A stretch of DNA of 64,000 nucleotides, taken from positions 409,988 through 473,987 of the forward strand of contig JAACJU010000001.1 in the NCBI GenBank assembly GCA_021378565.1, in the 5' to 3' direction. Below are positions 1 through 64,000 of the stretch, one piece after another. This DNA comes from Arcobacter sp. LC1. GTDB lineage: Bacteria > Campylobacterota > Campylobacteria > Campylobacterales > Arcobacteraceae. The notes below the pieces were generated by a model. That model saw only the letters and a program-made list of their open reading frames with translations, was not told the DNA's origin and searched no databases. The stretch's first letter is position 1. The number at the start of each line of letters is the position of its first letter. Both the position numbers and the translations under genes were made by a program.

Positions 1-1
1 A

Positions 2-1060
2 ATTAAAAATACTAAAGTTTATGTAGAATATGAGCCAATAGGAACAGTCGGTGCTTTTTCTTCATGGAATTTTCCTGTTTTACTACTGGCTAGAAAAATA
101 GCTCCAGCTCTAGCAGCAAAATGCCCTATTATCATTCGTTCAAGTAAAGAATGTGTTTTAAGTGCTATGAAATTAATCCAAGCTTGTCATGATGCAGGTT
201 TACCTAAAGGGCTTGTTTCTTTGCTTTGTGGGGACGCAAATACTATTTCAACTATTATTGCAGATGATGAAAGAGTAAAAAAATTATCTCTTACAGGTTC
301 TAGCTTTGTTGGAAGTGAACTTATAAAACAAAGTGCAAAAACATTTAAAAAAGTAACTATGGAATTAGGCGGACATGCGCCTGTACTTATTTTTCCTGAT
401 GTAAAAAATCTTCAAGAATTAGCAAAAACTTGTTGCTCTGTAAAATTTGCAAATTCTGGTCAAGTTTGCGTTTCACCTACTAGATTTTATGTTCACAAAG
501 ATATTATTGATGAATTTTGTAAATACTTTATAGAAGAAGCAAAAAAAATCAAAATAGGTTCTGGGCTTGATGAAAGCACAACTATGGGTCCTTTGATAAA
601 CAAAAAAAGACTTGTTGCGATAAAAGAATTCATTACTGAAGTAAAAAATACTAAAGGCGATATTTTACTTGGAGGTAAAGAAGCAGCAGGTTTTAGTAAA
701 GGATATTATTTTGAACCTACGATTATAAGAGATTTAGAAGATTGCTCAAAACTTTTATGTGATGAAATTTTTGGACCAATTGCACTTATTCAAACTTTTA
801 GCACTTTTGATGAAGTTATCAAAAAAGCAAACTCAACAGCTTATGGCTTGGCATCTTACGCTTTTACTTCATCACTTGAACTTGCAAATAAATGCCAAAG
901 TGAAATATCATCTGGAATGGTGGGGATTAATAGCTTTGCACTAGCTGCTGCTGAGATTCCTTTTGGAGGAATAAAAGCTAGTGGATTTGGTAGAGAAAGT
1001 GGAGAACTTGGTATGACTGAGTATTTAAACACAAAAATTATAACCATGCAAACTTCTTAA
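2..1060 (+). CDS. Aldehyde dehydrogenase, 5' end outside window
   Basis: NAD(P)-dependent aldehyde dehydrogenase that oxidises an aldehyde or semialdehyde to the acid in the cytoplasm. The frame is open from the first bases, so the Met at 167 is internal; the visible part begins in the cofactor-binding domain (EPIGTVGAFSSWNFP). The general-base Glu of ELGGHAP (codon at 362) and the catalytic Cys of SGQVC (codon at 467) are present, as are the C-terminal EIFGP and PFGGIKASGFGRE motifs. The stop is 8 bp before the aldolase start, with AAGGA between, so the two are co-transcribed. By family a succinate-semialdehyde or lactaldehyde dehydrogenase is likely; the exact substrate is inference from the aldolase partner. 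Confidence 0.93.
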   Translation: MKNTKVYVEYEPIGTVGAFSSWNFPVLLLARKIAPALAAKCPIIIRSSKECVLSAMKLIQACHDAGLPKGLVSLLCGDANTISTIIADDERVKKLSLTGSSFVGSELIKQSAKTFKKVTMELGGHAPVLIFPDVKNLQELAKTCCSVKFANSGQVCVSPTRFYVHKDIIDEFCKYFIEEAKKIKIGSGLDESTTMGPLINKKRLVAIKEFITEVKNTKGDILLGGKEAAGFSKGYYFEPTIIRDLEDCSKLLCDEIFGPIALIQTFSTFDEVIKKANSTAYGLASYAFTSSLELANKCQSEISSGMVGINSFALAAAEIPFGGIKASGFGRESGELGMTEYLNTKIITMQTS

Positions 1061-1068
1061 GGATTAAC

Positions 1069-1851
1069 ATGAAAAATATTAGTTTATGTAAAAAATGGGC
1101 TAAAAATCAAGGCACGATAAACGCTTGGCTTAGCATGCCCTGCGCTTTTAGTGCTGAACTTATCGGAAAAGCTGGATTTGATAGCATTACAATAGATATA
1201 CAGCACGGCTTGATATCTTATGAAAACGCCTTAAATATGTTTCAAGCTATGAGTTCTTCAAAAAGTGAACTTATGGCTAGAGTACCTTGGTTAAATCCTA
1301 GTGATATAATGAAAGTTTTAGATGCAGGTGCAAGAGGTATAATTTGCCCTATGGTTAATACCAAAGAAGATGCACAAAAATTAGTATCTTATTCTTATTA
1401 TCCTCCACTTGGCACTAGAAGTTTTGGGCCTACTAGAGCTAAGTATTTTTTGAATGATTATGCAAAAGACGCAAATTCTAGTTTGCTTATTATTGCTATG
1501 ATTGAAACTGCAGAGGCATTAGAAAACTTAGAAGATATTTTAAGTGTTGAAGGGATTGATGGTATTTACATAGGTCCTGCAGATTTATCTTTAAATCTTG
1601 GCAAAGAACCAGCTTTTGACAAAGAAGATGAATTTATTTTAAAAACTATAAAGCATATTTTAAAAGAAGCAAAAAAGCACAATAAATTTGCAGGAATTCA
1701 TAACGCTACTGTAGAATATGGACAAAAAATGCTTAAACTTGGTTTTGATTTTATTTCAGTATCTTCAGATGCAAACTTCATAATTCAAGGAGCAAATGCC
1801 GTTATCTCAAAATTTAACGATAAAGAAGCCACTAAATCAAAAACATACTGA
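1069..1851 (+). CDS. HpcH/HpaI-family class II 2-keto-acid aldolase
   Basis: Metal-dependent aldolase that cleaves 2-keto-3-deoxy or 4-hydroxy-2-keto acids to pyruvate plus an aldehyde. The 260-residue length is normal. Visible family marks are the catalytic His in DIQHG (about residue 46), the Arg in ARVPW, the long substrate loop YPPLGTRSFGPTRA, and the metal ligands Glu in MIETAEA and Asp in GPADLS. It directly follows an aldehyde dehydrogenase, which fits a catabolic pair in which the aldehyde product (lactaldehyde, glycolaldehyde or succinate semialdehyde) is oxidised. Which sugar acid is used cannot be told from sequence. The SD is AAGGA 6 bp before ATG. Confidence 0.9.
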   Translation: MKNISLCKKWAKNQGTINAWLSMPCAFSAELIGKAGFDSITIDIQHGLISYENALNMFQAMSSSKSELMARVPWLNPSDIMKVLDAGARGIICPMVNTKEDAQKLVSYSYYPPLGTRSFGPTRAKYFLNDYAKDANSSLLIIAMIETAEALENLEDILSVEGIDGIYIGPADLSLNLGKEPAFDKEDEFILKTIKHILKEAKKHNKFAGIHNATVEYGQKMLKLGFDFISVSSDANFIIQGANAVISKFNDKEATKSKTY

Positions 1852-1887
1852 GACTTAGTTTAAAACCAAATGGCAATAAAAATATGC

Positions 1888-1893
1888 TATAAT
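1888..1893 (+). promoter_or_regulatory. Extended -10 promoter for the GT2 gene
   Basis: TATAAT preceded by TG one base upstream (TGCTATAAT), 19 bp before the ATG at 1913. This is the usual sigma-70 form in Campylobacter, which relies on an extended -10 and an AT-rich upstream region rather than a -35 box. It separates the glycosyltransferase from the aldolase unit. Confidence 0.65.
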
Positions 1894-1912
1894 AAGCAAA
1901 AAAAGAAGTCTT

Positions 1913-2857
1913 ATGTCAAAAATTAGTATTGTAGTACCAATTTACAATACAGCGCCTTATCTAAAACAGTGCTTTGATAGTCTTTTAGCGGTGGATTTTG
2001 ACAAAGAGCTCATACTTATAAACGATGGCTCAAGTGATAATTCACTTGATATTATAAAGTCATATCTAAAAAAATATCCTAAAGAGATTATTCTAATTGA
2101 TAAAAATAATGAAGGTCAAGGTGAAGCTAGAAATAATGGAATAAAACAAGCAAGTGGAGAATATATTAGCTTTATTGATAGCGATGATTTTGTAGATACA
2201 AAAAAATATGAGACTTTTATTAATCTTTCATTTAAAAGCAATGCAGATATTTGCTTCGCAGATGGAAGACTTTATGGAGAAAAATTGCATAATAAACTCT
2301 TATCAAGAAAATTTTATTTTAAAAATAAAAATAATAAAAAAATCCTAACAGGCCTTAAATACTTAGAAGATTCTGTAAAACTCCATTCTGTTAGGCCTGA
2401 AGCTTGGCTTGGAATATATAAAAAGAATTTTTTAATTTATAATAATTTATTTTTTAAAGCAAAAATTATATATGAAGACAATTTATTTTTCTTTTCTACC
2501 CTTTGTCTTGCAAAAAAAGTAATTTACTTTAAGCATGATTTTTATTTTTATAGAAAAAGAGAAGGTAGTATAATGTCAAAAAAAGTCTCGCTTCACTCTT
2601 TGCAAAGTTTATGCTCTATTAGTAAATGCGAAAGACAAACAATTCAAAACAATAATCTAAAATCTCGTTATTTAAATTCTATGCCACTTTCCGAACTTTG
2701 GGCTATGTACAAAAGTAAAAGAGCGATAAATAAAAAAGAATTTTTTGAAGTGTTAAAACTTTTGCATTTTAATCTAAAAGGCTATAAAAGAATAATAATT
2801 TTATTATTTAAATTAAAAAAGCTAGAAGATATTGATTATATGGATAAAAATGACTAA
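1913..2857 (+). CDS. Family 2 (GT-A) glycosyltransferase
   Basis: Transfers a sugar from a nucleotide-sugar donor, probably onto a surface glycan. The N-terminal GT-A fold is clear: VVPIYNTAPYL at residues 7-17, NDGSSDNS near 37, and the DSDD metal/nucleotide site at 89-92 (ISFIDSDDFVD). The C-terminal third is basic and Lys/Leu-rich without a membrane span, as in many Campylobacter LOS and capsule transferases. It stands alone: preceded by its own extended -10 promoter, followed by a convergent response regulator. No sugar specificity can be read. Its isolation from a glycan cluster is slightly unusual. Confidence 0.88.
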   Translation: MSKISIVVPIYNTAPYLKQCFDSLLAVDFDKELILINDGSSDNSLDIIKSYLKKYPKEIILIDKNNEGQGEARNNGIKQASGEYISFIDSDDFVDTKKYETFINLSFKSNADICFADGRLYGEKLHNKLLSRKFYFKNKNNKKILTGLKYLEDSVKLHSVRPEAWLGIYKKNFLIYNNLFFKAKIIYEDNLFFFSTLCLAKKVIYFKHDFYFYRKREGSIMSKKVSLHSLQSLCSISKCERQTIQNNNLKSRYLNSMPLSELWAMYKSKRAINKKEFFEVLKLLHFNLKGYKRIIILLFKLKKLEDIDYMDKND

Positions 2858-2917
2858 GGCTTCAAACTTCTCTTATTTTAATTTTGTGTCCCAAGCCATC
2901 TTCTATAAAAAATAAAA

Positions 2918-3604
2918 CTACATAAGTCTATATCCTACTCCTGAAAGATTAAACACAATATCAGTAGGCAATTTTTTTCGCAAATTTCTAACCAAAGAAC
3001 GAAGCGCAGAATCTGTCATCACAGAATTTTCCCAAACATTTTTTTCTAATTCTATATAAGTAACTATTCGATTTTGATTTGAGATTAATAATTCAAGAAA
3101 AACTAATTCTTTTTTATTTAGTTTCACTACTTCATCTTTATATTTTAACTCTCTTTTATCATAATCATAAAAATAATCTTCATCAACACCTAGCTTAACT
3201 TTTTTGTTCAAAGCAAAAACTTTGATACATTTTTCAAGCGCTTCAAATAATTCATCTAAATCAATAGGTTTTACAATATATTTTTCCATTTTAAGCTCAA
3301 CTGCTTCAAGTAAATAATCTTTATCGGTATGAGCAGTTAGCATAATAATGGGTATTTTTGTATCTTCTTTTCTTATTTTTTGAACTAAGCTAATGCCGTC
3401 TAAATTTGGCATATGAATATCTGTAAGTATAATATCTGGTTGTTTTTCTTTATATATTTTAAAGGCTTCTTCTCCATCACTTGCTTCAAAAATTTCTTTT
3501 GTATAGTACCTCAAAGAATCAGCAATATTTTTTCTAATACCAATTTCATCTTCTGCGTATAGCAAAGTCATATTTTTTAAGTCTTGTAAAAATTTAGCTT
3601 CCAT
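2918..3604 (-). CDS. OmpR-type response regulator, no kinase nearby
   Basis: Two-domain response regulator of 228 residues. The receiver domain has the acidic pair in LLYAEDE (18-20), the phosphoacceptor Asp62 in ILTDIHMP, Thr90 in MLTAH and Lys112 in YIVKPID. The C-terminal half (from about 140) is a winged-helix DNA-binding domain ending NLRKKLPTDIVFNLSGVGYRLM. The start has AAAGGA 7 bp upstream. It lies just downstream of the torA-cytochrome pair on the same strand, so it may control TMAO respiration (inference); no sensor kinase lies in the window. The receiver is complete, unlike the regulator at 12924. Confidence 0.9.
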   Translation of the reverse strand: MEAKFLQDLKNMTLLYAEDEIGIRKNIADSLRYYTKEIFEASDGEEAFKIYKEKQPDIILTDIHMPNLDGISLVQKIRKEDTKIPIIMLTAHTDKDYLLEAVELKMEKYIVKPIDLDELFEALEKCIKVFALNKKVKLGVDEDYFYDYDKRELKYKDEVVKLNKKELVFLELLISNQNRIVTYIELEKNVWENSVMTDSALRSLVRNLRKKLPTDIVFNLSGVGYRLM

Positions 3605-3679
3605 AAAAATCCTTTAATATATATAAGGTTAATTCTATCCTATGGTTACTTTCCAAGTCCTAAGACTTGGTAGTAAAGA

Positions 3680-4234
3680 TTATTTTGAACGAACAATTCC
3701 GTTTTTAGCATTTGATTTTAAATATCTTAATAATGCAGATGCTTCTTCAGGGCTTATTTGTGCTCTAATTTTCATAGGTGCAAAAAGTGCTTCCCATTCT
3801 TTCATACTGTGATCTTCAACGATTCTCTCAGCGTGACATTGAGTACAAGTATCTTCATAGAAATCTTGTTCATCAGCCCAAAGACCATCATGATCTGTTG
3901 TTAACAATGAAGATGCTACTGTTCCTGTTAATTTAACTTTGTTTCCACCTTCTTTTGATATGGTAAAACCATTATTCAAAGTAGCAATAACCAAAGATTC
4001 ACCTTTTGAAAAATATATTTTTTTTCCATTTTGAAAACCATTTACAGCAATAGTTGAAACTTTTGCATCTTTTTTTACAACTGTTACAGCAATACCGATA
4101 TATAATTGTGCTGTTTTACCATTACTTGCTTTTAAAACTGTATTTTTTGAAATATAAGTTTTACCTGTTGCTGCATAAGAAAAAGTTCCTAGCAATAATC
4201 CTAAAGTTAATATACCTTTTACTAATTTGTTCAT
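3680..4234 (-). CDS. Periplasmic monohaem c-type cytochrome, TorC C-terminal-like
   Basis: Probable electron donor to the adjacent molybdoenzyme. It has an N-terminal Sec signal (about 1-21, ending SYA), an internal beta-rich region, and one haem site CTQCH at 130-134, followed by a helical tail (MKEWEALFAP...EEASALLRYLKS) as in the C-terminal haem domain of TorC. There is no pentahaem NrfH/TorC N-terminal part, so electrons probably come from another membrane cytochrome. The start lies 3 bp past the torA stop; its SD (AAGGAGCG) overlaps the last torA codons, so the two genes are translationally linked. A torA-cytochrome pair like this is known in Campylobacter jejuni. Confidence 0.85.
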   Translation of the reverse strand: MNKLVKGILTLGLLLGTFSYAATGKTYISKNTVLKASNGKTAQLYIGIAVTVVKKDAKVSTIAVNGFQNGKKIYFSKGESLVIATLNNGFTISKEGGNKVKLTGTVASSLLTTDHDGLWADEQDFYEDTCTQCHAERIVEDHSMKEWEALFAPMKIRAQISPEEASALLRYLKSNAKNGIVRSK

Positions 4235-4236
4235 TT

Positions 4237-6669
4237 TTACGCTCCTTGAATTTTTGGTGGTTGATATGCTAGATTTGGACTAACATTATCGACTTTTTTG
4301 ATTGCCACTAATAAAGTGTTCGCTGTTGTAGCTTGCGCCATTTGTGAAGATGGTCTTGAAGATGTCAAAACATTAATTTGCCCTGAATTACATCTTACTT
4401 TTCTTTGGTCATCTCCAAACATTGAATCTCCAGCTTCTGGATTTTCAGGAGAATACCAAGCACCCTCTTCTAGTGCAGCCACGCCTTGTCTTATAGTATT
4501 TGTTACTACAACTCCTGCTAAAAGACTTCCTCTGTTATTGTAAACTTCTACAATCTCACCATCTTTCACACCAAATTTTTGTGCGTCTTTTGGGTTGATT
4601 CTTATAGGTTCTCTACCTTGAACTTTATGGGCATTTTGTACCCAAGTATTATCAAGCTGAGAATGTATTCTATAAGTTGGATGTGGAGAAACTAGATGTA
4701 ATGGAAATTTTTTAACTAATTTTTCATTTCCTAACCATTCAGCTGGTTCAAACCAAGTAACATGGCCTTTGAAATCTTTGTATCCAAATTTCGCAAATTT
4801 TTCTGAATAGATTTGAATTTTTCCGCTTTCAGTTTGTAATTTATTTTTAACTGGATCTTCTCTAAATGCTTGATGTCTAACAAATTTCTTAGCCTCAGCT
4901 GGAATAGAATATTTAACAACACCTTTTTCCCAAAATTCTTCAAACGAAATTCCCATTTTTTTCTTAGCGTAAGATCTAGCATATAATTTTTGTATCCATT
5001 GCATAGGAGTTTTATTTCTTGTAAATCTTTTTTCTTTACCAAATCTTTTTGAAAGACTAGCAAAGATTTCATAATCATCTTTTGATTCATATCTAGGTTT
5101 TAATATTTGCTTCATTGCATAAATTCTATCATTAGAATAAGACATTGCACCAGCTACATCATTTCTTTCCATTGTAGTAGTTGCAGGAAGTACAATATCA
5201 GCCATTTTAGCTGATGGAGTCCACCAAGGCTCAACAACAACATAAGTATCTAGTGTTCTTATTGCGCCAATTAATTCATTTATATTTGGTTGATGCCCTA
5301 TAGGAGAACACCCAGCACTAAGCATAAAATGCACTTTTGGATAAGTTAATCTGCTACCTTTAAAGTCAATAGTTTCACCATCTTTTAAGATTAAATCACT
5401 CATTCTAGAAGCTGGAATTGAAAATCTTACTTTGTCTCCTCCACCTTGGCTAAGTCCACCGACAGTTATTTTACCTGAGTTTGCATCTCCACCATTTTCA
5501 TAATGCATAGAAAAACCAAAACCACCACCTGGAAGTCCAACTTGACCTATCATTGAAGCTAAAGTTATTATAGCCCAGTCAACTTGCTCACCATGGTGTG
5601 CTCTTTGTAAAGACCAGTTTCCTGCTATAAAAGTTCTATTATCAACCATTGTAGTTGCTAACTCTTTTATAGTAGCTTCGCTAATTGTTGTGATTTTAGA
5701 TGCCCAAGCTGGAGTTTTTTCTATTTTGTCTTCTTTACCTAAAAGATAAGGTAAGAATTTATCAAATCCATCTGTGTATTTTTTAATAAATTTAGCATCA
5801 TATTTTCCACTTTTGTATAAATAATGCATCATTCCTAACATCAAAGCAACATCTGTGTTTGGTCTTATTTTTACCCAATCAGCTTTGAATTCTTGCGCAC
5901 TTTGAGTATAAATTGGGTCAATTGAAATAAATTTAATCCCAGCTTTTTTGTATTCTTCATAACGATCAAAACAATTATGACTAGGTACACTGTACCCCAC
6001 TCTATTACATTTATATAAATCAGCTCCCCAAAGAACCATAACTTTTGTATTTTTAATAATTTCATCAAAAGCAGTTTGTATAGAATATACTTCAATATCT
6101 CCAACAATTACTGGGTTTGTAGGTCCCGCGGCACCATTACTATATTCTCCAGCTGTTCCTACTGCTCCACCAATTTGGTTGAAAAATCTTCCAGCCATAG
6201 TATTTGGTTTAAACGAACCAGGCATTGACCAACCACCATAAGATGCGTTATAAAGTGCTTGATTGCCACCTTTTTTTTGTGCAGATTTTATAGATTTAGT
6301 AACTAAATCATATGCTGTATCCCAAGATACTCTAACAAATTCTTCTTTTCCTCTTAAATCTCCAGCATCTTTTCCTTCAAGAAAACTTTTTCTAACACAA
6401 GGATATTTCACTCTTGAGTTTGTTGTTTCTCTATCAATCAAACCCTTAGTAAGTAAAGTTGGATTTTTGTCTGAATCTTGAGGTGTGATACCTACCATTT
6501 TGTTATCTCTAACTTCGGCATAAAATGCTCCAAAATGAGACGCACTTGGTATTTTTGTAGTCTTAGATTGTAAAACTTTAGCAAAAGCACCACTAGCTCC
6601 ACCACTAGCTGCAACTACTGCTCCACCAATGGCTCCCTTTTTTAAAAAATCTCTTCTTGAATTATTCAT
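4237..6669 (-). CDS. torA: Molybdopterin TMAO/DMSO reductase catalytic subunit
   Basis: Periplasmic bis-MGD oxidoreductase of the DMSO-reductase family that reduces TMAO or DMSO as terminal electron acceptor. Residues 1-30 form a Tat signal with SRRDFLKK and a hydrophobic stretch ending AFA. There is no N-terminal 4Fe-4S Cys set, as expected for TorA/BisC. The likely molybdenum ligand Ser177 sits in GEYSNGAA. The C-terminal molydopterin-dinucleotide domain carries HPTYRIHSQLDNT and REPIRINPKDA. At 810 residues the length fits. It is first in a two-gene unit with the monohaem cytochrome. TMAO versus DMSO versus biotin sulfoxide cannot be separated by sequence alone. Confidence 0.93.
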   Translation of the reverse strand: MNNSRRDFLKKGAIGGAVVAASGGASGAFAKVLQSKTTKIPSASHFGAFYAEVRDNKMVGITPQDSDKNPTLLTKGLIDRETTNSRVKYPCVRKSFLEGKDAGDLRGKEEFVRVSWDTAYDLVTKSIKSAQKKGGNQALYNASYGGWSMPGSFKPNTMAGRFFNQIGGAVGTAGEYSNGAAGPTNPVIVGDIEVYSIQTAFDEIIKNTKVMVLWGADLYKCNRVGYSVPSHNCFDRYEEYKKAGIKFISIDPIYTQSAQEFKADWVKIRPNTDVALMLGMMHYLYKSGKYDAKFIKKYTDGFDKFLPYLLGKEDKIEKTPAWASKITTISEATIKELATTMVDNRTFIAGNWSLQRAHHGEQVDWAIITLASMIGQVGLPGGGFGFSMHYENGGDANSGKITVGGLSQGGGDKVRFSIPASRMSDLILKDGETIDFKGSRLTYPKVHFMLSAGCSPIGHQPNINELIGAIRTLDTYVVVEPWWTPSAKMADIVLPATTTMERNDVAGAMSYSNDRIYAMKQILKPRYESKDDYEIFASLSKRFGKEKRFTRNKTPMQWIQKLYARSYAKKKMGISFEEFWEKGVVKYSIPAEAKKFVRHQAFREDPVKNKLQTESGKIQIYSEKFAKFGYKDFKGHVTWFEPAEWLGNEKLVKKFPLHLVSPHPTYRIHSQLDNTWVQNAHKVQGREPIRINPKDAQKFGVKDGEIVEVYNNRGSLLAGVVVTNTIRQGVAALEEGAWYSPENPEAGDSMFGDDQRKVRCNSGQINVLTSSRPSSQMAQATTANTLLVAIKKVDNVSPNLAYQPPKIQGA

Positions 6670-6745
6670 AATTTATTTCCTATTAGATTTATTCTATTTA
6701 AATCATGATAGTCTTTATTAATATCATTACCACCACGTTGAGCGA

Positions 6746-6751
6746 AGTATA
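6746..6751 (-). promoter_or_regulatory. Candidate -10 of the torA operon
   Basis: On the minus strand TGTTATACT gives an extended -10 (TGnTATACT) about 77 bp before the torA ATG. The long leader between it and torA holds a possible regulator-binding stretch (CGCTCAACGTGGTGG, the only GC-rich part of this gap). Confidence 0.4.
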
Positions 6752-6856
6752 ACAGTAAAAAGTATAAAAAAAGTCGAATTTATTTTTTTTTTAAAATTTA
6801 TTAAAAAAAACTTAAATAGTGCCTTTTTTGCTAAGCTTCTATAACAAAGAATTTGC

Positions 6857-6862
6857 TATAAT
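6857..6862 (+). promoter_or_regulatory. Extended -10 promoter for argF-hemN
   Basis: TGCTATAAT, 39 bp before the argF ATG; the SD AAGGAAG lies 5 bp before that ATG. Confidence 0.65.
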
Positions 6863-6901
6863 ATCTACTTTAATGTAGCTATAAATAATAAAGGAAGTAA
6901 A

Positions 6902-7849
6902 ATGAGACATTTTTTAAGTCTAAAAGACTACTCCAAAGAAGAGATTTTAGAGATACTTAATCTTGCTAAAAAAATAAAGAAAGAAACAAAAAAAAGAATT
7001 TTTAAACCTTATATGGATAAAAAAACACTTGGAATGATATTTGAAAAAAGTAGTACAAGAACAAGAGTTAGCTTTGAAGCTGGGATTTATCAGCTAGGTG
7101 GGATTGGATTATTTTTATCAAGCAATGATATTCAATTAGGTAGAGGAGAACCAATTTGTGATACAAGTAGAGTTGTTTCATCTATGCTTGATATGCTAAT
7201 GATTAGAACTTATGGGCATGAAAAACTAGAAGAATTTGCAAAATATTCAAGTGTTCCTGTGATAAATGGCTTAAGTGATTCTTTTCATCCTGTTCAGCTA
7301 ATGGCTGATTATATGACGCTCCAAGAGCACAATCTAGATAAAAATTTGGTAGTTGCTTTTATAGGCGATGGGAATAATATGGCACATTCTTGGCTAATGC
7401 TAACATCAAAACTTGGCTTTGAACTTAGAATTGCAACTCCAAAAGGATATGAAGTTGATGAGGCTATTTTAAGCCAAGCTAAAGTTTTTGCCAAAGATTC
7501 AGGAGCAAAAATACTTATTACAAATGATCCTAAGATTGCTAGTAAAGATGCAAGTGTGCTTACAAGTGATACTTGGACTTCGATGGGACAAGAAGAAGAA
7601 AAGAAACAAAGAATAAAAAACTTTAAAGGTTTTATCGTAGATGAAAAACTTATGTCTTTAGGCACAAAAAATGCAATTTTCTTGCATTGCTTACCAGCTT
7701 ATAGAGGTTATGAAGTTAGCGAGCAAGTGCTTGAAGGTAAACAAAGTTTGATTTATGAAGAAGCTGAAAACAGACTTCACGCTCAAAAAGGCGTAATGCT
7801 TTGGCTAGATACAAAAGCACGAGAAAATGAAAATGGAGATACAAAATGA
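6902..7849 (+). CDS. argF: Ornithine carbamoyltransferase
   Basis: Makes citrulline from ornithine and carbamoyl phosphate in arginine synthesis, in the cytoplasm. The carbamoyl-phosphate motif STRTR is at residues 51-55, followed by HPVQLMADY near 122 and the catalytic [10 protein letters not shown] near 258. Length (315) is normal. hemN begins inside its stop codon (ATGA, 4-base overlap). The partner argG lies 14 kb away, so the arginine genes are scattered, as is usual in Campylobacter. Confidence 0.97.
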
Positions 7850-9213
7850 TAGATTTTAAAAAATTTGAAAAATATTCAAAAGCAGGACCTAGATATACAA
7901 GTTACCCAACAGCACCAGAATTTAGTGAAGATTTTAAAGAAAATGATTTAATCAAACTTTATAAATCTCAAGATGACAACAGACCGCTTTCTTTATATAT
8001 TCACATTCCTTTTTGCCGCTCTGCATGTTATTTTTGTGGCTGTAATGTAATTTATACTTCAAAAGAAGAAAAAAAAGTGCGATATATAGAATATTTTAAA
8101 AAAGAATTACAGATTTTAAAAAAATATTTAAATACAAAAAGACAAGTTATTCAAATGCATTTTGGAGGTGGAACTCCTACCTTTTTAAGCCCTGAACAAC
8201 TTGATGATGTAATGACAAGCATAAAAGATATTTTTACGAATTTTGCAAGTGACGCTGAAATAAGCTGTGAAGTTGACCCTAGATTTTTTACAAAAGAACA
8301 TATGCAAGTTTTGAAAAAAAATGGCTGTAATCGTATTAGTTTTGGAGTTCAAGATTTAGATGAAAAAGTGCAAAAAACTATACACAGAATTCAACCCTTT
8401 GAGCTTACAAAATCTGTCATTGATATAGCAAGACAAGCAGGAATAAAATCAATAAATGTCGATTTGATTTATGGCTTGCCTTTTCAAACCCAAGAAACTT
8501 TTCACAAAACAACTACAAAAATTCTTGAGTTAAATATTGATAGATTAGCAGTTTTTAACTATGGGCATGTGCCTTGGGTTAAAAAAACTATGAGAAAATT
8601 TGATGAAGATAGTTTTTGTACTCCAGCTGAAAAACTAAATATTTTTAAAGATACTGTAGATAATTTTACAAACAATGGCTATGAAATGGTCGGAATGGAT
8701 CATTTTGCGCGACCTGATGATGAACTTTTTAAAGCTATAAAAAAAGGTGAATTGCATAGAAATTTCCAAGGATATACTACAAAAGGTGGAACTGATTTGA
8801 TAGGTATTGGGCTTACTTCTATTGGAAACGGTGTTGATTATTATGCTCAAAATTATAAAGAGCTTAAAACTTACGAAGAGGCATTGGATAAGGGTTCTTT
8901 GCCTGTGTTTAAAGGCTATATCTTAAGTGATGAAGACATTCTTAGACAAAATGTGATTATGGAGCTTATGAGCAATTTCTCTTTGAATATCACAAAACTA
9001 GAAAAAACTTTTTCTATTGATTTTTTTAAGCATTTCAAAGTTGAAGTAAAAGAACTTGATGAATTTATAGATGCAAAATTATTAACTATTACAAAAGAAA
9101 AAATCCAAGTTAGCCAAACAGGTACTATGCTTATTAGAAATATTGTTATGCCTTTTGATGAATATCTTAAAAAATTACCAGAAGATAAAAGAAGATTCTC
9201 TAAAACTGTCTAG
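7846..9213 (+). CDS. hemN: Oxygen-independent coproporphyrinogen III oxidase
   Basis: Radical-SAM enzyme that decarboxylates coproporphyrinogen III to protoporphyrinogen IX in anaerobic haem synthesis. The 4Fe-4S motif is [10 protein letters not shown]: Cys57, Cys61, Cys64, with the HemN-typical extra Cys66. HFGGGTP (SAM site) follows near 104, and [11 protein letters not shown] near 163. Length 455 is full for true HemN, rather than the shorter HemW-like proteins. It overlaps argF by 4 bases and ends in a hairpin at 9246-9277. Confidence 0.95.
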
Positions 9214-9245
9214 ACTTTTACTTTATTATTTATTTATTTATTTTA

Positions 9246-9277
9246 GATGAAATTGCAAGTTTTTTGCTTTTTTCATC
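9246..9277 (+). terminator. Terminator downstream of hemN
   Basis: Outer arms GATGAAA (9246-9252) and TTTCATC (9271-9277) with inner arms GCAA (9255-9258) and TTGC (9264-9267), followed by a T-rich stretch. It lies between convergent hemN and xth and could serve both strands. Confidence 0.45.
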
Positions 9278-9313
9278 TTTTTCATTTTTGCGTTTTTGTA
9301 ATTTATCTTAAGT

Positions 9314-10090
9314 TTAAAGCTCAATTTCAAGTGCTATAGGACAATGGTCGCTTCCTAAAACTTCATCTAAAATATAAGCATTTTTTATTTTATCTTTTAA
9401 ATCTTCGCTTACAAAGAAATAATCAATTCTCCAGCCTACATTATTATTTCTAGCATTTGCTCTATAGCTCCACCACGAATATTTATCTTTTTGCTCTTTA
9501 TTAACTTCCCTAAAAGTATCAACATAACCCTTGCTTAAAAACTTATCTATCCAAGCTCTCTCCATTGGTAAAAATCCTGAAGTTTTTTCATTTGCCTTAG
9601 GTCTTGCCAAATCTATTTCTTTATGAGCAGTATTTACATCTCCACAAATTATCAAAGATTTGCCCTGCTCTCTTAACTCTTCGCAATAAGACAAAAACCT
9701 ATCATAAAATCCCATTTTATAAACAAGCCTTTCTTCTTTGCTTTGTCCATTTGGAAAATATACATTAAAAAAAACAATATTTTTAAAATGCACTTCGTTT
9801 ATTCTGCCTTCATCTAAAATATCGATATTTAGCGCTTCACTATTTTTCTCCAGCTCAATATCTGTAAAAAGTGCTACACCTGAGCGACCTTTTATAGAAC
9901 AAGAACTTACGATTTCAGACTTATATTCTTTTGTAAAAATCGACTTTGGAATTTGCTCTTTCGTTGATTTTATTTCTTGCAAAGCTAAAATATCAATATT
10001 TGCTTCATCCACCCATTTTAATGCTTCTTTTTTATCTACTGCTCTTATCCCATTTACGTTCCATGAGATAAATTTATAAGTTTTTTTCAT
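9314..10090 (-). CDS. xth: Exodeoxyribonuclease III / AP endonuclease
   Basis: DNA-repair nuclease that incises 5' to abasic sites. All family motifs are present: WNVNGIRA at the N terminus, LALQEIKS with the metal Glu, GDVNTAHKEIDLARP, the RIDYFF block and the C-terminal GSDHCPIALEIEL with catalytic Asp-His. I start at the ATG at 10090 rather than 10126: it has AAGGG 6 bp upstream and begins MKKTYKFISWNVNG directly at the conserved fold, giving 258 residues. The 12 upstream codons would have no homology. Confidence 0.94.
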   Translation of the reverse strand: MKKTYKFISWNVNGIRAVDKKEALKWVDEANIDILALQEIKSTKEQIPKSIFTKEYKSEIVSSCSIKGRSGVALFTDIELEKNSEALNIDILDEGRINEVHFKNIVFFNVYFPNGQSKEERLVYKMGFYDRFLSYCEELREQGKSLIICGDVNTAHKEIDLARPKANEKTSGFLPMERAWIDKFLSKGYVDTFREVNKEQKDKYSWWSYRANARNNNVGWRIDYFFVSEDLKDKIKNAYILDEVLGSDHCPIALEIEL

Positions 10091-10239
10091 TGGAGCCCTT
10101 AAATAATATTTCTTATAAAATAGCATTTTTTTAGTAATATTTCCCTAAAAGCAAAATAAAAATGACTGAAGATTTTTTAACACTTCATATACTTTTAACA
10201 GACTTTTTAGTATATTAAATTTAAGAATTGAGGTAGAGA

Positions 10240-11520
10240 GTGGATAATATATTTGATTTTACAAAAATAAGCGATGCTTGTGTAAAATGCGGTAAATGCA
10301 AGCCTGTTTGCACTATTTTTAGTATTAACCAAGATGAGGCAACAAGCCCTAGAGGTTTTATAGATTTATTAGGTGCTTACAAAGAAGGCAAACTTGAACT
10401 TGATAAAAATACAAAAAATATTTTTGAATCTTGTTTTCTATGCACAAATTGTGTGGAAGTTTGTCCAAACTCCTTGCCAACTGATATGATAATCGAACAA
10501 GTCAGAAACGATATTCGCAAAAAATTTGGACTTGCTTGGTATAAAAAATCTTTTTTCTTTTTACTAAAACATAGAAAAACTATGGATATACTTGCAAAGT
10601 TTGGTTGGGTTTTTCAAACATGTGCTTTAAGCCTTGACCATAAAAAACAAAGTGCCCTGCCTAGATTTTCCTTGCCAATTATCAAAAAAAATCGTGCCTT
10701 GCCTTTTTCAGCGAAACAAAGTTTTTTAAAAAAATACCCAGAAAATATTAAAGCCAAAATTCAAAATAAAGATACAAAAAAAGTTGCTATTTTTATAGGT
10801 TGCATGAGTAATTATGCTTATACTAGCACAGGTGACGCACTTGTTAAAATCTTAAAAACGCTTGATATTGATATTTTTATCCCTAAAAAACAAGCTTGTT
10901 GCGGTGCTCCTGCATATTTTACGGGTGATTTTAAAATAGTCGATTATTTAATAAAAAAAAACATTGAATATTTTGAAACTTGGATTGATGATGTTGACGC
11001 AATTATTACGGCTGAAGCTACTTGTAGCGCTATGATAAATACTGATTGGGAACATTATCTTCATGACCAAAAATCTTGGGGATTAAGAGCTAAAAAAATA
11101 GCATCCAAAGTATTTTTAGCCAGTAAATTTTTGCAAGAACAAACAAATTTAGAAGAAATTCTAAAATCTAAAAATAAAATATTTGATGAAAAAATTACCT
11201 ATCACGACCCTTGCCACGCAAAAAAAATGCAAGGAGTTTGGGCTGAGCCTAGAAAACTTCTTAGTGCAAATTATAAACTTGTCGAGATGAGTGATTCAAA
11301 CAGATGCTGTGGCTTTGGTGGAATTACTATGCAAAGTAATAACTACCATTTAGCAAAAAAAGCAGGAATACCAAAAGCAAAAATGATACAAGAAACAAAA
11401 ACACAAATTGTAAGTGCTGAATGCTCAGCTTGTAGAATGCAAATAACAAATGCCTTGCACCTTGAGGGCTCAGACATTATATTTAAAAATCCTATTGAAC
11501 TAATAGCAAAGGCACTTTAA
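10240..11520 (+). CDS. Iron-sulfur oxidoreductase subunit, GlcF/LutA-like
   Basis: Electron-transfer subunit of a 2-hydroxyacid-type oxidoreductase. It has two 4Fe-4S motifs at the N terminus (CVKCGKCKPVC and CFLCTNCVEVCP) followed by two CCG domains: GCMSNYAY with CCGAPAYF, and YHDPCHAKK with RCCGFGG. Length 426. The start is GTG at 10240 with a GAGG-type SD. A partner flavoprotein (GlcD type) is not in the window, so the substrate (glycolate, lactate or other) is unknown. Its stop TAA overlaps the lgt ATG by 1 base. Its place after argF-hemN agrees with the order I recall in C. jejuni, though here xth lies between. Confidence 0.87.
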   Translation: MDNIFDFTKISDACVKCGKCKPVCTIFSINQDEATSPRGFIDLLGAYKEGKLELDKNTKNIFESCFLCTNCVEVCPNSLPTDMIIEQVRNDIRKKFGLAWYKKSFFFLLKHRKTMDILAKFGWVFQTCALSLDHKKQSALPRFSLPIIKKNRALPFSAKQSFLKKYPENIKAKIQNKDTKKVAIFIGCMSNYAYTSTGDALVKILKTLDIDIFIPKKQACCGAPAYFTGDFKIVDYLIKKNIEYFETWIDDVDAIITAEATCSAMINTDWEHYLHDQKSWGLRAKKIASKVFLASKFLQEQTNLEEILKSKNKIFDEKITYHDPCHAKKMQGVWAEPRKLLSANYKLVEMSDSNRCCGFGGITMQSNNYHLAKKAGIPKAKMIQETKTQIVSAECSACRMQITNALHLEGSDIIFKNPIELIAKAL

Positions 11521-12413
11521 TGCAAGAACTTACAAATTATTGGCAACATATTTATTATCATTTAAACCCAATAGCTTTCAAACTTGGCTCTTTTTCAGTA
11601 CATTGGTATGGAATCTGCTACGCTTTTGCCTTGCTTTTTGCTATTTATGTAGCCAAGTGGTTTATAAAAAAAGACAAGATAAATATAAAACAAGAACTTT
11701 TTGATTCATATATTTGGTGGGCTGAAATTGGAGTCATTTTAGGCGCAAGACTAGGATATATAATTTTTTATGATACTCATACAAGCTATTATTTGATGCA
11801 CCCTTGGCAGATTTTTAATCCTTTTTATGATGGAGTTTTTGTAGGAATTTCAGGCATGAGCTATCATGGTGCATTTATTGGGTTTATAATTTCATCTTTA
11901 TTATTTTGTAAAAAACATAAACTTTCTTTTTGGTTTTTAGGCGATATTTCAGTTTTAGGAATAAGTGCAGCATATACTTTTGGGCGAATTGGTAACTTTT
12001 TAAATCATGGACTTGTCGGAAGACTTACTACTGAGCCTTGGGGAATTTATGTAAATGGAGCATTAAGACAACCTTCTCAGTTGTATGAAGCATTTTTAGA
12101 AGGTGTCGTTGTTTTTATAGTTCTTAGTTTTATTAGAAATAAAACAAGATTTCAAGGGGAGCTAACCTTGATTTATGGTTTTCTTTACTCAATAATGCGA
12201 ATAATTTCAGAATTTTACAGACAACCAGATGTTCAACTTGGCTTTTTATATGGTGGATGGCTAACTATGGGAATGCTAATTTCAGGGATTTTTGCAGTGA
12301 TTTGTGTCTTACTTTGGTTTTGGCTAAAACAGCAAAATCAAATAAAAAGTCAAGTGCCAAATAATGTAAAATCTACGAATGCAGAAGTAAAATATAAAAA
12401 ATCTAAGAGCTAG
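11520..12413 (+). CDS. lgt: Prolipoprotein diacylglyceryl transferase
   Basis: Inner-membrane enzyme that adds diacylglycerol from phosphatidylglycerol to the lipobox Cys of prolipoproteins such as BamD and the two lipoproteins at 46-48 kb. About seven membrane spans are visible; the signature GRIGNFLNHGLVGR is near residue 158, preceded by the HG of YHGAFIGF and GARLGY. Length 297. The ATG overlaps the stop of the FeS gene (TAATG), so the two are coupled. Confidence 0.96.
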   Translation: MQELTNYWQHIYYHLNPIAFKLGSFSVHWYGICYAFALLFAIYVAKWFIKKDKINIKQELFDSYIWWAEIGVILGARLGYIIFYDTHTSYYLMHPWQIFNPFYDGVFVGISGMSYHGAFIGFIISSLLFCKKHKLSFWFLGDISVLGISAAYTFGRIGNFLNHGLVGRLTTEPWGIYVNGALRQPSQLYEAFLEGVVVFIVLSFIRNKTRFQGELTLIYGFLYSIMRIISEFYRQPDVQLGFLYGGWLTMGMLISGIFAVICVLLWFWLKQQNQIKSQVPNNVKSTNAEVKYKKSKS

Positions 12414-12454
12414 TAAAAAGTTTTATAAAGCGAATAAACCAAATTTTAGACTAG

Positions 12455-12703
12455 CTAATAACCGTATTGACTAGCTAGTTCGTCAATTTTATTTTTTAAT
12501 AAATCATGTCGCCAACCGTGTCTTGTAGCAAATTTTTCAATCTCAACTTCTCTTTGCTCAACCGTACAAAATACAAAAATTCTTTTTAAAAATGGCTTTG
12601 GAACTTGTATGGCTATTAATTGAAAATAATTTTCCTTGCAAGATCTTGAACAAAATGCCTTGCTCATAGCAATTTTTTTCTTACAAAATGGACAATGAGA
12701 CAT
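12455..12703 (-). CDS. Small zinc-ribbon-like protein, unknown function
   Basis: 82 residues. The N terminus carries CPFCKKK and CSRSCKENY, a CxxC plus CxxxC set that suits one zinc ion; the rest is helical and basic (IEKFATRHGWRHDLLKNKIDELA). It overlaps the upstream 65-residue gene by 1 base and the two probably form an operon. I do not recognise a named family; similar short Cys proteins are common in Campylobacter. Nucleic-acid binding is possible but is inference. Confidence 0.7.
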   Translation of the reverse strand: MSHCPFCKKKIAMSKAFCSRSCKENYFQLIAIQVPKPFLKRIFVFCTVEQREVEIEKFATRHGWRHDLLKNKIDELASQYGY

Positions 12704-12900
12704 TACATTTTACCTTCGACAATTAATTTATAAAACTCCGCATTTGCAACATCTTTTACATATTTTGCTTCTAATTCATGTAACGCCACAATAGTAACCT
12801 CTTTATTATTCTTCAAAAACCAACCTTTACCTGTATCCATTATTTCTTTAGTCTTAAACATTTTTACCAATTCTTCTTTACTTAAAATATATTCTTCCAA
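12703..12900 (-). CDS. Conserved-looking small protein, unknown function
   Basis: 65 residues, soluble, acidic and Lys-rich (MEEYILSKEELVKMFKTKEIMD..., then GKGWFLKNNKEVTIVALHELEAKYVKDV). There is no signal peptide, Cys or membrane span. It is coupled by a 1-base overlap to the Cys protein downstream and starts 24 bp after the response regulator, so all three may be one transcript. No function can be assigned. Confidence 0.6.
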   Translation of the reverse strand: MEEYILSKEELVKMFKTKEIMDTGKGWFLKNNKEVTIVALHELEAKYVKDVANAEFYKLIVEGKM

Positions 12901-12923
12901 AATTTCAACCTAACAGCTAGAAT

Positions 12924-13622
12924 CTAGCCATCTATTATATAGCCTTTATTGGAATAAGTTTTTATTATTTCATAATAAGTTTTTTGTCTAATTTTGTTTA
13001 CAATATTTCTCATAGTATAAATAGACATATTCTTACCCTTCCAAACAGCTTCTTTTATTTCTTCGTAATCTATAACTTCACCTTTTTTATCAATCAAAAA
13101 TTTTAGTAGTAGCTTCTCTAATCTTGTCAATTCAACCAAAGTCGAATTTCTATAATAAAAATCATCTTTATACTTATCATAGTAAATACCATTTTGGAAC
13201 TCTACTCTATCACCTTTTCTAGCTTGATTTAGAGATAAAACCATAGCAAGAACTAAATCTTCATACCTAAAAGGCTTAGATAAAACTGTATGAATATCAG
13301 AATCTACACAAAGGACTAATTCATTATCTAGTTTTGATGTATAAAATCCAAGCAAAACTATTTTGGGAATATGTTCAGCTTTGTTTTGAAGCTCAAAAGT
13401 TATTTCTTCTAAACCACATTCTATACTAGAATCTATAATCATAATACCATACGAATTTAAATCTAATTTTTCTAACATAAATCTTTTATTGCTAGCAATT
13501 GAAATGCTTTTAAAGCTATTTTCAAATTGCACTTCAAATTCTCTAATTAAAGCACCATCATCACAAACAAATAATAAATCAGTATGCTTTAAAGTTTTAC
13601 TGGCTCTGTCTGAATGTATCAT
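12924..13622 (-). CDS. Response-regulator-like protein with divergent receiver and wHTH domain
   Basis: 232 residues. The receiver part (about 10-125) keeps the acidic CDD near 20, a possible phosphoacceptor Asp in MIIDSS (near 72) and the Lys in LSKPF, but the region after the Asp (SSIECGLEE) and the T/S switch (LLGFYTSK) are atypical. The C-terminal winged helix (LTRLEKLLLKFLIDKKGEVIDYEEI...RNIVNKIRQKTYYEIIKTYSNKGYII) is well formed. No kinase is adjacent. It may work without phosphorylation, like atypical regulators in Helicobacter and Campylobacter (inference). The 205 bp upstream gap is AT-rich and probably holds its promoter and that of nothing else. Confidence 0.82.
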   Translation of the reverse strand: MIHSDRASKTLKHTDLLFVCDDGALIREFEVQFENSFKSISIASNKRFMLEKLDLNSYGIMIIDSSIECGLEEITFELQNKAEHIPKIVLLGFYTSKLDNELVLCVDSDIHTVLSKPFRYEDLVLAMVLSLNQARKGDRVEFQNGIYYDKYKDDFYYRNSTLVELTRLEKLLLKFLIDKKGEVIDYEEIKEAVWKGKNMSIYTMRNIVNKIRQKTYYEIIKTYSNKGYIIDG

Positions 13623-13828
13623 TTTTAGTACCGCTTTGATTTTTTGTTAAGTGAGATATTAGCAAAATAATTCTACTTTGTCAAACCGAAAATAATTATT
13701 TTGTAAATTTACATTCATTTTTTAATGTTTTTGTTATTTTATAATCGAAAAAAGTAAAATATTCTAGAAAAACATAAAATAAGAATTAGTCAAAATCTAT
13801 TTAAAACTTAATTAATTCTATTTAGAAG

Positions 13829-16558
13829 TTATTTTAATGCTTGCCAATTTTTTGCAATGCTAAGAGATACTTTTAGTGGGACTTCTAAGGTGCAAATATT
13901 TTCCATAATTTCCTTAACTTCAAGTCCAATTTCTTCAACTATTTCTTCATCAACTTCTAAAATAAGTTCATCATGAATTTGCAACAAAAGCCTAACTTTT
14001 GGGTTTTCTTCATATTTTTTGTGAATTTTATTCATAGCTAATTTTATCAAATCAGCCGCAGAACCTTGGAAAAGTGTGTTTACAGCTTCTCTTAGATAAG
14101 CAGCTTTAAACATAGCATTTGCATTTGCATAATCAAAATATCTTCTTCGTTCTAGCAAAGTTTTTACATAACCATCTCTTAAAGAATCATCTTCAATACT
14201 TTTTAAATAGCTTTTTACGGTTGGAAAAGAAGTAAAATAATTCTCAATATAAACCTTAGCTTCTTTTGGAGCAATGCCCAAGGTATCGCCAAGTTTTTTA
14301 CTTCCCATTCCATAAAGCAAGCCAAAATTTATACTTTTTGCTACACTTCTTTTTTCTTTTGCTTTCTCTTCGCCAAATATTTTACTTGCAGTTTGTAAAT
14401 GAATATCTAAATTTCCTCTAAAAGCTTCAAGTAAAGCAGAATCTTTGGAAAAATGAGCCAAAAGTCTTAGCTCGATTTGTGAATAATCAAGTCCTAGCAA
14501 TACCTTGCCCTCACTTGCTACAAAAGCCTTTCTAATATTTTTGCCCGCTTCACTTCTAACTGGAATATTTTGTAAATTTGGATTTTTACTGCTTAGCCTT
14601 CCTGTTTGTGTACCAGTTTGAACAAAAGAAGTAAATATTCTAGACATTTTATCTTTTTGTGCAAGATTTAAAAGTGGTTCGATATAAGTACTTTGAAGTT
14701 TAAATGCTTCTCTATAATCTAAAAGTAAAGGAACAATATCATGCTCTTTATAAAGTTTTTGTAATACCATTTCTTTTGTACTTTTATTTTTTGTAGGGCT
14801 TGGTAAAGCCAAATCATCAAATAAAATTTCACCCACTTGTTTAGGAGAATTTATGTTAAATTCTCTGCCAGCGCTTGCATAGATTTTTGCTCTTAGGCTC
14901 AAAAGATATTCTGAATTTTGCTCCCTTAATTGGTTTAAAATATCAGTATCAAGTTCAATTCCTTCTTTTTCCATTTTTGCCAAAACTTTTATAAACAAAA
15001 ACTCAACATTTTCTGCTTCTTTTATCAATTCTTCGCAAGATTTTAATTTAAATTCTTTCATCAAAGTAAAGTATAATTTATAAGTCGCAAAAGCATCTTC
15101 ACTAGCATATAAACAAGCTTGTTCTATATCTACGCTAGAAAAATCTTCTCCTTTTTTAACAGTATCTTTAAAAGATATCATATTGTGTTGAAAATATTTT
15201 TTTACCAAAAAATCAAGTGCTAATTTTTGGCTTGAATTTAAAAGCCAAGCTAGAATAATAGTATCACTAAAAATATTTAGTTTTATACCAAAGTTTTTTT
15301 CAATAACTGCGTAATCAAACTTAAAATTATGCGCAATTAATGAAAACATATTCAATACTTTAAGAGCCCTTTTTGCCCCTTCCATACTGACTTGACTTTG
15401 TACACCTAGGTATTTATGATTTAATGGAACATAATAAGATTTTTGTTCATCAAGGCAAAAAGAAAAGCCTATAATTTGTGCAGTTTTTACATCTAAAGAA
15501 TTTGTTTCAGTATCAAAACTAATCTTGCAAGGACTTTCTAATTTTCTTAAAACTTCAAAAAGTTTCTCATCGCTATCAAGTAAAATACTTTCAAATTTTA
15601 AATTATCTTCAAGATTATCTAAAAGCTCAGCCTCGATACTAGGGGTTTTTTGTGCTATATTTTGTGCCTGAGATTGTGGCGAAGCTTTTGATGAAGCTGT
15701 CGATATTCTTTGCAAAATAAAATTTAAACCATATTTTTTAAGCTCTTCGCTTATTATAGACAAACTAGATATTGGATTATCGCTTGGTAAAACAAATTCA
15801 TCAAAAGAATTAGAAATCTCAATATCTTGTCTAAGACTTACTAATTTTTTACTTAAAAATGCCAAATCCTTAGACTCAACTAACAGCTTAGTCCATCTAA
15901 GTTTTACAATATTATCAAGATTATTATAAATATTATCAAGATTATCAAACTCAGATATTAAACTCTCCGCAGTTTTTGCACCTACTCCTTTAACTCCTGG
16001 AATATTATCAGCACTATCACCTACTAAAGCTTGATAATCAATAAATTGCCTTGGCTTAACCCCAAATTTTTCAAAGCATTTTTCTTCGTTTATAATGTGC
16101 TTTTTAATGGGATCAAATAAAAAAATCTTATCATCTTCAATAAGTTGATACAAGTCTTTGTCATGGCTCACAACTCGAACTAAAATATTATTCTTTTTTG
16201 CATAACTTGCCAAAGAAGCTATAATATCATCAGCTTCAAAGCCACTTTTACTAAGAGTTTTAAAACCCATTTTTTCTATCCATTCAATAGCCAAAGGAAG
16301 TTGGCTTAATAAATCCTCAGGCACTGGAGGTCTTTGCGCTTTGTATTGTGGATACAATTCATTTCTAAAAGTATCGCCTTTGCTATCAAGTGCAAAAACT
16401 AAATAATCACTTTGAAAATCTTTTCCTATATTTGAAATAAATTTCATAAATCCTGTCAATAGTCCTGTTGGAAAACCTTCATTTGAGCGAAGTGGAGGAA
16501 GAGCGTAATAAGAGCGAAACAAAAATCCAAAAGTATCTATAATAGTGAGTGTCTTCAA
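13829..16558 (-). CDS. polA: DNA polymerase I
   Basis: Replication and repair polymerase of 909 residues. It has the N-terminal 5'-3' flap exonuclease (FGFLFRSYYALPP, GFEADDIIAS, GDSADNIPGVKGVG). A central 3'-5' exonuclease domain follows, with DTETNSLD, NFKFDYAVIE and YASEDAFATY, so proofreading residues look intact, which is not true of every bacterial Pol I. The C-terminal polymerase motifs are A (LGLDYSQIELRLLAHF), B (RSVAKSINFGLLYGMG) and C (LLQIHDELILEV). It faces kdsB divergently across 68 bp. Confidence 0.97.
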   Translation of the reverse strand: MKTLTIIDTFGFLFRSYYALPPLRSNEGFPTGLLTGFMKFISNIGKDFQSDYLVFALDSKGDTFRNELYPQYKAQRPPVPEDLLSQLPLAIEWIEKMGFKTLSKSGFEADDIIASLASYAKKNNILVRVVSHDKDLYQLIEDDKIFLFDPIKKHIINEEKCFEKFGVKPRQFIDYQALVGDSADNIPGVKGVGAKTAESLISEFDNLDNIYNNLDNIVKLRWTKLLVESKDLAFLSKKLVSLRQDIEISNSFDEFVLPSDNPISSLSIISEELKKYGLNFILQRISTASSKASPQSQAQNIAQKTPSIEAELLDNLEDNLKFESILLDSDEKLFEVLRKLESPCKISFDTETNSLDVKTAQIIGFSFCLDEQKSYYVPLNHKYLGVQSQVSMEGAKRALKVLNMFSLIAHNFKFDYAVIEKNFGIKLNIFSDTIILAWLLNSSQKLALDFLVKKYFQHNMISFKDTVKKGEDFSSVDIEQACLYASEDAFATYKLYFTLMKEFKLKSCEELIKEAENVEFLFIKVLAKMEKEGIELDTDILNQLREQNSEYLLSLRAKIYASAGREFNINSPKQVGEILFDDLALPSPTKNKSTKEMVLQKLYKEHDIVPLLLDYREAFKLQSTYIEPLLNLAQKDKMSRIFTSFVQTGTQTGRLSSKNPNLQNIPVRSEAGKNIRKAFVASEGKVLLGLDYSQIELRLLAHFSKDSALLEAFRGNLDIHLQTASKIFGEEKAKEKRSVAKSINFGLLYGMGSKKLGDTLGIAPKEAKVYIENYFTSFPTVKSYLKSIEDDSLRDGYVKTLLERRRYFDYANANAMFKAAYLREAVNTLFQGSAADLIKLAMNKIHKKYEENPKVRLLLQIHDELILEVDEEIVEEIGLEVKEIMENICTLEVPLKVSLSIAKNWQALK

Positions 16559-16585
16559 AAAATATTTCCTATGTTTTAGTTCCTT

Positions 16586-16596
16586 TATAATATAAT
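16586..16596 (+). promoter_or_regulatory. Overlapping -10 boxes upstream of kdsB
   Basis: TATAATATAAT holds two overlapping TATAAT hexamers 30-40 bp before the kdsB ATG, in the divergent gap with polA. Confidence 0.5.
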
Positions 16597-16626
16597 AATT
16601 TCACTTAAAGACTAAAAGGAAAATCT

Positions 16627-17346
16627 ATGATAATTATACCAGCAAGACTAAATTCTTCACGCTTTGCAAATAAAGTTTTAGTTGATATTTTAGGCACTCC
16701 TATGGTCATAAAAACAGCGCAAAGAGTAAGTGAGCTTGATGATGTTTTAATAGCAAGTGATAGCCAAGAGGTGCTAAGCCTTGCAAAAAAATATAATATT
16801 AAAAGTATTTTAACATCTTCAAAACATAGTAGCGGGACTGATAGAATAAATGAAGCTACAAATATTTTGGGCTTAAGTGATGATGAAATTGTGGTTAATG
16901 TCCAAGCTGATGAGCCATTTATTGAGCCTAGCGTTGTAAAAAGTGTCATAGAAAGACTAAAAGAAACAAAAGATAATAATGATATTTTATTAGTAAGTGC
17001 TTATAAAAAAATACCTGCAAACCTAGCTGAAGATATAAATCATGTAAAGGTAGTGCTTGATAAAAACCAAAATGCCTTGTATTTTTCAAGAAATAAAGTC
17101 CCTTTTTATAAAGATCCTTATCAAGATAGCACCTTTAACGGGCATTTAGGTATTTACGCTTTTTACAAAAAAAATCTAAATACTTTTTGTGCCTTAGAAG
17201 AAGCACCTTTGGAAAGAATAGAAAAGCTAGAACAATTAAGAGCACTTTATAATGCAAAAAAAATTGCCATGGTTGAAGTACAATCAAAATCATTTGGGAT
17301 TGACACTAAAGAAGATTTAGAAAATGCTCTTGCAATTTTTGGGTAA
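16627..17346 (+). CDS. kdsB: CMP-KDO synthetase
   Basis: Activates 3-deoxy-manno-octulosonate as CMP-KDO for LPS inner core. Visible motifs: IIPARLNSSRFANKVL (nucleotide-binding N terminus), VIVNVQADEPF near 97, NGHLGIYAFYKK and the C-terminal GIDTKEDLENA. Length 239. The SD is AAAGGAAAA before the ATG. It is monocistronic, followed by a possible hairpin at 17369-17412. Confidence 0.96.
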   Translation: MIIIPARLNSSRFANKVLVDILGTPMVIKTAQRVSELDDVLIASDSQEVLSLAKKYNIKSILTSSKHSSGTDRINEATNILGLSDDEIVVNVQADEPFIEPSVVKSVIERLKETKDNNDILLVSAYKKIPANLAEDINHVKVVLDKNQNALYFSRNKVPFYKDPYQDSTFNGHLGIYAFYKKNLNTFCALEEAPLERIEKLEQLRALYNAKKIAMVEVQSKSFGIDTKEDLENALAIFG

Positions 17347-17368
17347 AAAAATAATAGCAAAATAATTA

Positions 17369-17412
17369 TTAGTAGTACTTATAATAATATTTAAATTATC
17401 TTATACTACTAA
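17369..17412. terminator. Possible terminator between convergent kdsB and cytochrome gene
   Basis: Arms TTAGTAGTA (17369-17377) and TACTACTAA (17404-17412) enclose a 26-base AT-rich loop; six T follow on the plus strand. The long loop makes it uncertain. Confidence 0.3.
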
Positions 17413-17470
17413 TTTTTTCATAATTTATTGTTTTTATTGTACTTTATCTTGCTTTGTTTCGCTTTAAATT

Positions 17471-18415
17471 TTATGGATTTAATGTTGCAACAAAAGCAGC
17501 CAAATTATAAATATCATCATCACTTAAACTTTTTGATAAACCACTCATCATAGAATTTTTATCTGCATTTACTCCAGCTCTAGTTTTGTTTTTAAAACCA
17601 TGTAATTGTCTTATAACATACATAGGCGATAAACCTGCAATATTAGGAGCTATTGTTGTTCCTTTTAAATTCACTCCGTGACAAGCCTTACATAGCGTCG
17701 CTTTAAGCTCTCCTGCTTTAATGCTTCCAGGTTTAACGTATGCGATGAAGCCTGCATTTGGAGATCTTAATTTCACAGTTGCAATATTTTTTGGTATCTC
17801 AATAACTCTATTTTTAATATCTTCTAAACCCGCTTTATTATTTTTTTTATTTGAATATTCAACTTTTATTCTCATTCTTGAATCATCAATTATTGTTTTA
17901 GGAACCCTTGCACTTTCAATAACTTTATATTCTTTATGCGGAGTCAAAGCTCCAAACCAATCAGAGGCTTCTTTAATCTCAGCCTTAGTAAGATTTGCTG
18001 CCATTTCGTTCATATGTCCTGAATAATCAATTCTTTTTTTCGTAGCAAAAGCTCTAAGTTGAGCTTGCAAATATTGGCTTGTTAAGCCTGCAAGTCTAGC
18101 TGATTCTGGGTGCCCCATTCCAGAACTTAGATGACAAGATGCACATGCCCATACTTTCGGAGCTTTTCCATATTTTACGATATTTGGCATTTTTATTTTT
18201 GTTTTAAACCATTCGGGTGCATTAAACTGGTTATTTATTTCTTTCATACTAAGAAAAATCTTACTTCCTTTTAAAGTATATTTCTTTTGTACTTTTATAG
18301 GAACATACTTATACGTTCCTCTTTTTGGGGTACTCCATGACAAATCATTATTTGTTTTTATATTTGTTGCATTTAGAGAAATGGCAAATCCTAGTGCAAA
18401 AATTATGTATTTCAT
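17471..18415 (-). CDS. Dihaem class I c-type cytochrome, exported
   Basis: Periplasmic electron carrier of 314 residues with a cleavable N-terminal signal (1 to about 16, ending LNA). There are two cytochrome c domains, each with a CxxCH: CASCH at 91-95 and CKACH near 241, each followed by an LAGL or IAGLSPMYV(I)RQL stretch with an axial Met region (RAFATKKRID, and MSGLSKSLSDDDIYNLAAFVATL). It resembles dihaem cytochromes of the C4/CccA type. No partner oxidase is nearby, so its place in the respiratory chain is open. Confidence 0.88.
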   Translation of the reverse strand: MKYIIFALGFAISLNATNIKTNNDLSWSTPKRGTYKYVPIKVQKKYTLKGSKIFLSMKEINNQFNAPEWFKTKIKMPNIVKYGKAPKVWACASCHLSSGMGHPESARLAGLTSQYLQAQLRAFATKKRIDYSGHMNEMAANLTKAEIKEASDWFGALTPHKEYKVIESARVPKTIIDDSRMRIKVEYSNKKNNKAGLEDIKNRVIEIPKNIATVKLRSPNAGFIAYVKPGSIKAGELKATLCKACHGVNLKGTTIAPNIAGLSPMYVIRQLHGFKNKTRAGVNADKNSMMSGLSKSLSDDDIYNLAAFVATLNP

Positions 18416-18479
18416 TATATTTCCTTGATTAAAAATTTAACTTATTTTAGTGTAATTTTACTTAGCTTTAATAAATATT

Positions 18480-19202
18480 TTAAAAGGCAAAATTATCCCC
18501 TAGATAATGCTCTTTTACGCTTTTGTTCTTTTTTATTTCTTCACTTTTTCCACTAGCTAACACCATTCCACTTTTTATAACATAAGCTCTGCTACAAATG
18601 GCTAAGGTTTCTCTTACATTATGGTCAGTTATTAAAACTCCAATTCCTATATTTATAAGTTGGTGGATTATTTCTTGTATGTCACTAACTGCCAAAGGGT
18701 CAACCCCCGCAAAAGGCTCATCAAGAAGTAAAAATTTTGGACGTGACACTAAAGAGCGCGCAATTTCAGTTCTTCTTCGCTCACCTCCGCTTAAACTTAG
18801 CCCTTTTCTTCGTCTAATAGGTTCAATATTAAAAAGCTCAAGAAGTTCTTCAACTCTTTTTTTTCTTTTTATTTTATCTTTTATAACTATCTCTGCTGCT
18901 AAAAATAGATTATCTTCTACGCTTAAATCTTTAAAAATTGAAGATTCTTGGGGCAAATACCCAATTCCTTTTAAGGCTCTTTTATGCAAGGGCATAGAAG
19001 TTATATCAACTCCATCAAAAAATACCTTACCAGAACTTGGAGCTACAAGCCCACAAACTGTATAAAAAGTAGTAGTTTTGCCTGCTCCATTTGGCCCTAG
19101 CAAACCTACAATCTCACCGCTGTTTACTTCAAGTGAAATGCCGTGTAAAATCTGTGTTTTTTTAATATGTTTTTTGATATTTTCTATGACTAATTTATGC
19201 AT
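18480..19202 (-). CDS. lptB: LPS export ABC transporter ATPase
   Basis: Cytoplasmic ATPase of the LptBFG complex that drives LPS from the inner membrane to the Lpt bridge. Walker A is [12 protein letters not shown] near 37, the signature is [15 protein letters not shown], Walker B is [12 protein letters not shown], and the switch His is in [10 protein letters not shown]. Length 240. The order lptB-tsaE (minus strand, 17 bp apart) matches the conserved Campylobacter cluster. LptF/G genes are not in the window. Confidence 0.94.
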
Positions 19203-19219
19203 ATTTTAATAAAATCTAG

Positions 19220-19672
19220 CTAAAAGCTGATTTCATATCTCCTTTTTTGTGTATTTTCGTTTTCTTGTTCTTGTTCATCTTTTTTTATACAAATTTTTAC
19301 ATAAAAAAATCCATAATCTTTCAAAACTTTTTCAAGCTCAGCGTTTGCCCATTCTATAAAATGAATACCATCTTTATCAAATTCTTCTAGCATTCCAAGT
19401 CGCATAAATTCTTCTTTTTTTGAAGAAAACATATCATAATGAAAAATTTTTGAACCATAAATATTTTGCAAGCAAAAAGTGGGAGATGTAACTGTTTCAT
19501 CATTTCCTAGTGCTTTTACTAAAACTTTTACTAAAGTTGTTTTTCCGCTTGCTAAATCACCTGAGAGTAAAACTAAAAGATTTTTCTTGTCTGATTTATT
19601 TACAAAATCATTTATAAAATCACTTGCTAAAATTTGAAGTTCATCTAAACCTAGCAAATAGTTTTCTTTCAT
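19220..19672 (-). CDS. tsaE: tRNA t6A threonylcarbamoylation ATPase
   Basis: ATPase partner of TsaB/TsaD in making t6A37 of ANN-decoding tRNAs. The P-loop is SGDLASGKTTLVK near 36, then TSPTFCLQNIY and the HYDMF block; HFIEWANAE is the usual C-terminal motif. Length 150. It sits between trpD and lptB on the minus strand with short gaps, so probably one transcript. Confidence 0.93.
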   Translation of the reverse strand: MKENYLLGLDELQILASDFINDFVNKSDKKNLLVLLSGDLASGKTTLVKVLVKALGNDETVTSPTFCLQNIYGSKIFHYDMFSSKKEEFMRLGMLEEFDKDGIHFIEWANAELEKVLKDYGFFYVKICIKKDEQEQENENTQKRRYEISF

Positions 19673-19686
19673 CTTTTTTGCTGTGC

Positions 19687-20679
19687 TTATTTCGTTTGCA
19701 TTTTATTTGATGCTTTGATAATATCATCAAGTTTAGTAATAGCTTTTTTGCTTTTTATCAAATCTTTTCCGTATTCAATGCCTTCTTTTATATCTCTTAC
19801 TTTTCCATCAAGTAAAAAAGCAAAAGCACTATTAATCAAAACTATATCTCTTTTTGCACCAACTTCAACTCCGCTTAAAATATCTCTTGTAATTTTTGCA
19901 TTAACTTCAGGGGTTCCGCCTATAATTTCTTCTTTTTTATAAAACTTTAAACCATATTCTCTAGGGTCGATTATAAATTCTTTTATTTCTCCATTTTCAT
20001 CTAAACTATTTGCATAAGTTATATCACTTATAGAAATCTCATCCATTAAATCTTTTGAGCTAAATAAAAGAGCTTTTTTACTTCCAAGTCCTTTTAATGC
20101 TTGTATTAACTTAGCAAGATAATCTTTGGAAAAAACACCAATTATATTTTTATCTGCACCCGCAGGATTTGAAAGTGGTCCTAAAATATTAAAAATCGTT
20201 CTATGTGGTATTTTTGCGCGAAGCAACATAATGTGCTTCATTGCTACATGGTGATTTTTTGCAAACATAAAGCAAAAACCCAAATCCTCAAGCATTAAAG
20301 CTAAATTTTTATTTGATAAATCTAATTTTAGACCTAAGGCCTCTAAAACATTTGCACTTCCACTTTTTGAACTCAAACTTATATTTCCATGTTTTGCAAC
20401 AAAGCAACCACCAGAACTTAACAAAAATGAACAAGTCGTAGATATATTAAAACTTGAACTTTTATCTCCACCTGTTCCACAATTATCAATAATCTTATCT
20501 TTTAACTCATCACTTAACTCAAGCTCTATCATGTATTTTCGCATAGCTTTTGCCGCAATTACAATCTCTTCTACTTCTTCGCCTTTATTATAAAGTCCTA
20601 CTAAATAATCTTTTAGCTCTTCTTCTTCAAAATTATTTGAAAAAATATTATCAAACTTAGCTTGTGTATAATCCAACAT
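19687..20679 (-). CDS. trpD: Anthranilate phosphoribosyltransferase
   Basis: Joins anthranilate to PRPP in tryptophan synthesis. The PRPP/Mg site DNCGTGGDKSSSFNIST is near residue 66, followed by KHGNIS, the NILGPLSNPAG block near 170, and SKDLMDEISIS. Length 330, with no TrpG amidotransferase domain, unlike the fused TrpGD I recall in C. jejuni. It lies away from any other trp gene, inserted between the S4 gene (9 bp upstream) and tsaE (14 bp downstream), and would be co-transcribed with them. Confidence 0.94.
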   Translation of the reverse strand: MLDYTQAKFDNIFSNNFEEEELKDYLVGLYNKGEEVEEIVIAAKAMRKYMIELELSDELKDKIIDNCGTGGDKSSSFNISTTCSFLLSSGGCFVAKHGNISLSSKSGSANVLEALGLKLDLSNKNLALMLEDLGFCFMFAKNHHVAMKHIMLLRAKIPHRTIFNILGPLSNPAGADKNIIGVFSKDYLAKLIQALKGLGSKKALLFSSKDLMDEISISDITYANSLDENGEIKEFIIDPREYGLKFYKKEEIIGGTPEVNAKITRDILSGVEVGAKRDIVLINSAFAFLLDGKVRDIKEGIEYGKDLIKSKKAITKLDDIIKASNKMQTK

Positions 20680-20687
20680 TGCTTTTC

Positions 20688-20936
20688 CTAACTTAACTTT
20701 TGAATATATTCTTCCATTTTACTTTTTGGTGTAGATTTTGTGAGTGGAATTTGCAAAATTTTAAATCTATCACTATGTTCTAAATATTTTAATTCTATAA
20801 TATCTGCAACTTTGACTTCTTTTGCTTTTTTAACCACCGAGCCATTTAAAAGCACCACTTTATTTTTAAGCATATCTTCAGCGATTGCTCTTCTTTTTGT
20901 AATATTTACAGCATTTAAAAACTTGTCTATTCTCAT
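20688..20936 (-). CDS. S4-domain RNA-binding protein (HslR-like)
   Basis: 82 residues made almost entirely of one S4 fold: RIDKFLNAVNITKRRAIAED and NKVVLLNGSVVKKAKEVKVADIIEL. Proteins of this type bind structured rRNA or stalled 50S-peptidyl-tRNA. It heads the minus-strand run S4-trpD-tsaE-lptB and is divergent from argG across 65 bp. Confidence 0.88.
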   Translation of the reverse strand: MRIDKFLNAVNITKRRAIAEDMLKNKVVLLNGSVVKKAKEVKVADIIELKYLEHSDRFKILQIPLTKSTPKSKMEEYIQKLS

Positions 20937-21001
20937 AAAGCTAATTATAACTAATTTTGGTTAAAATAACTTATAAGTAAAAATAATTTATGGAGCTAAA
21001 G

Positions 21002-22222
21002 ATGTTAAAAAAAAATGTAAAAAAAGTAGTTCTAGCTTATAGCGGAGGTTTAGACACTTCTGTTATTTTAAAATGGCTACAAGATGAATATAATGCTGAA
21101 GTTATAACTTTTAGTGCGGACTTAGGACAAGGTGAAGAACTTGAACCTGCTAAAATCAAAGCCTTAGAGCTAGGAGTTAAAGAAGAAAATATTTTTATTC
21201 TTGATGTTAAAGAAGAATTTGTAAAAGATTATGTTTTTCCTATGTTTCGAGCAAATGCAATTTATGAAGGTGAATATTTACTTGGCACTAGTATAGCAAG
21301 ACCGTTAATCGCAAAAAAACAAATAGAAATCGCTGCTAAACTTGGAGCGGACGCAGTGGCTCATGGGGCAACTGGAAAAGGAAATGACCAAGTTCGTTTT
21401 GAGCTGGGATACCTTGGGCTAAATCCTGATATTACAGTTATTGCGCCTTGGAGAGAATGGGATTTAAACTCAAGAGAAAAACTACTCTCTTACGCAAAAA
21501 AACACAATATTAAAATAGAAAAACAAAAAAATAAATCTCCTTATTCGATGGATGCAAATTTACTTCACATCTCTTATGAGGGACAGATTTTAGAAGACCC
21601 ATCAAAAGAGCCAGAAGAGAGCATGTGGCTTTGGACTTCTTCTTTAGAAAAAACTCCAAATACTCCAACGTATTTGACAATCGAATATGAAAATGGAGAT
21701 CCAATAAGCATAAATAAACAAGCTTTAAGTCCTGCAAATTTATTAAAAGCACTAAATGAATATGGAAACTTACACGGAATTGGACGAATTGATATAGTTG
21801 AAAATCGTTATGTTGGTATGAAAGCTAGAGGGTGTTACGAGACGCCAGGAGGCACTATCATGCTAAAAGCACATAGAGCCATAGAATCACTTTGCCTAGA
21901 TAGAGAAGAAGCACATTTAAAAGATGAGCTTATGCCAAAATATGCTAAGCTAATCTATAATGGCTTTTGGTTTTCAAAAGAAAGAGAAATGCTTCAAAGT
22001 GCTATTGATAAAACACAAAAAAATGTACAGGGCCAAGTAAGGCTGAAACTTTTGAAAGGAAATGTTATTGTTGTTGGAAGAAGCTCTAGTGAGTCTTTAT
22101 ATAACGAAGCTTATTCTACTTTTGAAGAAGATGAAGTTTATAATCAAAAAGATGCAGAAGGTTTTATTAAATTAAATGCACTTAGATTTATTATTGCAGG
22201 AAAAAATAAAGCTAAAAAGTAA
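21002..22222 (+). CDS. argG: Argininosuccinate synthase
   Basis: Condenses citrulline and aspartate using ATP. The PP-loop [16 protein letters not shown] is at the N terminus, with [10 protein letters not shown] and [14 protein letters not shown] further on. I place the start at 21002, not 20990: GGAG at 20992-20995 then lies 6 bp upstream, and the 406-residue product begins [16 protein letters not shown] as usual for the group. The gamma-carbonic-anhydrase gene follows after 8 bp. Confidence 0.96.
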
Positions 22223-22230
22223 GGTAAAAA

Positions 22231-22731
22231 ATGATTTTAAAATTTAAAGAGCATTATCCAAGTATTGAAAGTTCAGCTTGGATAGCTCCAAGTGCAGATT
22301 TAATAGGAGATATTAAAATAGGTGAGAATTCTTCTGTTTGGTTTGGCTGTGTTTTAAGAGGTGATGTAAATAAAATAATCATAGGTAAAAACACAAATGT
22401 GCAAGATTTATCTATGATACATACTGACATAAATACTCAAAGTATTTTAGGAGACAATGTAACCATAGGGCACAAAGTTATGCTTCATGGTTGCAAAATT
22501 GAAGATAATTGCTTAATAGGCATGAGTGCTACAATTTTAGATAATGCAGTGATAGGAAAAGGCTCAATAGTTGGAGCAAATTCTTTGGTAACCAAGGGCA
22601 AGGTTTTTCCACCTAGAAGTTTGATATTAGGAAGTCCTGCAAAAGTAGTAAAAACACTAAGCGAAGAAGAAGAGCAAAAACTTATCTTACATGCCTTATC
22701 TTATGTAAAATATAAAAATGAATATTCTTAG
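22231..22731 (+). CDS. Gamma-class carbonic anhydrase family protein
   Basis: Left-handed beta-helix (hexapeptide-repeat) protein of 166 residues. Repeats run from about 20 to 140 (IGDIKIGENSSVWFGCVLRGDV, NVQDLSMIHTD, VTIGHKVMLHGCKI, NCLIGMSATILDNAVIGKGSIVGANS). The zinc-ligand His residues of the family appear in IHTD, IGHKV and LHGC. Activity as carbonic anhydrase is not certain for YrdA-like members. Co-transcribed with argG. Confidence 0.87.
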   Translation: MILKFKEHYPSIESSAWIAPSADLIGDIKIGENSSVWFGCVLRGDVNKIIIGKNTNVQDLSMIHTDINTQSILGDNVTIGHKVMLHGCKIEDNCLIGMSATILDNAVIGKGSIVGANSLVTKGKVFPPRSLILGSPAKVVKTLSEEEEQKLILHALSYVKYKNEYS

Positions 22732-22834
22732 TATTTAACTTTTGGTTTTAGTTATTAAATTTTACTTACTAATATAATATTTTAAACTTATTCCTTGACT
22801 TTTTTGTTATTCTTGTAAAAATAAGTTAAATTAT

Positions 22835-23830
22835 TTAGGATTTCTTTTTTGTATTTTTATTTGTTTTTGTTGATGCTTTTTCATTTATTTTAGCATTTGC
22901 TTTAGCTACTAATTTAGAATAAACACCTTCTAGTTTTTCATAAAGCTCATCAAAAGTAATATTTTCAAAATTATTTAGAAATGCCATCATAACAACATTA
23001 TCTTCTTCGCCATTCCATTTTTTAAGGTATGTTCCTTCTTTATAGCCGTGTTCTTGTCTAAATTTGTTTAAGCAGTTTTTACCAATATATAATTTTTGAA
23101 GCCAAGTAAAACTAAGTTCGCTTACCTTACAAGCTCTAAAAAATTGGTCGATTAATCTCTCCATTGCTGAAAATAAAGGCATATTTCCTGTTTGAACAGC
23201 AAAACAAAGATAAGATAATTTTTCAACTTCTTCTATTAAAACAAGAACATCAAGTTCTTCTAAAGGTTCATAAATGCAGTGAGTATTTACCAAAGATACA
23301 GCCTTTGGAATATTTGTTTCTTGCAAAATATAACTCATTAAGAAATGCCAAATATCGACTAATTCTATATGAATATTATCCATATCAGGCTTAGAGTTGA
23401 TATTTTTCCAATGCTTCCAAGGAGTTGACTCTATAAGCTCAGAAACTTCCATATGAATACATCTTAACCAAGAAATTTCTTTGTTAAAAGCATTAACTCC
23501 AAGTTCCCAATTTTTTCCATTTGTATCATCATTTAGTTTTTTTTGCATCAAAAACATTTCTTCTAATTTATGGGGAAATGAAGAAGATTCTTCTAGCAAA
23601 GAGGCAAGAGGCAAGCATTCTTCGATAAGCTTATCCACACTACTCTCAACTGGTAAAACACTTTTATCACCTTGCAAAAGACGAATAATCAAAGAAATAT
23701 TATAAGGAATTTTTCCCTTATCTTCCCAAGTTAAAACTTTTACAGGAGCAACTCCTATATATTTTGCAAAATCTTCGCTATTTTCAAAACCAAGGGCTTT
23801 AATACTATTTTTAAAATCATCGTATAACAA
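22835..23830 (-). CDS. Helix-turn-helix domain fused to all-alpha dUTPase
   Basis: Hydrolyses dUTP, keeping uracil out of DNA. The C-terminal 230 residues are a dimeric all-alpha NTP pyrophosphatase: MQKKLNDDTNGKNWE, the first metal motif MEVSELIESTPWKHWK and the second IELVDIWHFL. Ahead of it is an extra 60-70-residue region (GFENSEDFAKYIGVAPVKVLTWEDKGKIPYNISLIIRLL) that looks like a HTH/Cro-type domain; C. jejuni Dut lacks it as far as I recall. I choose TTG at 23830: AGGAG lies 7 bp upstream and overlaps the stop of the preceding gene. The frame stays open to a GTG at 23881, but that start would overlap the neighbour by 41 bases without a good SD. Confidence 0.83.
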   Translation of the reverse strand: MLYDDFKNSIKALGFENSEDFAKYIGVAPVKVLTWEDKGKIPYNISLIIRLLQGDKSVLPVESSVDKLIEECLPLASLLEESSSFPHKLEEMFLMQKKLNDDTNGKNWELGVNAFNKEISWLRCIHMEVSELIESTPWKHWKNINSKPDMDNIHIELVDIWHFLMSYILQETNIPKAVSLVNTHCIYEPLEELDVLVLIEEVEKLSYLCFAVQTGNMPLFSAMERLIDQFFRACKVSELSFTWLQKLYIGKNCLNKFRQEHGYKEGTYLKKWNGEEDNVVMMAFLNNFENITFDELYEKLEGVYSKLVAKANAKINEKASTKTNKNTKKKS

Positions 23831-23840
23831 CTCTTTTCTC

Positions 23841-24011
23841 CTACTTAACTTTTTTCTTATAAAATTTACATTCTTCCTCACTAGCTTGTTTTACCACCAA
23901 AGACGGAATAGACTTTGATTTAAAACCATAAGCCTTACATCCGTGTGGACTAGCACTTTCCCAAGTTACATAATAATAAATACATTTTTGGCATATAATC
24001 TTATCTTCCAT
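23841..24011 (-). CDS. 56-residue cysteine protein upstream of dUTPase
   Basis: A short gene in the gap between recR and the dUTPase. It reads MEDKIICQKCIYYYVTWES, then SPHGCKAYGFKSKSIPSLVV, and ends EECKFYKKKVK. Four Cys (CxxC, then single Cys at about 25 and 48) suggest a small metal site. Short proteins of this pattern (C..C-x-aromatic...P..CKAFGFKS..IPS..V) occur widely in Campylobacterota and other bacteria; function unknown. Its stop overlaps the SD of the dUTPase gene, so they are co-translated. Confidence 0.75.
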   Translation of the reverse strand: MEDKIICQKCIYYYVTWESASPHGCKAYGFKSKSIPSLVVKQASEEECKFYKKKVK

Positions 24012-24034
24012 TTTAACACATATTATACCAAAAT

Positions 24035-24610
24035 TTAATTAATCTTTGTTTTTGCCTTGATTGCTTTGGATAAAGATAAAATATCAACATTTTCTAAACT
24101 AACTCCAGTTGGCACACCTTGGGCGATTTTAGAGAAACAAAGTTCAAGATTTTTAAGCTGTTCTTCAATGTAGAGCATAAAACCATCATTTGATATGCTA
24201 GGAGTCAAAGCAAATAAAATCTCTTTGATTTCATTTTTTAAAATAAATTCTTTGAGTTTTTTTATTATAATTAAACTAAGGTCTTCTAAAACAAAATATT
24301 TGCCATCAAATTGCTTAGAATCTTCGATTAAAAATATATCTGCTGCGCTTTGAACTAAGCATAAAATCTCATTATTTCTATCCTCATCCAAGCAAAGCTC
24401 ACAAATCTCATGTTCACTCATAGCTCCACACAAAGTGCAAGTTCTTATATTAGCAATTGCATCTTCAATAGCTGAAGATAATTTTAAGCCCTTGAAAGTG
24501 TCATTTATCACTATATCATAAGCTAGTCTTTGGGCTGATTTTTTACCGATACTTGGCAAGGCCTCAAAGGCTGATACTAAGTCATTAAATTTTTCTAAAC
24601 CTTGTTTCAT
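24035..24610 (-). CDS. recR: Recombination mediator RecR
   Basis: Works with RecO/RecF to load RecA at gaps. The 191-residue protein has the N-terminal HhH (ALPSIGKKSAQRLAYDI), the Cys4 zinc finger CTLCGAMSEHEICELC near 57-72, and a Toprim domain (ILCLVQSAADIFLIEDSKQFDGKYFVL). The C-terminal Walker-B-like GVPTGVSLENVD is intact. It probably shares a promoter with nothing upstream; an 83 bp gap separates it from the divergent FAH gene. Confidence 0.93.
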   Translation of the reverse strand: MKQGLEKFNDLVSAFEALPSIGKKSAQRLAYDIVINDTFKGLKLSSAIEDAIANIRTCTLCGAMSEHEICELCLDEDRNNEILCLVQSAADIFLIEDSKQFDGKYFVLEDLSLIIIKKLKEFILKNEIKEILFALTPSISNDGFMLYIEEQLKNLELCFSKIAQGVPTGVSLENVDILSLSKAIKAKTKIN

Positions 24611-24723
24611 TGCAATATTATATCTAAGATTTTCTAAAGCCTTGTAAACATCACGATATTTTACAAACTTCTTAAAGCTAAGTGTGCTAAGATTTGAAAT
24701 ATTTTTATAAAAAAAGGCTAAAA

Positions 24724-25335
24724 ATGAATAATATAATATATGAAAATAAAAAGATTATTCCTTCAAAAATTGTTTGTGTTGGTAGAAATTATTTAGAGCA
24801 TATTAAAGAACTTGGAAATGTCAAAGCTGATGAAATGATAATTTTTTCTAAGCCTAATTCTTCTATATCTAAAGAATTATATTTTTTTAGCGAAGATACA
24901 AGATACGAAGGTGAGCTTTGTTTTTTGATTAAAAATAAAAAGATTGCTGGGCTTGGATTTGGGCTAGATTTAACAAAAGAACAAGAACAAAAGAAAAGTC
25001 CAAATCTTCCATGGGAGCGAAGCAAAGCCTTTGATGGTGCGGCTGTTTTTAGCGATTTTGTGCCCTTTGAGGGAGATATAAAAAAGATTTATCTTGAACT
25101 TCATATAAATAATATTTTAGTTCAAGTTAGTGCTTATGAGCTTATGATTTATAAGCCTTTCGAGATTTTAAGTGAAATTCAAACTTTTATGAGTTTTGAA
25201 GATGGAGATATTATAATGAGTGGAACTCCAAAAGGTGTAGGCTCCTATAAAATAAAAGATATATTTTTAGGAAAAATATTTTATGAAGATAAGTTACTTG
25301 TTGAGGCTTCTTGGGAAGTTAAAGCTAGGGCTTAG
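24724..25335 (+). CDS. Fumarylacetoacetate hydrolase (FAH) family protein
   Basis: Small FAH-fold enzyme (203 residues) acting on a 2-keto or acylpyruvate substrate. Marks: CVGRNYLEHIKELGN, the metal Glu region YEGELCFLI, KAFDGAAVFSDFVP, and the C-terminal GDIIMSGTPKGVG. I take the ATG at 24724 (MNNIIYENKK), which has AAGG 7 bp upstream; the ATG at 24694 adds ten Lys-rich residues outside the fold. Possible roles are oxaloacetate decarboxylation or tautomerisation, or acylpyruvate hydrolysis; substrate not readable. Confidence 0.85.
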   Translation: MNNIIYENKKIIPSKIVCVGRNYLEHIKELGNVKADEMIIFSKPNSSISKELYFFSEDTRYEGELCFLIKNKKIAGLGFGLDLTKEQEQKKSPNLPWERSKAFDGAAVFSDFVPFEGDIKKIYLELHINNILVQVSAYELMIYKPFEILSEIQTFMSFEDGDIIMSGTPKGVGSYKIKDIFLGKIFYEDKLLVEASWEVKARA

Positions 25336-25361
25336 CTTTAACTTCTAGGTATTAAATATAA

Positions 25362-26504
25362 CTACCGAACGCTATCATATCTAGGAAGTGGTCTTAATTT
25401 TTTTCTAAGAACTATTTGGAATAATTGCAAGCCTCTACTTCTAAAAGCACCTGCGCAAGATTTTAAATAATAAGTCCACATTCTATAAAATCTTTCATCA
25501 TATTGGTCTTTAAAATCAGGCCAAGATGCTTCAAAATTTTCAAGCCAAGCCATAAGAGTTTTATCATAATCAAGTCCAAAATTATGTACATCTTCAATAA
25601 CGAAATAAGGTTCGCAAGCAGGAGCAATTTGTGCTAAAGCTGGAATTTGTCCATTTGGAAAAATATATTTATTTATCCAAGGATCTGTGCCTAGTTGTGT
25701 TTTATCATTTCCTATGGTATGTAATACAAAAATACCATCATCATCCATTAATCTACAAGCACTTCTAAAATATTCATCATAATTTTTTGAACCAACATGC
25801 TCAAACATACCAATAGATACGACTTTGTTGTATTTTCCTTTTAAACTTCTATAATCCATAAGAGCAACTTTTACAGGCAAATCTTTGCATCGCTCAAGTG
25901 CTAATTTTTCTTGCTCTTTAGAAACTGTAATTCCTGTAACTTCTACTTTATATTTTTTTGAAGCGTAATGCATAAATGAGCCCCAACCACAACCAATTTC
26001 TAGGACTTTTTCTCCAGCTTTTAACTGAAGCTTTCTACAAATCAAATCTAATTTTGCTATTTGTGCTTCATGTAAGTTTTTTGCATCTTTCCAATATCCG
26101 CAAGAATACGACATAGTAGGATCAAGCATAGCTTGGTATAAATCATTCCCAGCATCATAGTGTTGCTTCCCAACTTGAAAAGATCTTGCACGTGATTGCA
26201 TATTCATAAGTCTTGGCATTAACCAATTTTTTACAAATACCATTTTCCCTCTTACTTCATTGTCTAATTGTGAAGTTAAAACTTTACAAATAAATTCATC
26301 AACATCTTCACAATCCCACCATTTGTCCATATAAGCTTCGCCAAGTCCTAATGAGCCTTGCATAATTATTCTATTATATAAGTTTGGATTATGAACTTGT
26401 GGGTCACAAGCATTTTTACCATCTAATTCTATGCCTGCTTTTGCCAAATAATTTGATAGTATTTTGTGTGCTTTATTTTGTAAAGCTGTTCTTTTGATTG
26501 CCAT
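25362..26504 (-). CDS. cfa: Cyclopropane-fatty-acyl-phospholipid synthase
   Basis: Methylates unsaturated acyl chains of membrane phospholipids with SAM, often at stationary phase or under acid stress. The 380-residue protein has the N-terminal lipid-binding part (GSLGLGEAYMDKWWDCEDVDEF), then the SAM site VLEIGCGWGSFMHYA, SIGMFEHVGSKNYDEYF and the C-terminal FYRMWTYYLKSCAGAFRSR block. Residues match E. coli Cfa in order and length. It is single-gene, convergent with the FAH gene. Confidence 0.96.
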   Translation of the reverse strand: MAIKRTALQNKAHKILSNYLAKAGIELDGKNACDPQVHNPNLYNRIIMQGSLGLGEAYMDKWWDCEDVDEFICKVLTSQLDNEVRGKMVFVKNWLMPRLMNMQSRARSFQVGKQHYDAGNDLYQAMLDPTMSYSCGYWKDAKNLHEAQIAKLDLICRKLQLKAGEKVLEIGCGWGSFMHYASKKYKVEVTGITVSKEQEKLALERCKDLPVKVALMDYRSLKGKYNKVVSIGMFEHVGSKNYDEYFRSACRLMDDDGIFVLHTIGNDKTQLGTDPWINKYIFPNGQIPALAQIAPACEPYFVIEDVHNFGLDYDKTLMAWLENFEASWPDFKDQYDERFYRMWTYYLKSCAGAFRSRGLQLFQIVLRKKLRPLPRYDSVR

Positions 26505-26703
26505 TGCTTCTCCTTATAGTTAACTAATTTTATAAAACACTAAAATCTATATTATTTTTTTACTTTAGTATTAGTGTATTCTATACTTTATTTACTCTTA
26601 AGTCAATTTTATCTAAAGGTTAATTTATTTATTAAATCTAAATTTAAATTTAAAATAATAATAAATAAAATTATTTTTTTGGTTAGCTACAAAGAAAGTG
26701 TGC

Positions 26704-26726
26704 AATTAGAGGAAAATCCTCTAATT
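26704..26726 (-). terminator. Hairpin directly after the RRM gene
   Basis: Perfect 10-bp stem AATTAGAGGA/TCCTCTAATT with a 3-base loop, starting 1 base past the stop codon at 26727-26729. No long U tract follows on the minus strand, so it may be a 3'-end stabiliser as much as a terminator. Confidence 0.55.
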
Positions 26727-26990
26727 TTAATATCTAGGCGAACGTTCAGGTCTAGGTTTAGCCTCGTTTATTCTAAGTGTCCGTCCATCAAGTTCTTTAC
26801 CGTTTAAGTCATCAATTGCTTCTTGTGCTTTTGTACTATCAGCCATCTCAACAAATCCAAAGCCTTTTGCTCTTCCTGTTTCTCTATCCGTAATTAGTTT
26901 AACACTCTCTACTTCACCATATTTTTCAAAAAGAGTTTTGATATCTTCTTCTGTAGATCCATATGACATATTTCCAATATAAATTTGCAT
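26727..26990 (-). CDS. RRM-type RNA-binding protein
   Basis: Single RNA-recognition-motif protein of 87 residues. RNP2 is IYIGNMSY at the N terminus and RNP1 is KGFGFVEM; the tail is basic (EAKPRPERSPRY). Such small RRM proteins occur in cyanobacteria and Campylobacterota, and probably act as RNA chaperones, a role that matters in a group lacking Hfq. The start at 26990 has AAGGAAAAGA upstream and begins at RNP2; seven further codons upstream are not needed. The 155-bp upstream gap is very AT-rich. Confidence 0.9.
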   Translation of the reverse strand: MQIYIGNMSYGSTEEDIKTLFEKYGEVESVKLITDRETGRAKGFGFVEMADSTKAQEAIDDLNGKELDGRTLRINEAKPRPERSPRY

Positions 26991-27167
26991 TCTTTTCCTT
27001 TGTAAATTCACAGCATCAGTTCAAAACAAATACTTATAAATATTATACTATAAATTTATAATATTATTTTTATTTTTTCAATATTTCTTTATTTTTATTG
27101 ATATTTTCGACTAAATTGTTCTAAATTGGCATATTTTTTAATTTTTTTTAGATATTTCTAAATATTT

Positions 27168-27734
27168 TTAGCCCTGTCTTGTGTAAAATAATTTAAAAGA
27201 AAGTAAAGCATACAAAAATCCAAGACAAAAACCTATAATATGCGCGAACCACGCAATATGCTCTCCAAGTATTAAAGGAGCAAAAGAAATAAGCAAAATC
27301 CAAATAATAAGCCCTTTTCTTTGCATCTTATCAACATAAGCAATATATCCCAAAAGTAAGCAAATAGCACCTGAAGCACCTATTAGATTTGACATCGGAC
27401 TAAAGTAATAAATAAAAACAAATGATAAAAGCGAACATAAAATTCCACCTAAAAGATAAAAAATCAAGAAAAATCTAGCTCCCTTAAAATGTTCGAGCAT
27501 AGAGCCAAATTGAAATAAAATAAACATATTCATAAAAATATGCATATATGAGCCATGAACGAACATACTTGAAAGTGGCTGAAACCAAAAATGACCTTGT
27601 AAGAAATACATATTTAAACCAAAAATAAGTGAGCCATACCTCATATTATGCTGAATTACATACATAATTATATTTAATAAAATAATAACATTTGTAGCAG
27701 TAAATAGTTTTCTATTATTTAGCATTGTTTTCAA
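27168..27734 (-). CDS. Rhomboid-family intramembrane serine protease
   Basis: 188 residues with six predicted membrane spans. The catalytic Ser is in LIGASGAICLLLGY and the His in FAHIIGFCLGF; the loop-1 region (FVHGSYMHIFMNMFILFQFGSMLE) carries the H..HxxxNM motif. Substrates are unknown. It overlaps the upstream 199-residue gene by 20 bases, suggesting co-translation. Confidence 0.9.
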   Translation of the reverse strand: MKTMLNNRKLFTATNVIILLNIIMYVIQHNMRYGSLIFGLNMYFLQGHFWFQPLSSMFVHGSYMHIFMNMFILFQFGSMLEHFKGARFFLIFYLLGGILCSLLSFVFIYYFSPMSNLIGASGAICLLLGYIAYVDKMQRKGLIIWILLISFAPLILGEHIAWFAHIIGFCLGFLYALLSFKLFYTRQG

Positions 27735-28314
27735 ACGACCTTAAAGAGCAAAGTATCTTTGCCTGTATTTCATCTTTTTTATAGTTTTTCAAATTTAAAA
27801 AAATTCTATAAGCCTCATGTCCATTAAATCTAAAAGAAGTCTTTAAAACTCCAACGAAACCTAAAGAATTTTTTTGCTTAGCTTGAATTATTTCATAGTA
27901 AATTGCTAAAAATATTGGCTTTTTTGTATTTTTTTTAATATCCGCTTCTTTTAAAAATATTTTTCTAACTTCTTTTTGACTAGGAATTATATCTTTTAAT
28001 TTTTTTCCATTGCTATTTTTTGAATTTTTATCTTCTTTAACATTTTTTATAATTCCACCAAATATTTTTAATTCCTTTTTTTTATAAAGTACAAAAAGAT
28101 TTTTTATAAGTTTAGTATCTGTGAGTTTTTCAAAACCATGATTATTTTTTAAACATTGCAAAGGAATATTTTTCTTAATTTTTACAAGAGCTGATTTTCT
28201 TAAGCCCCCTGCTCCGTATCTTACATAAAGCACTAAAAAAACACAAATTACACTTATAGTTGCAAGGGCAAATAAATTAGCTATTTTTTGAGCATCATTA
28301 TTTCGCCTTTGCAT
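27715..28314 (-). CDS. Membrane-anchored protein, unknown function
   Basis: 199 residues with one N-terminal membrane span (about 12-30, ANLFALATISVICVFLVLYV) and a basic, Lys-rich exposed part with no motif I recognise. It lies one base after lon and overlaps the rhomboid gene, so it belongs to the bamD-lon unit. The single anchor plus soluble tail would suit a rhomboid substrate or partner, but nothing in the sequence proves this. Confidence 0.65.
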   Translation of the reverse strand: MQRRNNDAQKIANLFALATISVICVFLVLYVRYGAGGLRKSALVKIKKNIPLQCLKNNHGFEKLTDTKLIKNLFVLYKKKELKIFGGIIKNVKEDKNSKNSNGKKLKDIIPSQKEVRKIFLKEADIKKNTKKPIFLAIYYEIIQAKQKNSLGFVGVLKTSFRFNGHEAYRIFLNLKNYKKDEIQAKILCSLRSFENNAK

Positions 28315-28315
28315 T

Positions 28316-30730
28316 TTAAATAAGTGCTTCTTTTAAAACATCAGTTATATTGTCCACAGCCTTTATCTCTACATTTGTTTTGACCTCATCAGGTATATCA
28401 TCTAAATCTCTTTGAAAATTTTTTCTAGGGATTAAAACTTTTTTCATTTTTGCTTTATATGCTGCTATTAATTTTTCTTTTAATCCTCCAATTGGAAGCA
28501 CTTTTCCACTAAGAGTAAGTTCTCCTGTCATACAAATATCATTTTTTATTTCTCTTTCGCTTAAAATTGAAGCTAAGGCTAAAGCCATGGTAATTCCTGC
28601 ACTTGGACCATCTTTAGGAGTTGCACCCTCAGGAATATGCAAGTGAATATCAAAACGCTTATACACCTCACTTGAATTTACTTTTTTATTATCTTTTTTC
28701 TCTTTAGGACTTAAAGGAATTATATCTTTATCTATTTTTAATTTATTTTCATCAATCAAAACTTTAACAACAGAATATGAAATTTGTGATGATTCTTTCA
28801 TAACATCGCCCATATTCCCTGTCACTAAAACTTGTCCCTTACCTTTTATCTTAACAGCTTCGATTTTTAAAACATCTCCACCAACACTTGTCCAAGCAAG
28901 TCCATTTGCCTCACCAATTTGATTTTCTTTATTAGCAACATCAATCTCAAAAATAGGATTTTCAAGATATTCTTTTATATTATATGTCGAAAGTTCTGTT
29001 GAGCTTAATTTTGGATTTATGATAATTTGCTTAGCAATTTTTCTAAACAACTTTGCGAATACTCGTCTTAAATTTCTAACCCCAGCTTCTCTTGTATAGG
29101 ATGAAACAAGCAAATCAATAATATTTTTTCCAAAAATAACTTCTTCTTTTTGTAGTCCATGTTTATGTAATTCTTGAGGAATCAAATAGTCTTTTGCAAT
29201 ATGATATTTTTCTTTTGGAGTATAAGAGCTAATCTCAATAAATTCCATTCTATCTCTTAATGCAGGACTTATTTCTCTAACATCATTAGCAGTTGCTACA
29301 AAAATAACTTGGCTTAAATCTAGCGAAAAGTTTAAATACAAATCCCTAAAAGCATTATTTTGCTCAGGATCTAAAATCTCAAGCATCACAGCACTTGGGT
29401 CACCCTTATAATTCGCACCTATTTTATCAATTTCATCTAAAACAATTACAGGATTCATATTTTTAGCATCAATCAAACCATTTGCAATTCGCCCAGGCAT
29501 TGCGCCCACATAAGTTCTTCTGTGCCCTCTTAGTTCATTTACATCTTCCATACCGCCCAAAGCTATCCTTACAAGTGGACGCTTCAACGCTTTTGCTATT
29601 GAATTTGCCAAAGAAGTCTTACCAACGCCAGGAGGTCCAACAAAGCATAAAACTGTACCTCTTTCTTGATTATCTTTTATTTTTCTTTTTACAAGCAATT
29701 CTTTTACAGCAAAGTATTCACAAATTCTGTCTTTTTGCTTTTTTAGTGAATAGTGATCTTTATTTAACTGCTCTTCTACATTTAAAACAGAAATTTTCTC
29801 ATCAGCATATTTAGCAAAAGGAAGCTCAAAAACTGTGTCTATGTATGTTTGAAGCAAAGAAGCATCAGGAGAATCTTGGTGCATTCTACTTAGTTTAGAA
29901 ATTTGTTTTTTGACTTCTTTATAAGCCTCTTTTGGCATAATATTTTTATCTTTTTTTAGTCTTTTCTTATATGATTTTATATTCTCATCTTTTTGACTAT
30001 CTGAACCTAACTCTTTTTGTATAGCTTTTATTTGTTCTTTTAAAAAATAATCTTTATGATTTTTTTCTATTTTAGAATTTACTTGTTGAGTTATATCTTT
30101 TTGGATTTTATAACTTTGCGTTTCTTCGTGTAATACTTCAATAATTTTCAGTAATCGTTCTTCAATATTATCAGAGCTAAAAAGTTCATGAGCTTGGTCT
30201 TTTTTCATTTTCAAAACCGAAGATATCAAATCAGAAATTCTTAGAGGATCTGTATTTTCTTCAACAGTTTTTACTAAATCTACTGGAAATTTAGAGTTTA
30301 TTTTTGATAAGTCTTTTAGGGAATTTTTTAAAATTTCCAAAATTTCATTTACTCTTTTTGTATCATATTCTTTATTTTCTAAAATATCTGCCAAAACAAA
30401 TGTAGGGTTTTCACTTGGTTTTTGGATTTTAATTTTTTCTAATCCTTGAAAAAGTATTTTCACTTTACCATCAGGAAGATTTACTTTTCTCATGATAGAG
30501 CCCAAAACTCCAACATCATATAAATTTGCTAAATCTCTGCTTCCTTCATGCCCTTCTTTTGAATTTAATACCGCTAAAGCTTTATTATTAGCAAGAGCAA
30601 ACTCAACTGCTTTAATATTTTCTTCATCATCTAGAAATAAAGGCGCTATCATAAATGGATACAAAAATACTTCGTCTTCAACTATAAAAGGAACTTCTTG
30701 CGGAAAATTTCCGTAATTATCTATTTGCAT
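28316..30730 (-). CDS. lon: ATP-dependent protease Lon
   Basis: Cytoplasmic AAA+ protease for misfolded and regulatory proteins. It has the N-terminal LON domain, Walker A GPPGVGKTSLANS, Walker B VIVLDEIDKIG, the AALR-type sensor region and the C-terminal protease domain with catalytic Ser in PKDGPSAGITMAL and Lys in GGLKEKLIAAYKA. At 804 residues it is full length. It follows bamD after 17 bp on the same strand. Confidence 0.97.
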   Translation of the reverse strand: MQIDNYGNFPQEVPFIVEDEVFLYPFMIAPLFLDDEENIKAVEFALANNKALAVLNSKEGHEGSRDLANLYDVGVLGSIMRKVNLPDGKVKILFQGLEKIKIQKPSENPTFVLADILENKEYDTKRVNEILEILKNSLKDLSKINSKFPVDLVKTVEENTDPLRISDLISSVLKMKKDQAHELFSSDNIEERLLKIIEVLHEETQSYKIQKDITQQVNSKIEKNHKDYFLKEQIKAIQKELGSDSQKDENIKSYKKRLKKDKNIMPKEAYKEVKKQISKLSRMHQDSPDASLLQTYIDTVFELPFAKYADEKISVLNVEEQLNKDHYSLKKQKDRICEYFAVKELLVKRKIKDNQERGTVLCFVGPPGVGKTSLANSIAKALKRPLVRIALGGMEDVNELRGHRRTYVGAMPGRIANGLIDAKNMNPVIVLDEIDKIGANYKGDPSAVMLEILDPEQNNAFRDLYLNFSLDLSQVIFVATANDVREISPALRDRMEFIEISSYTPKEKYHIAKDYLIPQELHKHGLQKEEVIFGKNIIDLLVSSYTREAGVRNLRRVFAKLFRKIAKQIIINPKLSSTELSTYNIKEYLENPIFEIDVANKENQIGEANGLAWTSVGGDVLKIEAVKIKGKGQVLVTGNMGDVMKESSQISYSVVKVLIDENKLKIDKDIIPLSPKEKKDNKKVNSSEVYKRFDIHLHIPEGATPKDGPSAGITMALALASILSEREIKNDICMTGELTLSGKVLPIGGLKEKLIAAYKAKMKKVLIPRKNFQRDLDDIPDEVKTNVEIKAVDNITDVLKEALI

Positions 30731-30747
30731 ATATTTTACTCCTAAAC

Positions 30748-31392
30748 TTATTCAAATATTGCTCTATACCAAGGCACATCTACTTTTCCTATATCTTTTT
30801 CTAGTATAAAGTTGTTTTTCATTTTATTTAAATAAAATCCCTTTGCCTTTGGCTTATCTATTCGCCCATAAAGACTAGCTATTTCTTTATCAAACATTAC
30901 TCTTGCCATATAAAGTCTTGTTTGCATATCTTTAGCTAAAAATATATAAGGAGAGTTTGGATATTCTTTTACATATTGATTAATACTAATTATCGTGTTA
31001 TCAATCAAAGCTTGTTCTCTATATTCGCTTTTAAAAGCTAAAAATTTCGCTTTTATCTTTAAATATCTCACATATTCTATATCACTATCTCTTGCAAATC
31101 TTTTTATATATTCATCAAGATAAAAATTTGCTAGCTCATATTCTTCATCTTTAATATGTGCTGAAGCCAAAATCATCAAAGCAGAAGAAATCAAGGGAGA
31201 ACTTCTATGCTCACTCTCAAGCGATATAAAAGTACTATCAGCATCATCAAGTCTATATAAAGATATTTGAGAAAGCATTTTGTTGTACCAAAAAATTGCA
31301 GACTTATCGTATTGGCTCTTAGGCTGTGAATCACAAGATGCCAAAAACAACATAAGTATAAAACTTGCAACAATCTTCAAACATAAACTCAT
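30748..31392 (-). CDS. bamD: Outer-membrane assembly lipoprotein BamD
   Basis: Lipoprotein of the BAM complex that folds outer-membrane beta-barrels. The signal ends in the lipobox LASC (about residue 19), followed by DSQPKSQYDKSA and helical TPR-like repeats (MLSQISLYRLDDADS, YELANFYLDEYIKRF, ANKYPNSPY-type YPNSPYIFLAKDMQTRLYMARVMFDKE). Length 214. Together with lon this order is conserved in Campylobacter; the fliW gene I would expect between bamD and proC is absent here. Confidence 0.92.
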   Translation of the reverse strand: MSLCLKIVASFILMLFLASCDSQPKSQYDKSAIFWYNKMLSQISLYRLDDADSTFISLESEHRSSPLISSALMILASAHIKDEEYELANFYLDEYIKRFARDSDIEYVRYLKIKAKFLAFKSEYREQALIDNTIISINQYVKEYPNSPYIFLAKDMQTRLYMARVMFDKEIASLYGRIDKPKAKGFYLNKMKNNFILEKDIGKVDVPWYRAIFE

Positions 31393-31517
31393 ATTTTCTT
31401 CCTTTATTATTGTGTCATTTTATCAAATCTTTGCTTAAATGCGCAGTCTTGAAAGCCAAAGAAGGAACTTAGAAAGAAGTTTTAGCTAAAATTTATTTTA
31501 CTTAATCATAAATTCGT

Positions 31518-31523
31518 TATAAT
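31518..31523 (+). promoter_or_regulatory. -10 box of the proC transcript
   Basis: TATAAT in CGTTATAATAAT, 28 bp before the proC ATG; the SD is AAAGGA. The pseudopilin genes behind proC have no clear promoter of their own and probably depend on this one. Confidence 0.55.
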
Positions 31524-31551
31524 AATTTTTATATTCTCTTAAAGGACTGTT

Positions 31552-32316
31552 ATGAAACTAACACTAATCGGAAACGGTGTAATGGCTGAAGCCTTGGCTT
31601 TAGGATTGGTAAGTAAATATGAAATCGAAGTACTTGGACGAAATGAACAAAATCTTGCGAAACTAAAAACAAAAATTCCTCAAATAGAAACAAAGCTTTT
31701 AGGCAGTAATGCAAATATAGATGATAAAAATATTATTTTTTGCGTCAAACCTTATGCATTTGAAAGTGTTTGCGCAGGGCTAGAAGGTGAAGCAAATACA
31801 GTTTATTCTATTTTAGCTGGTACATCTTTATATGAAATAAGAAAACAAATCGAAGCTAAAAATTATGTAAGAACTATGCCCAATATTGCAGCGCAAACTG
31901 GGAATTCAATGACTAGCTTAGTTGGTGATGAAGCTGTTAGAAATGAAGCTTTGGATATTTTTTCAAGTATTGGAAATGTTTTGTGGTTAAACACTGAGAA
32001 ACAGCTAGATATTGCTAGTGCGATAGCTGGGAGCGGACCTGCCTTTCTAGCTTTAATCGCTGAAGGATTAACTGATGGCGGAGTAAACGCAGGACTTGAG
32101 AGAAGTCATTGTGCAAGTCTAGTAGAAGGACTTTTTGCTAGCTTTTCAAGCTTAATCGCAAAATATCATCCTACAATAATAAAAGATAAAGTTACAAGCC
32201 CAGGGGGCACAAGTATAGCTGGAGTAACAGCGCTTGAAGACCATAAAGTAAGAGCTGCCATGATAAATGCCGTAAACCTTACTTATGAAAAAACAAAAAT
32301 TATTTCTCAGCACTAA
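31552..32316 (+). CDS. proC: Pyrroline-5-carboxylate reductase
   Basis: Last step of proline synthesis. Rossmann start LTLIGNGVMAEALALGL, then IIFCVKPYAFE, MPNIAAQTGNSMT and the C-terminal signature SAIAGSGPAFLALIAEGL...VTSPGGTSIAGVTALE. Length 254. The next gene starts inside its end (32-base overlap), placing competence-type genes under its promoter. Confidence 0.96.
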   Translation: MKLTLIGNGVMAEALALGLVSKYEIEVLGRNEQNLAKLKTKIPQIETKLLGSNANIDDKNIIFCVKPYAFESVCAGLEGEANTVYSILAGTSLYEIRKQIEAKNYVRTMPNIAAQTGNSMTSLVGDEAVRNEALDIFSSIGNVLWLNTEKQLDIASAIAGSGPAFLALIAEGLTDGGVNAGLERSHCASLVEGLFASFSSLIAKYHPTIIKDKVTSPGGTSIAGVTALEDHKVRAAMINAVNLTYEKTKIISQH

Positions 32317-32599
32317 AACTCACAAAAAAGCCTTAGTGCTTTTTGAAGTACTTATTTCTTTGGTATTAGTCTCTTTGCTTGTTGGGCTTAGTCTTAATTT
32401 ACCAAAAGATTTTAATACCAAAGAAGCTAAACTTTCTTCTTTAGTGGCTAAAATAAATAAACAAGATTTTAGCCTTTGCTCTAGAATAAAATCCAATCTT
32501 AAACTTCCACATCAAAAAACTTTTTTTCTTAATACCTATACTTGCAAATCTCAAAATATTGTTTTTAGTTATCAAGTTTTAGATGCAAGTTCTAAATAA
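32285..32599 (+). CDS. Short pseudopilin-like protein, CtsT-like
   Basis: 104 residues. A basic N terminus is followed by KKALVLFEVLISLVLVSLLVGLSL, a type IV prepilin-like helix with the conserved Glu five residues after the putative cleavage site (A^LVLFE). The rest is small and has two or three Cys. The position directly after proC matches Campylobacter ctsT, which is needed for natural transformation. The ATG overlaps proC by 32 bases and has no clear SD, so translation coupling is likely. Confidence 0.7.
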   Translation: MKKQKLFLSTKTHKKALVLFEVLISLVLVSLLVGLSLNLPKDFNTKEAKLSSLVAKINKQDFSLCSRIKSNLKLPHQKTFFLNTYTCKSQNIVFSYQVLDASSK

Positions 32600-32608
32600 G
32601 TTTTGCAA

Positions 32609-33250
32609 ATGAAAAAATCTTTTTCACTACTTGAGCTTATTTTTGGACTTATTTTAATGCTAAGCTTGATTTTGATTAGTCTAAAAATAAATAGAAATTT
32701 CCTTGAAGTTTATAAAATAAAAACAAAAATTTTACTTCTTAAAGTAAATTTAGACAGTTTGGCACTTTTTATAAATCATAAACTACAAAATAGCCTTAAG
32801 GTTAACACTTCTGATAAAAATCTAGAGCTAGTAACTATTGATTATAAAGACTTGCTTATTCATAAATATTATGGTTTTATTTCTTTAAAAGTTTCTAATA
32901 CGCATTTTTTGTTATCTCCAAAAGCTGATTTTGATTCTTTGATAAATGCAGACAAAGCAAATCTTATTAGCTTCCTAGATTCAAATTTTTATCAAATAAA
33001 AAACCTAGAAAATGATAAAATATTTTTAAAGCAAGATTTGAAAAATATAAAAGCAAAAAAATATTTTCTCTTAGCTAGAAAAGAAATATTTTACTTTAAA
33101 AATAATACTTTATATTTAAATAATCAAAAAATATTTTATCCACTTAAAAATTTTAGTTTTTCAAAAAATAATAAAGTGCTTAATTATAAACTATGCCTAA
33201 ATGATAAAATTTGTAAAAGCTATAGTTTTAGACTTGGAAGTTTTTTGTAA
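32609..33250 (+). CDS. Pseudopilin-like protein of the competence cluster
   Basis: About 213 residues. The N terminus MKKSFSLLELIFGLILMLSL is a class III (prepilin) signal: S^FSLLE with the Glu at +5 and a hydrophobic helix. The remainder is Lys- and Phe-rich with no enzyme motif. I prefer the ATG at 32609; the frame also offers TTG two codons earlier. It ends on the start of the next gene (1-base overlap). It fits a minor pilin of the type II secretion/competence system, with prepilin peptidase elsewhere. Confidence 0.68.
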   Translation: MKKSFSLLELIFGLILMLSLILISLKINRNFLEVYKIKTKILLLKVNLDSLALFINHKLQNSLKVNTSDKNLELVTIDYKDLLIHKYYGFISLKVSNTHFLLSPKADFDSLINADKANLISFLDSNFYQIKNLENDKIFLKQDLKNIKAKKYFLLARKEIFYFKNNTLYLNNQKIFYPLKNFSFSKNNKVLNYKLCLNDKICKSYSFRLGSFL

Positions 33251-33693
33251 TGAATTTTAAAAATATTAAAAAAACTAAAAGCGTTAAAAAAGCAAGAAAA
33301 TTCAAAAAAGCTTTTGCCATCTTTTTCTTGCTTATTTTACTCTTGCTTTTTGCAAAACTTGCCAAAGATACCTTAACTTATGATTTTTTAGGTGTAAAGC
33401 AAGAACAATATTCTTATCTTATGCAAAGAGCAAATTTTTTTATGGTTTATCTAGTGTCAATAAGTAAAAGACTAAAGCCTCTTGGTAAAAATTATTGCTT
33501 AAATGAATTGCATTTTAAACAAAAATACTTTAATGCAAAGATGACCTTTGAATATTTCACAAATAATACTTTTTGTAAAAATATAATATCTTCTAGCAAA
33601 GATGATTTTTGTCTTGTAAATATCTATGTAAAGTCAAAAAATAAAAATATTAAAATCAATCTTTTTAGAAAAATCATAATAAAAACCAATTAA
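33250..33693 (+). CDS. Single-span membrane protein of the competence cluster
   Basis: 147 residues: a strongly basic N terminus (KKTKSVKKARKFKKAF), one membrane span (AIFFLLILLLLFA), then a periplasmic part with four Cys. It overlaps the preceding gene by 1 base, so the three genes after proC form a unit. By position it corresponds to the third gene after proC in C. jejuni, of unknown function. I see no recognised domain. Confidence 0.6.
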   Translation: MNFKNIKKTKSVKKARKFKKAFAIFFLLILLLLFAKLAKDTLTYDFLGVKQEQYSYLMQRANFFMVYLVSISKRLKPLGKNYCLNELHFKQKYFNAKMTFEYFTNNTFCKNIISSSKDDFCLVNIYVKSKNKNIKINLFRKIIIKTN

Positions 33694-33816
33694 AATATTC
33701 TTTTATTTACATACTAGTTTTAAATACTTAGTAAAATAAAATTGTAAATAAGTTAAAATTTCTAAGCTTAGTATATTTGAGTAAATAACGCTTTAATATT
33801 AAACACAAGGCAGTTA

Positions 33817-34512
33817 ATGAAGTTTAAGTTTTATGCGGTTTTTTTAATATTTATTATTGTGCTAATTTTGCATATATATTTTTTAAATTTTTTTCTTTTT
33901 GGCACTTCTCAAAGAACAAAAAAAATTAGATTAGAAAAGCAAAACAAACAAAGTCAATATAATAAACTTCTGAGGATAAATCTAGAATCCAAGCAAAAGA
34001 TTTTAAATACAAAAAAGACAAAAGAAGCAAAATTAGAGAAGCCAAAAAAAGAAAAGAACAAAAAGCAAATAATAGCTAAGAATAACATCAAAACAAAAAA
34101 ACAAAATATAAAAAAGCAGACAAACAAAACTATGGATAAGATTATAAAAAAGAACACAAGACAAAAAAAAGAAGAAAATATAAAAAGTACTAATCAAAAT
34201 TTTAAAAAATTACAAGCTATTTATCTAAAGAAGTATTTAGATTATGTATATAAAATCTTAGCCAAAAATAAATTTTATCCAAAAATTGGTAAATATTTAA
34301 AGCTACAAGGTAAATGCTTATTAAGTTTCAAAATAAACAAAAATGGAGAAATTCTTGAATTAAATCTAAAAGAAAAAACAAAATTTGATATTTTAAACAA
34401 GGCAGCTTTGAAAGTGTTTGTAAAAATAAAAAAATTCAGGCATTTTCCACTAGCTTTAAAAAAAGAAAATATTTCTTTTTTAGTACCATTCATTTATAAG
34501 ATAAAAGGATAA
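33817..34512 (+). CDS. tonB: TonB energy-transducing protein with Lys-rich linker
   Basis: Couples the proton-motive force of ExbBD to outer-membrane receptors. It has an N-terminal anchor (about 5-32), a long periplasmic spacer, and a C-terminal TonB domain (YLDYVYKILAKNKFYPKIGKYL...GKCLLSFKINKNGEILEL...LNKAALKVFVKIKKFRHFP). The spacer (about 38-125) is almost all Lys, Asn, Gln and Glu, not the Pro-Lys/Pro-Glu repeats of classical TonB. It heads an apparent operon through 39208; the SD AAGG is 7 bp before the ATG. Confidence 0.87.
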   Translation: MKFKFYAVFLIFIIVLILHIYFLNFFLFGTSQRTKKIRLEKQNKQSQYNKLLRINLESKQKILNTKKTKEAKLEKPKKEKNKKQIIAKNNIKTKKQNIKKQTNKTMDKIIKKNTRQKKEENIKSTNQNFKKLQAIYLKKYLDYVYKILAKNKFYPKIGKYLKLQGKCLLSFKINKNGEILELNLKEKTKFDILNKAALKVFVKIKKFRHFPLALKKENISFLVPFIYKIKG

Positions 34513-34514
34513 TT

Positions 34515-35048
34515 ATGAATTTATTTTATTATTTACATCAAGGTGGAAGTATAATGTATATTTTACTTTTTATAAATATTTTAGGTTTTTGCCTTATTAT
34601 TTATAAATTTTTTGAAATTTTATATTTCAACAAAAATCATCACCTAATTATTAAGGACATAAAAACTACACTTGATACAAGCAAGTTAGATAGTAAAAAG
34701 CAACTTTTTATAATTACTCTTTTAAAAGATACGCTTAGCTATAAAATGCAAAAACTAAGCTTTGGCTTAAATACTATAAAAATAATTGCTGCTATTTCTC
34801 CATTACTTGGACTTCTTGGCACTGCTTTAGGAATATTTTCTTGCTTTTTAAATCTAGGAGAGCATGGGCAAAATGCAGAAACTATTTTTGCAAGTGGCAT
34901 ATCTCTAGCTTTGCTTACAACGCTAGCAGGTTTGATTGTAGCCTTGCCTCACTTCATAGCTTATAATTATTTATTAGGAATGATTGATAATCTAGAATCA
35001 TTTTTAGATAGCAAATTAGTTTTACTAGCCAACAAGGAGAAAACTTGA
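34515..35048 (+). CDS. exbB: ExbB-type proton channel subunit
   Basis: Inner-membrane MotA/TolQ/ExbB protein of 177 residues with three membrane spans. The conserved core KIIAAISPLLGLLGTALGIFSCF and the following GISLALLTTLAGLIVALPHFIAYNYLL are present. It starts 2 bases after the tonB stop and its stop overlaps the exbD start by 4 bases. Confidence 0.92.
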   Translation: MNLFYYLHQGGSIMYILLFINILGFCLIIYKFFEILYFNKNHHLIIKDIKTTLDTSKLDSKKQLFIITLLKDTLSYKMQKLSFGLNTIKIIAAISPLLGLLGTALGIFSCFLNLGEHGQNAETIFASGISLALLTTLAGLIVALPHFIAYNYLLGMIDNLESFLDSKLVLLANKEKT

Positions 35049-35440
35049 GAAGAAAAAGATCTTTAGATTTAAGCATAGATTTAACTCCGCTTATAGATAT
35101 TATTTTTATTTTATTAATATTCTTTTTGGTTTTTTCTGTGATTAAAAAAGATAAATTTATCTTTGATATTTCCTTACCAAAAACTAGGGCAAGTCATATA
35201 CTAAGCAAGGAAAAAAATATCAAAATTGAGTTAAACAATAATTCCTTAGCCTATCAGAATAAAAGTCTTAGCTTCAAAAGATTTAAAAATATTTGCAAGG
35301 GTTTAAGTAAAAAAAATAAATTTATCTTGATAATTGATAAAGACACAAAATACAAAAACTTACTTAAAATCTTGGATATTTTAAAAGAAAATAAATTAAA
35401 TAATATTTCTCTTTTAACAAAGAAAATAAATGCAAATTGA
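35045..35440 (+). CDS. exbD: ExbD-type proton channel subunit
   Basis: 131 residues: a basic N terminus (RRKRSLDLSIDLTPLIDIIFILLIFFLVFSVI) with the essential Asp in the membrane span, then a periplasmic domain. The start codon is TTG at 35045, supported by AAGGAG 6 bp upstream and the TTGA overlap with the exbB stop. ExbD follows ExbB and TonB in the usual order. Confidence 0.9.
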   Translation: MRRKRSLDLSIDLTPLIDIIFILLIFFLVFSVIKKDKFIFDISLPKTRASHILSKEKNIKIELNNNSLAYQNKSLSFKRFKNICKGLSKKNKFILIIDKDTKYKNLLKILDILKENKLNNISLLTKKINAN

Positions 35441-35462
35441 ATTTAAAATGAGTAAAATATAA

Positions 35463-36476
35463 ATGAAAAAAATATTTATTATTTTATTTCTTATCTTATT
35501 ATTTAGTTTTTTTGGCTCTTTATATCTTGGAGCTTTTCCACTGCATTTAAAAGATATTTATAAAATCATAGAAGTTCATTTTGGTTTTTTGAATCCAAGT
35601 TCAAGCGAAGCAAATCATTTAGATTTAGTAGAAAGTATACTTATAAATATTCGTTTCCCTAGGATTTTAGCAGCAGCTCTTATAGGAGCATCTTATGCGC
35701 TCTCAGGTTCTAGCTTGCAAGCAATTTTCTCAAATCCCCTAGTCTCTCCTGGAATACTTGGAGTACTAGCTGGTTCTGCTTTTGGTGCTGTTTTTGGAAT
35801 TTCATTTTTTAATTCTTGGATTTTAACTCAAGCTTTTTCTTTTATTTTTGGAATTTTAGCAGTTTGCTTTGGAGTTTTTATAGCTTACGTATATAACAGC
35901 AAAGCCTCAAATAAATTAATCTTAATTCTTGGTGGAATAATCTCAGGTTCATTTTTTTCTACTTTGGTTTCAATATTAAAATACACTGCAGACCCTTACA
36001 ATCAACTTCCTTCAATAGTTTATTGGCTCTTAGGTAGCTTAGCTTCCATAGACTTAGGAAATATTTTAGAGCTTAGTCCTTTATTTTTACTAGGAATTTT
36101 TGGCTTAATTTTCCTAGCAAAATATTTAAATATTTTAAGTTTTGGAGATAAAGAAGCCAAAAGCTTGGGAATAAATGCTAATCTTATTAGAGTGCTTGTC
36201 ATTATTTTTGCTACCTTAGTTTCTTCATTAAGTGTAGCGCTAGGTGGTATGATTGGCTGGATTGGGCTAATAATACCACATTTTACAAGATTGCTTGTAG
36301 GAAGTGACAATACCAAAGTTTTGCCTGCATCTGGACTTTTAGGAGCTAGTTTTTTGATAATTGTTGATGACTTTTCAAGACTTTTATTTAAAACTGAAAT
36401 ACCAATAGGTATACTTTCTTCACTTATTGGAATACCTATTTTTATTTTTGCATTAAAAAATGCAAAGAAAGTTTAG
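35463..36476 (+). CDS. FecCD/BtuC-family ABC importer permease
   Basis: Inner-membrane channel for an iron chelate, cobalamin or haem. About nine to ten spans over 337 residues, with family marks RILAAALIGASYALSGSSLQAIFSNPL, LPSIVYWLLGSL and GMIGWIGLIIPHFTRLLVGSDN. It lies 22 bp after exbD and 6 bp before the ATPase gene. A single permease gene suggests a homodimer. Substrate unknown; see the operon-level finding. Confidence 0.92.
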   Translation: MKKIFIILFLILLFSFFGSLYLGAFPLHLKDIYKIIEVHFGFLNPSSSEANHLDLVESILINIRFPRILAAALIGASYALSGSSLQAIFSNPLVSPGILGVLAGSAFGAVFGISFFNSWILTQAFSFIFGILAVCFGVFIAYVYNSKASNKLILILGGIISGSFFSTLVSILKYTADPYNQLPSIVYWLLGSLASIDLGNILELSPLFLLGIFGLIFLAKYLNILSFGDKEAKSLGINANLIRVLVIIFATLVSSLSVALGGMIGWIGLIIPHFTRLLVGSDNTKVLPASGLLGASFLIIVDDFSRLLFKTEIPIGILSSLIGIPIFIFALKNAKKV

Positions 36477-36482
36477 GCTTAA

Positions 36483-37292
36483 ATGAGTAGCAAAATTTTA
36501 GAAGCTAAAAATATATATTTTTCTTATGATAAAAAAACTATTTTAGAAGATGTTAGCCTAATTTTAGAAAAAGGCGATATTATTTCTTTACTTGGAGAAA
36601 ATGGAGCTGGCAAAAGTACACTTATAAAAATTCTTCTAGGGCTACAAATTCCAAAAGATGGAGAAGTGTTTTTGCACGATAAAAACTTAAAATCTTATAG
36701 CCACAAAAGTATAGCAAAACAACTTGCTTATATTCCTCAAAGTAATAATCTAGCATTTTCTTTTAGTGTATTTGAAGTAGTTTTAAGCGCTAGAATTTCT
36801 TATCAAAGTATGTTTTCAAGTTACTCAGATAAAGACAAAAAAATTACAAAAGAAAGCTTGGATTTTTTAAATATAATTCATCTTAAAGATAAACTTTTCA
36901 ACGAATTAAGTGGGGGACAAAAGCAATTGGTTTTAATAGCAAGAGCCTTAGCGCAAGGTGCAAAAACTCTAATAATGGATGAACCAATAGCTGGGCTTGA
37001 TTATGGAAATTGCTTAAGATTGTTAGAGCAAATCAAAATCTTGGCTAAGCAAGGTTATACTTTTTTAAAATCAACCCACCATCCAGAGCATGCTTTTTTA
37101 GTCTCCAATAAAGTCATATTAATCAAAAATAAAAAAATACTAGCTCAAGGCAAAACTGCTGATGTTCTAAATGAAAAAAATTTAAAAATTTTATATAATA
37201 TTGATATTAGTATAGAAAAAAATTCCCATGGCTATAATACTTGCATTCCAAAATTTATGCAAAAAAAAGAAATTAATTTTAAAAAGGTATAA
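36483..37292 (+). CDS. ABC importer ATPase, FecE/BtuD type
   Basis: Drives the adjacent permease. Walker A LLGENGAGKSTLIK near 36, signature LSGGQKQLVLIARALAQG, Walker B TLIMDEPIAGLD, switch His in KSTHHPEHAF. Length 269, with a short C-terminal extension. The stop is 1 base before the ATG of the binding-protein gene. Confidence 0.93.
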   Translation: MSSKILEAKNIYFSYDKKTILEDVSLILEKGDIISLLGENGAGKSTLIKILLGLQIPKDGEVFLHDKNLKSYSHKSIAKQLAYIPQSNNLAFSFSVFEVVLSARISYQSMFSSYSDKDKKITKESLDFLNIIHLKDKLFNELSGGQKQLVLIARALAQGAKTLIMDEPIAGLDYGNCLRLLEQIKILAKQGYTFLKSTHHPEHAFLVSNKVILIKNKKILAQGKTADVLNEKNLKILYNIDISIEKNSHGYNTCIPKFMQKKEINFKKV

Positions 37293-37293
37293 A

Positions 37294-38214
37294 ATGAAAA
37301 ATTTGATTTTAGTAATATTTTTGAGCTTTGCAGGTTTTGCAAGTTTTTTACAAGCAAGCTATATAGGAACTTGCAAAAATTATCAGGGCTTTAGCAAAAA
37401 TCCAAGGGGCAAATCTCCACCTGTCAATATTCTAATAAAAAGTTTACAAGGCTATCACTTTGAAAATAAAATTTCAAAAAAATCTGACCTTTTTAAAAAG
37501 CTAGATTCACTAGAAGAACTTGCTAAAAATAAAGCAGATTTACTTATTTTTTGGAGTTCAAGCTCTAAGTTGGCAAATTTTTCTATCTTAGCAAAAAAAT
37601 TAAACAAATTAAATATCTCAACTTGTTCACTAGATTTAAGCACTATTTCTTCTTATCCCCAAGCTTATAAAATTTTAGGCAAAATATTTAAAAAAGAAAA
37701 AAGAGCAAAAAAACTAGCAAGCTTTATCAGTGAAAAAATAAGATTATTAAAAAAATATAAAAATAAAGTTCCAAAATCAAAGCAACTTAGTGTTTATTTT
37801 GCAAGAGGAAATGATGGTTTAGGAAGTGTTTGCAAAGATTCTATACATTCTGAAACTATAAAATTAATAGGTGCAAAAAACCCAATAGAATGTCCAAAAC
37901 TAAAAAATATGAAGATTAGAATAAATTTTGAAAATCTTCTTCTTATTAATCCTGATATTATAATTACAGCAAATAAAATTTTTTATAAAAACTTTTTTAA
38001 ACAAAATAAATATAAATTTTTAAAAGCAAGAAAAAATAAAAGAATATTTTTAATACCTACAAAACCTATAAATTATCTTGATAGCCCTCCTTCATTTTTT
38101 AAAATACTAGGAGTTTTCTGGCTAGGTCAAAAAGTATATCCTAAATATTTTAACTATGATTATAAAAAAATAAAAAAAGATTTTGATAGCTTATTTTTGA
38201 AAATACGAACATAA
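37294..38214 (+). CDS. Periplasmic binding protein of the FecCD-type importer
   Basis: 306 residues. A Sec signal (1 to about 22, ending LQA) is followed by a class III helical-backbone binding-protein fold (LEELAKNKADLLIFWSSSSK, QAYKILGKIFKKEKRAKKLASF, LLINPDIIITANKIFYKNFF). It is unusually basic (Lys-rich), has Cys residues in the YIGTCKNYQG and VCKDSIHSE stretches, and lacks the motifs of known haem or cobalamin binders. I start at ATG 37294, which has AAAAAGG upstream and begins the signal peptide. Confidence 0.86.
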   Translation: MKNLILVIFLSFAGFASFLQASYIGTCKNYQGFSKNPRGKSPPVNILIKSLQGYHFENKISKKSDLFKKLDSLEELAKNKADLLIFWSSSSKLANFSILAKKLNKLNISTCSLDLSTISSYPQAYKILGKIFKKEKRAKKLASFISEKIRLLKKYKNKVPKSKQLSVYFARGNDGLGSVCKDSIHSETIKLIGAKNPIECPKLKNMKIRINFENLLLINPDIIITANKIFYKNFFKQNKYKFLKARKNKRIFLIPTKPINYLDSPPSFFKILGVFWLGQKVYPKYFNYDYKKIKKDFDSLFLKIRT

Positions 38215-38224
38215 AAGGAAATAA

Positions 38225-38986
38225 ATGAATAAATATAAAACTTACATAAGTATAGATGATACGGATGAAATAGGATACCCAAAATCAACAGGGCAAATAA
38301 GTGGAGAAATTCGTGATTTTGTTGAGCAAAACTTTTCAAAATGTGAGGTTATCACAAGACATCAACTTTTTATCCACGAAGACATACCTTATACTTCGCA
38401 CAATAGTTCTATGTGTTTTATAAGCTATTTAGATGAAAAAGAAAAACTCAAAGTGCTTGAATTTATGAAAAAGCATATAGAGCAAAATTGTGCGCCTAGT
38501 TCGCAAGCTGGAATTTGTATAGCTTTTGAAAAAGATTTTACTTCCAAAGATGAGCTTATAAACTTTGGGCTAGATGCTAAGAAAAAAGTATTAACTAAAG
38601 CTGAGGCTTATGATATGGCAAAAAAACAAAACATTCATCTTAGTGAGCATAAAAATGCAGGTGCTGGAGTGATTGGTGCTTTAGCAGGAGTCGCTTTAAG
38701 ACTTTATGGTTTTGACGGAAGAGTAAAAGGAGTTATCAAAACAAAAGCTAAAATTTTGAGTTTAAAAGAAGTTTTAAACTTAAAAAATGTAGAAATTATA
38801 AAGGACATTGATTCTAAAAAAGAGCTAGATTTAGATTTGGCATTCAGAGTAAATCCAAATATAAAACTACATATTCAAGACAAGCTAAAAGCAGTTTATT
38901 TAAACCACAAAAGCACAATCTTGGTAAGAAAAATAAGTGAAGATAAGTACCAAAATTTAAGCATTGATGAGTTAAGGAGTTATTAA
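38225..38986 (+). CDS. TiaS-like protein (IDDTD domain) in the uptake operon
   Basis: 253 residues. The N terminus YISIDDTDEIGYPKSTGQIS matches the IDDTD metal/nucleotide motif of archaeal TiaS (tRNA-Ile2 agmatidine synthase) and of methanogenesis-marker-11-like proteins. Central GAGVIGALAGVALRLYGFDGR also resembles that superfamily. The zinc-ribbon and OB parts of real TiaS are absent, and bacteria use TilS lysidine at that position, so tRNA agmatidine synthesis is unlikely. It is 10 bp after the binding-protein gene and abuts the small Cys gene. A role in processing the imported ligand or cofactor is inference. Confidence 0.72.
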   Translation: MNKYKTYISIDDTDEIGYPKSTGQISGEIRDFVEQNFSKCEVITRHQLFIHEDIPYTSHNSSMCFISYLDEKEKLKVLEFMKKHIEQNCAPSSQAGICIAFEKDFTSKDELINFGLDAKKKVLTKAEAYDMAKKQNIHLSEHKNAGAGVIGALAGVALRLYGFDGRVKGVIKTKAKILSLKEVLNLKNVEIIKDIDSKKELDLDLAFRVNPNIKLHIQDKLKAVYLNHKSTILVRKISEDKYQNLSIDELRSY

Positions 38987-39208
38987 ATGTTTGATGAAAA
39001 ATATTTCACAAAAGAATCAAAACAAATTATTTTTAAATACGGAAGAAATGATTATAAAAAAGCAGAAGAAAAAGGCACAAGATGCAAAGATTTTATTCTT
39101 GATGCTGATGAAGATGAATTAGTTACAAGCACAAAATTTAATACTTGCTATAACTGTTTATTTAGAAGATGGAGCAAAACAAGCTTTACTTGCTTGAAAC
39201 AAAACTAA
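38987..39208 (+). CDS. 73-residue Cys-rich protein of the uptake operon
   Basis: Soluble protein with four Cys: RCKDF near 32, CYNC near 54-57 and FTCLKQN near 70. The last part (FNTCYNCLFRRWSKTSFTCL) looks like a small metal-binding knuckle. The ATG directly follows the stop of the TiaS-like gene, indicating co-translation. It might provide the zinc part that the TiaS-like protein lacks (inference). The stop codon lies inside a hairpin. Confidence 0.68.
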   Translation: MFDEKYFTKESKQIIFKYGRNDYKKAEEKGTRCKDFILDADEDELVTSTKFNTCYNCLFRRWSKTSFTCLKQN

Positions 39209-39222
39209 GCCAAAAAGCTTAG
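39205..39222. terminator. Terminator at the end of the uptake operon
   Basis: CTAAGC/GCTTAG 6-bp stem with CAAAAA loop, overlapping the stop codon of the 73-residue gene and followed by T-rich sequence on the plus strand; convergent with the receptor gene ending at 39265. Confidence 0.45.
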
Positions 39223-39264
39223 CTCCATTTATAAATTTATTTTCTTATTTTTTTATTGTAAGTC

Positions 39265-41271
39265 TTAAAAATTATAAGTTAATTTAGCGTAATATTCTCT
39301 ACCACTTTCAGGATACCCAAGTCTGTAAGAATAATCTTCATCACTTAAATTTTCAGCTCCTAAGACAAAATTTAAATCTTTTGAATATGTATATTTTAAG
39401 CTAACATCAGCTTTAAAAATACCTGGCAGTTTTTCATAGCTAGTGATGGTAGTGCCACCACCACCGCCTCCTCCGCCGCCACCTTTTTTCTTTTTAGAAA
39501 TTTTAGTGCTTTTTTTAGGTGCTTTGCTATCTTTTTTTGACATAATATCGTTAGCATAAGATACATCACCGCCAAAAGTAAATTTATAAAAGCTGTAATA
39601 GGCAAATAAATGGATTTCATTTTTTGGAACATCTGTTACATAATCTGTGCCAACTTTATTTATATCTGTGTAAGTATAATTAGCTCCTGATTCAATAGTA
39701 TCACTAGCATATTTTATACTTGCTTCAAAACCTTTGTAATGCTCTGTTCCACTATTTTGACTTTGCTCTACGGTGCTATTATAATCTTTTGAAATAATAG
39801 GATTTTGAACATTTATATAAAAAATATCCCCATCAACTGCTAGATTATCTGTGATTTTAGCCTTATGTCCTAGTTCAAAATGTCTAGCAAGCTCAGCTTT
39901 TAAATCAGGATTTGGAATAGATTTTCCGTGTTTTAAAGAATATCTTTCTTTCATTGAAGGAAGATGAGTTTTTTGCGCTACAGTAAATCTTGTAGTTTGA
40001 TTAGCAAAACTATCATAAAATACTCCGATTTCAGGATTTAAACCATGATTTGATGCAGTGTTTAAAACTTCGTCTGCTGTAGTTGCATAATCAGGTTTTG
40101 TATAATCATAGCTAAGTGCAGTAATTAGTTTTAGCTTTTCATTTGCCTGATAAACATCTTGCGCTTCAAGAGAGAAAACATTATCTTTGTAAGAATCATC
40201 TAATTTTGATATTTCTCTTGTGATTTTGTTGCTATCTTGTTTATAATTTACTCCGACTTTTAAAATATGTTTTTTAAGTGCAAAGTTTGTATAAGAAAAA
40301 CTTGCACCTTGACTATAAGCTTTTGAATCTTCTACCTCACTTAATTTTGTATAAGTATCATCTTTATACATATCTAAAGTATTTGTATAAGAATTTCTAA
40401 AAATCTTAAAATTAAAAGTGCTAGTATTATAAGTTTTATTTGCTATAAAATATAAACTTTGGCTATCCCAAATAGGCCAATCTTGATATTTTACCTTAGC
40501 TAAATCAGTATCAGTAGTCAAAGCTTGTGATTTTTGTGAATCGATTATTCCGTAACCTAAAACATACTCACTATTATCATCAGGAGTAAAACCAGCTTTT
40601 AAATTCATAGTTTTATTTTCTGAGCCACTTCTGTCGATTTGTCCCACACCTTGAGTTTTTGTTGGACTAAAATGTTTTGAAACATTGAAATGCGATCTAT
40701 CATAAATAGTCCCATTTAAACTAAAATAATACTTTTCTTGTTTTGAACCAAGATATATAGTATTTAAATTCATTGCATCATGGAACTTATTATCAAAATT
40801 ACTTTGTGTTGAAAAAGAACCTTCAAAAGCCTTAGTTGGTTTTTTGCTAATTAAATTTATAGTTCCAGCCATAGTGTTTGGACCATAAAAAACTGAAGAA
40901 AAACCTTTAGATATATCAATAGAAGAAAATTGTGTACTTAAAAATCTTGAATAATCAAAATTCCCGTCATAAGGCACAAAAACAGGAATACCATCAATAT
41001 AAACTCCTATTCTTCTAGCATCTAAACCTCGCATAGTTATACTGCTTTCTGCTCTACCACCTTTTTTTACAAAAGAGATTCCAGCTTGTGTACTTAAAAC
41101 TTTTGCCAAATCTTTAGACTCTATTTTTCGTAATTCTTTACTTGTTATTTTACTTGTATCTAAGCTTTTCTTTGCCTTGTCTACTATATTTACTTCGCCT
41201 AAAGTAAAAACCTCGCTAGCAACTAAAGTGCTTGAGATTAAAAGCACTAGGCATAATGCTTGTTTTATCAT
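39265..41271 (-). CDS. TonB-dependent outer-membrane receptor with Lys/Gly10 loop
   Basis: 668 residues. Signal peptide (1-18, ending VAS), plug domain with a TonB-box-like VFTLGEVNIVD, QAGISFVKKGGRAESSITMRG and VYGPNTMAGTINLIS-type motif (FYGPNTMAGTINLIS), then a 22-strand barrel ending in YYAKLTYNF. An unusual loop near residue 605 runs KKSTKISKKKK followed by ten consecutive Gly, encoded by mixed GGC/GGT/GGA codons at 39454-39483. This lysine- and glycine-rich loop may bind an anionic ligand. Convergent with the tonB operon, so both halves of the uptake system are here. Confidence 0.92.
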   Translation of the reverse strand: MIKQALCLVLLISSTLVASEVFTLGEVNIVDKAKKSLDTSKITSKELRKIESKDLAKVLSTQAGISFVKKGGRAESSITMRGLDARRIGVYIDGIPVFVPYDGNFDYSRFLSTQFSSIDISKGFSSVFYGPNTMAGTINLISKKPTKAFEGSFSTQSNFDNKFHDAMNLNTIYLGSKQEKYYFSLNGTIYDRSHFNVSKHFSPTKTQGVGQIDRSGSENKTMNLKAGFTPDDNSEYVLGYGIIDSQKSQALTTDTDLAKVKYQDWPIWDSQSLYFIANKTYNTSTFNFKIFRNSYTNTLDMYKDDTYTKLSEVEDSKAYSQGASFSYTNFALKKHILKVGVNYKQDSNKITREISKLDDSYKDNVFSLEAQDVYQANEKLKLITALSYDYTKPDYATTADEVLNTASNHGLNPEIGVFYDSFANQTTRFTVAQKTHLPSMKERYSLKHGKSIPNPDLKAELARHFELGHKAKITDNLAVDGDIFYINVQNPIISKDYNSTVEQSQNSGTEHYKGFEASIKYASDTIESGANYTYTDINKVGTDYVTDVPKNEIHLFAYYSFYKFTFGGDVSYANDIMSKKDSKAPKKSTKISKKKKGGGGGGGGGGTTITSYEKLPGIFKADVSLKYTYSKDLNFVLGAENLSDEDYSYRLGYPESGREYYAKLTYNF

Positions 41272-41294
41272 TTCTATCCTTTTTATTTTTGGGA

Positions 41295-41300
41295 ATTATA
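41295..41300 (-). promoter_or_regulatory. -10 box of the TonB-dependent receptor
   Basis: TATAAT on the minus strand, about 24 bp before the start codon; the SD is AAAGGA. Confidence 0.5.
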
Positions 41301-41302
41301 AC

Positions 41303-41324
41303 GAAAATATTAATAATCAATTTC
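41303..41324 (-). promoter_or_regulatory. Possible Fur-type site upstream of the receptor
   Basis: GAAATTGATTATTAATATTT followed by TC: outer GAAA/TTTC is a perfect palindrome and 7 of 11 half-site positions match, just upstream of the -10. This is only weakly like the Fur consensus. Confidence 0.25.
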
Positions 41325-41456
41325 AAAAATAAGAAGTAAAAAAAAGATTTTGGTAAAGCTAAAGTTTTATGCAAATTTTGCATAAAATGCATAAAACGCT
41401 TAGAAAAAGTTTAATCTAAGTTATTGAAATAAGTTTTTAAAATACTTTTACTCTAC

Positions 41457-41472
41457 CCTAGCCTAAGCTAGG
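41457..41472. terminator. Hairpin after the oxygenase remnant
   Basis: CCTAGC/GCTAGG, 6-bp stem with a 4-base loop, 26 bp beyond the end of the oxygenase remnant. T-rich sequence follows on the plus strand. Confidence 0.35.
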
Positions 41473-41497
41473 ATAAAATTTTTATTCTTCTATTTTT

Positions 41498-42092
41498 TTA
41501 TTCTCTACCATAAAAAATATTTCTAGTATGCTTTGTAATTGTTTTATTAGGCTCAGTCGAATAAGCCAAAACAGTTATCAAGCGAGGTTCTTTTCCAATA
41601 GTTGGAGTTACTCTATGCACAGAATATCTACCTCTAAAAAATGCCAGAGTTCCAGCACTTTGATTCAATACTTGAACTTTTTTATTTTCACCTTTTAGTG
41701 TTTTATCAAGCTCATCATAATTTTCGTTATCTTTACTCCTTAGCCAAGGAACATACTCAAAAGTTCCGCCCTTTTTTGCAGGCTGAAGCATTAAAGTTAT
41801 TGAAAAATCACAATTATCGTAATGCCAATTAAGCCCTTGCCCTTCTTCATTTACATTTATATTGATTGGGCTAAGACTATCAATATATGGATAAATATTT
41901 TCAACTCCAGTAACTTGTGAAATAAATTTCTTAAATGGCTCCCACTCATAAAGTATATGCAAAAGGTTTTCTTTTGGATGTTTATCATCATTTTCGATTA
42001 AATAAGTGTTATGATTATTTTTACAATAGTAAATTCATCAAATTTTTTCTTTAGATTTTTTAAAACAACAGCTCTACCCTCTTAAAAAAGGG
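41498..42092 (-). pseudogene. 2-oxoglutarate/Fe(II) dioxygenase remnant, 5' truncated and frameshifted
   Basis: The C-terminal about 170 residues of an HalD/ArpA-like dioxygenase. The fold core is intact: NWHYDNCDFSITLMLQP with the HxD metal pair, GTLAFFRGRYSVHRVTP with the distal His, RLITVLAYS with the oxoglutarate Arg. A full protein of this family is about 250 residues. Codons stay open upstream to 42034, where two TGA stops end the frame; a second frame (FDEFTIVK...) continues to about 42092 and joins if an A is added or lost in the A5 run at 42018-42022. Beyond lies the betaine-type transporter, so the rest is gone. Confidence 0.6.
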
Positions 42093-42096
42093 GAGA
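42072..42096 (-). terminator. Possible terminator of the BCCT transporter gene
   Basis: Minus strand CTCCCC...GAGGG..GAG, an imperfect hairpin just after the stop at 42101. Imperfect, so only tentative. Confidence 0.25.
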
Positions 42097-42100
42097 AAAA

Positions 42101-43702
42101 TTAAGACACTATAGTTTGATCTTTGCTATAAGTCGAACTACTATTATCACTATTTTTTGCAAACACTTTATATGCTGCAATAACAACTAAAATAAAATAA
42201 ATTAAGACAAGTGCAGAAGCTGCTGAAGCTAAGTATTTTATACCTTCAATTCCTTGTTTACCTGCACCATAAACCACCATAGTATATGCAATTACACCAA
42301 TCAAGATACCCCAAATTGCTCTTAAGAATTTTGGAGAACTATCATCACCTTTTGTGTGGTCAGAATGGCTTTGTTTTACACAAACTGAAGCAATTATTGA
42401 AGATAGTGAATCTGCTGCTGTTGCGTATGATAAAATAAATACTATAAAAACGATTGGAATTAATACGCTTGAAAATGGAAAATGCTTTAAAAATAACCAA
42501 AGAGCAGCAAAAGCACCATTGTCTTTAATCATTTGAACCAAGTTTACCCCATCGTGAAGTTGCCAATCAATAGCAGTTGCTCCCCATATTCCAAACCATA
42601 AAAGTCCAAATACAGCAGGTAAAATCCAATTTATGATTAAAAATTCTTTAATTGTTCTACCATAAGAAATCTTAGCTAAGAATAATCCCATTAAAGGTGC
42701 GTAAGCTATCCAAATAGCCCAGTCAAACATAGTCCACCAAGTAACAAGAGCTTCACCACCCATATTTTTAGCGTCCAAACTCCATCCAAAGAAATGATTA
42801 AGCCAATATCCAATAGCAGTAGTCGAAAGGTTCATAATATAATCAGTTGGTCCAACTATGAAGATTAAAATTGCTAAAGCATAAAATAAAAAAGCATTTG
42901 TAGAAGCTAGAGTCTTAACGCCTCTTTTAAATCCAGTCATTGAAGAAGTTATAAAAGTTCCTACGATAATAACTGCTATGATTTGTAAAACTGCATGGTT
43001 TGTGTGTATGCCATAAACTGTTTGTAAACCTGAGCTTAAAAGTGTTAAGCCCTCACCTAATCCAGAAGCTAGTCCTAGAGCGATTGAAAGCAAAGAAATT
43101 ATATCAATAATAGAAATAACTATTTTATTATCAGCCCACCTACCAATAACAGGTCTAATAGCTGAAACCAAAGAAAAAGTTTGTCCTTTATTAAAATGCA
43201 TATAAGCTATCATAAGTCCAACGACTGAATACATAGCGTATGGGAAAAAAGTCCAATTATAAAAACATCTTGCTAAAGCAAAAACACTAGCTTCTCTTCC
43301 CATAGGTGCAAAGCCTTGATTTGCGATTTCTCCGTAAATATTACCTAGATAAATAATAGGTTCATTTACTGAGTAAGTTACAACACCTGTCGCTATACCG
43401 CCTGTTAGTGCCATTGCAAAAGTTGTTAAAAAGTTAAAATTTGGCTTTGCATTTTTACCACCTATTTTTATTTTTCCAAATTTAGAGAAAAATACAAAAA
43501 TAGTAATCGATAAGCAAGATAAGGCAAGTAATTGGTACAACCAACCAAACTTCAATAATGTAAAATTGAAAATACTTTTTGAAACATCAACCATTAATTT
43601 GTTATCCACTAAACCTATAACTACAGCTAATAATATTAAACCTAACGAGGGGACAAAAACAGCCCAATTCATCTGAAACTTTCCGTTCTCACTTTGCGAC
43701 AT
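42101..43702 (-). CDS. BCCT-family betaine/choline/carnitine transporter
   Basis: 533-residue, twelve-span importer of quaternary amines. BCCT core motifs are present: GGIATGVVTYSVNEPI, MYSVVGLMIAYMHFN, the SVTGFKRGVKTLASTN-type block (MTGFKRGVKTLASTNAF), and the tryptophan-box-like WTMFDWAIWIAYAPLMGLFLAKISYGRTIKEF. There is a short Ser-rich C terminus. It could bring in betaine as an osmoprotectant or choline/carnitine for respiration. A 238-bp upstream gap before it is AT-rich with a promoter presumably near 43720. Confidence 0.92.
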   Translation of the reverse strand: MSQSENGKFQMNWAVFVPSLGLILLAVVIGLVDNKLMVDVSKSIFNFTLLKFGWLYQLLALSCLSITIFVFFSKFGKIKIGGKNAKPNFNFLTTFAMALTGGIATGVVTYSVNEPIIYLGNIYGEIANQGFAPMGREASVFALARCFYNWTFFPYAMYSVVGLMIAYMHFNKGQTFSLVSAIRPVIGRWADNKIVISIIDIISLLSIALGLASGLGEGLTLLSSGLQTVYGIHTNHAVLQIIAVIIVGTFITSSMTGFKRGVKTLASTNAFLFYALAILIFIVGPTDYIMNLSTTAIGYWLNHFFGWSLDAKNMGGEALVTWWTMFDWAIWIAYAPLMGLFLAKISYGRTIKEFLIINWILPAVFGLLWFGIWGATAIDWQLHDGVNLVQMIKDNGAFAALWLFLKHFPFSSVLIPIVFIVFILSYATAADSLSSIIASVCVKQSHSDHTKGDDSSPKFLRAIWGILIGVIAYTMVVYGAGKQGIEGIKYLASAASALVLIYFILVVIAAYKVFAKNSDNSSSTYSKDQTIVS

Positions 43703-43940
43703 TCATTACCTTTTTGTTTTGTTTAATATCTTTTAATATATTAAACTTTGGATATATTTCAAAAATAAACAGTAATATACAAACAGCTTAAATCATTACT
43801 AATTTAAGCAATATTTGAAAAGTTTATTAATAAAATAATATTTTAAAAATTTGATTAGTTTAGCTTAGTCTAAAAAATATAACGCCAAAAGCTATAATAA
43901 TAAAATCTTATTATATATATTTAACAAAAACTAGCTTAAA

Positions 43941-44543
43941 CTATTCAAAACTTTCAAGTAAAATACTTAAAAGTTTTAGTGCTTTTGCCCTATGCGATAA
44001 TTGCCTTTTTATATTTGGACTAAGTTCGCCTAAAGTTTTATTGTAGCCTTTAGGGATAAAAATACTATCATAGCCAAAGCCATTAGAGCCTTGCATTTTA
44101 TTACAAACTTTTCCGTGCATTTTTCCGTGCACACTAAATTCTTTTGTTTTATAGATAAAAGCTAGGCAAACAGTATAAAAAGCTTCACTACTTTTAAGAT
44201 TTTTTTCTTTTAGTTTTTTTATTACTTTTTCATTATTTTGCTTATCACTTGCATTAATTCCTGCGTATCTTGCACTATAAATATTAGGCTCATTTGCTAA
44301 ATCTTTTATACTAATGCCACTATCATCAGCTAAAATAAGCATATCATCTTCAAAACAAGCCCCACTTTTAAGTGCTTTTGTAACTGCTCTTACTTTTATA
44401 AAAGCATTTTGCTTAAAACTATTGCCATTTTCTTCTATGAAAAAGCTAGGAATAAAATCAGTATAAGCATAAACTTCCATATTTAGTAACTCTTTAAATT
44501 CTTTGATTTTTCCCTTATTTTGTGAGGCTAATATTATTTTCAT
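43941..44543 (-). CDS. rdgB: dITP/XTP pyrophosphatase
   Basis: House-cleaning hydrolase of non-canonical purine NTPs (HAM1/RdgB). IILASQNKGKIKEFKELL at the N terminus, ILADDSGISIKDL, the YSARYAG and SNGFGYDSIFIPKGYNKTLGEL blocks, and LSHRAKALKLL are all present. Length 200. Divergent from the MFS gene; AAGGA is upstream of its ATG. This rdgB-MFS pair is conserved in Campylobacter. Confidence 0.94.
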   Translation of the reverse strand: MKIILASQNKGKIKEFKELLNMEVYAYTDFIPSFFIEENGNSFKQNAFIKVRAVTKALKSGACFEDDMLILADDSGISIKDLANEPNIYSARYAGINASDKQNNEKVIKKLKEKNLKSSEAFYTVCLAFIYKTKEFSVHGKMHGKVCNKMQGSNGFGYDSIFIPKGYNKTLGELSPNIKRQLSHRAKALKLLSILLESFE

Positions 44544-44614
44544 AGTCTTCCTTTAATGCTTATTTAGCAGTTTTAGCATATAATCATAATATTTTAACAC
44601 TAATAGGATTACAT

Positions 44615-45928
44615 ATGTTTAAAACCGTACTACCTCTAAGCTCAATTATTGGGCTTAGATTCTTAGGACTTTTTCTTGTCCTACCTGTAATTTCCATTTA
44701 CGCACTTGATTTAAAGGGCTCAGATACCCTTTTAGTAGGTATTGTTATCGGAGGTTACGCCTTAACTCAAATGATTTTTCAAGTTCCTTTTGGAATAATG
44801 AGCGATAAGCTAGGAAGAAAAGGGACAATCATCACAGGACTTTTACTTTTTTGTATTGGTTCAGTAGTTTGTGCCTTGTCACATGATATTTTTTCTTTAA
44901 TGCTTGGAAGATTTTTGCAAGGTGCAGGAGCTATTGGCGCTGTTGTAACTGCGACTATCTCAGATGTTGTAAAAGAAAATGAAAGAGGAAAAGCAATGAG
45001 CTTAATGGGTGGCACTATTGCTATCTCATTTGCTATTTCTATGATAGCTGGACCAATTGTTTCAGCTTATTTTGGTATTGCTTCTTTGTTTTGGATAACA
45101 GCAGTAGCTGCGCTTATCCCTATTTATGTAACAGTAAAATGGATTCCAGATCCTCCTAAAATTCATCATACTTATAATACAAAATTTAAAGTTTCAAGAA
45201 TTTTAAAAGATGTAAGTATTTTAAAAATGATGTTAAATAACTTCTTGCAAAAAGGGCTTATGACTTTTGCTTTTATGATTATTCCGATTACACTAACCAC
45301 GACTTACCATTGGGAATTTTCTGAACTTTGGAAGGTTTATATGCCTGCGATGGTTGGAGGTCTTATAGTGATGGGGCCAGCTTCGATAATAGCTGAAAAG
45401 TACGGAAGATTTAGAGAAGTTTTAGTTTTAGGAATTATTTGCTTTGGAGTAGCTTATTTCTTCATGGGGAAAACTGCAACTGCAGGACTTTTTGTTACTG
45501 GAGTTGCTATATTTTTTATAGGGGCAAATATGCATGAACCTATAATGCAATCACTTACTTCAAAATTTGCTAAGGTTTATGAACGAGGTGCAGTTTTAGG
45601 AGTCTTTAACTCTTGTGGATATTTAGGTACTTTTATAGGTGGTATTTTAGGTGGGGCATTTTTAGAAAAAATCAATTTAAACCAAATTTCTACTGCTATT
45701 TTAGTTATAGTTGTAATTTGGGCTATTTTAATTGCTACCATGCCAAACCCAGCTAAAAAACGAGCTGCTTATTTGAAATTATCTGATATTTCAAGAGACA
45801 AACTAAGTAAACTGGCTAATAATAATGCAATAGATGAATGGTATATAAACGAAACTGAAGCCATAGCTGTTGTGAAATACAGCGCAGATAAAATCAAACT
45901 TGAAGAAGTAAAAAATCTCTTAAAATAA
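44615..45928 (+). CDS. MFS transporter with C-terminal ferredoxin-like domain (YajR-like)
   Basis: 437 residues: twelve membrane spans (DHA1-type motif A GIMSDKLGRKGTIITGLLL, motif C near 140) and a cytoplasmic C-terminal tail from about 390 (LKLSDISRDKLSKLANNNAIDEWYINETEAIAVVKY) that looks like the YAM domain of E. coli YajR. Probably a proton-driven drug or metabolite exporter. Divergent from rdgB. Confidence 0.9.
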   Translation: MFKTVLPLSSIIGLRFLGLFLVLPVISIYALDLKGSDTLLVGIVIGGYALTQMIFQVPFGIMSDKLGRKGTIITGLLLFCIGSVVCALSHDIFSLMLGRFLQGAGAIGAVVTATISDVVKENERGKAMSLMGGTIAISFAISMIAGPIVSAYFGIASLFWITAVAALIPIYVTVKWIPDPPKIHHTYNTKFKVSRILKDVSILKMMLNNFLQKGLMTFAFMIIPITLTTTYHWEFSELWKVYMPAMVGGLIVMGPASIIAEKYGRFREVLVLGIICFGVAYFFMGKTATAGLFVTGVAIFFIGANMHEPIMQSLTSKFAKVYERGAVLGVFNSCGYLGTFIGGILGGAFLEKINLNQISTAILVIVVIWAILIATMPNPAKKRAAYLKLSDISRDKLSKLANNNAIDEWYINETEAIAVVKYSADKIKLEEVKNLLK

Positions 45929-46174
45929 GTTTTTTTATTGTTTTTAATTTTTTATAAGTCCACTTTGTTTTAAAAAGCAGAGTAGACTTATTCAATTTAC
46001 TTTTTCTTACTTTTATAAAATTTTATTATACTTTTACTATTTAATTCTTATTTTAAAAGCAAGATTGAAATGTAGTATTTGTTATAATTTTAATTATTTA
46101 AGATAAATAATCTAAGTTTCACATTTAAAAAATATTTGATAATATTACAAAATCATCAAGTAAAGCTAAGCTTT

Positions 46175-46870
46175 TTAAGGCTCAAATTTACTAGCTTGAC
46201 TATCTGTAATTTTAAAAAGTCTAGATGTAGCGTTATAATCACTAAAGATTAATAATACATTTGATCTTTTTATCGTATTTTTATCAACAATATTATGTTT
46301 ATTATCAACAAGCTTACCATCTATTACATTTAAATATATATAAGATTTTCCAGTTTTTGAAAAATAAATTGAACCATCACTAAATGAATGAGCACCATCT
46401 ACATCATGAATATTTATACATTGATATTCTATTTTATCAGATATAATATTTTGATATGTACATTTTGTTTCTTGTAGTAAGTCCTTAACATCATAATGAA
46501 CAATATTGCCATCATGCGTATCAACAGCTTCGCCTGCGACATTATCTACATTAGTAATATTTGATGATTTAATTGTTAAAAGATTGACATTATTAGCATA
46601 TATTGGTTTTTCATTTTCTCCTTCTATTTCAAGGCTACCATTACTTATAGGTTTCCATTTAAATGTAAGAATTTTCCCATCTTTGCTTTGATTAAAATCA
46701 ATATGTTGAACATCATCTATTATAGGATAGCTAGTATTTGAGTCGCTACTGCCATCATCAAAATCATCATTATTGTTATTATTGCTAGAACTATCATCTC
46801 CACTACTACAAGCACTTAAAAATAGTACCATTAAAGAAGTGAAAAATATTAGGCTTTTAAAACTTTTCAT
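46175..46870 (-). CDS. Lipoprotein, paralog of the one at 47340 (copy 1)
   Basis: 231 residues. A signal with lipobox LSACSSGDD (Cys at about 21) is followed by an acidic Ser/Asn/Asp-rich linker and a beta-rich domain (HIDFNQSKDGKILTFKWKP, SFSDGSIYFSKTGKSYIYLNVIDGKL, NTIKRSNVLLIFSDYNATSRLFKI). It shares the order and many residues with the 47340 protein, including the ends (KFEP and KLEP). I do not recognise the family. Surface or periplasmic lipoprotein of unknown function. Confidence 0.82.
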   Translation of the reverse strand: MKSFKSLIFFTSLMVLFLSACSSGDDSSSNNNNNDDFDDGSSDSNTSYPIIDDVQHIDFNQSKDGKILTFKWKPISNGSLEIEGENEKPIYANNVNLLTIKSSNITNVDNVAGEAVDTHDGNIVHYDVKDLLQETKCTYQNIISDKIEYQCINIHDVDGAHSFSDGSIYFSKTGKSYIYLNVIDGKLVDNKHNIVDKNTIKRSNVLLIFSDYNATSRLFKITDSQASKFEP

Positions 46871-47312
46871 TTTTTATCCTTTCTGTCTTTATTTTTGTAA
46901 TATAGCGAAAATCATTTTTAAAAAATATTAATAAATATAATTAGAAAAATCAATTAATAAACTTAAACTTATATTAAAAATTTGATTGTTTGGTATAAAA
47001 TTTTAGCTACTAGAAAGGTTAAAAATGAAAAATATTTAAATAGATACTTGCCAAATATATGAATTATAGAAAAATAAAAGCCTATTTTTAGGTATATTTA
47101 AATATTTTTTAGATATTTTTTAAATAAAACTTATATTTGAAGTCTTGCTTTAAAAATAAATATCATAAAATAAGAAGATTGTTTTTAATTTTAAATTAAG
47201 TCTTAAAATGAATTTTAAAAAATGTTTTACTAGTTTATTCTATTTTTGGAGTATTGATTAAAATAATAAATTTAGTATTCTAAAATCATAAAATCATAAA
47301 ATACTAAATAAA
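46871..47312. other. 440-bp AT-rich gap between the two lipoprotein genes
   Basis: No open reading frame of note on either strand. Very AT-rich with repeated AAATCATA (47283-47300) before the terminator of the copy-2 gene. The promoter of copy 1 must be here. Confidence 0.5.
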
Positions 47313-47339
47313 TAGTTTTACTTAAAGTAAGTAAAACTA
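47313..47339 (-). terminator. Terminator of lipoprotein copy 2
   Basis: Perfect 12-bp stem TAGTTTTACTTA/TAAGTAAAACTA with a 3-base loop, abutting the stop codon at 47340-47342; T-rich sequence follows on the minus strand. Confidence 0.65.
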
Positions 47340-48008
47340 CTAAGGCTCAAGCTTACTATCTTGATTATCTACTATATCGAAATGATTTGTTTTTGCATCA
47401 AAATTACTAATAGTGAATAATACTTTTGTTCTTTTTATTGTATTATCTTTAATAATATTATGTGATTTTTCATCAATTTTACCATCTAATTCATTAACAT
47501 AAATATAAGTTTCACCCTTTGACAAGATAGTTATATTTCCATCAGTAAATGAATAAGGAGCTAAATTAGTTCTAGATAAATTAGAACACCGATATACTGT
47601 CTTATCTTTCGTAGAAAATTCAATAGCAATAGCGCATTCTGTTGTTTGAAGATTTGTATTATAAACAGTTGTACTACTATCTTGTGTAGTAACAACAGGT
47701 TCGCCCATAACACTGCCTACTTCAGAATTATTAGGTGTCTTAGTCGTTAAAAGATCAACTGCATGAGCTTGTCTTTTTCCATCAGCTGAATCAACTCTTC
47801 CTTCATTTGTAGGTTTCCAAGTAAATGTCAAAATCGTTCCCTTATTTGTTACGGCACATTTTACATGTCGCACATCCATTGCAGGATATACAACACCATC
47901 ACCGCCACTACTAGAATCATTATTAGAGCCATCATCATCGCTACTACAAGCACTAAATAACAATAGCATTAGAGAAGTTAAAAATACTAAACTTTTATAT
48001 TTTTTCAT
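47340..48008 (-). CDS. Lipoprotein, paralog of the one at 46175 (copy 2)
   Basis: 222 residues. I start at 48008 (MKKYKSLVFLTSL) because AAGGATGG lies 7 bp upstream and overlaps the earlier ATG at 48017. Lipobox FSACSSDDD, an acidic linker, then a domain with the same blocks as copy 1 (KGTILTFTWKPTNEGR, SFTDGNITILSKGETYIYVNELDGKI, NTIKRTKVLFTISNFDAKTNHFDIVD). The pair is a tandem duplication; the conserved blocks show both are likely real. Function unknown. Confidence 0.82.
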   Translation of the reverse strand: MKKYKSLVFLTSLMLLLFSACSSDDDGSNNDSSSGGDGVVYPAMDVRHVKCAVTNKGTILTFTWKPTNEGRVDSADGKRQAHAVDLLTTKTPNNSEVGSVMGEPVVTTQDSSTTVYNTNLQTTECAIAIEFSTKDKTVYRCSNLSRTNLAPYSFTDGNITILSKGETYIYVNELDGKIDEKSHNIIKDNTIKRTKVLFTISNFDAKTNHFDIVDNQDSKLEP

Positions 48009-48252
48009 TATTTCCATCCTTATTTTGAATAATATCTATAATGTATCAAAAATGGATTATAAAAAATGTTAATAAAATGGTTTTAGAAAATTTATTAATT
48101 TACTTGTAATTATCCTAATAATAAATTGATTAAGATATATAGAAATGGTTTTGAAGCACTGAAAAAGTTATGATAAAAATGCATAAATAAAAATAATCGA
48201 AATAAAAATTTAGCAAATCTTTATCTAATTCTTTTAGCTTAATAATATATTA

Positions 48253-48783
48253 CTAAATTTTTTTTAGATAATACGCTATGCCAAAAACCATAAGCAAAAT
48301 AAGCCCAAGCCCAAAATATTTAAAATCGCTACTAAGCCCTGAAACACTTGCACCAAGATAATAAAAAACCCAGCCAATAAGCAAAGTCCACAAAATCGTA
48401 GCCAATAAATTATAAACTATAAATTTTTTGCTTGAATACTCAGTTAACCCAATAAGCAAGGGGATAAGAGTCTTGATACCATAAATATATTTTTGTAAGA
48501 TTATCGCAAAAGAGCCAAATTTAAACATAAGATTTTCTGTTTTAGCCACATGTTTTTGGTATTTTCCTAAAAGATTGTTTGCGTAAGTTTTGTTGTATCT
48601 TGCAAGTAAAAAAAGCACTTCATCGCCTATAAAATTTGCAATTCCAGCCACGACCAAAGAAGTACTAAAATCAATTTGCCCTGAAGCACTTAAGACACAA
48701 GCTGTCGCAAGAGCTACAAATCCTCCTCCAAAAGAGTAAAAAAATAATATAATATATCCCCAATCTTTGATAAGTGCTTCCAA
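48253..48783 (-). CDS. DedA-family membrane protein
   Basis: 176 residues, four to five membrane spans. Visible family features: GGGFVALATACVLSASGQIDF, DEVLFLLARYNKTYANNLLGKYQKHV and the FGSFAIILQKYIYGIKTLIPLLIGLTEY block. DedA proteins act in undecaprenyl-phosphate or phospholipid flipping. No operon partner; a 384-bp gap lies upstream. Confidence 0.9.
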   Translation of the reverse strand: MEALIKDWGYIILFFYSFGGGFVALATACVLSASGQIDFSTSLVVAGIANFIGDEVLFLLARYNKTYANNLLGKYQKHVAKTENLMFKFGSFAIILQKYIYGIKTLIPLLIGLTEYSSKKFIVYNLLATILWTLLIGWVFYYLGASVSGLSSDFKYFGLGLILLMVFGIAYYLKKI

Positions 48784-48851
48784 ATTTTTCCTTTGTTTTA
48801 ATTTTAGATTCTACAAAACTTTACTAAAATTTATACTTAGGAAGAAAATGT

Positions 48852-48953
48852 ATGTTTTTAGCTTTAAGACTTTGGCTAAAAAATAAAATTTGGGCATATT
48901 TTTCGCTAATAATAATTTTTTTCCAAATTCTTTTGAATTTCATTTTTATTTAA
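48852..48953 (+). CDS. 33-residue hydrophobic peptide, tentative
   Basis: Reads MFLALRLWLKNK, then a membrane-like stretch IWAYFSLIIIFFQILLNF. AGGAAG lies 8 bp upstream. It is short, basic-hydrophobic and alone, like toxins of type I systems in Helicobacter and Campylobacter. No homology can be claimed. It may simply be chance in AT-rich DNA. Confidence 0.25.
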   Translation: MFLALRLWLKNKIWAYFSLIIIFFQILLNFIFI

Positions 48954-48974
48954 GACTATTTTTATCCTAATTAG

Positions 48975-48980
48975 CTATGA
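48975..48980 (+). promoter_or_regulatory. -10-like box upstream of the two-hairpin region
   Basis: TATGAT at 48976-48981 within TTAGCTATGATTAG could start a transcript at about 48988. Confidence 0.2.
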
Positions 48981-48987
48981 TTAGTTT

Positions 48988-49090
48988 GTCCCATTATTAT
49001 ATCCAATGAACGCATGATAATATTTTCTCCTCCTTTATACTATCATGCTGACATTCTATTTTGCAAAAGCTATCTTCCTAGCTTTTATGA
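48988..49090 (+). ncRNA. Candidate small RNA with anti-Shine-Dalgarno loop
   Basis: Two perfect hairpins in an intergenic gap: GCATGATA (49012-49019)/TATCATGC (49041-49048) with a 21-base loop holding TCTCCTCCTTT, the exact complement of a strong SD, then AAAAGCTA/TAGCTTTT (49065-49086) with a 6-base loop. A -10-like box precedes. On the minus strand the same loop is AAAGGAGGAGA, and a 14-codon reading frame (MRSLDIIMGQTNHS) follows it, so either strand may be the used one. Confidence 0.3.
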
Positions 49091-49148
49091 ATTTAAAAAC
49101 TTTGGATTTTAATCTTTCTTATTAAGCTTTGCTAAAATAAATTTCATA

Positions 49149-49154
49149 TATAAT
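49149..49154 (+). promoter_or_regulatory. -10 box of the tRNA gene
   Basis: TATAAT 14 bp before the first base of the tRNA. Confidence 0.6.
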
Positions 49155-49167
49155 TCACACTCTTTAT

Positions 49168-49243
49168 GACCCCGTCGTCTAGTGGCCAAGGACATTAGGT
49201 TTTCTTCCTAAGAACGCAGGTTCAACTCCTGCTGGGGTCGCCA
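49168..49243 (+). tRNA. tRNA-Glu (anticodon TTC)
   Basis: 76 bases including an encoded CCA. Acceptor GACCCCG/TGGGGTC (one G-T), a D-arm of tRNA-Glu type (TCGTCTAGTGGCCAAGGAC), anticodon stem TTAGG/CCTAA with loop TTTTCTT giving TTC at 49202-49204, T-arm GCAGG-TTCAACT-CCTGC. Position 37 reads T where a purine, normally A, is expected; this is unusual. No copy of its 3' end was seen within the following 3 kb, so no att duplication is evident. Confidence 0.9.
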
Positions 49244-49426
49244 ATGAATATCCCATGAATACGGCTTTTATCGGCAAAAAAAATATAATAGTAAAATTAA
49301 TATTATTTTAGGTGTCCACTTTGTGGCTATAAATGAACATTTAATTGTGATGAGTGAAGTTATTTATTGTTAGCATAGCTAAGAGTCTAAACCTAGTAAG
49401 ATTAGTGATTGGTGCTTTATATAATT
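49244..49426. other. Gap between tRNA-Glu and the KAP gene
   Basis: 183 bp with no gene. It holds no copy of the tRNA end. Confidence 0.4.
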
Positions 49427-50464
49427 TTATTGTCTTTTAATTTTATATGATTCCATTATTTTTTTTATTTTTAAACTATATCTTTTGTCTTTTTCTAGTT
49501 CTTGAAGCACTCCCATAATTTTTTCAATTACTTTTTCAAAACTTACATTTCCACTAATTCTATTGTCCCAACGAATAAGATTTACTATTTCTTCTAAAAA
49601 AACTGAAGATTCAATCATATATTTTTTATATGTTCCAGCATCTATTATTTCAAGAAATTCAGCTGTATCGTATTCATAATCATTATCTCTAGATTTTATT
49701 AATAGTTCAATTACATCATCGATTTTTGTAATTTTCTCTCGTTTTTTTGCAAGTTTCTTATTTTTTATATAATCTCCCAATTGATTACTATATTTAGAAA
49801 TTTGCTCTAAATTATCAGAAACATAGTCGTCTTTTAAGTCTCCCTTTTCATATATAAAATCTATATATTCTTTTAATTTTTCCGTAATAAATTCTTCAAG
49901 TTCATTTTTATTTTTAATTGCGTTAGTATAATATAAAAAACTGCTTACTCCAATAATATTTACAATATTATTTTCAATTTCCTTTAGAGCAATGAGCATA
50001 TCTTTCACAAAATTTATTTTAGTATAATTTAAATCATAAAAATACTTTTTATTAATATTTTTAATTTTTTCTATTTTAGCATTCATTTTAATATTTTTTA
50101 TTTTATTTTTTATAATTTTACAAAGTTTTATTTTATCTAACATAGAATTTTTTATATAATCATTAACATTATATAAGATTTCTGTAGTTAATATATAAGG
50201 AACTTTGTCTGTATCAATATAATCAAACATTTCCTCATATTCTTGATTTATTTCTATTTTTCCCTGATTTGCTTCACTTAATTTACTAAAATGCTTCTCT
50301 TCAAGATAAGAATTAAGCTTTTCAAGATTAAAAGTAGCATATTTTGAATTTATTGTTGCTAATTCAATAATAGATTTTGCTAATTCATCTCTTATACTCT
50401 TATATTTCTTTGGTAATTTTTCGAAAAATTCAAAATCATTTAAAGCATTTATAACTCTTTTCAT
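49427..50464 (-). CDS. C-terminal part of a KAP-family NTPase, out of frame
   Basis: 345 residues, mostly helical and Lys/Asn/Ile-rich. It begins MKRVINALNDFEFFEKLPKKY, which is the region expected directly after the arm of a KAP NTPase (typical NxRVxKRxINALN). It has no P-loop of its own. The reading frame joins the upstream 259-residue half if the A9 tract at 50487-50495 becomes 8 or 11 bases, giving about 611 residues. By itself it has no SD for its ATG. Either the expression is phase-variable, or it uses slippage, or it is broken. Confidence 0.7.
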   Translation of the reverse strand: MKRVINALNDFEFFEKLPKKYKSIRDELAKSIIELATINSKYATFNLEKLNSYLEEKHFSKLSEANQGKIEINQEYEEMFDYIDTDKVPYILTTEILYNVNDYIKNSMLDKIKLCKIIKNKIKNIKMNAKIEKIKNINKKYFYDLNYTKINFVKDMLIALKEIENNIVNIIGVSSFLYYTNAIKNKNELEEFITEKLKEYIDFIYEKGDLKDDYVSDNLEQISKYSNQLGDYIKNKKLAKKREKITKIDDVIELLIKSRDNDYEYDTAEFLEIIDAGTYKKYMIESSVFLEEIVNLIRWDNRISGNVSFEKVIEKIMGVLQELEKDKRYSLKIKKIMESYKIKRQ

Positions 50465-50483
50465 AACTCTAATATTATTTATA

Positions 50484-51263
50484 TTATTTTTTTTTAAAAT
50501 ATTCTAATGGATATTCCTTAAAACACTTTAAATTGCTGACTGCAATATTATAGGATTGCTCTATTGTGGGTTTATACTGAAGCTCATAATCGATTATTTT
50601 ATCTTTAAAGGTACAAAATATATCTTTGTCATCTCTATGAATTTTATCTTTATTAAAAATCATTATTACTTTACAATTTTTTTGTTCTTTGAACTGTGAA
50701 ATTAATCCTAATATGTCTTTTGTGTCTAGTTTATTGGATTTTCTTTCAAAATCATCGAAACAAATAACAATATTTTTAAAATCACTTTTGGGAATTAAAG
50801 ACATACAAGAAGCAATGTCAATTCCAATAATATTACTTGAACCAAGAATATTTTTTAACTTTTCTTTTACCCTATATCCTTTTGAAACTTGTAAAATAAT
50901 ATCAGTCTCTATCTCTTTTAGTGTCTCTTTTCCAAACAAAGATACATATGCTATTTGTTTATTGTTTTGTTTAAAAAGCTTTTTAGTTATGCTAAAATTA
51001 CAATTTAATAATTTATCTAAATACCAAAATACCTTTTCAAGAGTCAAAAAAGTTTTTTCTAAAAATATACAGCTAGGACAAGAATTTTTTTTAAATTTCT
51101 TTTGGTTCAAATAGTATTTTTTTATAAAATCATTCCAAAAATATGTCTTACCAACTCCCCACTCTCCATTAAGAGCAATAATTAAGCCATCTTCTTGTTT
51201 TTCTAAGATTGCTAATAACAATTTTTCAAACTTATTCTCCAAATATCTCTCCGACTTACTCAA
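50484..51263 (-). CDS. N-terminal part of a KAP-family P-loop NTPase
   Basis: 259 residues. Walker A NGEWGVGKTYFWNDF near 34, a long insert, and Walker B VICFDDFERKSNK near 172, as in KAP NTPases, proteins often tied to phage defence or membrane-associated signalling. It stops just after the A9 tract at FKKK; the C-terminal half follows in another frame. The start is TTG at 51263, after an in-frame TAA; no SD is visible, and a 20-bp perfect palindrome lies immediately upstream. Base composition and lack of conserved neighbours suggest recent acquisition. Confidence 0.82.
   Translation of the reverse strand: MSKSERYLENKFEKLLLAILEKQEDGLIIALNGEWGVGKTYFWNDFIKKYYLNQKKFKKNSCPSCIFLEKTFLTLEKVFWYLDKLLNCNFSITKKLFKQNNKQIAYVSLFGKETLKEIETDIILQVSKGYRVKEKLKNILGSSNIIGIDIASCMSLIPKSDFKNIVICFDDFERKSNKLDTKDILGLISQFKEQKNCKVIMIFNKDKIHRDDKDIFCTFKDKIIDYELQYKPTIEQSYNIAVSNLKCFKEYPLEYFKKK
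50487..50495 (-). repeat. A9 homopolymer tract joining the two halves of the KAP gene
   Basis: Nine A on the minus strand. Codons: TAT TTT AAA AAA AAA TAA ends the first half; 8 or 11 A would read through the 22 bases before the ATG at 50464 into the second half. Confidence 0.85.
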
Positions 51264-51268
51264 ATATT

Positions 51269-51288
51269 TTTGAGTTTATAAACTCAAA
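51269..51288. promoter_or_regulatory. Perfect 20-bp palindrome before the KAP gene
   Basis: TTTGAGTTTA/TAAACTCAAA with no spacer, 5 bp upstream of the KAP start. A third half-like TTTGAGT overlaps the start codon. It could be an operator for a dimeric repressor or fold into a hairpin in the leader. Confidence 0.45.
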
Positions 51289-51960
51289 TCTAAAGATTAT
51301 AAAATATATTAATTCTGCTTTTTAAGCTCCTATGAGCTAAAAACTTTTCTATTTTACCATTTAGTAACTTCACTCACAAGTCCACACTTCCCCATTAAAA
51401 ATTTTATTTACTGTTTATCTAACTTATTTTATTTTCTGCACTTGCTCCATGAGCATCGCCTTGCCTTTGCATACTATTATATTTTATTTAAAGTTTTTCG
51501 TTTATCAGCTACTAACCTGTTAGAAATACCAACTTTATTAGTAACACTAGGTTTATAAGGGCTCGTTTCTACAGTTTAGCGTTATGTGCTTGCTTATCTA
51601 TTGCTAGTATTAGGATTCTCAATAACTATTCCATATTTTCATATAGTTATTTGTCATACATTTAAATTATTATATTCCTTTTGCACTTTGTCCCATTTGA
51701 GCTACTTTATCAGTTATTAAATTTGTTCCAACTTGTTGTGCCTCTGTATTTTCATAAGAGCCATCTTTATTAAATTAGTTTTATGCTTATCGTGTACTCA
51801 ATCATCCATAACTGAATTTTTAGCCTTCCGTAATCAAAGCTCTTAAACTATTTTAAAATTAAATAATATTTGTTATTAATATTAATTTTTATTAATTAAA
51901 TGCTAAGATTAAAAAGAATATGATAAGTGATACTTAAATCTTGTTACATTATGAAGGATT
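51289..51960 (-). pseudogene. Decayed coding DNA, no intact gene
   Basis: About 670 bp with no reading frame longer than a few tens of codons. On the minus strand 51673-51774 gives 34 open codons, FNKDGSYENTEAQQVGT then NLITDKVAQMGQSAKGI, which read like real protein rather than noise, followed by in-frame stops; other short stretches (SVTNKVGISNRLVADK, and QGDAHGASAENK) occur in various frames. These pieces look like the remains of a large secreted or filamentous-haemagglutinin/polymorphic-toxin type protein, but the match is from memory only. Confidence 0.4.
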
Positions 51961-51963
51961 ACT

Positions 51964-52851
51964 ATGTTTAAAGAACGAAAACTAATGAAAGATAAATTGG
52001 TGTCATTTGTTGATTTAGTTGCAAAAGAATTGCCAGACGATATTTATAAAAAAATAAAACTTTTAGAGGCTGAAGAGGATGCAAGTCTTGCAAATGAAAT
52101 ATATTCTTGCATGTCAATAAATATGAAAAGAGCAAAAGAATTAAATCGTCCAATTTGCCAAGATACTGGAGTTTTGCAATTTTATATTCGCGCAGGTTCA
52201 AAATTTCCTTATTTAGCGGACTTAAAAGAATTATTAACTGAGGTTACAAAAGAAGTTACAAAATCTGCACCTTTAAGACCAAATGCAGTTGAAGTGTTTG
52301 ATGAAGTCAACACTGGCAATAATGTAGGAACAAAACTTCCGTGGATTGAATGGGATATTATTGATGATAGTAAAAACCTAGAAATTGAAGTATATATGGC
52401 AGGTGGAGGATGTAGTCTTCCAGGAAGGTCGGTTGTGCTTCCTCCATTGTCAGGTTATGAGGGTGCTGTTCAATTTGTATTTGATACTGTTGTAGAAATG
52501 GGAATCAATGCTTGTCCTCCACTTATAGTAGGAATAGGTATCGGAACGTGCTCTAATACTGCGGCTTCTTTGTCTAAAAAAGCAATGTTAAGACCTATAA
52601 ATACATCAAATCCTCATCCTTTTGCCGCTGAACTTGAAAAGAAAATTGAGGAAGGTCTTAATAACATTAAAATGGGGCCACAAGGCGTCACAGGAAAGAA
52701 AAGTGTACTTGGCGTAAATATCGAGGGTATGGCACATCACCCTTCAACACTAGGCGTGGGAATAACAATTGGTTGCTGGGCAAGCAGACATGGTATTATT
52801 AAATTTGATGAAAACTTTAATTCTGTTATTACAACACACAAGGAAAAATAA
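51964..52851 (+). CDS. ttdA: L(+)-tartrate dehydratase alpha subunit (class I hydro-lyase)
   Basis: 4Fe-4S enzyme subunit. Very close in order to E. coli TtdA: NRPICQDTGVLQF with a cluster Cys, APLRPNAVEVFDEVNTG, EVYMAGGGCSLPGRS with a Cys, GINACPPLIVGIGIGTCSNTA, and HHPSTLGVGITIGCWASRHG. Length 295. SD AAGGA lies 7 bp before the ATG. It pairs with ttdB (stop and start adjacent). Class I fumarases look similar; the beta partner tips the call to tartrate. Confidence 0.9.
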   Translation: MFKERKLMKDKLVSFVDLVAKELPDDIYKKIKLLEAEEDASLANEIYSCMSINMKRAKELNRPICQDTGVLQFYIRAGSKFPYLADLKELLTEVTKEVTKSAPLRPNAVEVFDEVNTGNNVGTKLPWIEWDIIDDSKNLEIEVYMAGGGCSLPGRSVVLPPLSGYEGAVQFVFDTVVEMGINACPPLIVGIGIGTCSNTAASLSKKAMLRPINTSNPHPFAAELEKKIEEGLNNIKMGPQGVTGKKSVLGVNIEGMAHHPSTLGVGITIGCWASRHGIIKFDENFNSVITTHKEK

Positions 52852-53460
52852 ATGAAAAAAGAAATCACAACGCCAATCAAAAATGAAGATATTATTGACC
52901 TTAGAATTGGAGATATTGTTTATCTTACTGGTTATTTGGTTACATGCAGAGATGATGGGCACAGAAGAGTCATAGAAGAAGGAATACTGCCAAAATTTAA
53001 CTTGGAAAATATGGCAATTTTACACGCTGGGCCAATAGTAAAAGAAAATAATGGTTCTTGGGATATGGTTTCAATCGGACCCACAACAAGCAAAAGAATG
53101 GAAAAATACGAATCTGAATTTATTGAAAAAACTAAAATTAAATTCATTATTGGCAAAGGTGGTATGGGAGACAAAACTTCAAAAGCATGCAAAGAACACA
53201 AAGTTATTCATGCTATGTATCCTGGAGGTTGTGCTGTTGTTGCGGCAGAGGAAGTTGAAAAAATCGAAGGCGTAGAATGGGAAGAATTTGGAATGCCTGA
53301 AGCTTTTTGGATAATGAAAGTTAAAAAATTTGGGCCTTTAGTTGTAACAATTGATACAGAAGGCTCCAATCTATTTGAAAAAAATAAAGAAGTTTTTCAA
53401 GAAACAAAAACTAAAGAAATGAAAAAAATGAGTAAATTTATTTCAGATTTTAAACATTAG
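52852..53460 (+). CDS. ttdB: L(+)-tartrate dehydratase beta subunit
   Basis: 202 residues, starting directly after ttdA. It closely follows E. coli TtdB: TTPIKNEDIIDLRIGDIVYLTG, VTCRDDGHRRVIE, ILHAGPIVKENNGSWDMVSIGPTTSKRME, FIIGKGGMGDKT, GMPEAFWIMKVKKFGPLVVTIDTEG. The TtdAB complex turns L-tartrate to oxaloacetate. No tartrate transporter is nearby, and a role as fumarate hydratase is possible. A strong hairpin follows. Confidence 0.9.
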   Translation: MKKEITTPIKNEDIIDLRIGDIVYLTGYLVTCRDDGHRRVIEEGILPKFNLENMAILHAGPIVKENNGSWDMVSIGPTTSKRMEKYESEFIEKTKIKFIIGKGGMGDKTSKACKEHKVIHAMYPGGCAVVAAEEVEKIEGVEWEEFGMPEAFWIMKVKKFGPLVVTIDTEGSNLFEKNKEVFQETKTKEMKKMSKFISDFKH

Positions 53461-53463
53461 AAA

Positions 53464-53491
53464 AATAAGAGAATGATTTTATTCTCTTATT
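53464..53491 (+). terminator. Hairpin after ttdAB
   Basis: Perfect 11-bp stem AATAAGAGAAT/ATTCTCTTATT with a 6-base loop, 3 bp after the ttdB stop. No U tract follows on the plus strand. Confidence 0.55.
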
Positions 53492-53534
53492 AGCAAGGCA
53501 TTTAAAAAATTGTATCAAACTGCCAAGTAAAAAA

Positions 53535-54356
53535 TCAAAGCCAAATATTATCAATAAGCCTTGCCTTTGAAAATTTAACTGCTAAAAGAATAATTGTATT
53601 GCTAGGCTCAACCTTTTCAATATATTCTAAATCATAAGATAAAATCTCAAGATATTCTAAATCCTTATTTTTAAATTCAAACATCATTTGTCTTTTTATT
53701 TCCAAAATATCTCTTTGTCCTTGCTTAACCAAATTTTTAGCAAGTCTTAAAGACTTTATCAAGCAAAGTGCTTCTTGGCGTTCTTTTTTGTCTAAATAAA
53801 CATTTCTACTGCTCATTGCAAGACCATCATTTTCCCTAAAAATTTCACAGGCTATTATATCAATATCCAAAAATAAATTTCTTTGCATTTGTCGGATTAG
53901 AAGAAGTTGTTGAGCATCTTTTTGTCCAAAATAAGCCTTTTTAGGTTTGACTAAATTAAACAATTTTAAAACAACTTGCAAAACTCCATCAAAATGCTCA
54001 GGTCTACAAAATCCTTCTAAAATATAAGATTTATTTTTAGGCGCTTTTATTAACACTTCATCATCAAAATACAAGTCTTTGACACTTGGTAAAAAGCAAA
54101 TATCAACGCCATTTTTTTCACAAAGTTCTAAATCTTTTTTTGTTTGTCTTGGATAAGAGTCCAAATCCTCACCCACTAAAAATTGCGTAGGATTTACAAA
54201 AATTGAGCAAAGCACAACTTTGCAATCTTGCCTCGCTTGTTTTAAAAGTGAAAGATGCCCATCATGCAAAGCACCCATAGTAGGCACAAAAGCTAAATCA
54301 TCTGAGCTTTTTGCAAGAGCTTGTTTTAGCTCAATATTATTTTTTACTATAATCAT
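53535..54356 (-). CDS. panC: Pantothenate synthetase
   Basis: Joins pantoate and beta-alanine with ATP. FVPTMGALHDGHLSLLKQA with the HxGH motif, VNPTQF, PEHFDGVLQVVLKLF, KAYFGQKDAQQLLLIRQM and SSRNVYLDKKER are present. Length 273. panC overlaps the end of the permease gene (54353) by 4 bases. panB/panD are not in the window. Confidence 0.95.
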   Translation of the reverse strand: MIIVKNNIELKQALAKSSDDLAFVPTMGALHDGHLSLLKQARQDCKVVLCSIFVNPTQFLVGEDLDSYPRQTKKDLELCEKNGVDICFLPSVKDLYFDDEVLIKAPKNKSYILEGFCRPEHFDGVLQVVLKLFNLVKPKKAYFGQKDAQQLLLIRQMQRNLFLDIDIIACEIFRENDGLAMSSRNVYLDKKERQEALCLIKSLRLAKNLVKQGQRDILEIKRQMMFEFKNKDLEYLEILSYDLEYIEKVEPSNTIILLAVKFSKARLIDNIWL

Positions 54357-55315
54357 TTATTTTCCTTGTGTGTTGGATTTAAATATAAAAGTGTAATATC
54401 TGCTAAAATATTTCCTAGCAAGCTTAAAAAAGCACCCACCATTAAAATCCCCATTATAACAGGATAATCATGGCTAAGCACGCTTTGGTAAAACAAAAAG
54501 CCCATGGCATTTATAGAAAATATCGACTCAATAACCACGCTTCCACCTATCAAAGCAGGCAAAGAAAGCCCTAGCATAGTAACTAAAGGAGGATAAAGGT
54601 TTGGCAAAATAAAATGCCTAATTATAGTTTTTGTACCAAGCCCCCTAGCCCTTGCAAAAAATACATAATCACTTTTTAAAATATCAAGACAAAGTGAGCG
54701 AATATATAAGCTTAAACTTCCAATTCCACTAAAAGTCAAGACAAAAACTGGCAAGATTAGATGCTTAAAAGTATCAAAATAATAAGCAAATCCACTTAAA
54801 CCCAAGCCACTATGCAAACCACTCAAAGGCAAAATTTTGAGCTTTACAGAAAAAATCATAAGTAAGATTAGGCTTAAATAAAAAATTGGCATAGAAAAAG
54901 ATAATAATGATATTTGATTTATTATCTTAGCTTGTAATTTGTCTTTTTTTAAGGCTGATTTTATACCAAAATACAAAGAAAAGGCAAAAATCAAAATCAT
55001 ACTTGAAATATTTATAAGCAAAGTTGTGGGCAATTTTTCTAAAATTTCAGTCCTAACCATTTCACCACTTACAAAAGAAATACCAAAATTAAGAGACAAG
55101 ATTGCCTTTGCCCAAGAAAAGTATTGAATAATCAAAGGTCTATCAAGCCCATAAATTTTTTGTAGATTTTTTAAGGCTTCCTGACTTATATTTGGATTTA
55201 ATTCGCCTGAAGCAAAAAAAGAGTTTGGCTCTAAATGTATGGATAAAAATGATATAATACTTAAAATAAAAAGCATAAGAAATAAATATAATATCTTTTT
55301 TGTAAATATTTTCAT
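54353..55315 (-). CDS. OppB/DppB-type ABC permease, orphan
   Basis: Inner-membrane permease of a dipeptide/nickel-type importer, about 320 residues and six spans. Marks include the N-terminal span, GLDRPLIIQYFSWAKAILSLNFGISF and the EAA-loop FARARGLGTKTIIRHFILPNL. I use the ATG at 55315; TTG at 55333 and ATG at 55324 are also in frame. TATAAT overlaps these upstream codons (55329-55324), so transcription may begin at about the ATG and the mRNA could be leaderless. No cognate DppC, ATPase or binding protein is nearby. Confidence 0.83.
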   Translation of the reverse strand: MKIFTKKILYLFLMLFILSIISFLSIHLEPNSFFASGELNPNISQEALKNLQKIYGLDRPLIIQYFSWAKAILSLNFGISFVSGEMVRTEILEKLPTTLLINISSMILIFAFSLYFGIKSALKKDKLQAKIINQISLLSFSMPIFYLSLILLMIFSVKLKILPLSGLHSGLGLSGFAYYFDTFKHLILPVFVLTFSGIGSLSLYIRSLCLDILKSDYVFFARARGLGTKTIIRHFILPNLYPPLVTMLGLSLPALIGGSVVIESIFSINAMGFLFYQSVLSHDYPVIMGILMVGAFLSLLGNILADITLLYLNPTHKENK

Positions 55316-55357
55316 CAAAGACATTATATACAAAAGGCTTAAAACTAAGGTTAAAAA

Positions 55358-55717
55358 GTGTTAGGAATTGATATAGTTAATATAAGTAGAATGCAAAGAT
55401 TAATGCAAAGATTTCCCCAAAAAGGACTTGCAAAATTCTTAAACCAAGATGAAATTTGCTTGATTAAAAATCCGCAAAATGCAGCTGGATTTTTTGCAGC
55501 AAAAGAAGCAGCCTCAAAAGCTTTAGGTACTGGTATTGGAAAACATTGCTCTTTTAGCGATATAATTATTTCAAAAAATAAGCTAAATGCACCTAAAATA
55601 AAATTTTCAAAAAAGATTAAAAAAGAATTTAAAATAAAAAAAGCTTATCTTTCAATCACTCATGATAAGGGCTTAGCTATTGCTGTTGTATTTTTGAAGA
55701 GATGCAAAAAATCCTAA
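55358..55717 (+). CDS. acpS: Holo-ACP synthase
   Basis: Adds 4'-phosphopantetheine to acyl carrier protein. 119 residues: GIDIVNISRMQRLM, AGFFAAKEAASKALGTGIG and LSITHDKGLAIAVV. GTG start at 55358 with AAGG 7 bp upstream; divergent from the permease. In C. jejuni I recall fliL just upstream, which is absent here. It is distinct from the Sfp-type enzyme at 60620, which serves the NRPS. Confidence 0.92.
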   Translation: MLGIDIVNISRMQRLMQRFPQKGLAKFLNQDEICLIKNPQNAAGFFAAKEAASKALGTGIGKHCSFSDIIISKNKLNAPKIKFSKKIKKEFKIKKAYLSITHDKGLAIAVVFLKRCKKS

Positions 55718-55727
55718 ATTTTGAATT

Positions 55728-56111
55728 TTAAACCTTAGAATCTAAATACCTTTGCAAAATAATTTTTGCGGCAAATGAGTCTATCTTGCCATCTTTTTTT
55801 TGTTTTGTGATACCTTTCATCTGCTCTTTTGCTTCAACTGAACTCATATCTTCATTTACGAAAACATAAGGTATTTTTAAATTTAGAAGTGAGATAAAAT
55901 GCTTAATTCTTATTTGCATTTCTTCACTACTTTTTGGGTATCCTACTATTAGTTTTTCTATCTCCCAAGTTTGCAAAAACAAACACACTTCTTTTGATGC
56001 TTGATGCCTATTTTTTCTTAAAATTGCGGGCATTGGGCTTATAATACTAGATTCCAAATTTAACGCTAGCCCTATTCTTTTAAGCCCTACATCAATACTA
56101 GCCAATTTCAC
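55728..56111 (-). CDS. ruvX: RuvX/YqgF-family nuclease
   Basis: RNase-H-fold protein of 127 residues, implicated in 16S rRNA 5'-end processing. ASIDVGLKRIGLAL at the N terminus, VGYPKS, VFVNEDMSSVEAKEQM and KIDSFAAKIILQRYL. It ends 10 bp from the convergent acpS stop. Confidence 0.92.
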   Translation of the reverse strand: MKLASIDVGLKRIGLALNLESSIISPMPAILRKNRHQASKEVCLFLQTWEIEKLIVGYPKSSEEMQIRIKHFISLLNLKIPYVFVNEDMSSVEAKEQMKGITKQKKDGKIDSFAAKIILQRYLDSKV

Positions 56112-56196
56112 TTTGAGCTCCTTTTTAATAACTAAATACTTAGTAAATTTTAGCTATGATTATAACTTTAAAAAACTTTTATTTAGGATATTTTTG

Positions 56197-56817
56197 ATGA
56201 AATTAGCAGTTTTTGATTTTGATTCAACTTTGATGAACGGTGAAACCATAGATTTTTTAGCACAAAGTATGGGAGCCCAAAAAGAAATTAGCAAACTTAC
56301 TAAAGATGCCATGGAAGGCAAGCTTGATTTTTTTGAATCATTAAGTAAAAGAGTTAAACTTTTAAAAGGTCTTGAATATGAAAAAGTTTTACAAATTTGT
56401 CAAAACTTACCGCTTATGAAAGGCGCAAAAGAAACAATAAGAGAGCTTAAAAAACGAGGTTATAAAATAGCTTGTTTTAGTGGTGGTTTTAGTGAAGCCA
56501 CAACAAGTGCAAAAGAAATTTTAGGACTTGATGTTGACTTTGCAAATACTCTGCACCAAGAAGATGGAAAGCTCACAGGACTTGTCGGAGGCTCTATGAT
56601 GTTTTCAGACTCAAAAGCTATAATGCTTCAAAAACTCCAAAGCTTACTAGGAATTGACAAAGAAAATACTTTAGTAGTTGGAGATGGTGCAAATGACCTT
56701 TGTATGTTTAAATATGCTAAAACAAAAGTTGCGTTTTGTGCCAAAGATATTTTAAAAAAAGAAGCAAATATTATAATACAAGAGCAAGATTTAAGTAAAA
56801 TTCTTGCCAAAATTTAA
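56197..56817 (+). CDS. serB: Phosphoserine phosphatase
   Basis: HAD phosphatase, last step of serine synthesis. Motif I FDFDSTLMNGE, motif II FSGGFSE, motif III/IV region VVGDGANDLCMF. I start at 56197 (MKLAVFDFDS), with AGGA 8 bp upstream, giving 206 residues; the frame is open to an ATG at 56113 but that would start next to ruvX without an SD. Followed by transaldolase after 9 bp. Confidence 0.95.
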   Translation: MKLAVFDFDSTLMNGETIDFLAQSMGAQKEISKLTKDAMEGKLDFFESLSKRVKLLKGLEYEKVLQICQNLPLMKGAKETIRELKKRGYKIACFSGGFSEATTSAKEILGLDVDFANTLHQEDGKLTGLVGGSMMFSDSKAIMLQKLQSLLGIDKENTLVVGDGANDLCMFKYAKTKVAFCAKDILKKEANIIIQEQDLSKILAKI

Positions 56818-56826
56818 GGAATAATT

Positions 56827-57822
56827 ATGAGTTTAAGAGAAGATATAAATTTTTGCCTTTGGTGTGATTTCATAGAAAGAGATTTTTTAGAGAAAGATTT
56901 TTTAGCATTAATTGATAGCAAAACAATCTACGGAGCTACAAGCAACCCTGCTATTTTTGAATCTGCAATATCTTCTTCGCCTGCTTATAAACAGCAGATA
57001 AATATACTGCAAGAAAATGATAAAAAAAAGATTTATGAAGAACTAGCTTTTACAGACATTAAAAGAGCTGCTGATATTTTAAAACCCTTGTATGAGAAAA
57101 ACTCTGCTGATGGTTTTATTTCTATTGAGCTTGATCCTGAGATTTGTGATGATGTTAAAGCTAGCATTACAGAAGGCAAAAGAATTCATTCTGGTCTTGG
57201 CGCGCAAAATGTGATGATAAAAGTACCTGCTACAAATGCGGGATATGAAGTTATGAAAGAGCTAAGTACTAGTGGAATTAGTGTAAATGCTACCTTGATT
57301 TTTTCACCCTTACAAGCCAAACTTTGCGCTCAAGCTTTAAACGAAGGAATGCATCTTTCAAAAAACAAAGATATTCAAGCTGTTGTATCTGTGTTTGTTT
57401 CACGCTTTGATGGGCTTTGTGATAATGATTTTCTAGCTAAAAATTTACCAAAATCCAAGCTTGGAATTATGAATGCGACAAAATGCTACCATGAAGTAAA
57501 TAAAGAAAAAAATCAAAATATCCGCACACTTTTTGCAAGTACAGGAATAAAAGATATGACTTTAGAAAAAAGCTATTATATAGACAAACTAATATATCCA
57601 AATTCAGTAAATACTGCACCCTTGCAAGCTATAAAAGCGTGGCAAGATAATGGAAGTAAAGAAGGTGCAAAAGTGCCAAGCGAAAATGAATGCGATGAAT
57701 TTTTTGGGCTTATGAAAAAAAATGATTTTGATTTAGAAGGTATTCATAGAAAACTTTTAGATGATGGTTTAAATGGTTTTAAAACTTCTTTTTCTAAACT
57801 TTTAGCTAAGCTTAATAGATAA
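56827..57822 (+). CDS. tal: Transaldolase
   Basis: Moves a dihydroxyacetone unit between sugar phosphates in the pentose-phosphate pathway. 331 residues with YGATSNPAIFESAI, MIKVPATNAGYEVMKEL (catalytic Lys), SVNATLIFSP and VSVFVSRFDGL. This is the long bacterial type. SD AAGGA is upstream. Confidence 0.95.
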   Translation: MSLREDINFCLWCDFIERDFLEKDFLALIDSKTIYGATSNPAIFESAISSSPAYKQQINILQENDKKKIYEELAFTDIKRAADILKPLYEKNSADGFISIELDPEICDDVKASITEGKRIHSGLGAQNVMIKVPATNAGYEVMKELSTSGISVNATLIFSPLQAKLCAQALNEGMHLSKNKDIQAVVSVFVSRFDGLCDNDFLAKNLPKSKLGIMNATKCYHEVNKEKNQNIRTLFASTGIKDMTLEKSYYIDKLIYPNSVNTAPLQAIKAWQDNGSKEGAKVPSENECDEFFGLMKKNDFDLEGIHRKLLDDGLNGFKTSFSKLLAKLNR

Positions 57823-57873
57823 TATAAGTTTTTTTAGTTAAAATTCAGACTATTAATAACAAAGGTTTAAGAT

Positions 57874-59226
57874 ATGAATAATTGGAGTCCAAGTAGCTGG
57901 AGAGAATTTACTATAAGACAACAGCCAGTTTATAATGACTTGGAAAAATTAAAAAAAGTGGAAGAAAAGCTAAAATCTTACCCTCCTTTAATTTTTGCGG
58001 GCGAGGCTTTGAGATTAAAATCTTTGCTTGCTGATGGTGTAAATTCTAAGGCATTTGTGCTTCAAGGTGGAGATTGCGCTGAGAGTTTTAGTGAATTTAA
58101 TGCAAATAATATAAAAAATTTATTTAAAGTTCTTATGCAAATGGCGGTTATTCTTACTTTCTCAGGCTCTTGTCCTGTAATAAAAATTGGTAGAGTTGCT
58201 GGACAATTTGCTAAGCCCAGATCTGGTGATTTTGAAGAAAAAGATGGAATAATTTTACCATCTTATAGAGGAGATATGGTAAATTCTAGTACTTTTGAAT
58301 CAGGAGCTAGAACACCAAATCCAAAAAAACTACTACAAGCTTATAATCAAAGTGCGGCAACATTAAATCTTTTAAGAGCTTTTTCAAGAGGTGGAATGGC
58401 TGATTTAAACAAAGTTCATTCTTGGAATTTGGATTTTATAAAAGATAATGCTTTGGGAGTAAAATATGAAGAAATGGCTTCAAAAATATCTCAAGCCCTA
58501 AAATTTATGGAATCTTGTGGATTAAATAGCGACACAAGTCCAGCACTCACACAAACTACACTTTTTACGTCTCATGAAGCACTTTTACTAAATTATGAAG
58601 AAGCATTAACAAGAAGAGATTCAATCACAGATAAATGGTTTTCTTGCTCTGCACATATGCTTTGGATTGGAGATAGAACTAGAAAATTAGATGAAGCACA
58701 TATTGAATATTTTAAAGGAATAGAAAATCCTATCGCTTGCAAAGTTGGGCCTAGCATGAAAGAAGATGAACTTTTAAGGTTGGTTGATGCACTAAATCCA
58801 AAAAATGAAGCAGGCAGGCTAACTTTAATCCTTAGACTTGGTGCAGAAGAAATAGCTAATACCTTGCCAAATTTTATAAAAAGATTAAAATCTGAGGGAA
58901 AAAATATCCTTTATTCTTGCGATCCAATGCATGCAAATACTATAAAAACAGACAACGGTTATAAAACTAGGTCTTTTGATGCAATTTTAAGCGAGGTAAA
59001 ACAATTTTTCCAAATACACAGAGCTGAAGGCACTTACGCTGGTGGCATTCATCTTGAAATGACAGGGCAAAATGTGACTGAATGCATTGGAAGTACAAGT
59101 GCGGCAATCACTCAAGAGGGATTAGCTTCAAGGTATCATACTCAATGTGATCCTAGGCTAAGTGCTGACCAAGCTTTAGAACTTGCTTTTTTAATTGCTG
59201 ATAGTTTAAAAGAAGCTAGGGCTTAA
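57874..59226 (+). CDS. Class II DAHP synthase
   Basis: First step of the shikimate pathway, condensing PEP and erythrose 4-phosphate. 450 residues with the plant-type motifs [46 protein letters not shown] and [14 protein letters not shown]. Campylobacter uses this class as housekeeping. It overlaps the convergent YigZ gene by 4 bases. Erythrose 4-phosphate supply links it to the preceding transaldolase. Confidence 0.95.
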
Positions 59227-59804
59227 TCAAAATATTTTATATTTTCTAAAAAATCAAGACTTTGCAAAATTTCAAGTTTAGCACTTGGAATTTTGATTTT
59301 ATATTTTATATTTTTTTCAAAATTCTTGCTTAAAATTTGTGCCTCTACTTTATCCAAGGCTTGCTCTAAGACTTTGGTATTTTCATAAGAAAACTCAAAT
59401 TCAAGCTCACTCATTTTAATAAAAGTAATGATTTTGGCTTCCAAAATACTTAATTTTGCAGTTTTTGCATAAACACGGATAAGTCCACTAGCGCCTAGTT
59501 TGATACCTCCAAAATATCTAGACACTATTAAGACAAAATTATAAATATCCATAAGTCTTGCAACTTCAGCCATAGGCTTGCCAGCTGTTAGTTTTGGCTC
59601 TTTGTCATCATCATATTTTAAATATTCTTTATCTTTATAAAATCTATAAAGAGTGCAATTATGCCTAGCATCATTATATTGAGATTTTATTTCATTTATA
59701 AAATCTTTTGCTTCATCTAAACTTGCTATGGGTTTTATGTTTGCTATAAATTTTGATTTTTTCTCAATAATCTCAACACTAACTTGATATTTTATAGTAT
59801 TCAT
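59223..59804 (-). CDS. YigZ/IMPACT-family protein
   Basis: 193 residues. [51 protein letters not shown] and the [23 protein letters not shown] block define the family. Biochemical role is not settled; related to the translational regulator IMPACT. Single gene. Confidence 0.92.
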
Positions 59805-59899
59805 AATATCCTTTTTTTAAATATTAGAAAAAATACTTTTTTATACCTTATATCTTTACTTAGTTTTTTAAAATACCTTATTTCTATCTTGTGAATAAT

Positions 59900-60547
59900 C
59901 TAAAAAGTATAAGCAAGTCCTAGAGAAATCACAGGATACCACTGAATATATTTGCTTATACCTGCCAACATATCTTTGAGGGCATCTTTTTCATCTTTAG
60001 CATCATTTTTAAGATCTGTGCATTCTGCTTTAGACATTGCATCAGAACACTGCGTTGTTAAATCTAAATTTGCATCACCTTCATGGACTGCTCCAAGATT
60101 AAACTCAAAATGAAAACCTTCATAAATTGAAGCTGTACTATAACCAATACCAACATAAGGGGAATATTTCGGAAAGTCTAAATCTAGTTTATAAGAGCCA
60201 TCATTTCCATCTGTTGGTATAGCTTTTAAACTCAGCCCATTTTTGTTGTAAACCATACCAGCACTCAGAATAAATCCACCTGAGAAAAGATGGTAATCAA
60301 AAATTGCAGTACCTGAACGCAATCGCGCATTTAAATCCAATTGCAAATTATCACTTTTACTATCTAATTTATACTTATAATTATTTACTCCTAATCTAAA
60401 ACTAAGATTGTCAGTCAAACTAGCCCCTAGTTCAATCCCAGGTCCAAGGGTATTTGCCTTTATCCCAACATAAGGGTATCTAAAAAAATTACCTGCGTTA
60501 AGTGTTATAACTCCTAAAATAAGATAAAAAAATATTATTCTTTTCAA
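59900..60547 (-). CDS. Small outer-membrane beta-barrel protein
   Basis: 215 residues: signal peptide (1 to about 18), alternating amphipathic beta-strands (YPYVGIKANTLGPGIELGASLTDNLSFRLGV) and a terminal Phe (LGLAYTF). A loop near 150-185 is acidic with two Cys (LTTQCSDAMSKAECTDL). Eight strands seem likely. It sits at the distal end of the NRPS-MFS-PPTase run after a 72-bp gap; whether it belongs to that operon is uncertain. Confidence 0.75.
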   Translation of the reverse strand: MKRIIFFYLILGVITLNAGNFFRYPYVGIKANTLGPGIELGASLTDNLSFRLGVNNYKYKLDSKSDNLQLDLNARLRSGTAIFDYHLFSGGFILSAGMVYNKNGLSLKAIPTDGNDGSYKLDLDFPKYSPYVGIGYSTASIYEGFHFEFNLGAVHEGDANLDLTTQCSDAMSKAECTDLKNDAKDEKDALKDMLAGISKYIQWYPVISLGLAYTF

Positions 60548-60619
60548 GTTTTCATCCTTTTTTCTTCTCTTAATATGTTACTTAAAAAAATATTAATATC
60601 TACTTATAATATAGCTATA

Positions 60620-61303
60620 TTATTTTTTATGCAAATCAATACTTGAATAAAATTTTGGCTGAATAGGCTCCTTTTTATCTAAAAGCACAAAAGATAAAAA
60701 AGTTTTATCATCAAAATTATAAGTAAAATATCTATCTTTTTTAAGCATAAAAGTTTGGTAAGACTCACTTTCTTTACAAAATTTAGAAAAATCAATCTTT
60801 CTTGGATTATCTAAAAAACCCGTGCCTTTTGCTTTTAAATATGCTTCTTTTAAAGTCCAATAAGTAAAAAATAATTCTTTTTTTTTACTTGCTTTATAAA
60901 AATTTTTTTCTTCTTCTTGGCTTAATATCATATCCAATATTTTAGTATCAATTTTTATATTCTCATTAAAATCTTCAACATCTATACCACAATTTTTAGA
61001 AGTAGAAACTATCACGTAAGCGCAAGTTGTTGTGTGTGATAGATTAAAATAAAACCTACTTTCATATTTTTTTGCTAACTTAGGCTTAAAAAATTCATTA
61101 CATTCAAATTCTATTAAACTTGGATTAATATCTAAATAAGAGCTTAAAATTATACGGAGCAAAGCATGGCTTTTTATATAAGAATTTTTATCATTTTCTT
61201 TAACAAATTTTAAAGATTTTATATTTTCTTCTTGGTTTAAATAAGTATTTAAAGTCAAAGTATCAGTATAATCACTAAAATTTATATGCCAAATATCAAG
61301 CAT
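60620..61303 (-). CDS. Sfp-type 4'-phosphopantetheinyl transferase
   Basis: Loads phosphopantetheine onto carrier domains of the adjacent NRPS. 227 residues with FYFNLSHTTTCAYVIVS, the Mg site NCGIDVEDFN and FTYWTLKEAYLKAKGTGF. It begins inside the end of the MFS gene (8-base overlap), so it is co-translated with it. A second transferase beside acpS is typical where secondary metabolism exists. Confidence 0.92.
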   Translation of the reverse strand: MLDIWHINFSDYTDTLTLNTYLNQEENIKSLKFVKENDKNSYIKSHALLRIILSSYLDINPSLIEFECNEFFKPKLAKKYESRFYFNLSHTTTCAYVIVSTSKNCGIDVEDFNENIKIDTKILDMILSQEEEKNFYKASKKKELFFTYWTLKEAYLKAKGTGFLDNPRKIDFSKFCKESESYQTFMLKKDRYFTYNFDDKTFLSFVLLDKKEPIQPKFYSSIDLHKK

Positions 61304-62537
61304 TTTTATATTTTCTTGCTTTAAATGCTATGATTAATGCTAACCCAACTAGAATACAAGCATCAAAAATAAAGCTTAGTTTAATCGCAGGCTTAAAAGT
61401 TCCTAAAATTTCATTTAAAAAAGGAAGATATTTTAAAACGCTAGGCATAACAACATCACTAATAAAAGAGCTAAGCGAATATCCAAGTATTAAAGAAAAA
61501 GCCATTATAGAATTTCTTAGCCCAAATAAACGGCCTTTGAGGTCATCATCTATTTCAACCTGCCAAAAAGTATAATTTAGTGTGTTTATTACAGAAGACA
61601 CAAGCATAAATAAAAATGAACCAATAGTTATAAGTAAAACATTAACATGTAAAAATGCTAAAAATAAAATTAGTCCAAGAAGGACTGTCATAATTAGCAT
61701 ATAAAAAAAGTATTTTTTTGTTTTAAAGGCAAACATTATTACTGCACCTACAAGCATACCGATTCCAGATATACTCATTATTCTACCTAGAGTTTGTATA
61801 TTTGAAATATCAAGCACCAAAGGTGTAATTAGAATGCTGACTAAGGCCATGCTAAAATTTATAACAGCAAACAATACTAAACTTAAAAAAAGAGCATTGT
61901 TTTTTCTAAGGTATTTCCAAGCTTGGGTTAAATCACTTTTCATATTTTTAAGTCTTATTTTGGTGTTATTTTCATAAACAGACTTATTAAATTTCATAAA
62001 TGATATATAAATCAAAGCTAGCATAAAAGTGCAAATATCTAAGTAAAATACATATTTTACACCAAGTTTATCTAGTAAAGTAGCTGAAGCTAAAGGCGCA
62101 ACAATAAAAATCAATGCAAAACCAAATTGAATCAAAGAAGAAAATTTATTCATACTTTCTTTTTTTATTTCTTTTGATATAACTATATTTAAAGACAAGA
62201 AAATTAAAGAAGAAAAAATAGATGCTAAAGCTATTAAAAGGAGAAAAAATATAGTGTAAACATGTCCATTTTCTAAAAATACTAAAATTATTACACTACA
62301 AAGCCCAGCTCCTCCATGTCCTAAAAGCATAAGGATTTTTTTATTATATTTATCAACAAAAATACCTATAACTGGAGATAAAGCAAGCTCTGGTAAAATT
62401 ATAAATATAGTAAACATAGAATAATAAAAGAGTGATTTCGATTGGTTATAAAGATATAAATTTAATGCAAAATCACTTACATTTGTTCCAAATAAGGACA
62501 CAAGTTGAACAAGAATTAATATAGCAATTTTTAACAA
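61296..62537 (-). CDS. MFS exporter next to NRPS
   Basis: 413 residues, eleven to twelve spans, of the EntS/macrolide-efflux type: LALSPVIGIFVDKYNKKILMLLGHGG (motif A) and GRLFGLRNSIMAFS. Family members often export siderophores or peptides made by an adjacent synthetase, the likely role here. It starts 24 bp after the NRPS stop. Confidence 0.87.
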   Translation of the reverse strand: MLKIAILILVQLVSLFGTNVSDFALNLYLYNQSKSLFYYSMFTIFIILPELALSPVIGIFVDKYNKKILMLLGHGGAGLCSVIILVFLENGHVYTIFFLLLIALASIFSSLIFLSLNIVISKEIKKESMNKFSSLIQFGFALIFIVAPLASATLLDKLGVKYVFYLDICTFMLALIYISFMKFNKSVYENNTKIRLKNMKSDLTQAWKYLRKNNALFLSLVLFAVINFSMALVSILITPLVLDISNIQTLGRIMSISGIGMLVGAVIMFAFKTKKYFFYMLIMTVLLGLILFLAFLHVNVLLITIGSFLFMLVSSVINTLNYTFWQVEIDDDLKGRLFGLRNSIMAFSLILGYSLSSFISDVVMPSVLKYLPFLNEILGTFKPAIKLSFIFDACILVGLALIIAFKARKYKNA

Positions 62538-62561
62538 ACTAGAACCTTTAAAAGATCGATT

Positions 62562-64000
62562 TTAATCATTTTTTTCATTTTTATAATACTCCACCAAAAC
62601 ATCTAGATTTTCTTCTCTTATTAGGCTATGATGAGTACCATTAATTTGCTTAACTTTAATATCTTTAACCATATATTTATTCCAGCCATAATCATAAGGT
62701 GTCAAATCATCTTGTTCATCTTGAACTTTGGCTTTAAATAAAGTTACTTTGCAAATTTTATTCATAGCTTTAGCTTTATAATTCATAATAATTTGGATGT
62801 TACTTTTATAATTTTCATAGCTAACTTCAAAATCTTGTGAGCTTATTTTACTTTTATCAGTATTAATATATTCTAAAATACATTTTTTTCTTTCTTCTGA
62901 GGTTTTACTTGCATATTCTTTAAAATTAATCAAAAGGTCTAATGAATTTAATTTAAAATATTCTTTCAAAGAGTCAAATTCAAATTCTAAATAGCTTTTA
63001 CCTCGCATTAACAATCTTAAAATATCTGGCTCACGAGTATCTAAAATAACCAAAGAATCAACTTCTTCATCATTTTCTAACAAAATTCTAGCCATTTCAT
63101 AAGCAATAAGCCCACCTTGAGAATAGCCTAAAAGTCTATAAGGACCTTTTTCCTGAATCTTTTTCATATTCTCTATGCTGATTTTTGCTAGCATTTTAAT
63201 ACTTCTATCTTTACCTTTAATTTCATTAATCTGAACACCATAAAATGATTGATTTTTTCCTAACAAAGAAGATAAATCTTTATAAACAAAAGGGTTTCCT
63301 TCGATGCCTGGCACAGCAAAAATAGCTCTTTTTGTGCCACCTTCACAAATAGGAACGATAATATCGGCTTGCTGGTTATTTGCAAGATATTCAACTATTT
63401 GTTCTATACTTGGAGCTCTGAAAATTGCCACAACATCAAGTTTTTTATTTAGTTTATTATTAATTTTTGATATCAACTCAAATACCAATAAAGAATGTCC
63501 ACCTAGTTCAAAGAAGTTATCTTTTATACCTACATTTTTAACATTTAGTGTTTGTTCAAATATACTAGCTAAGTCTTTTTCTAGTTTAGTTCTAGGGGCT
63601 ATATAAGCTGTACTTGCACTAAGAGTTATTTTTATACTCTCTAAAGCTTTTTTATCTACTTTTGCATTAGGAGTTAAAGGAATAGCTTTAATTTGTTTAA
63701 TAACTAAAGGTATCATATACTGTGGTAAGCTTTTAGCTAAAGAAGTTTTAATAGTATTAGTTTTTATTAAAGGTATGTTTGAAGTAATGAATGCTATTAG
63801 TGCTTTAGAGTTATTAATCTCTTTTGCAATTACAACAGCTTCTTTAATATCAACTTGGGCTAATAGCTGTTGTTCAATTTCTGCTAATTCTATTCTATAT
63901 CCTCTAATCTTAACTTGTTCATCTATTCTTTGTATGTATTCTATGTTACCATCTTCAAGGTATCTTACTAAGTCTCCTGTTTTATATAATTTAGTATTTT
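62562..64000 (-). CDS. Nonribosomal peptide synthetase, terminal A-PCP-TE part (5' end outside)
   Basis: Reads in from the right edge. First the end of an adenylation domain: YKTGDLVRYLEDGNIEYIQR, then QVKIRGYRIELAEIE (A8) and a PLTPNAKVDKKAL (A10, Lys) motif. Next a carrier domain with FFELGGHSLLVFELI (phosphopantetheine Ser). Last a type I thioesterase: LLGYSQGGLIAYEMA (Ser), a LVILDTREP Asp and the GTHHSLIREE His. The ATG at 63716 is internal. The substrate cannot be read because the A-domain pocket is outside the window. A thioesterase shows this is the last module. The A-domain start and further modules lie beyond 64000. Confidence 0.93.
   Translation of the reverse strand, partial: NTKLYKTGDLVRYLEDGNIEYIQRIDEQVKIRGYRIELAEIEQQLLAQVDIKEAVVIAKEINNSKALIAFITSNIPLIKTNTIKTSLAKSLPQYMIPLVIKQIKAIPLTPNAKVDKKALESIKITLSASTAYIAPRTKLEKDLASIFEQTLNVKNVGIKDNFFELGGHSLLVFELISKINNKLNKKLDVVAIFRAPSIEQIVEYLANNQQADIIVPICEGGTKRAIFAVPGIEGNPFVYKDLSSLLGKNQSFYGVQINEIKGKDRSIKMLAKISIENMKKIQEKGPYRLLGYSQGGLIAYEMARILLENDEEVDSLVILDTREPDILRLLMRGKSYLEFEFDSLKEYFKLNSLDLLINFKEYASKTSEERKKCILEYINTDKSKISSQDFEVSYENYKSNIQIIMNYKAKAMNKICKVTLFKAKVQDEQDDLTPYDYGWNKYMVKDIKVKQINGTHHSLIREENLDVLVEYYKNEKND

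Follow-up and report, generated by a model that had tools for sequence, protein, structure and literature searches.

A probable lipid-initiated peptide synthetase in Arcobacter sp. LC1, with its proposed halves on two contigs

At the right edge of a 64,000-nucleotide stretch of the Arcobacter sp. LC1 genome (the window), a nonribosomal peptide synthetase (NRPS) end is followed by genes for an MFS transporter and an Sfp-type 4'-phosphopantetheinyl transferase (PPTase). We consider it probable that this is the back half of a single assembly line started by a lipid, FAAL-ACP-C-[gap]-A-PCP-TE, and that its front half, beginning with a fatty-acyl-AMP ligase (FAAL), lies at the end of a second contig, C22. 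In such a line, the PPTase would fit the carriers with phosphopantetheine arms, the FAAL would adenylate a fatty acid and load it onto the first carrier, and condensation domains would hand it on to amino acids selected by the A domains. The terminal thioesterase (TE) would then release the acyl-peptide in acid or ring form, to be exported by the MFS protein. The gap would span at least about 2.3 kb, that is, the rest of the condensation domain and the A core needed for one residue; by analogy with a relative, G591, which has three modules, it may hold two or more.

Synthetase end, transporter and transferase in the window

Table 1. Positions of the synthetase end and surrounding features in the window
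Feature	Position	Strand	Basis or remark
NRPS 3' end: A-domain C-terminal part, PCP, terminal thioesterase	62562..63998	(-)	ORF calls and Pfam
MFS transporter, likely exporter	61296..62537	(-)	MFS_1, 103.9 bits (cut-off 33.4)
Sfp-type 4'-phosphopantetheinyl transferase	60620..61303	(-)	ACPS and AASDHPPT_N
Outer-membrane barrel-like protein	59900..60547	(-)	CarO/OMP matches below cut-off
AcpS, separate holo-ACP synthase	55358..55717	(+)	TIGR00516, 109.6 bits (cut-off 59.8); context, outside the pathway

The NRPS reading frame is open to the window edge, which is also the end of contig C1 of the assembly, and is cut there. A sequence-only reading of this DNA had described an A-PCP-TE end. Its parts are all found above the Pfam cut-offs, with AMP-binding_C at 27.2 bits (cut-off 24.5), PP-binding at 48.8 (20.8) and Thioesterase at 74.4 (26.4), but the A domain is not whole: the window holds only its tail, from what we take to be the A7 motif on. 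Alignment with the relatives G591 and G117 places the attachment serine of the PCP in the stretch FFELGGHSL, and the TE has the serine of GYSQGG together with aligned Asp and His residues. No sister strain extended the NRPS end, the top protein match being 41% identical over 98%. Twelve plasmid records gave matches, all of them over short stretches (1-4% of the query).

The tight run proposed earlier is borne out. The NRPS stop lies 24 bp from the start of the downstream MFS ORF, the MFS and PPTase ORFs share an 8 bp overlap, and none of the three contains an internal stop. The PPTase scores above the cut-offs of PF01648 (ACPS; 54.3 bits, cut-off 25) and PF22624 (AASDHPPT_N; 36.7 bits, cut-off 27). 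With a length of about 220 aa, the ACPS fold family and a match to Sfp (1qr0, E 6.6e-8, the best of 4 solved-structure matches), it has the features of an Sfp-type enzyme; its KEAYLK stretch aligns with that of its relatives, and no NCBIfam equivalog reached its own cut-off. With AcpS encoded separately, a dedicated role would suit the second PPTase, as shown for BrnI in the case of barnesin (PMC13096860). By this analogy, the window PPTase is likely to be dedicated to the synthetase.

The barrel-like gene takes up the first ~650 bases of the interval of interest and is a separate gene. We left it out of the pathway since a 42% relative of its product occurs in G051, a family genome (86% complete) in which a profile search found no condensation domain.

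The front half on C22 and the case for a single line

The end of C22 (L010:16056-18398) encodes an AMP-binding domain, a DIP2-like AMP domain, a PP-binding domain and the start of a Condensation domain, all above cut-off; of the last, only the first ~75 positions are present before it runs into the contig end. This piece meets the contig end in the direction that matches the window piece, and it holds both the one condensation match of the genome and its best AMP-binding match. The best single-ligase models for the C22 protein are FAALs, yet they stay below their curated cut-offs (PRK05850, 427 bits, cut-off 775). The order FAAL, carrier, condensation domain, by which a FAAL-initiated lipopeptide NRPS is recognised, is present here, and a FAAL start of this kind likely points to a lipopeptide product.

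Searches with PF00668 and PF00501 found neither the rest of the condensation domain nor the A core in the assembly, and no other parts of the line besides two more AMP-binding proteins on contig C2. PF00501 matched in four places: the C22 FAAL, a stand-alone adenylation domain, which is one of the two C2 proteins, and two in one C2 ORF. The stand-alone domain could serve another line or the one proposed here. No PKS domain was present in the window and C22 parts read. A 16S gene was not found in the assembly either, and some sequence is therefore missing from it.

In favour of a single line, both pieces lie at contig ends with matching directions, and in G591 the full order FAAL-ACP-(C-A-PCP)x3-TE is unbroken in one ORF of 4011 aa. 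Against it, no sequence connects C22 to C1, the FAAL scores fall short as given above, a relative of the MFS gene lies away from the synthetase in G591 and none was found in G117, and C22 ends in a repeat. C1 ends 9 bases before the protein stretch LYKTGDLVRYLEDGNIEY, which the three G591 modules share unchanged, and a between-module repeat near this end could have stopped the assembler. At the DNA level this stretch is 83-88% identical from one G591 module to another, with exact runs of no more than 32 bases, and such a repeat remains a weak explanation for the break in C1.

The pieces could instead belong to two separate synthetase genes, FAAL-ACP-C on C22 and A-PCP-TE in the window, possibly still serving one pathway. 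Such an arrangement is seen in G117, where a FAAL-led ORF and a TE-ended ORF stand apart with the PPTase between them, in a record that holds runs of N, and also has a parallel in P0068, a 1293-aa protein for which FAAL, carrier and condensation domains are listed. However, everything is in one ORF in G591, which has the highest identity (48%) among the named-genome matches reaching into the TE, and both pieces in the present genome run off their contig ends in matching directions. We therefore regard two genes as unlikely.

The last 55 bases of C22 are an exact, out-of-frame repeat of its own carrier region, and the reading frame meets a stop inside this tail. The repeat may be an artefact of assembly, or a genuine gene-breaking rearrangement. 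If it were a real deletion or rearrangement, the synthetase would be a disrupted remnant, as the stop and the single, partial condensation domain in the assembly would allow. This is distinctly improbable: the window NRPS frame is intact, as are the ORFs for the MFS protein and the PPTase, catalytic residues align, both breaks lie at contig ends, and 55 bases is a usual assembler word length. A single line, split by the assembly, remains our preferred reading.

Relatives, rarity and meaning

G591, the metagenome-assembled genome 'Campylobacteraceae bacterium' M10_metabat2_scaf2bin.064, shares the domain order proposed for the C22 and window pieces, but differs around it. Its PPTase, 41% identical to that of the window (the G117 PPTase is 39% identical), lies 120 bp upstream of the synthetase, whereas ours is downstream of the NRPS end. 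Its MFS relative (47%) is on another contig, where its neighbours are an RND pump and a stand-alone thioesterase, whereas the window MFS gene adjoins the NRPS, and its TE is only 42% identical to that of the window over 115 residues. Among the G591 A domains, A1 and A3 are 85% identical and A2 is 68-69% identical to them. FAAL-initiated lipopeptide NRPSs, with many matches in cyanobacteria, likewise have a FAAL-ACP-C start and a terminal TE; these belong to another host phylum, the 119 non-self matches listed are 37-52% identical, and in the present genome the middle part is unassembled.

In a FAAL tree of 30 rows, 25 of them hand-picked from the 119 listed non-self matches and five from Campylobacterota, the C22 FAAL grouped with G591 and G117 with a support of 91/89, under the threshold of 95; the group also holds P0068 and P0112, two rows of unknown origin. 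The five Campylobacterota rows did not form one group (5 changes, the same as with shuffled labels), and the branches of G303 and G032 were very long.

That NRPSs are rare here, as had been stated earlier, agrees with our counts: a condensation domain was found in 3/104 family genomes and in 5/397 of the phylum genomes drawn, own genome counted in both. Few peptide natural products are known from Campylobacterota. Lipopeptides are not new to the phylum, as barnesin A of Sulfurospirillum barnesii (brn) is a precedent; its own PPTase, BrnI, is required for production in E. coli (PMC13096860). The barnesin line resembles the one proposed here in that it makes a lipopeptide in a member of the Campylobacterota and has a PPTase of its own, but its synthetase is a hybrid of NRPS and PKS that carries a starter C domain, its transporter is of the cyclic-peptide type, and no FAAL is described for it (PMC13096860). 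G353 shows an ORF order consistent with brn, and its PPTase shares 32% identity with the one in the window.

A FAAL-started line in three lineages would imply a role of lipopeptides in the phylum. It is conceivable, though we would lean against it at present, that this genome, G591 and a vent-snail Sulfurimonas symbiont carry a dispersed, related family of such lines with their own PPTase, making a new class of exported lipopeptides that is unrelated to barnesin and shapes host or community life. The likely dedicated PPTase offers a handle for expression.

Transporter, siderophore chemistry and host

The suggestion that the exporter is of the EntS type is not supported. EntS and Mef exporters are likewise MFS proteins, and the window protein matches the same models weakly, far below every curated cut-off: 32.2 bits for EntS (cut-off 324), 57.8 for the Mef(C) macrolide-efflux model (870) and 115.8 for the H+ antiporter model TIGR00900 (319.6), with EntS the lowest. 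Eight of the 65 relatives listed are 44-93% identical, the 93% relative being known from a contig of 2027 bases only. The MFS protein matched 42 plasmid records, all below 60%, and the five listed ones were below 30%.

The siderophore synthetase with EntS-like export that the sequence-only reading hinted at is very unlikely. The adjoining MFS gene, weak matches to EntF (161.5 bits, cut-off 2400) and EntS, and the nearby barrel-type gene speak for it, and lipopeptide siderophores led by a FAAL exist. On the other side, the exporter is far under the EntS cut-off, and searches for AMP-binding and Lys/Orn oxygenase proteins found no siderophore chemistry in the assembly. No dihydroxybenzoate ligase was seen among the best 25 of 99 NCBIfam matches of the stand-alone C2 A domain or among the 14 matches of the two-place C2 ORF. 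No ornithine oxygenase was identified in the assembly; its sole Lys/Orn oxygenase match is weak and partial, disulfide-reductase models describe the ORF concerned better, and the oxygenase family also matches in 12/14 control genomes.

The 'Campylobacter' host suggested earlier appears doubtful, with no other genome of its own genus among the 31 relatives drawn and with the family members listed being mostly 2-3.5 Mb in size, and the strain probably belongs outside Campylobacter proper. Base composition is not decisive for an island origin: GC is 22.7% for the PPTase, 26.2% for the MFS gene, 27.2% for the NRPS end and 27.6% for the FAAL, against a mean of 29.4% (SD 3.6) for 58 window ORFs. A flanking YigZ/UPF0029-type gene occurs in 29/31 genomes, own included, at 30-39% identity in the others. 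The PanC of this genome fits three other solved PanCs better than structure 3mxt, which we take to be C. jejuni PanC.

The proposed pathway genes in the window

The NRPS end, exporter gene and PPTase gene, which the sequence-only reading had joined into one pathway, do lie in a tight run, as borne out by their domains, spacing and overlap. The NRPS frame comprises 478 residues and is open up to the window edge. In an alignment with relatives, the serine motif of its carrier and the serine, aspartate and histidine of its thioesterase (TE) all line up. The outer-membrane barrel-like gene beside the run was excluded from the pathway because a 42% relative of its protein occurs in G051, a genome of the same family (86% complete) in which a condensation-domain search gave no match.

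Features of the window, of two other contigs of the same genome (C22, C2) and of the related MAG G591
Feature	Position	Strand	Remarks
NRPS 3' end: C-terminal part of adenylation (A) domain, carrier, TE	62562-63998	(-)	ORF call and domain search
MFS gene	61296-62537		start 24 bases downstream of NRPS frame
Sfp-type PPTase	60620-61303		8-base overlap with MFS gene
Outer-membrane barrel-like gene	59900-60547		within the interval of the sequence-only reading; set aside
AMP-binding domain, carrier, first ~75 positions of condensation domain	L010:16056-18398		C22 end
Stand-alone A domain; also two genes resembling ketosynthase III and one resembling AAC(3)	L004:10167-16620		C2
576-residue ORF, weak divergent A-domain match	L011:4297-6027		C2; 82.5 bits, cut-off 317.4
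4011-residue ORF: fatty-acyl-AMP ligase (FAAL), 4 carriers, 3 condensation, 3 further AMP-binding domains, TE			G591; unbroken

The missing part of the synthetase and its relatives

The window covers bases 409988 to 473987 of contig C1, and the contig ends at the right edge of the window. A search of the whole genome gave one condensation match and AMP-binding domains in four places. The best of these four shares the end of C22 with the lone condensation match, in a frame that reaches the contig end and is oriented so as to meet C1. The top single-ligase models for this AMP-binding domain are FAALs, matched below their curated cut-offs. Of the condensation domain and further modules that the sequence-only reading proposed to check for, a condensation start stands with the FAAL on C22; none is readable adjoining the window, where C1 ends. 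C22 and C1 are separate contigs with no sequence linking them. We infer that the two parts probably belong to a single gene, or at least a single pathway, of the order FAAL-ACP-C-[gap]-A-PCP-TE. At its very end (L010:18383-18437) C22 repeats 55 bases of its carrier region (L010:17902-17956) without a mismatch, in a different frame from that of the condensation domain. The stop met there is thus better explained by faulty assembly than by a genuine gene end; a real rearrangement is a less likely source of the copy.

Among the 27 loci from the scan of named genomes, the one of highest identity reaching into the TE (L020, 48%) lies in G591, a MAG named 'Campylobacteraceae bacterium'. Its PPTase (41% identity with that of the window) is encoded 120 bases upstream of the synthetase, whereas the window PPTase lies downstream of the NRPS end and MFS gene. 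The MFS relative of G591 (47%) is on a separate short contig (C187, L073), where genes for an RND pump and for a stand-alone thioesterase adjoin it and point the same way. In G117, a Sulfurimonas symbiont of Alviniconcha (L018), separate FAAL-led and TE-ended ORFs flank a PPTase (39% identity with that of the window), and the MFS profile found no relative. A tree was built from 30 FAALs, including 25 hand-picked from the 119 non-self matches listed; in it the FAAL of our genome clusters with those of G117, G591 and two rows of unstated origin (support 91/89, not starred). Campylobacterota FAALs do not form a single group there; those of G303 and G032 lie elsewhere, on very long branches.

C1 ends 9 bases short of LYKTGDLVRYLEDGNIEY, which at protein level does not vary among the three modules of G591. 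A repeat shared between modules might therefore have interrupted the assembly, and more than one module might be missing. Such a repeat is a weak candidate for the cause, since the corresponding G591 DNA is 83-88% identical between modules (longest exact run 32 bases) and the modules have 20 repeated 40-mers in common and no repeated 55-mer.

Predicted function and the siderophore reading

In the proposed pathway, the PPTase would activate the carriers, the FAAL would load a fatty acid, the modules would add residues, the TE would release the product and the MFS protein would export it. AcpS is encoded separately, also within the window, and the Sfp-type PPTase is therefore likely dedicated. 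According to PMC13096860, barnesin was made in E. coli only after its native PPTase, BrnI, was added, and the broad-range MtaA failed to support production.

The window MFS protein falls under the curated EntS cut-off, and the label of EntS-type exporter is not supported. The view that Campylobacter does not make siderophores agrees with a review (PMC7662028), according to which it uses those of others. No catechol or hydroxamate gene was identified in our genome outside the synthetase gap, and no dihydroxybenzoate ligase appeared among the matches listed for the two AMP-binding proteins of C2. The sole Lys/Orn oxygenase match was rejected, its ORF being better fitted by disulfide-reductase models.

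The stand-alone amino-acid A domain of C2 has 508 aa and scores 295 bits against a cut-off of 317.4. Two short-chain reductases and sugar-nucleotide genes were seen nearby by eye; our guess is that its gene group decorates a surface sugar.

Rarity and precedent

The gene set of the window is real and rare. The rarity of NRPSs proposed from sequence alone is supported by condensation domains in 3 of 104 family genomes (20 genera) and 5 of the 397 phylum genomes drawn, our own included in both counts. When 398 genomes of the order were searched with a profile that included the window's own MFS sequence, 6 passed a threshold of 1e-20, and only our own did so strongly (1.8e-188; next best 1.6e-26). 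Of four chosen genomes, one matched (G591, 4.1e-192). A protein search gave eight MFS relatives at 44-93% identity among 65 matches listed, one of them named, a Campylobacterota MAG. The 31 relatives drawn included no other genome of the genus, and no 16S gene was found in our assembly. The PanC protein of the window is closer to three other PanCs of solved structure than to 3mxt, that of C. jejuni.

In the literature searched, whose reach left out most subscription journals, we found no FAAL-led line in Campylobacterota and nothing joining FAAL, lipopeptide, PPTase and Campylobacter. Barnesin was the sole relevant precedent noticed there; it lies within the phylum but is of another type than the line of the window.

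Other large clusters were seen in the phylum. G032, of the same family (L045-L046), and G033 carry a different NRPS/PKS-like cluster, whose three condensation domains are spread across several ORFs. A PPTase-like ORF accompanies it, and an ORF downstream resembles a TonB receptor by eye. In G303 (Campylobacterales, L057-L060), four condensation places on four contigs, with several ORFs reaching contig ends, are pieces of another broken multi-module NRPS. In G353 (L063-L064, on a contig of 2,510,109 bases), a 2201-aa NRPS ORF is followed by other large ORFs and by one that is PPTase-like; this arrangement is consistent with that published for barnesin.
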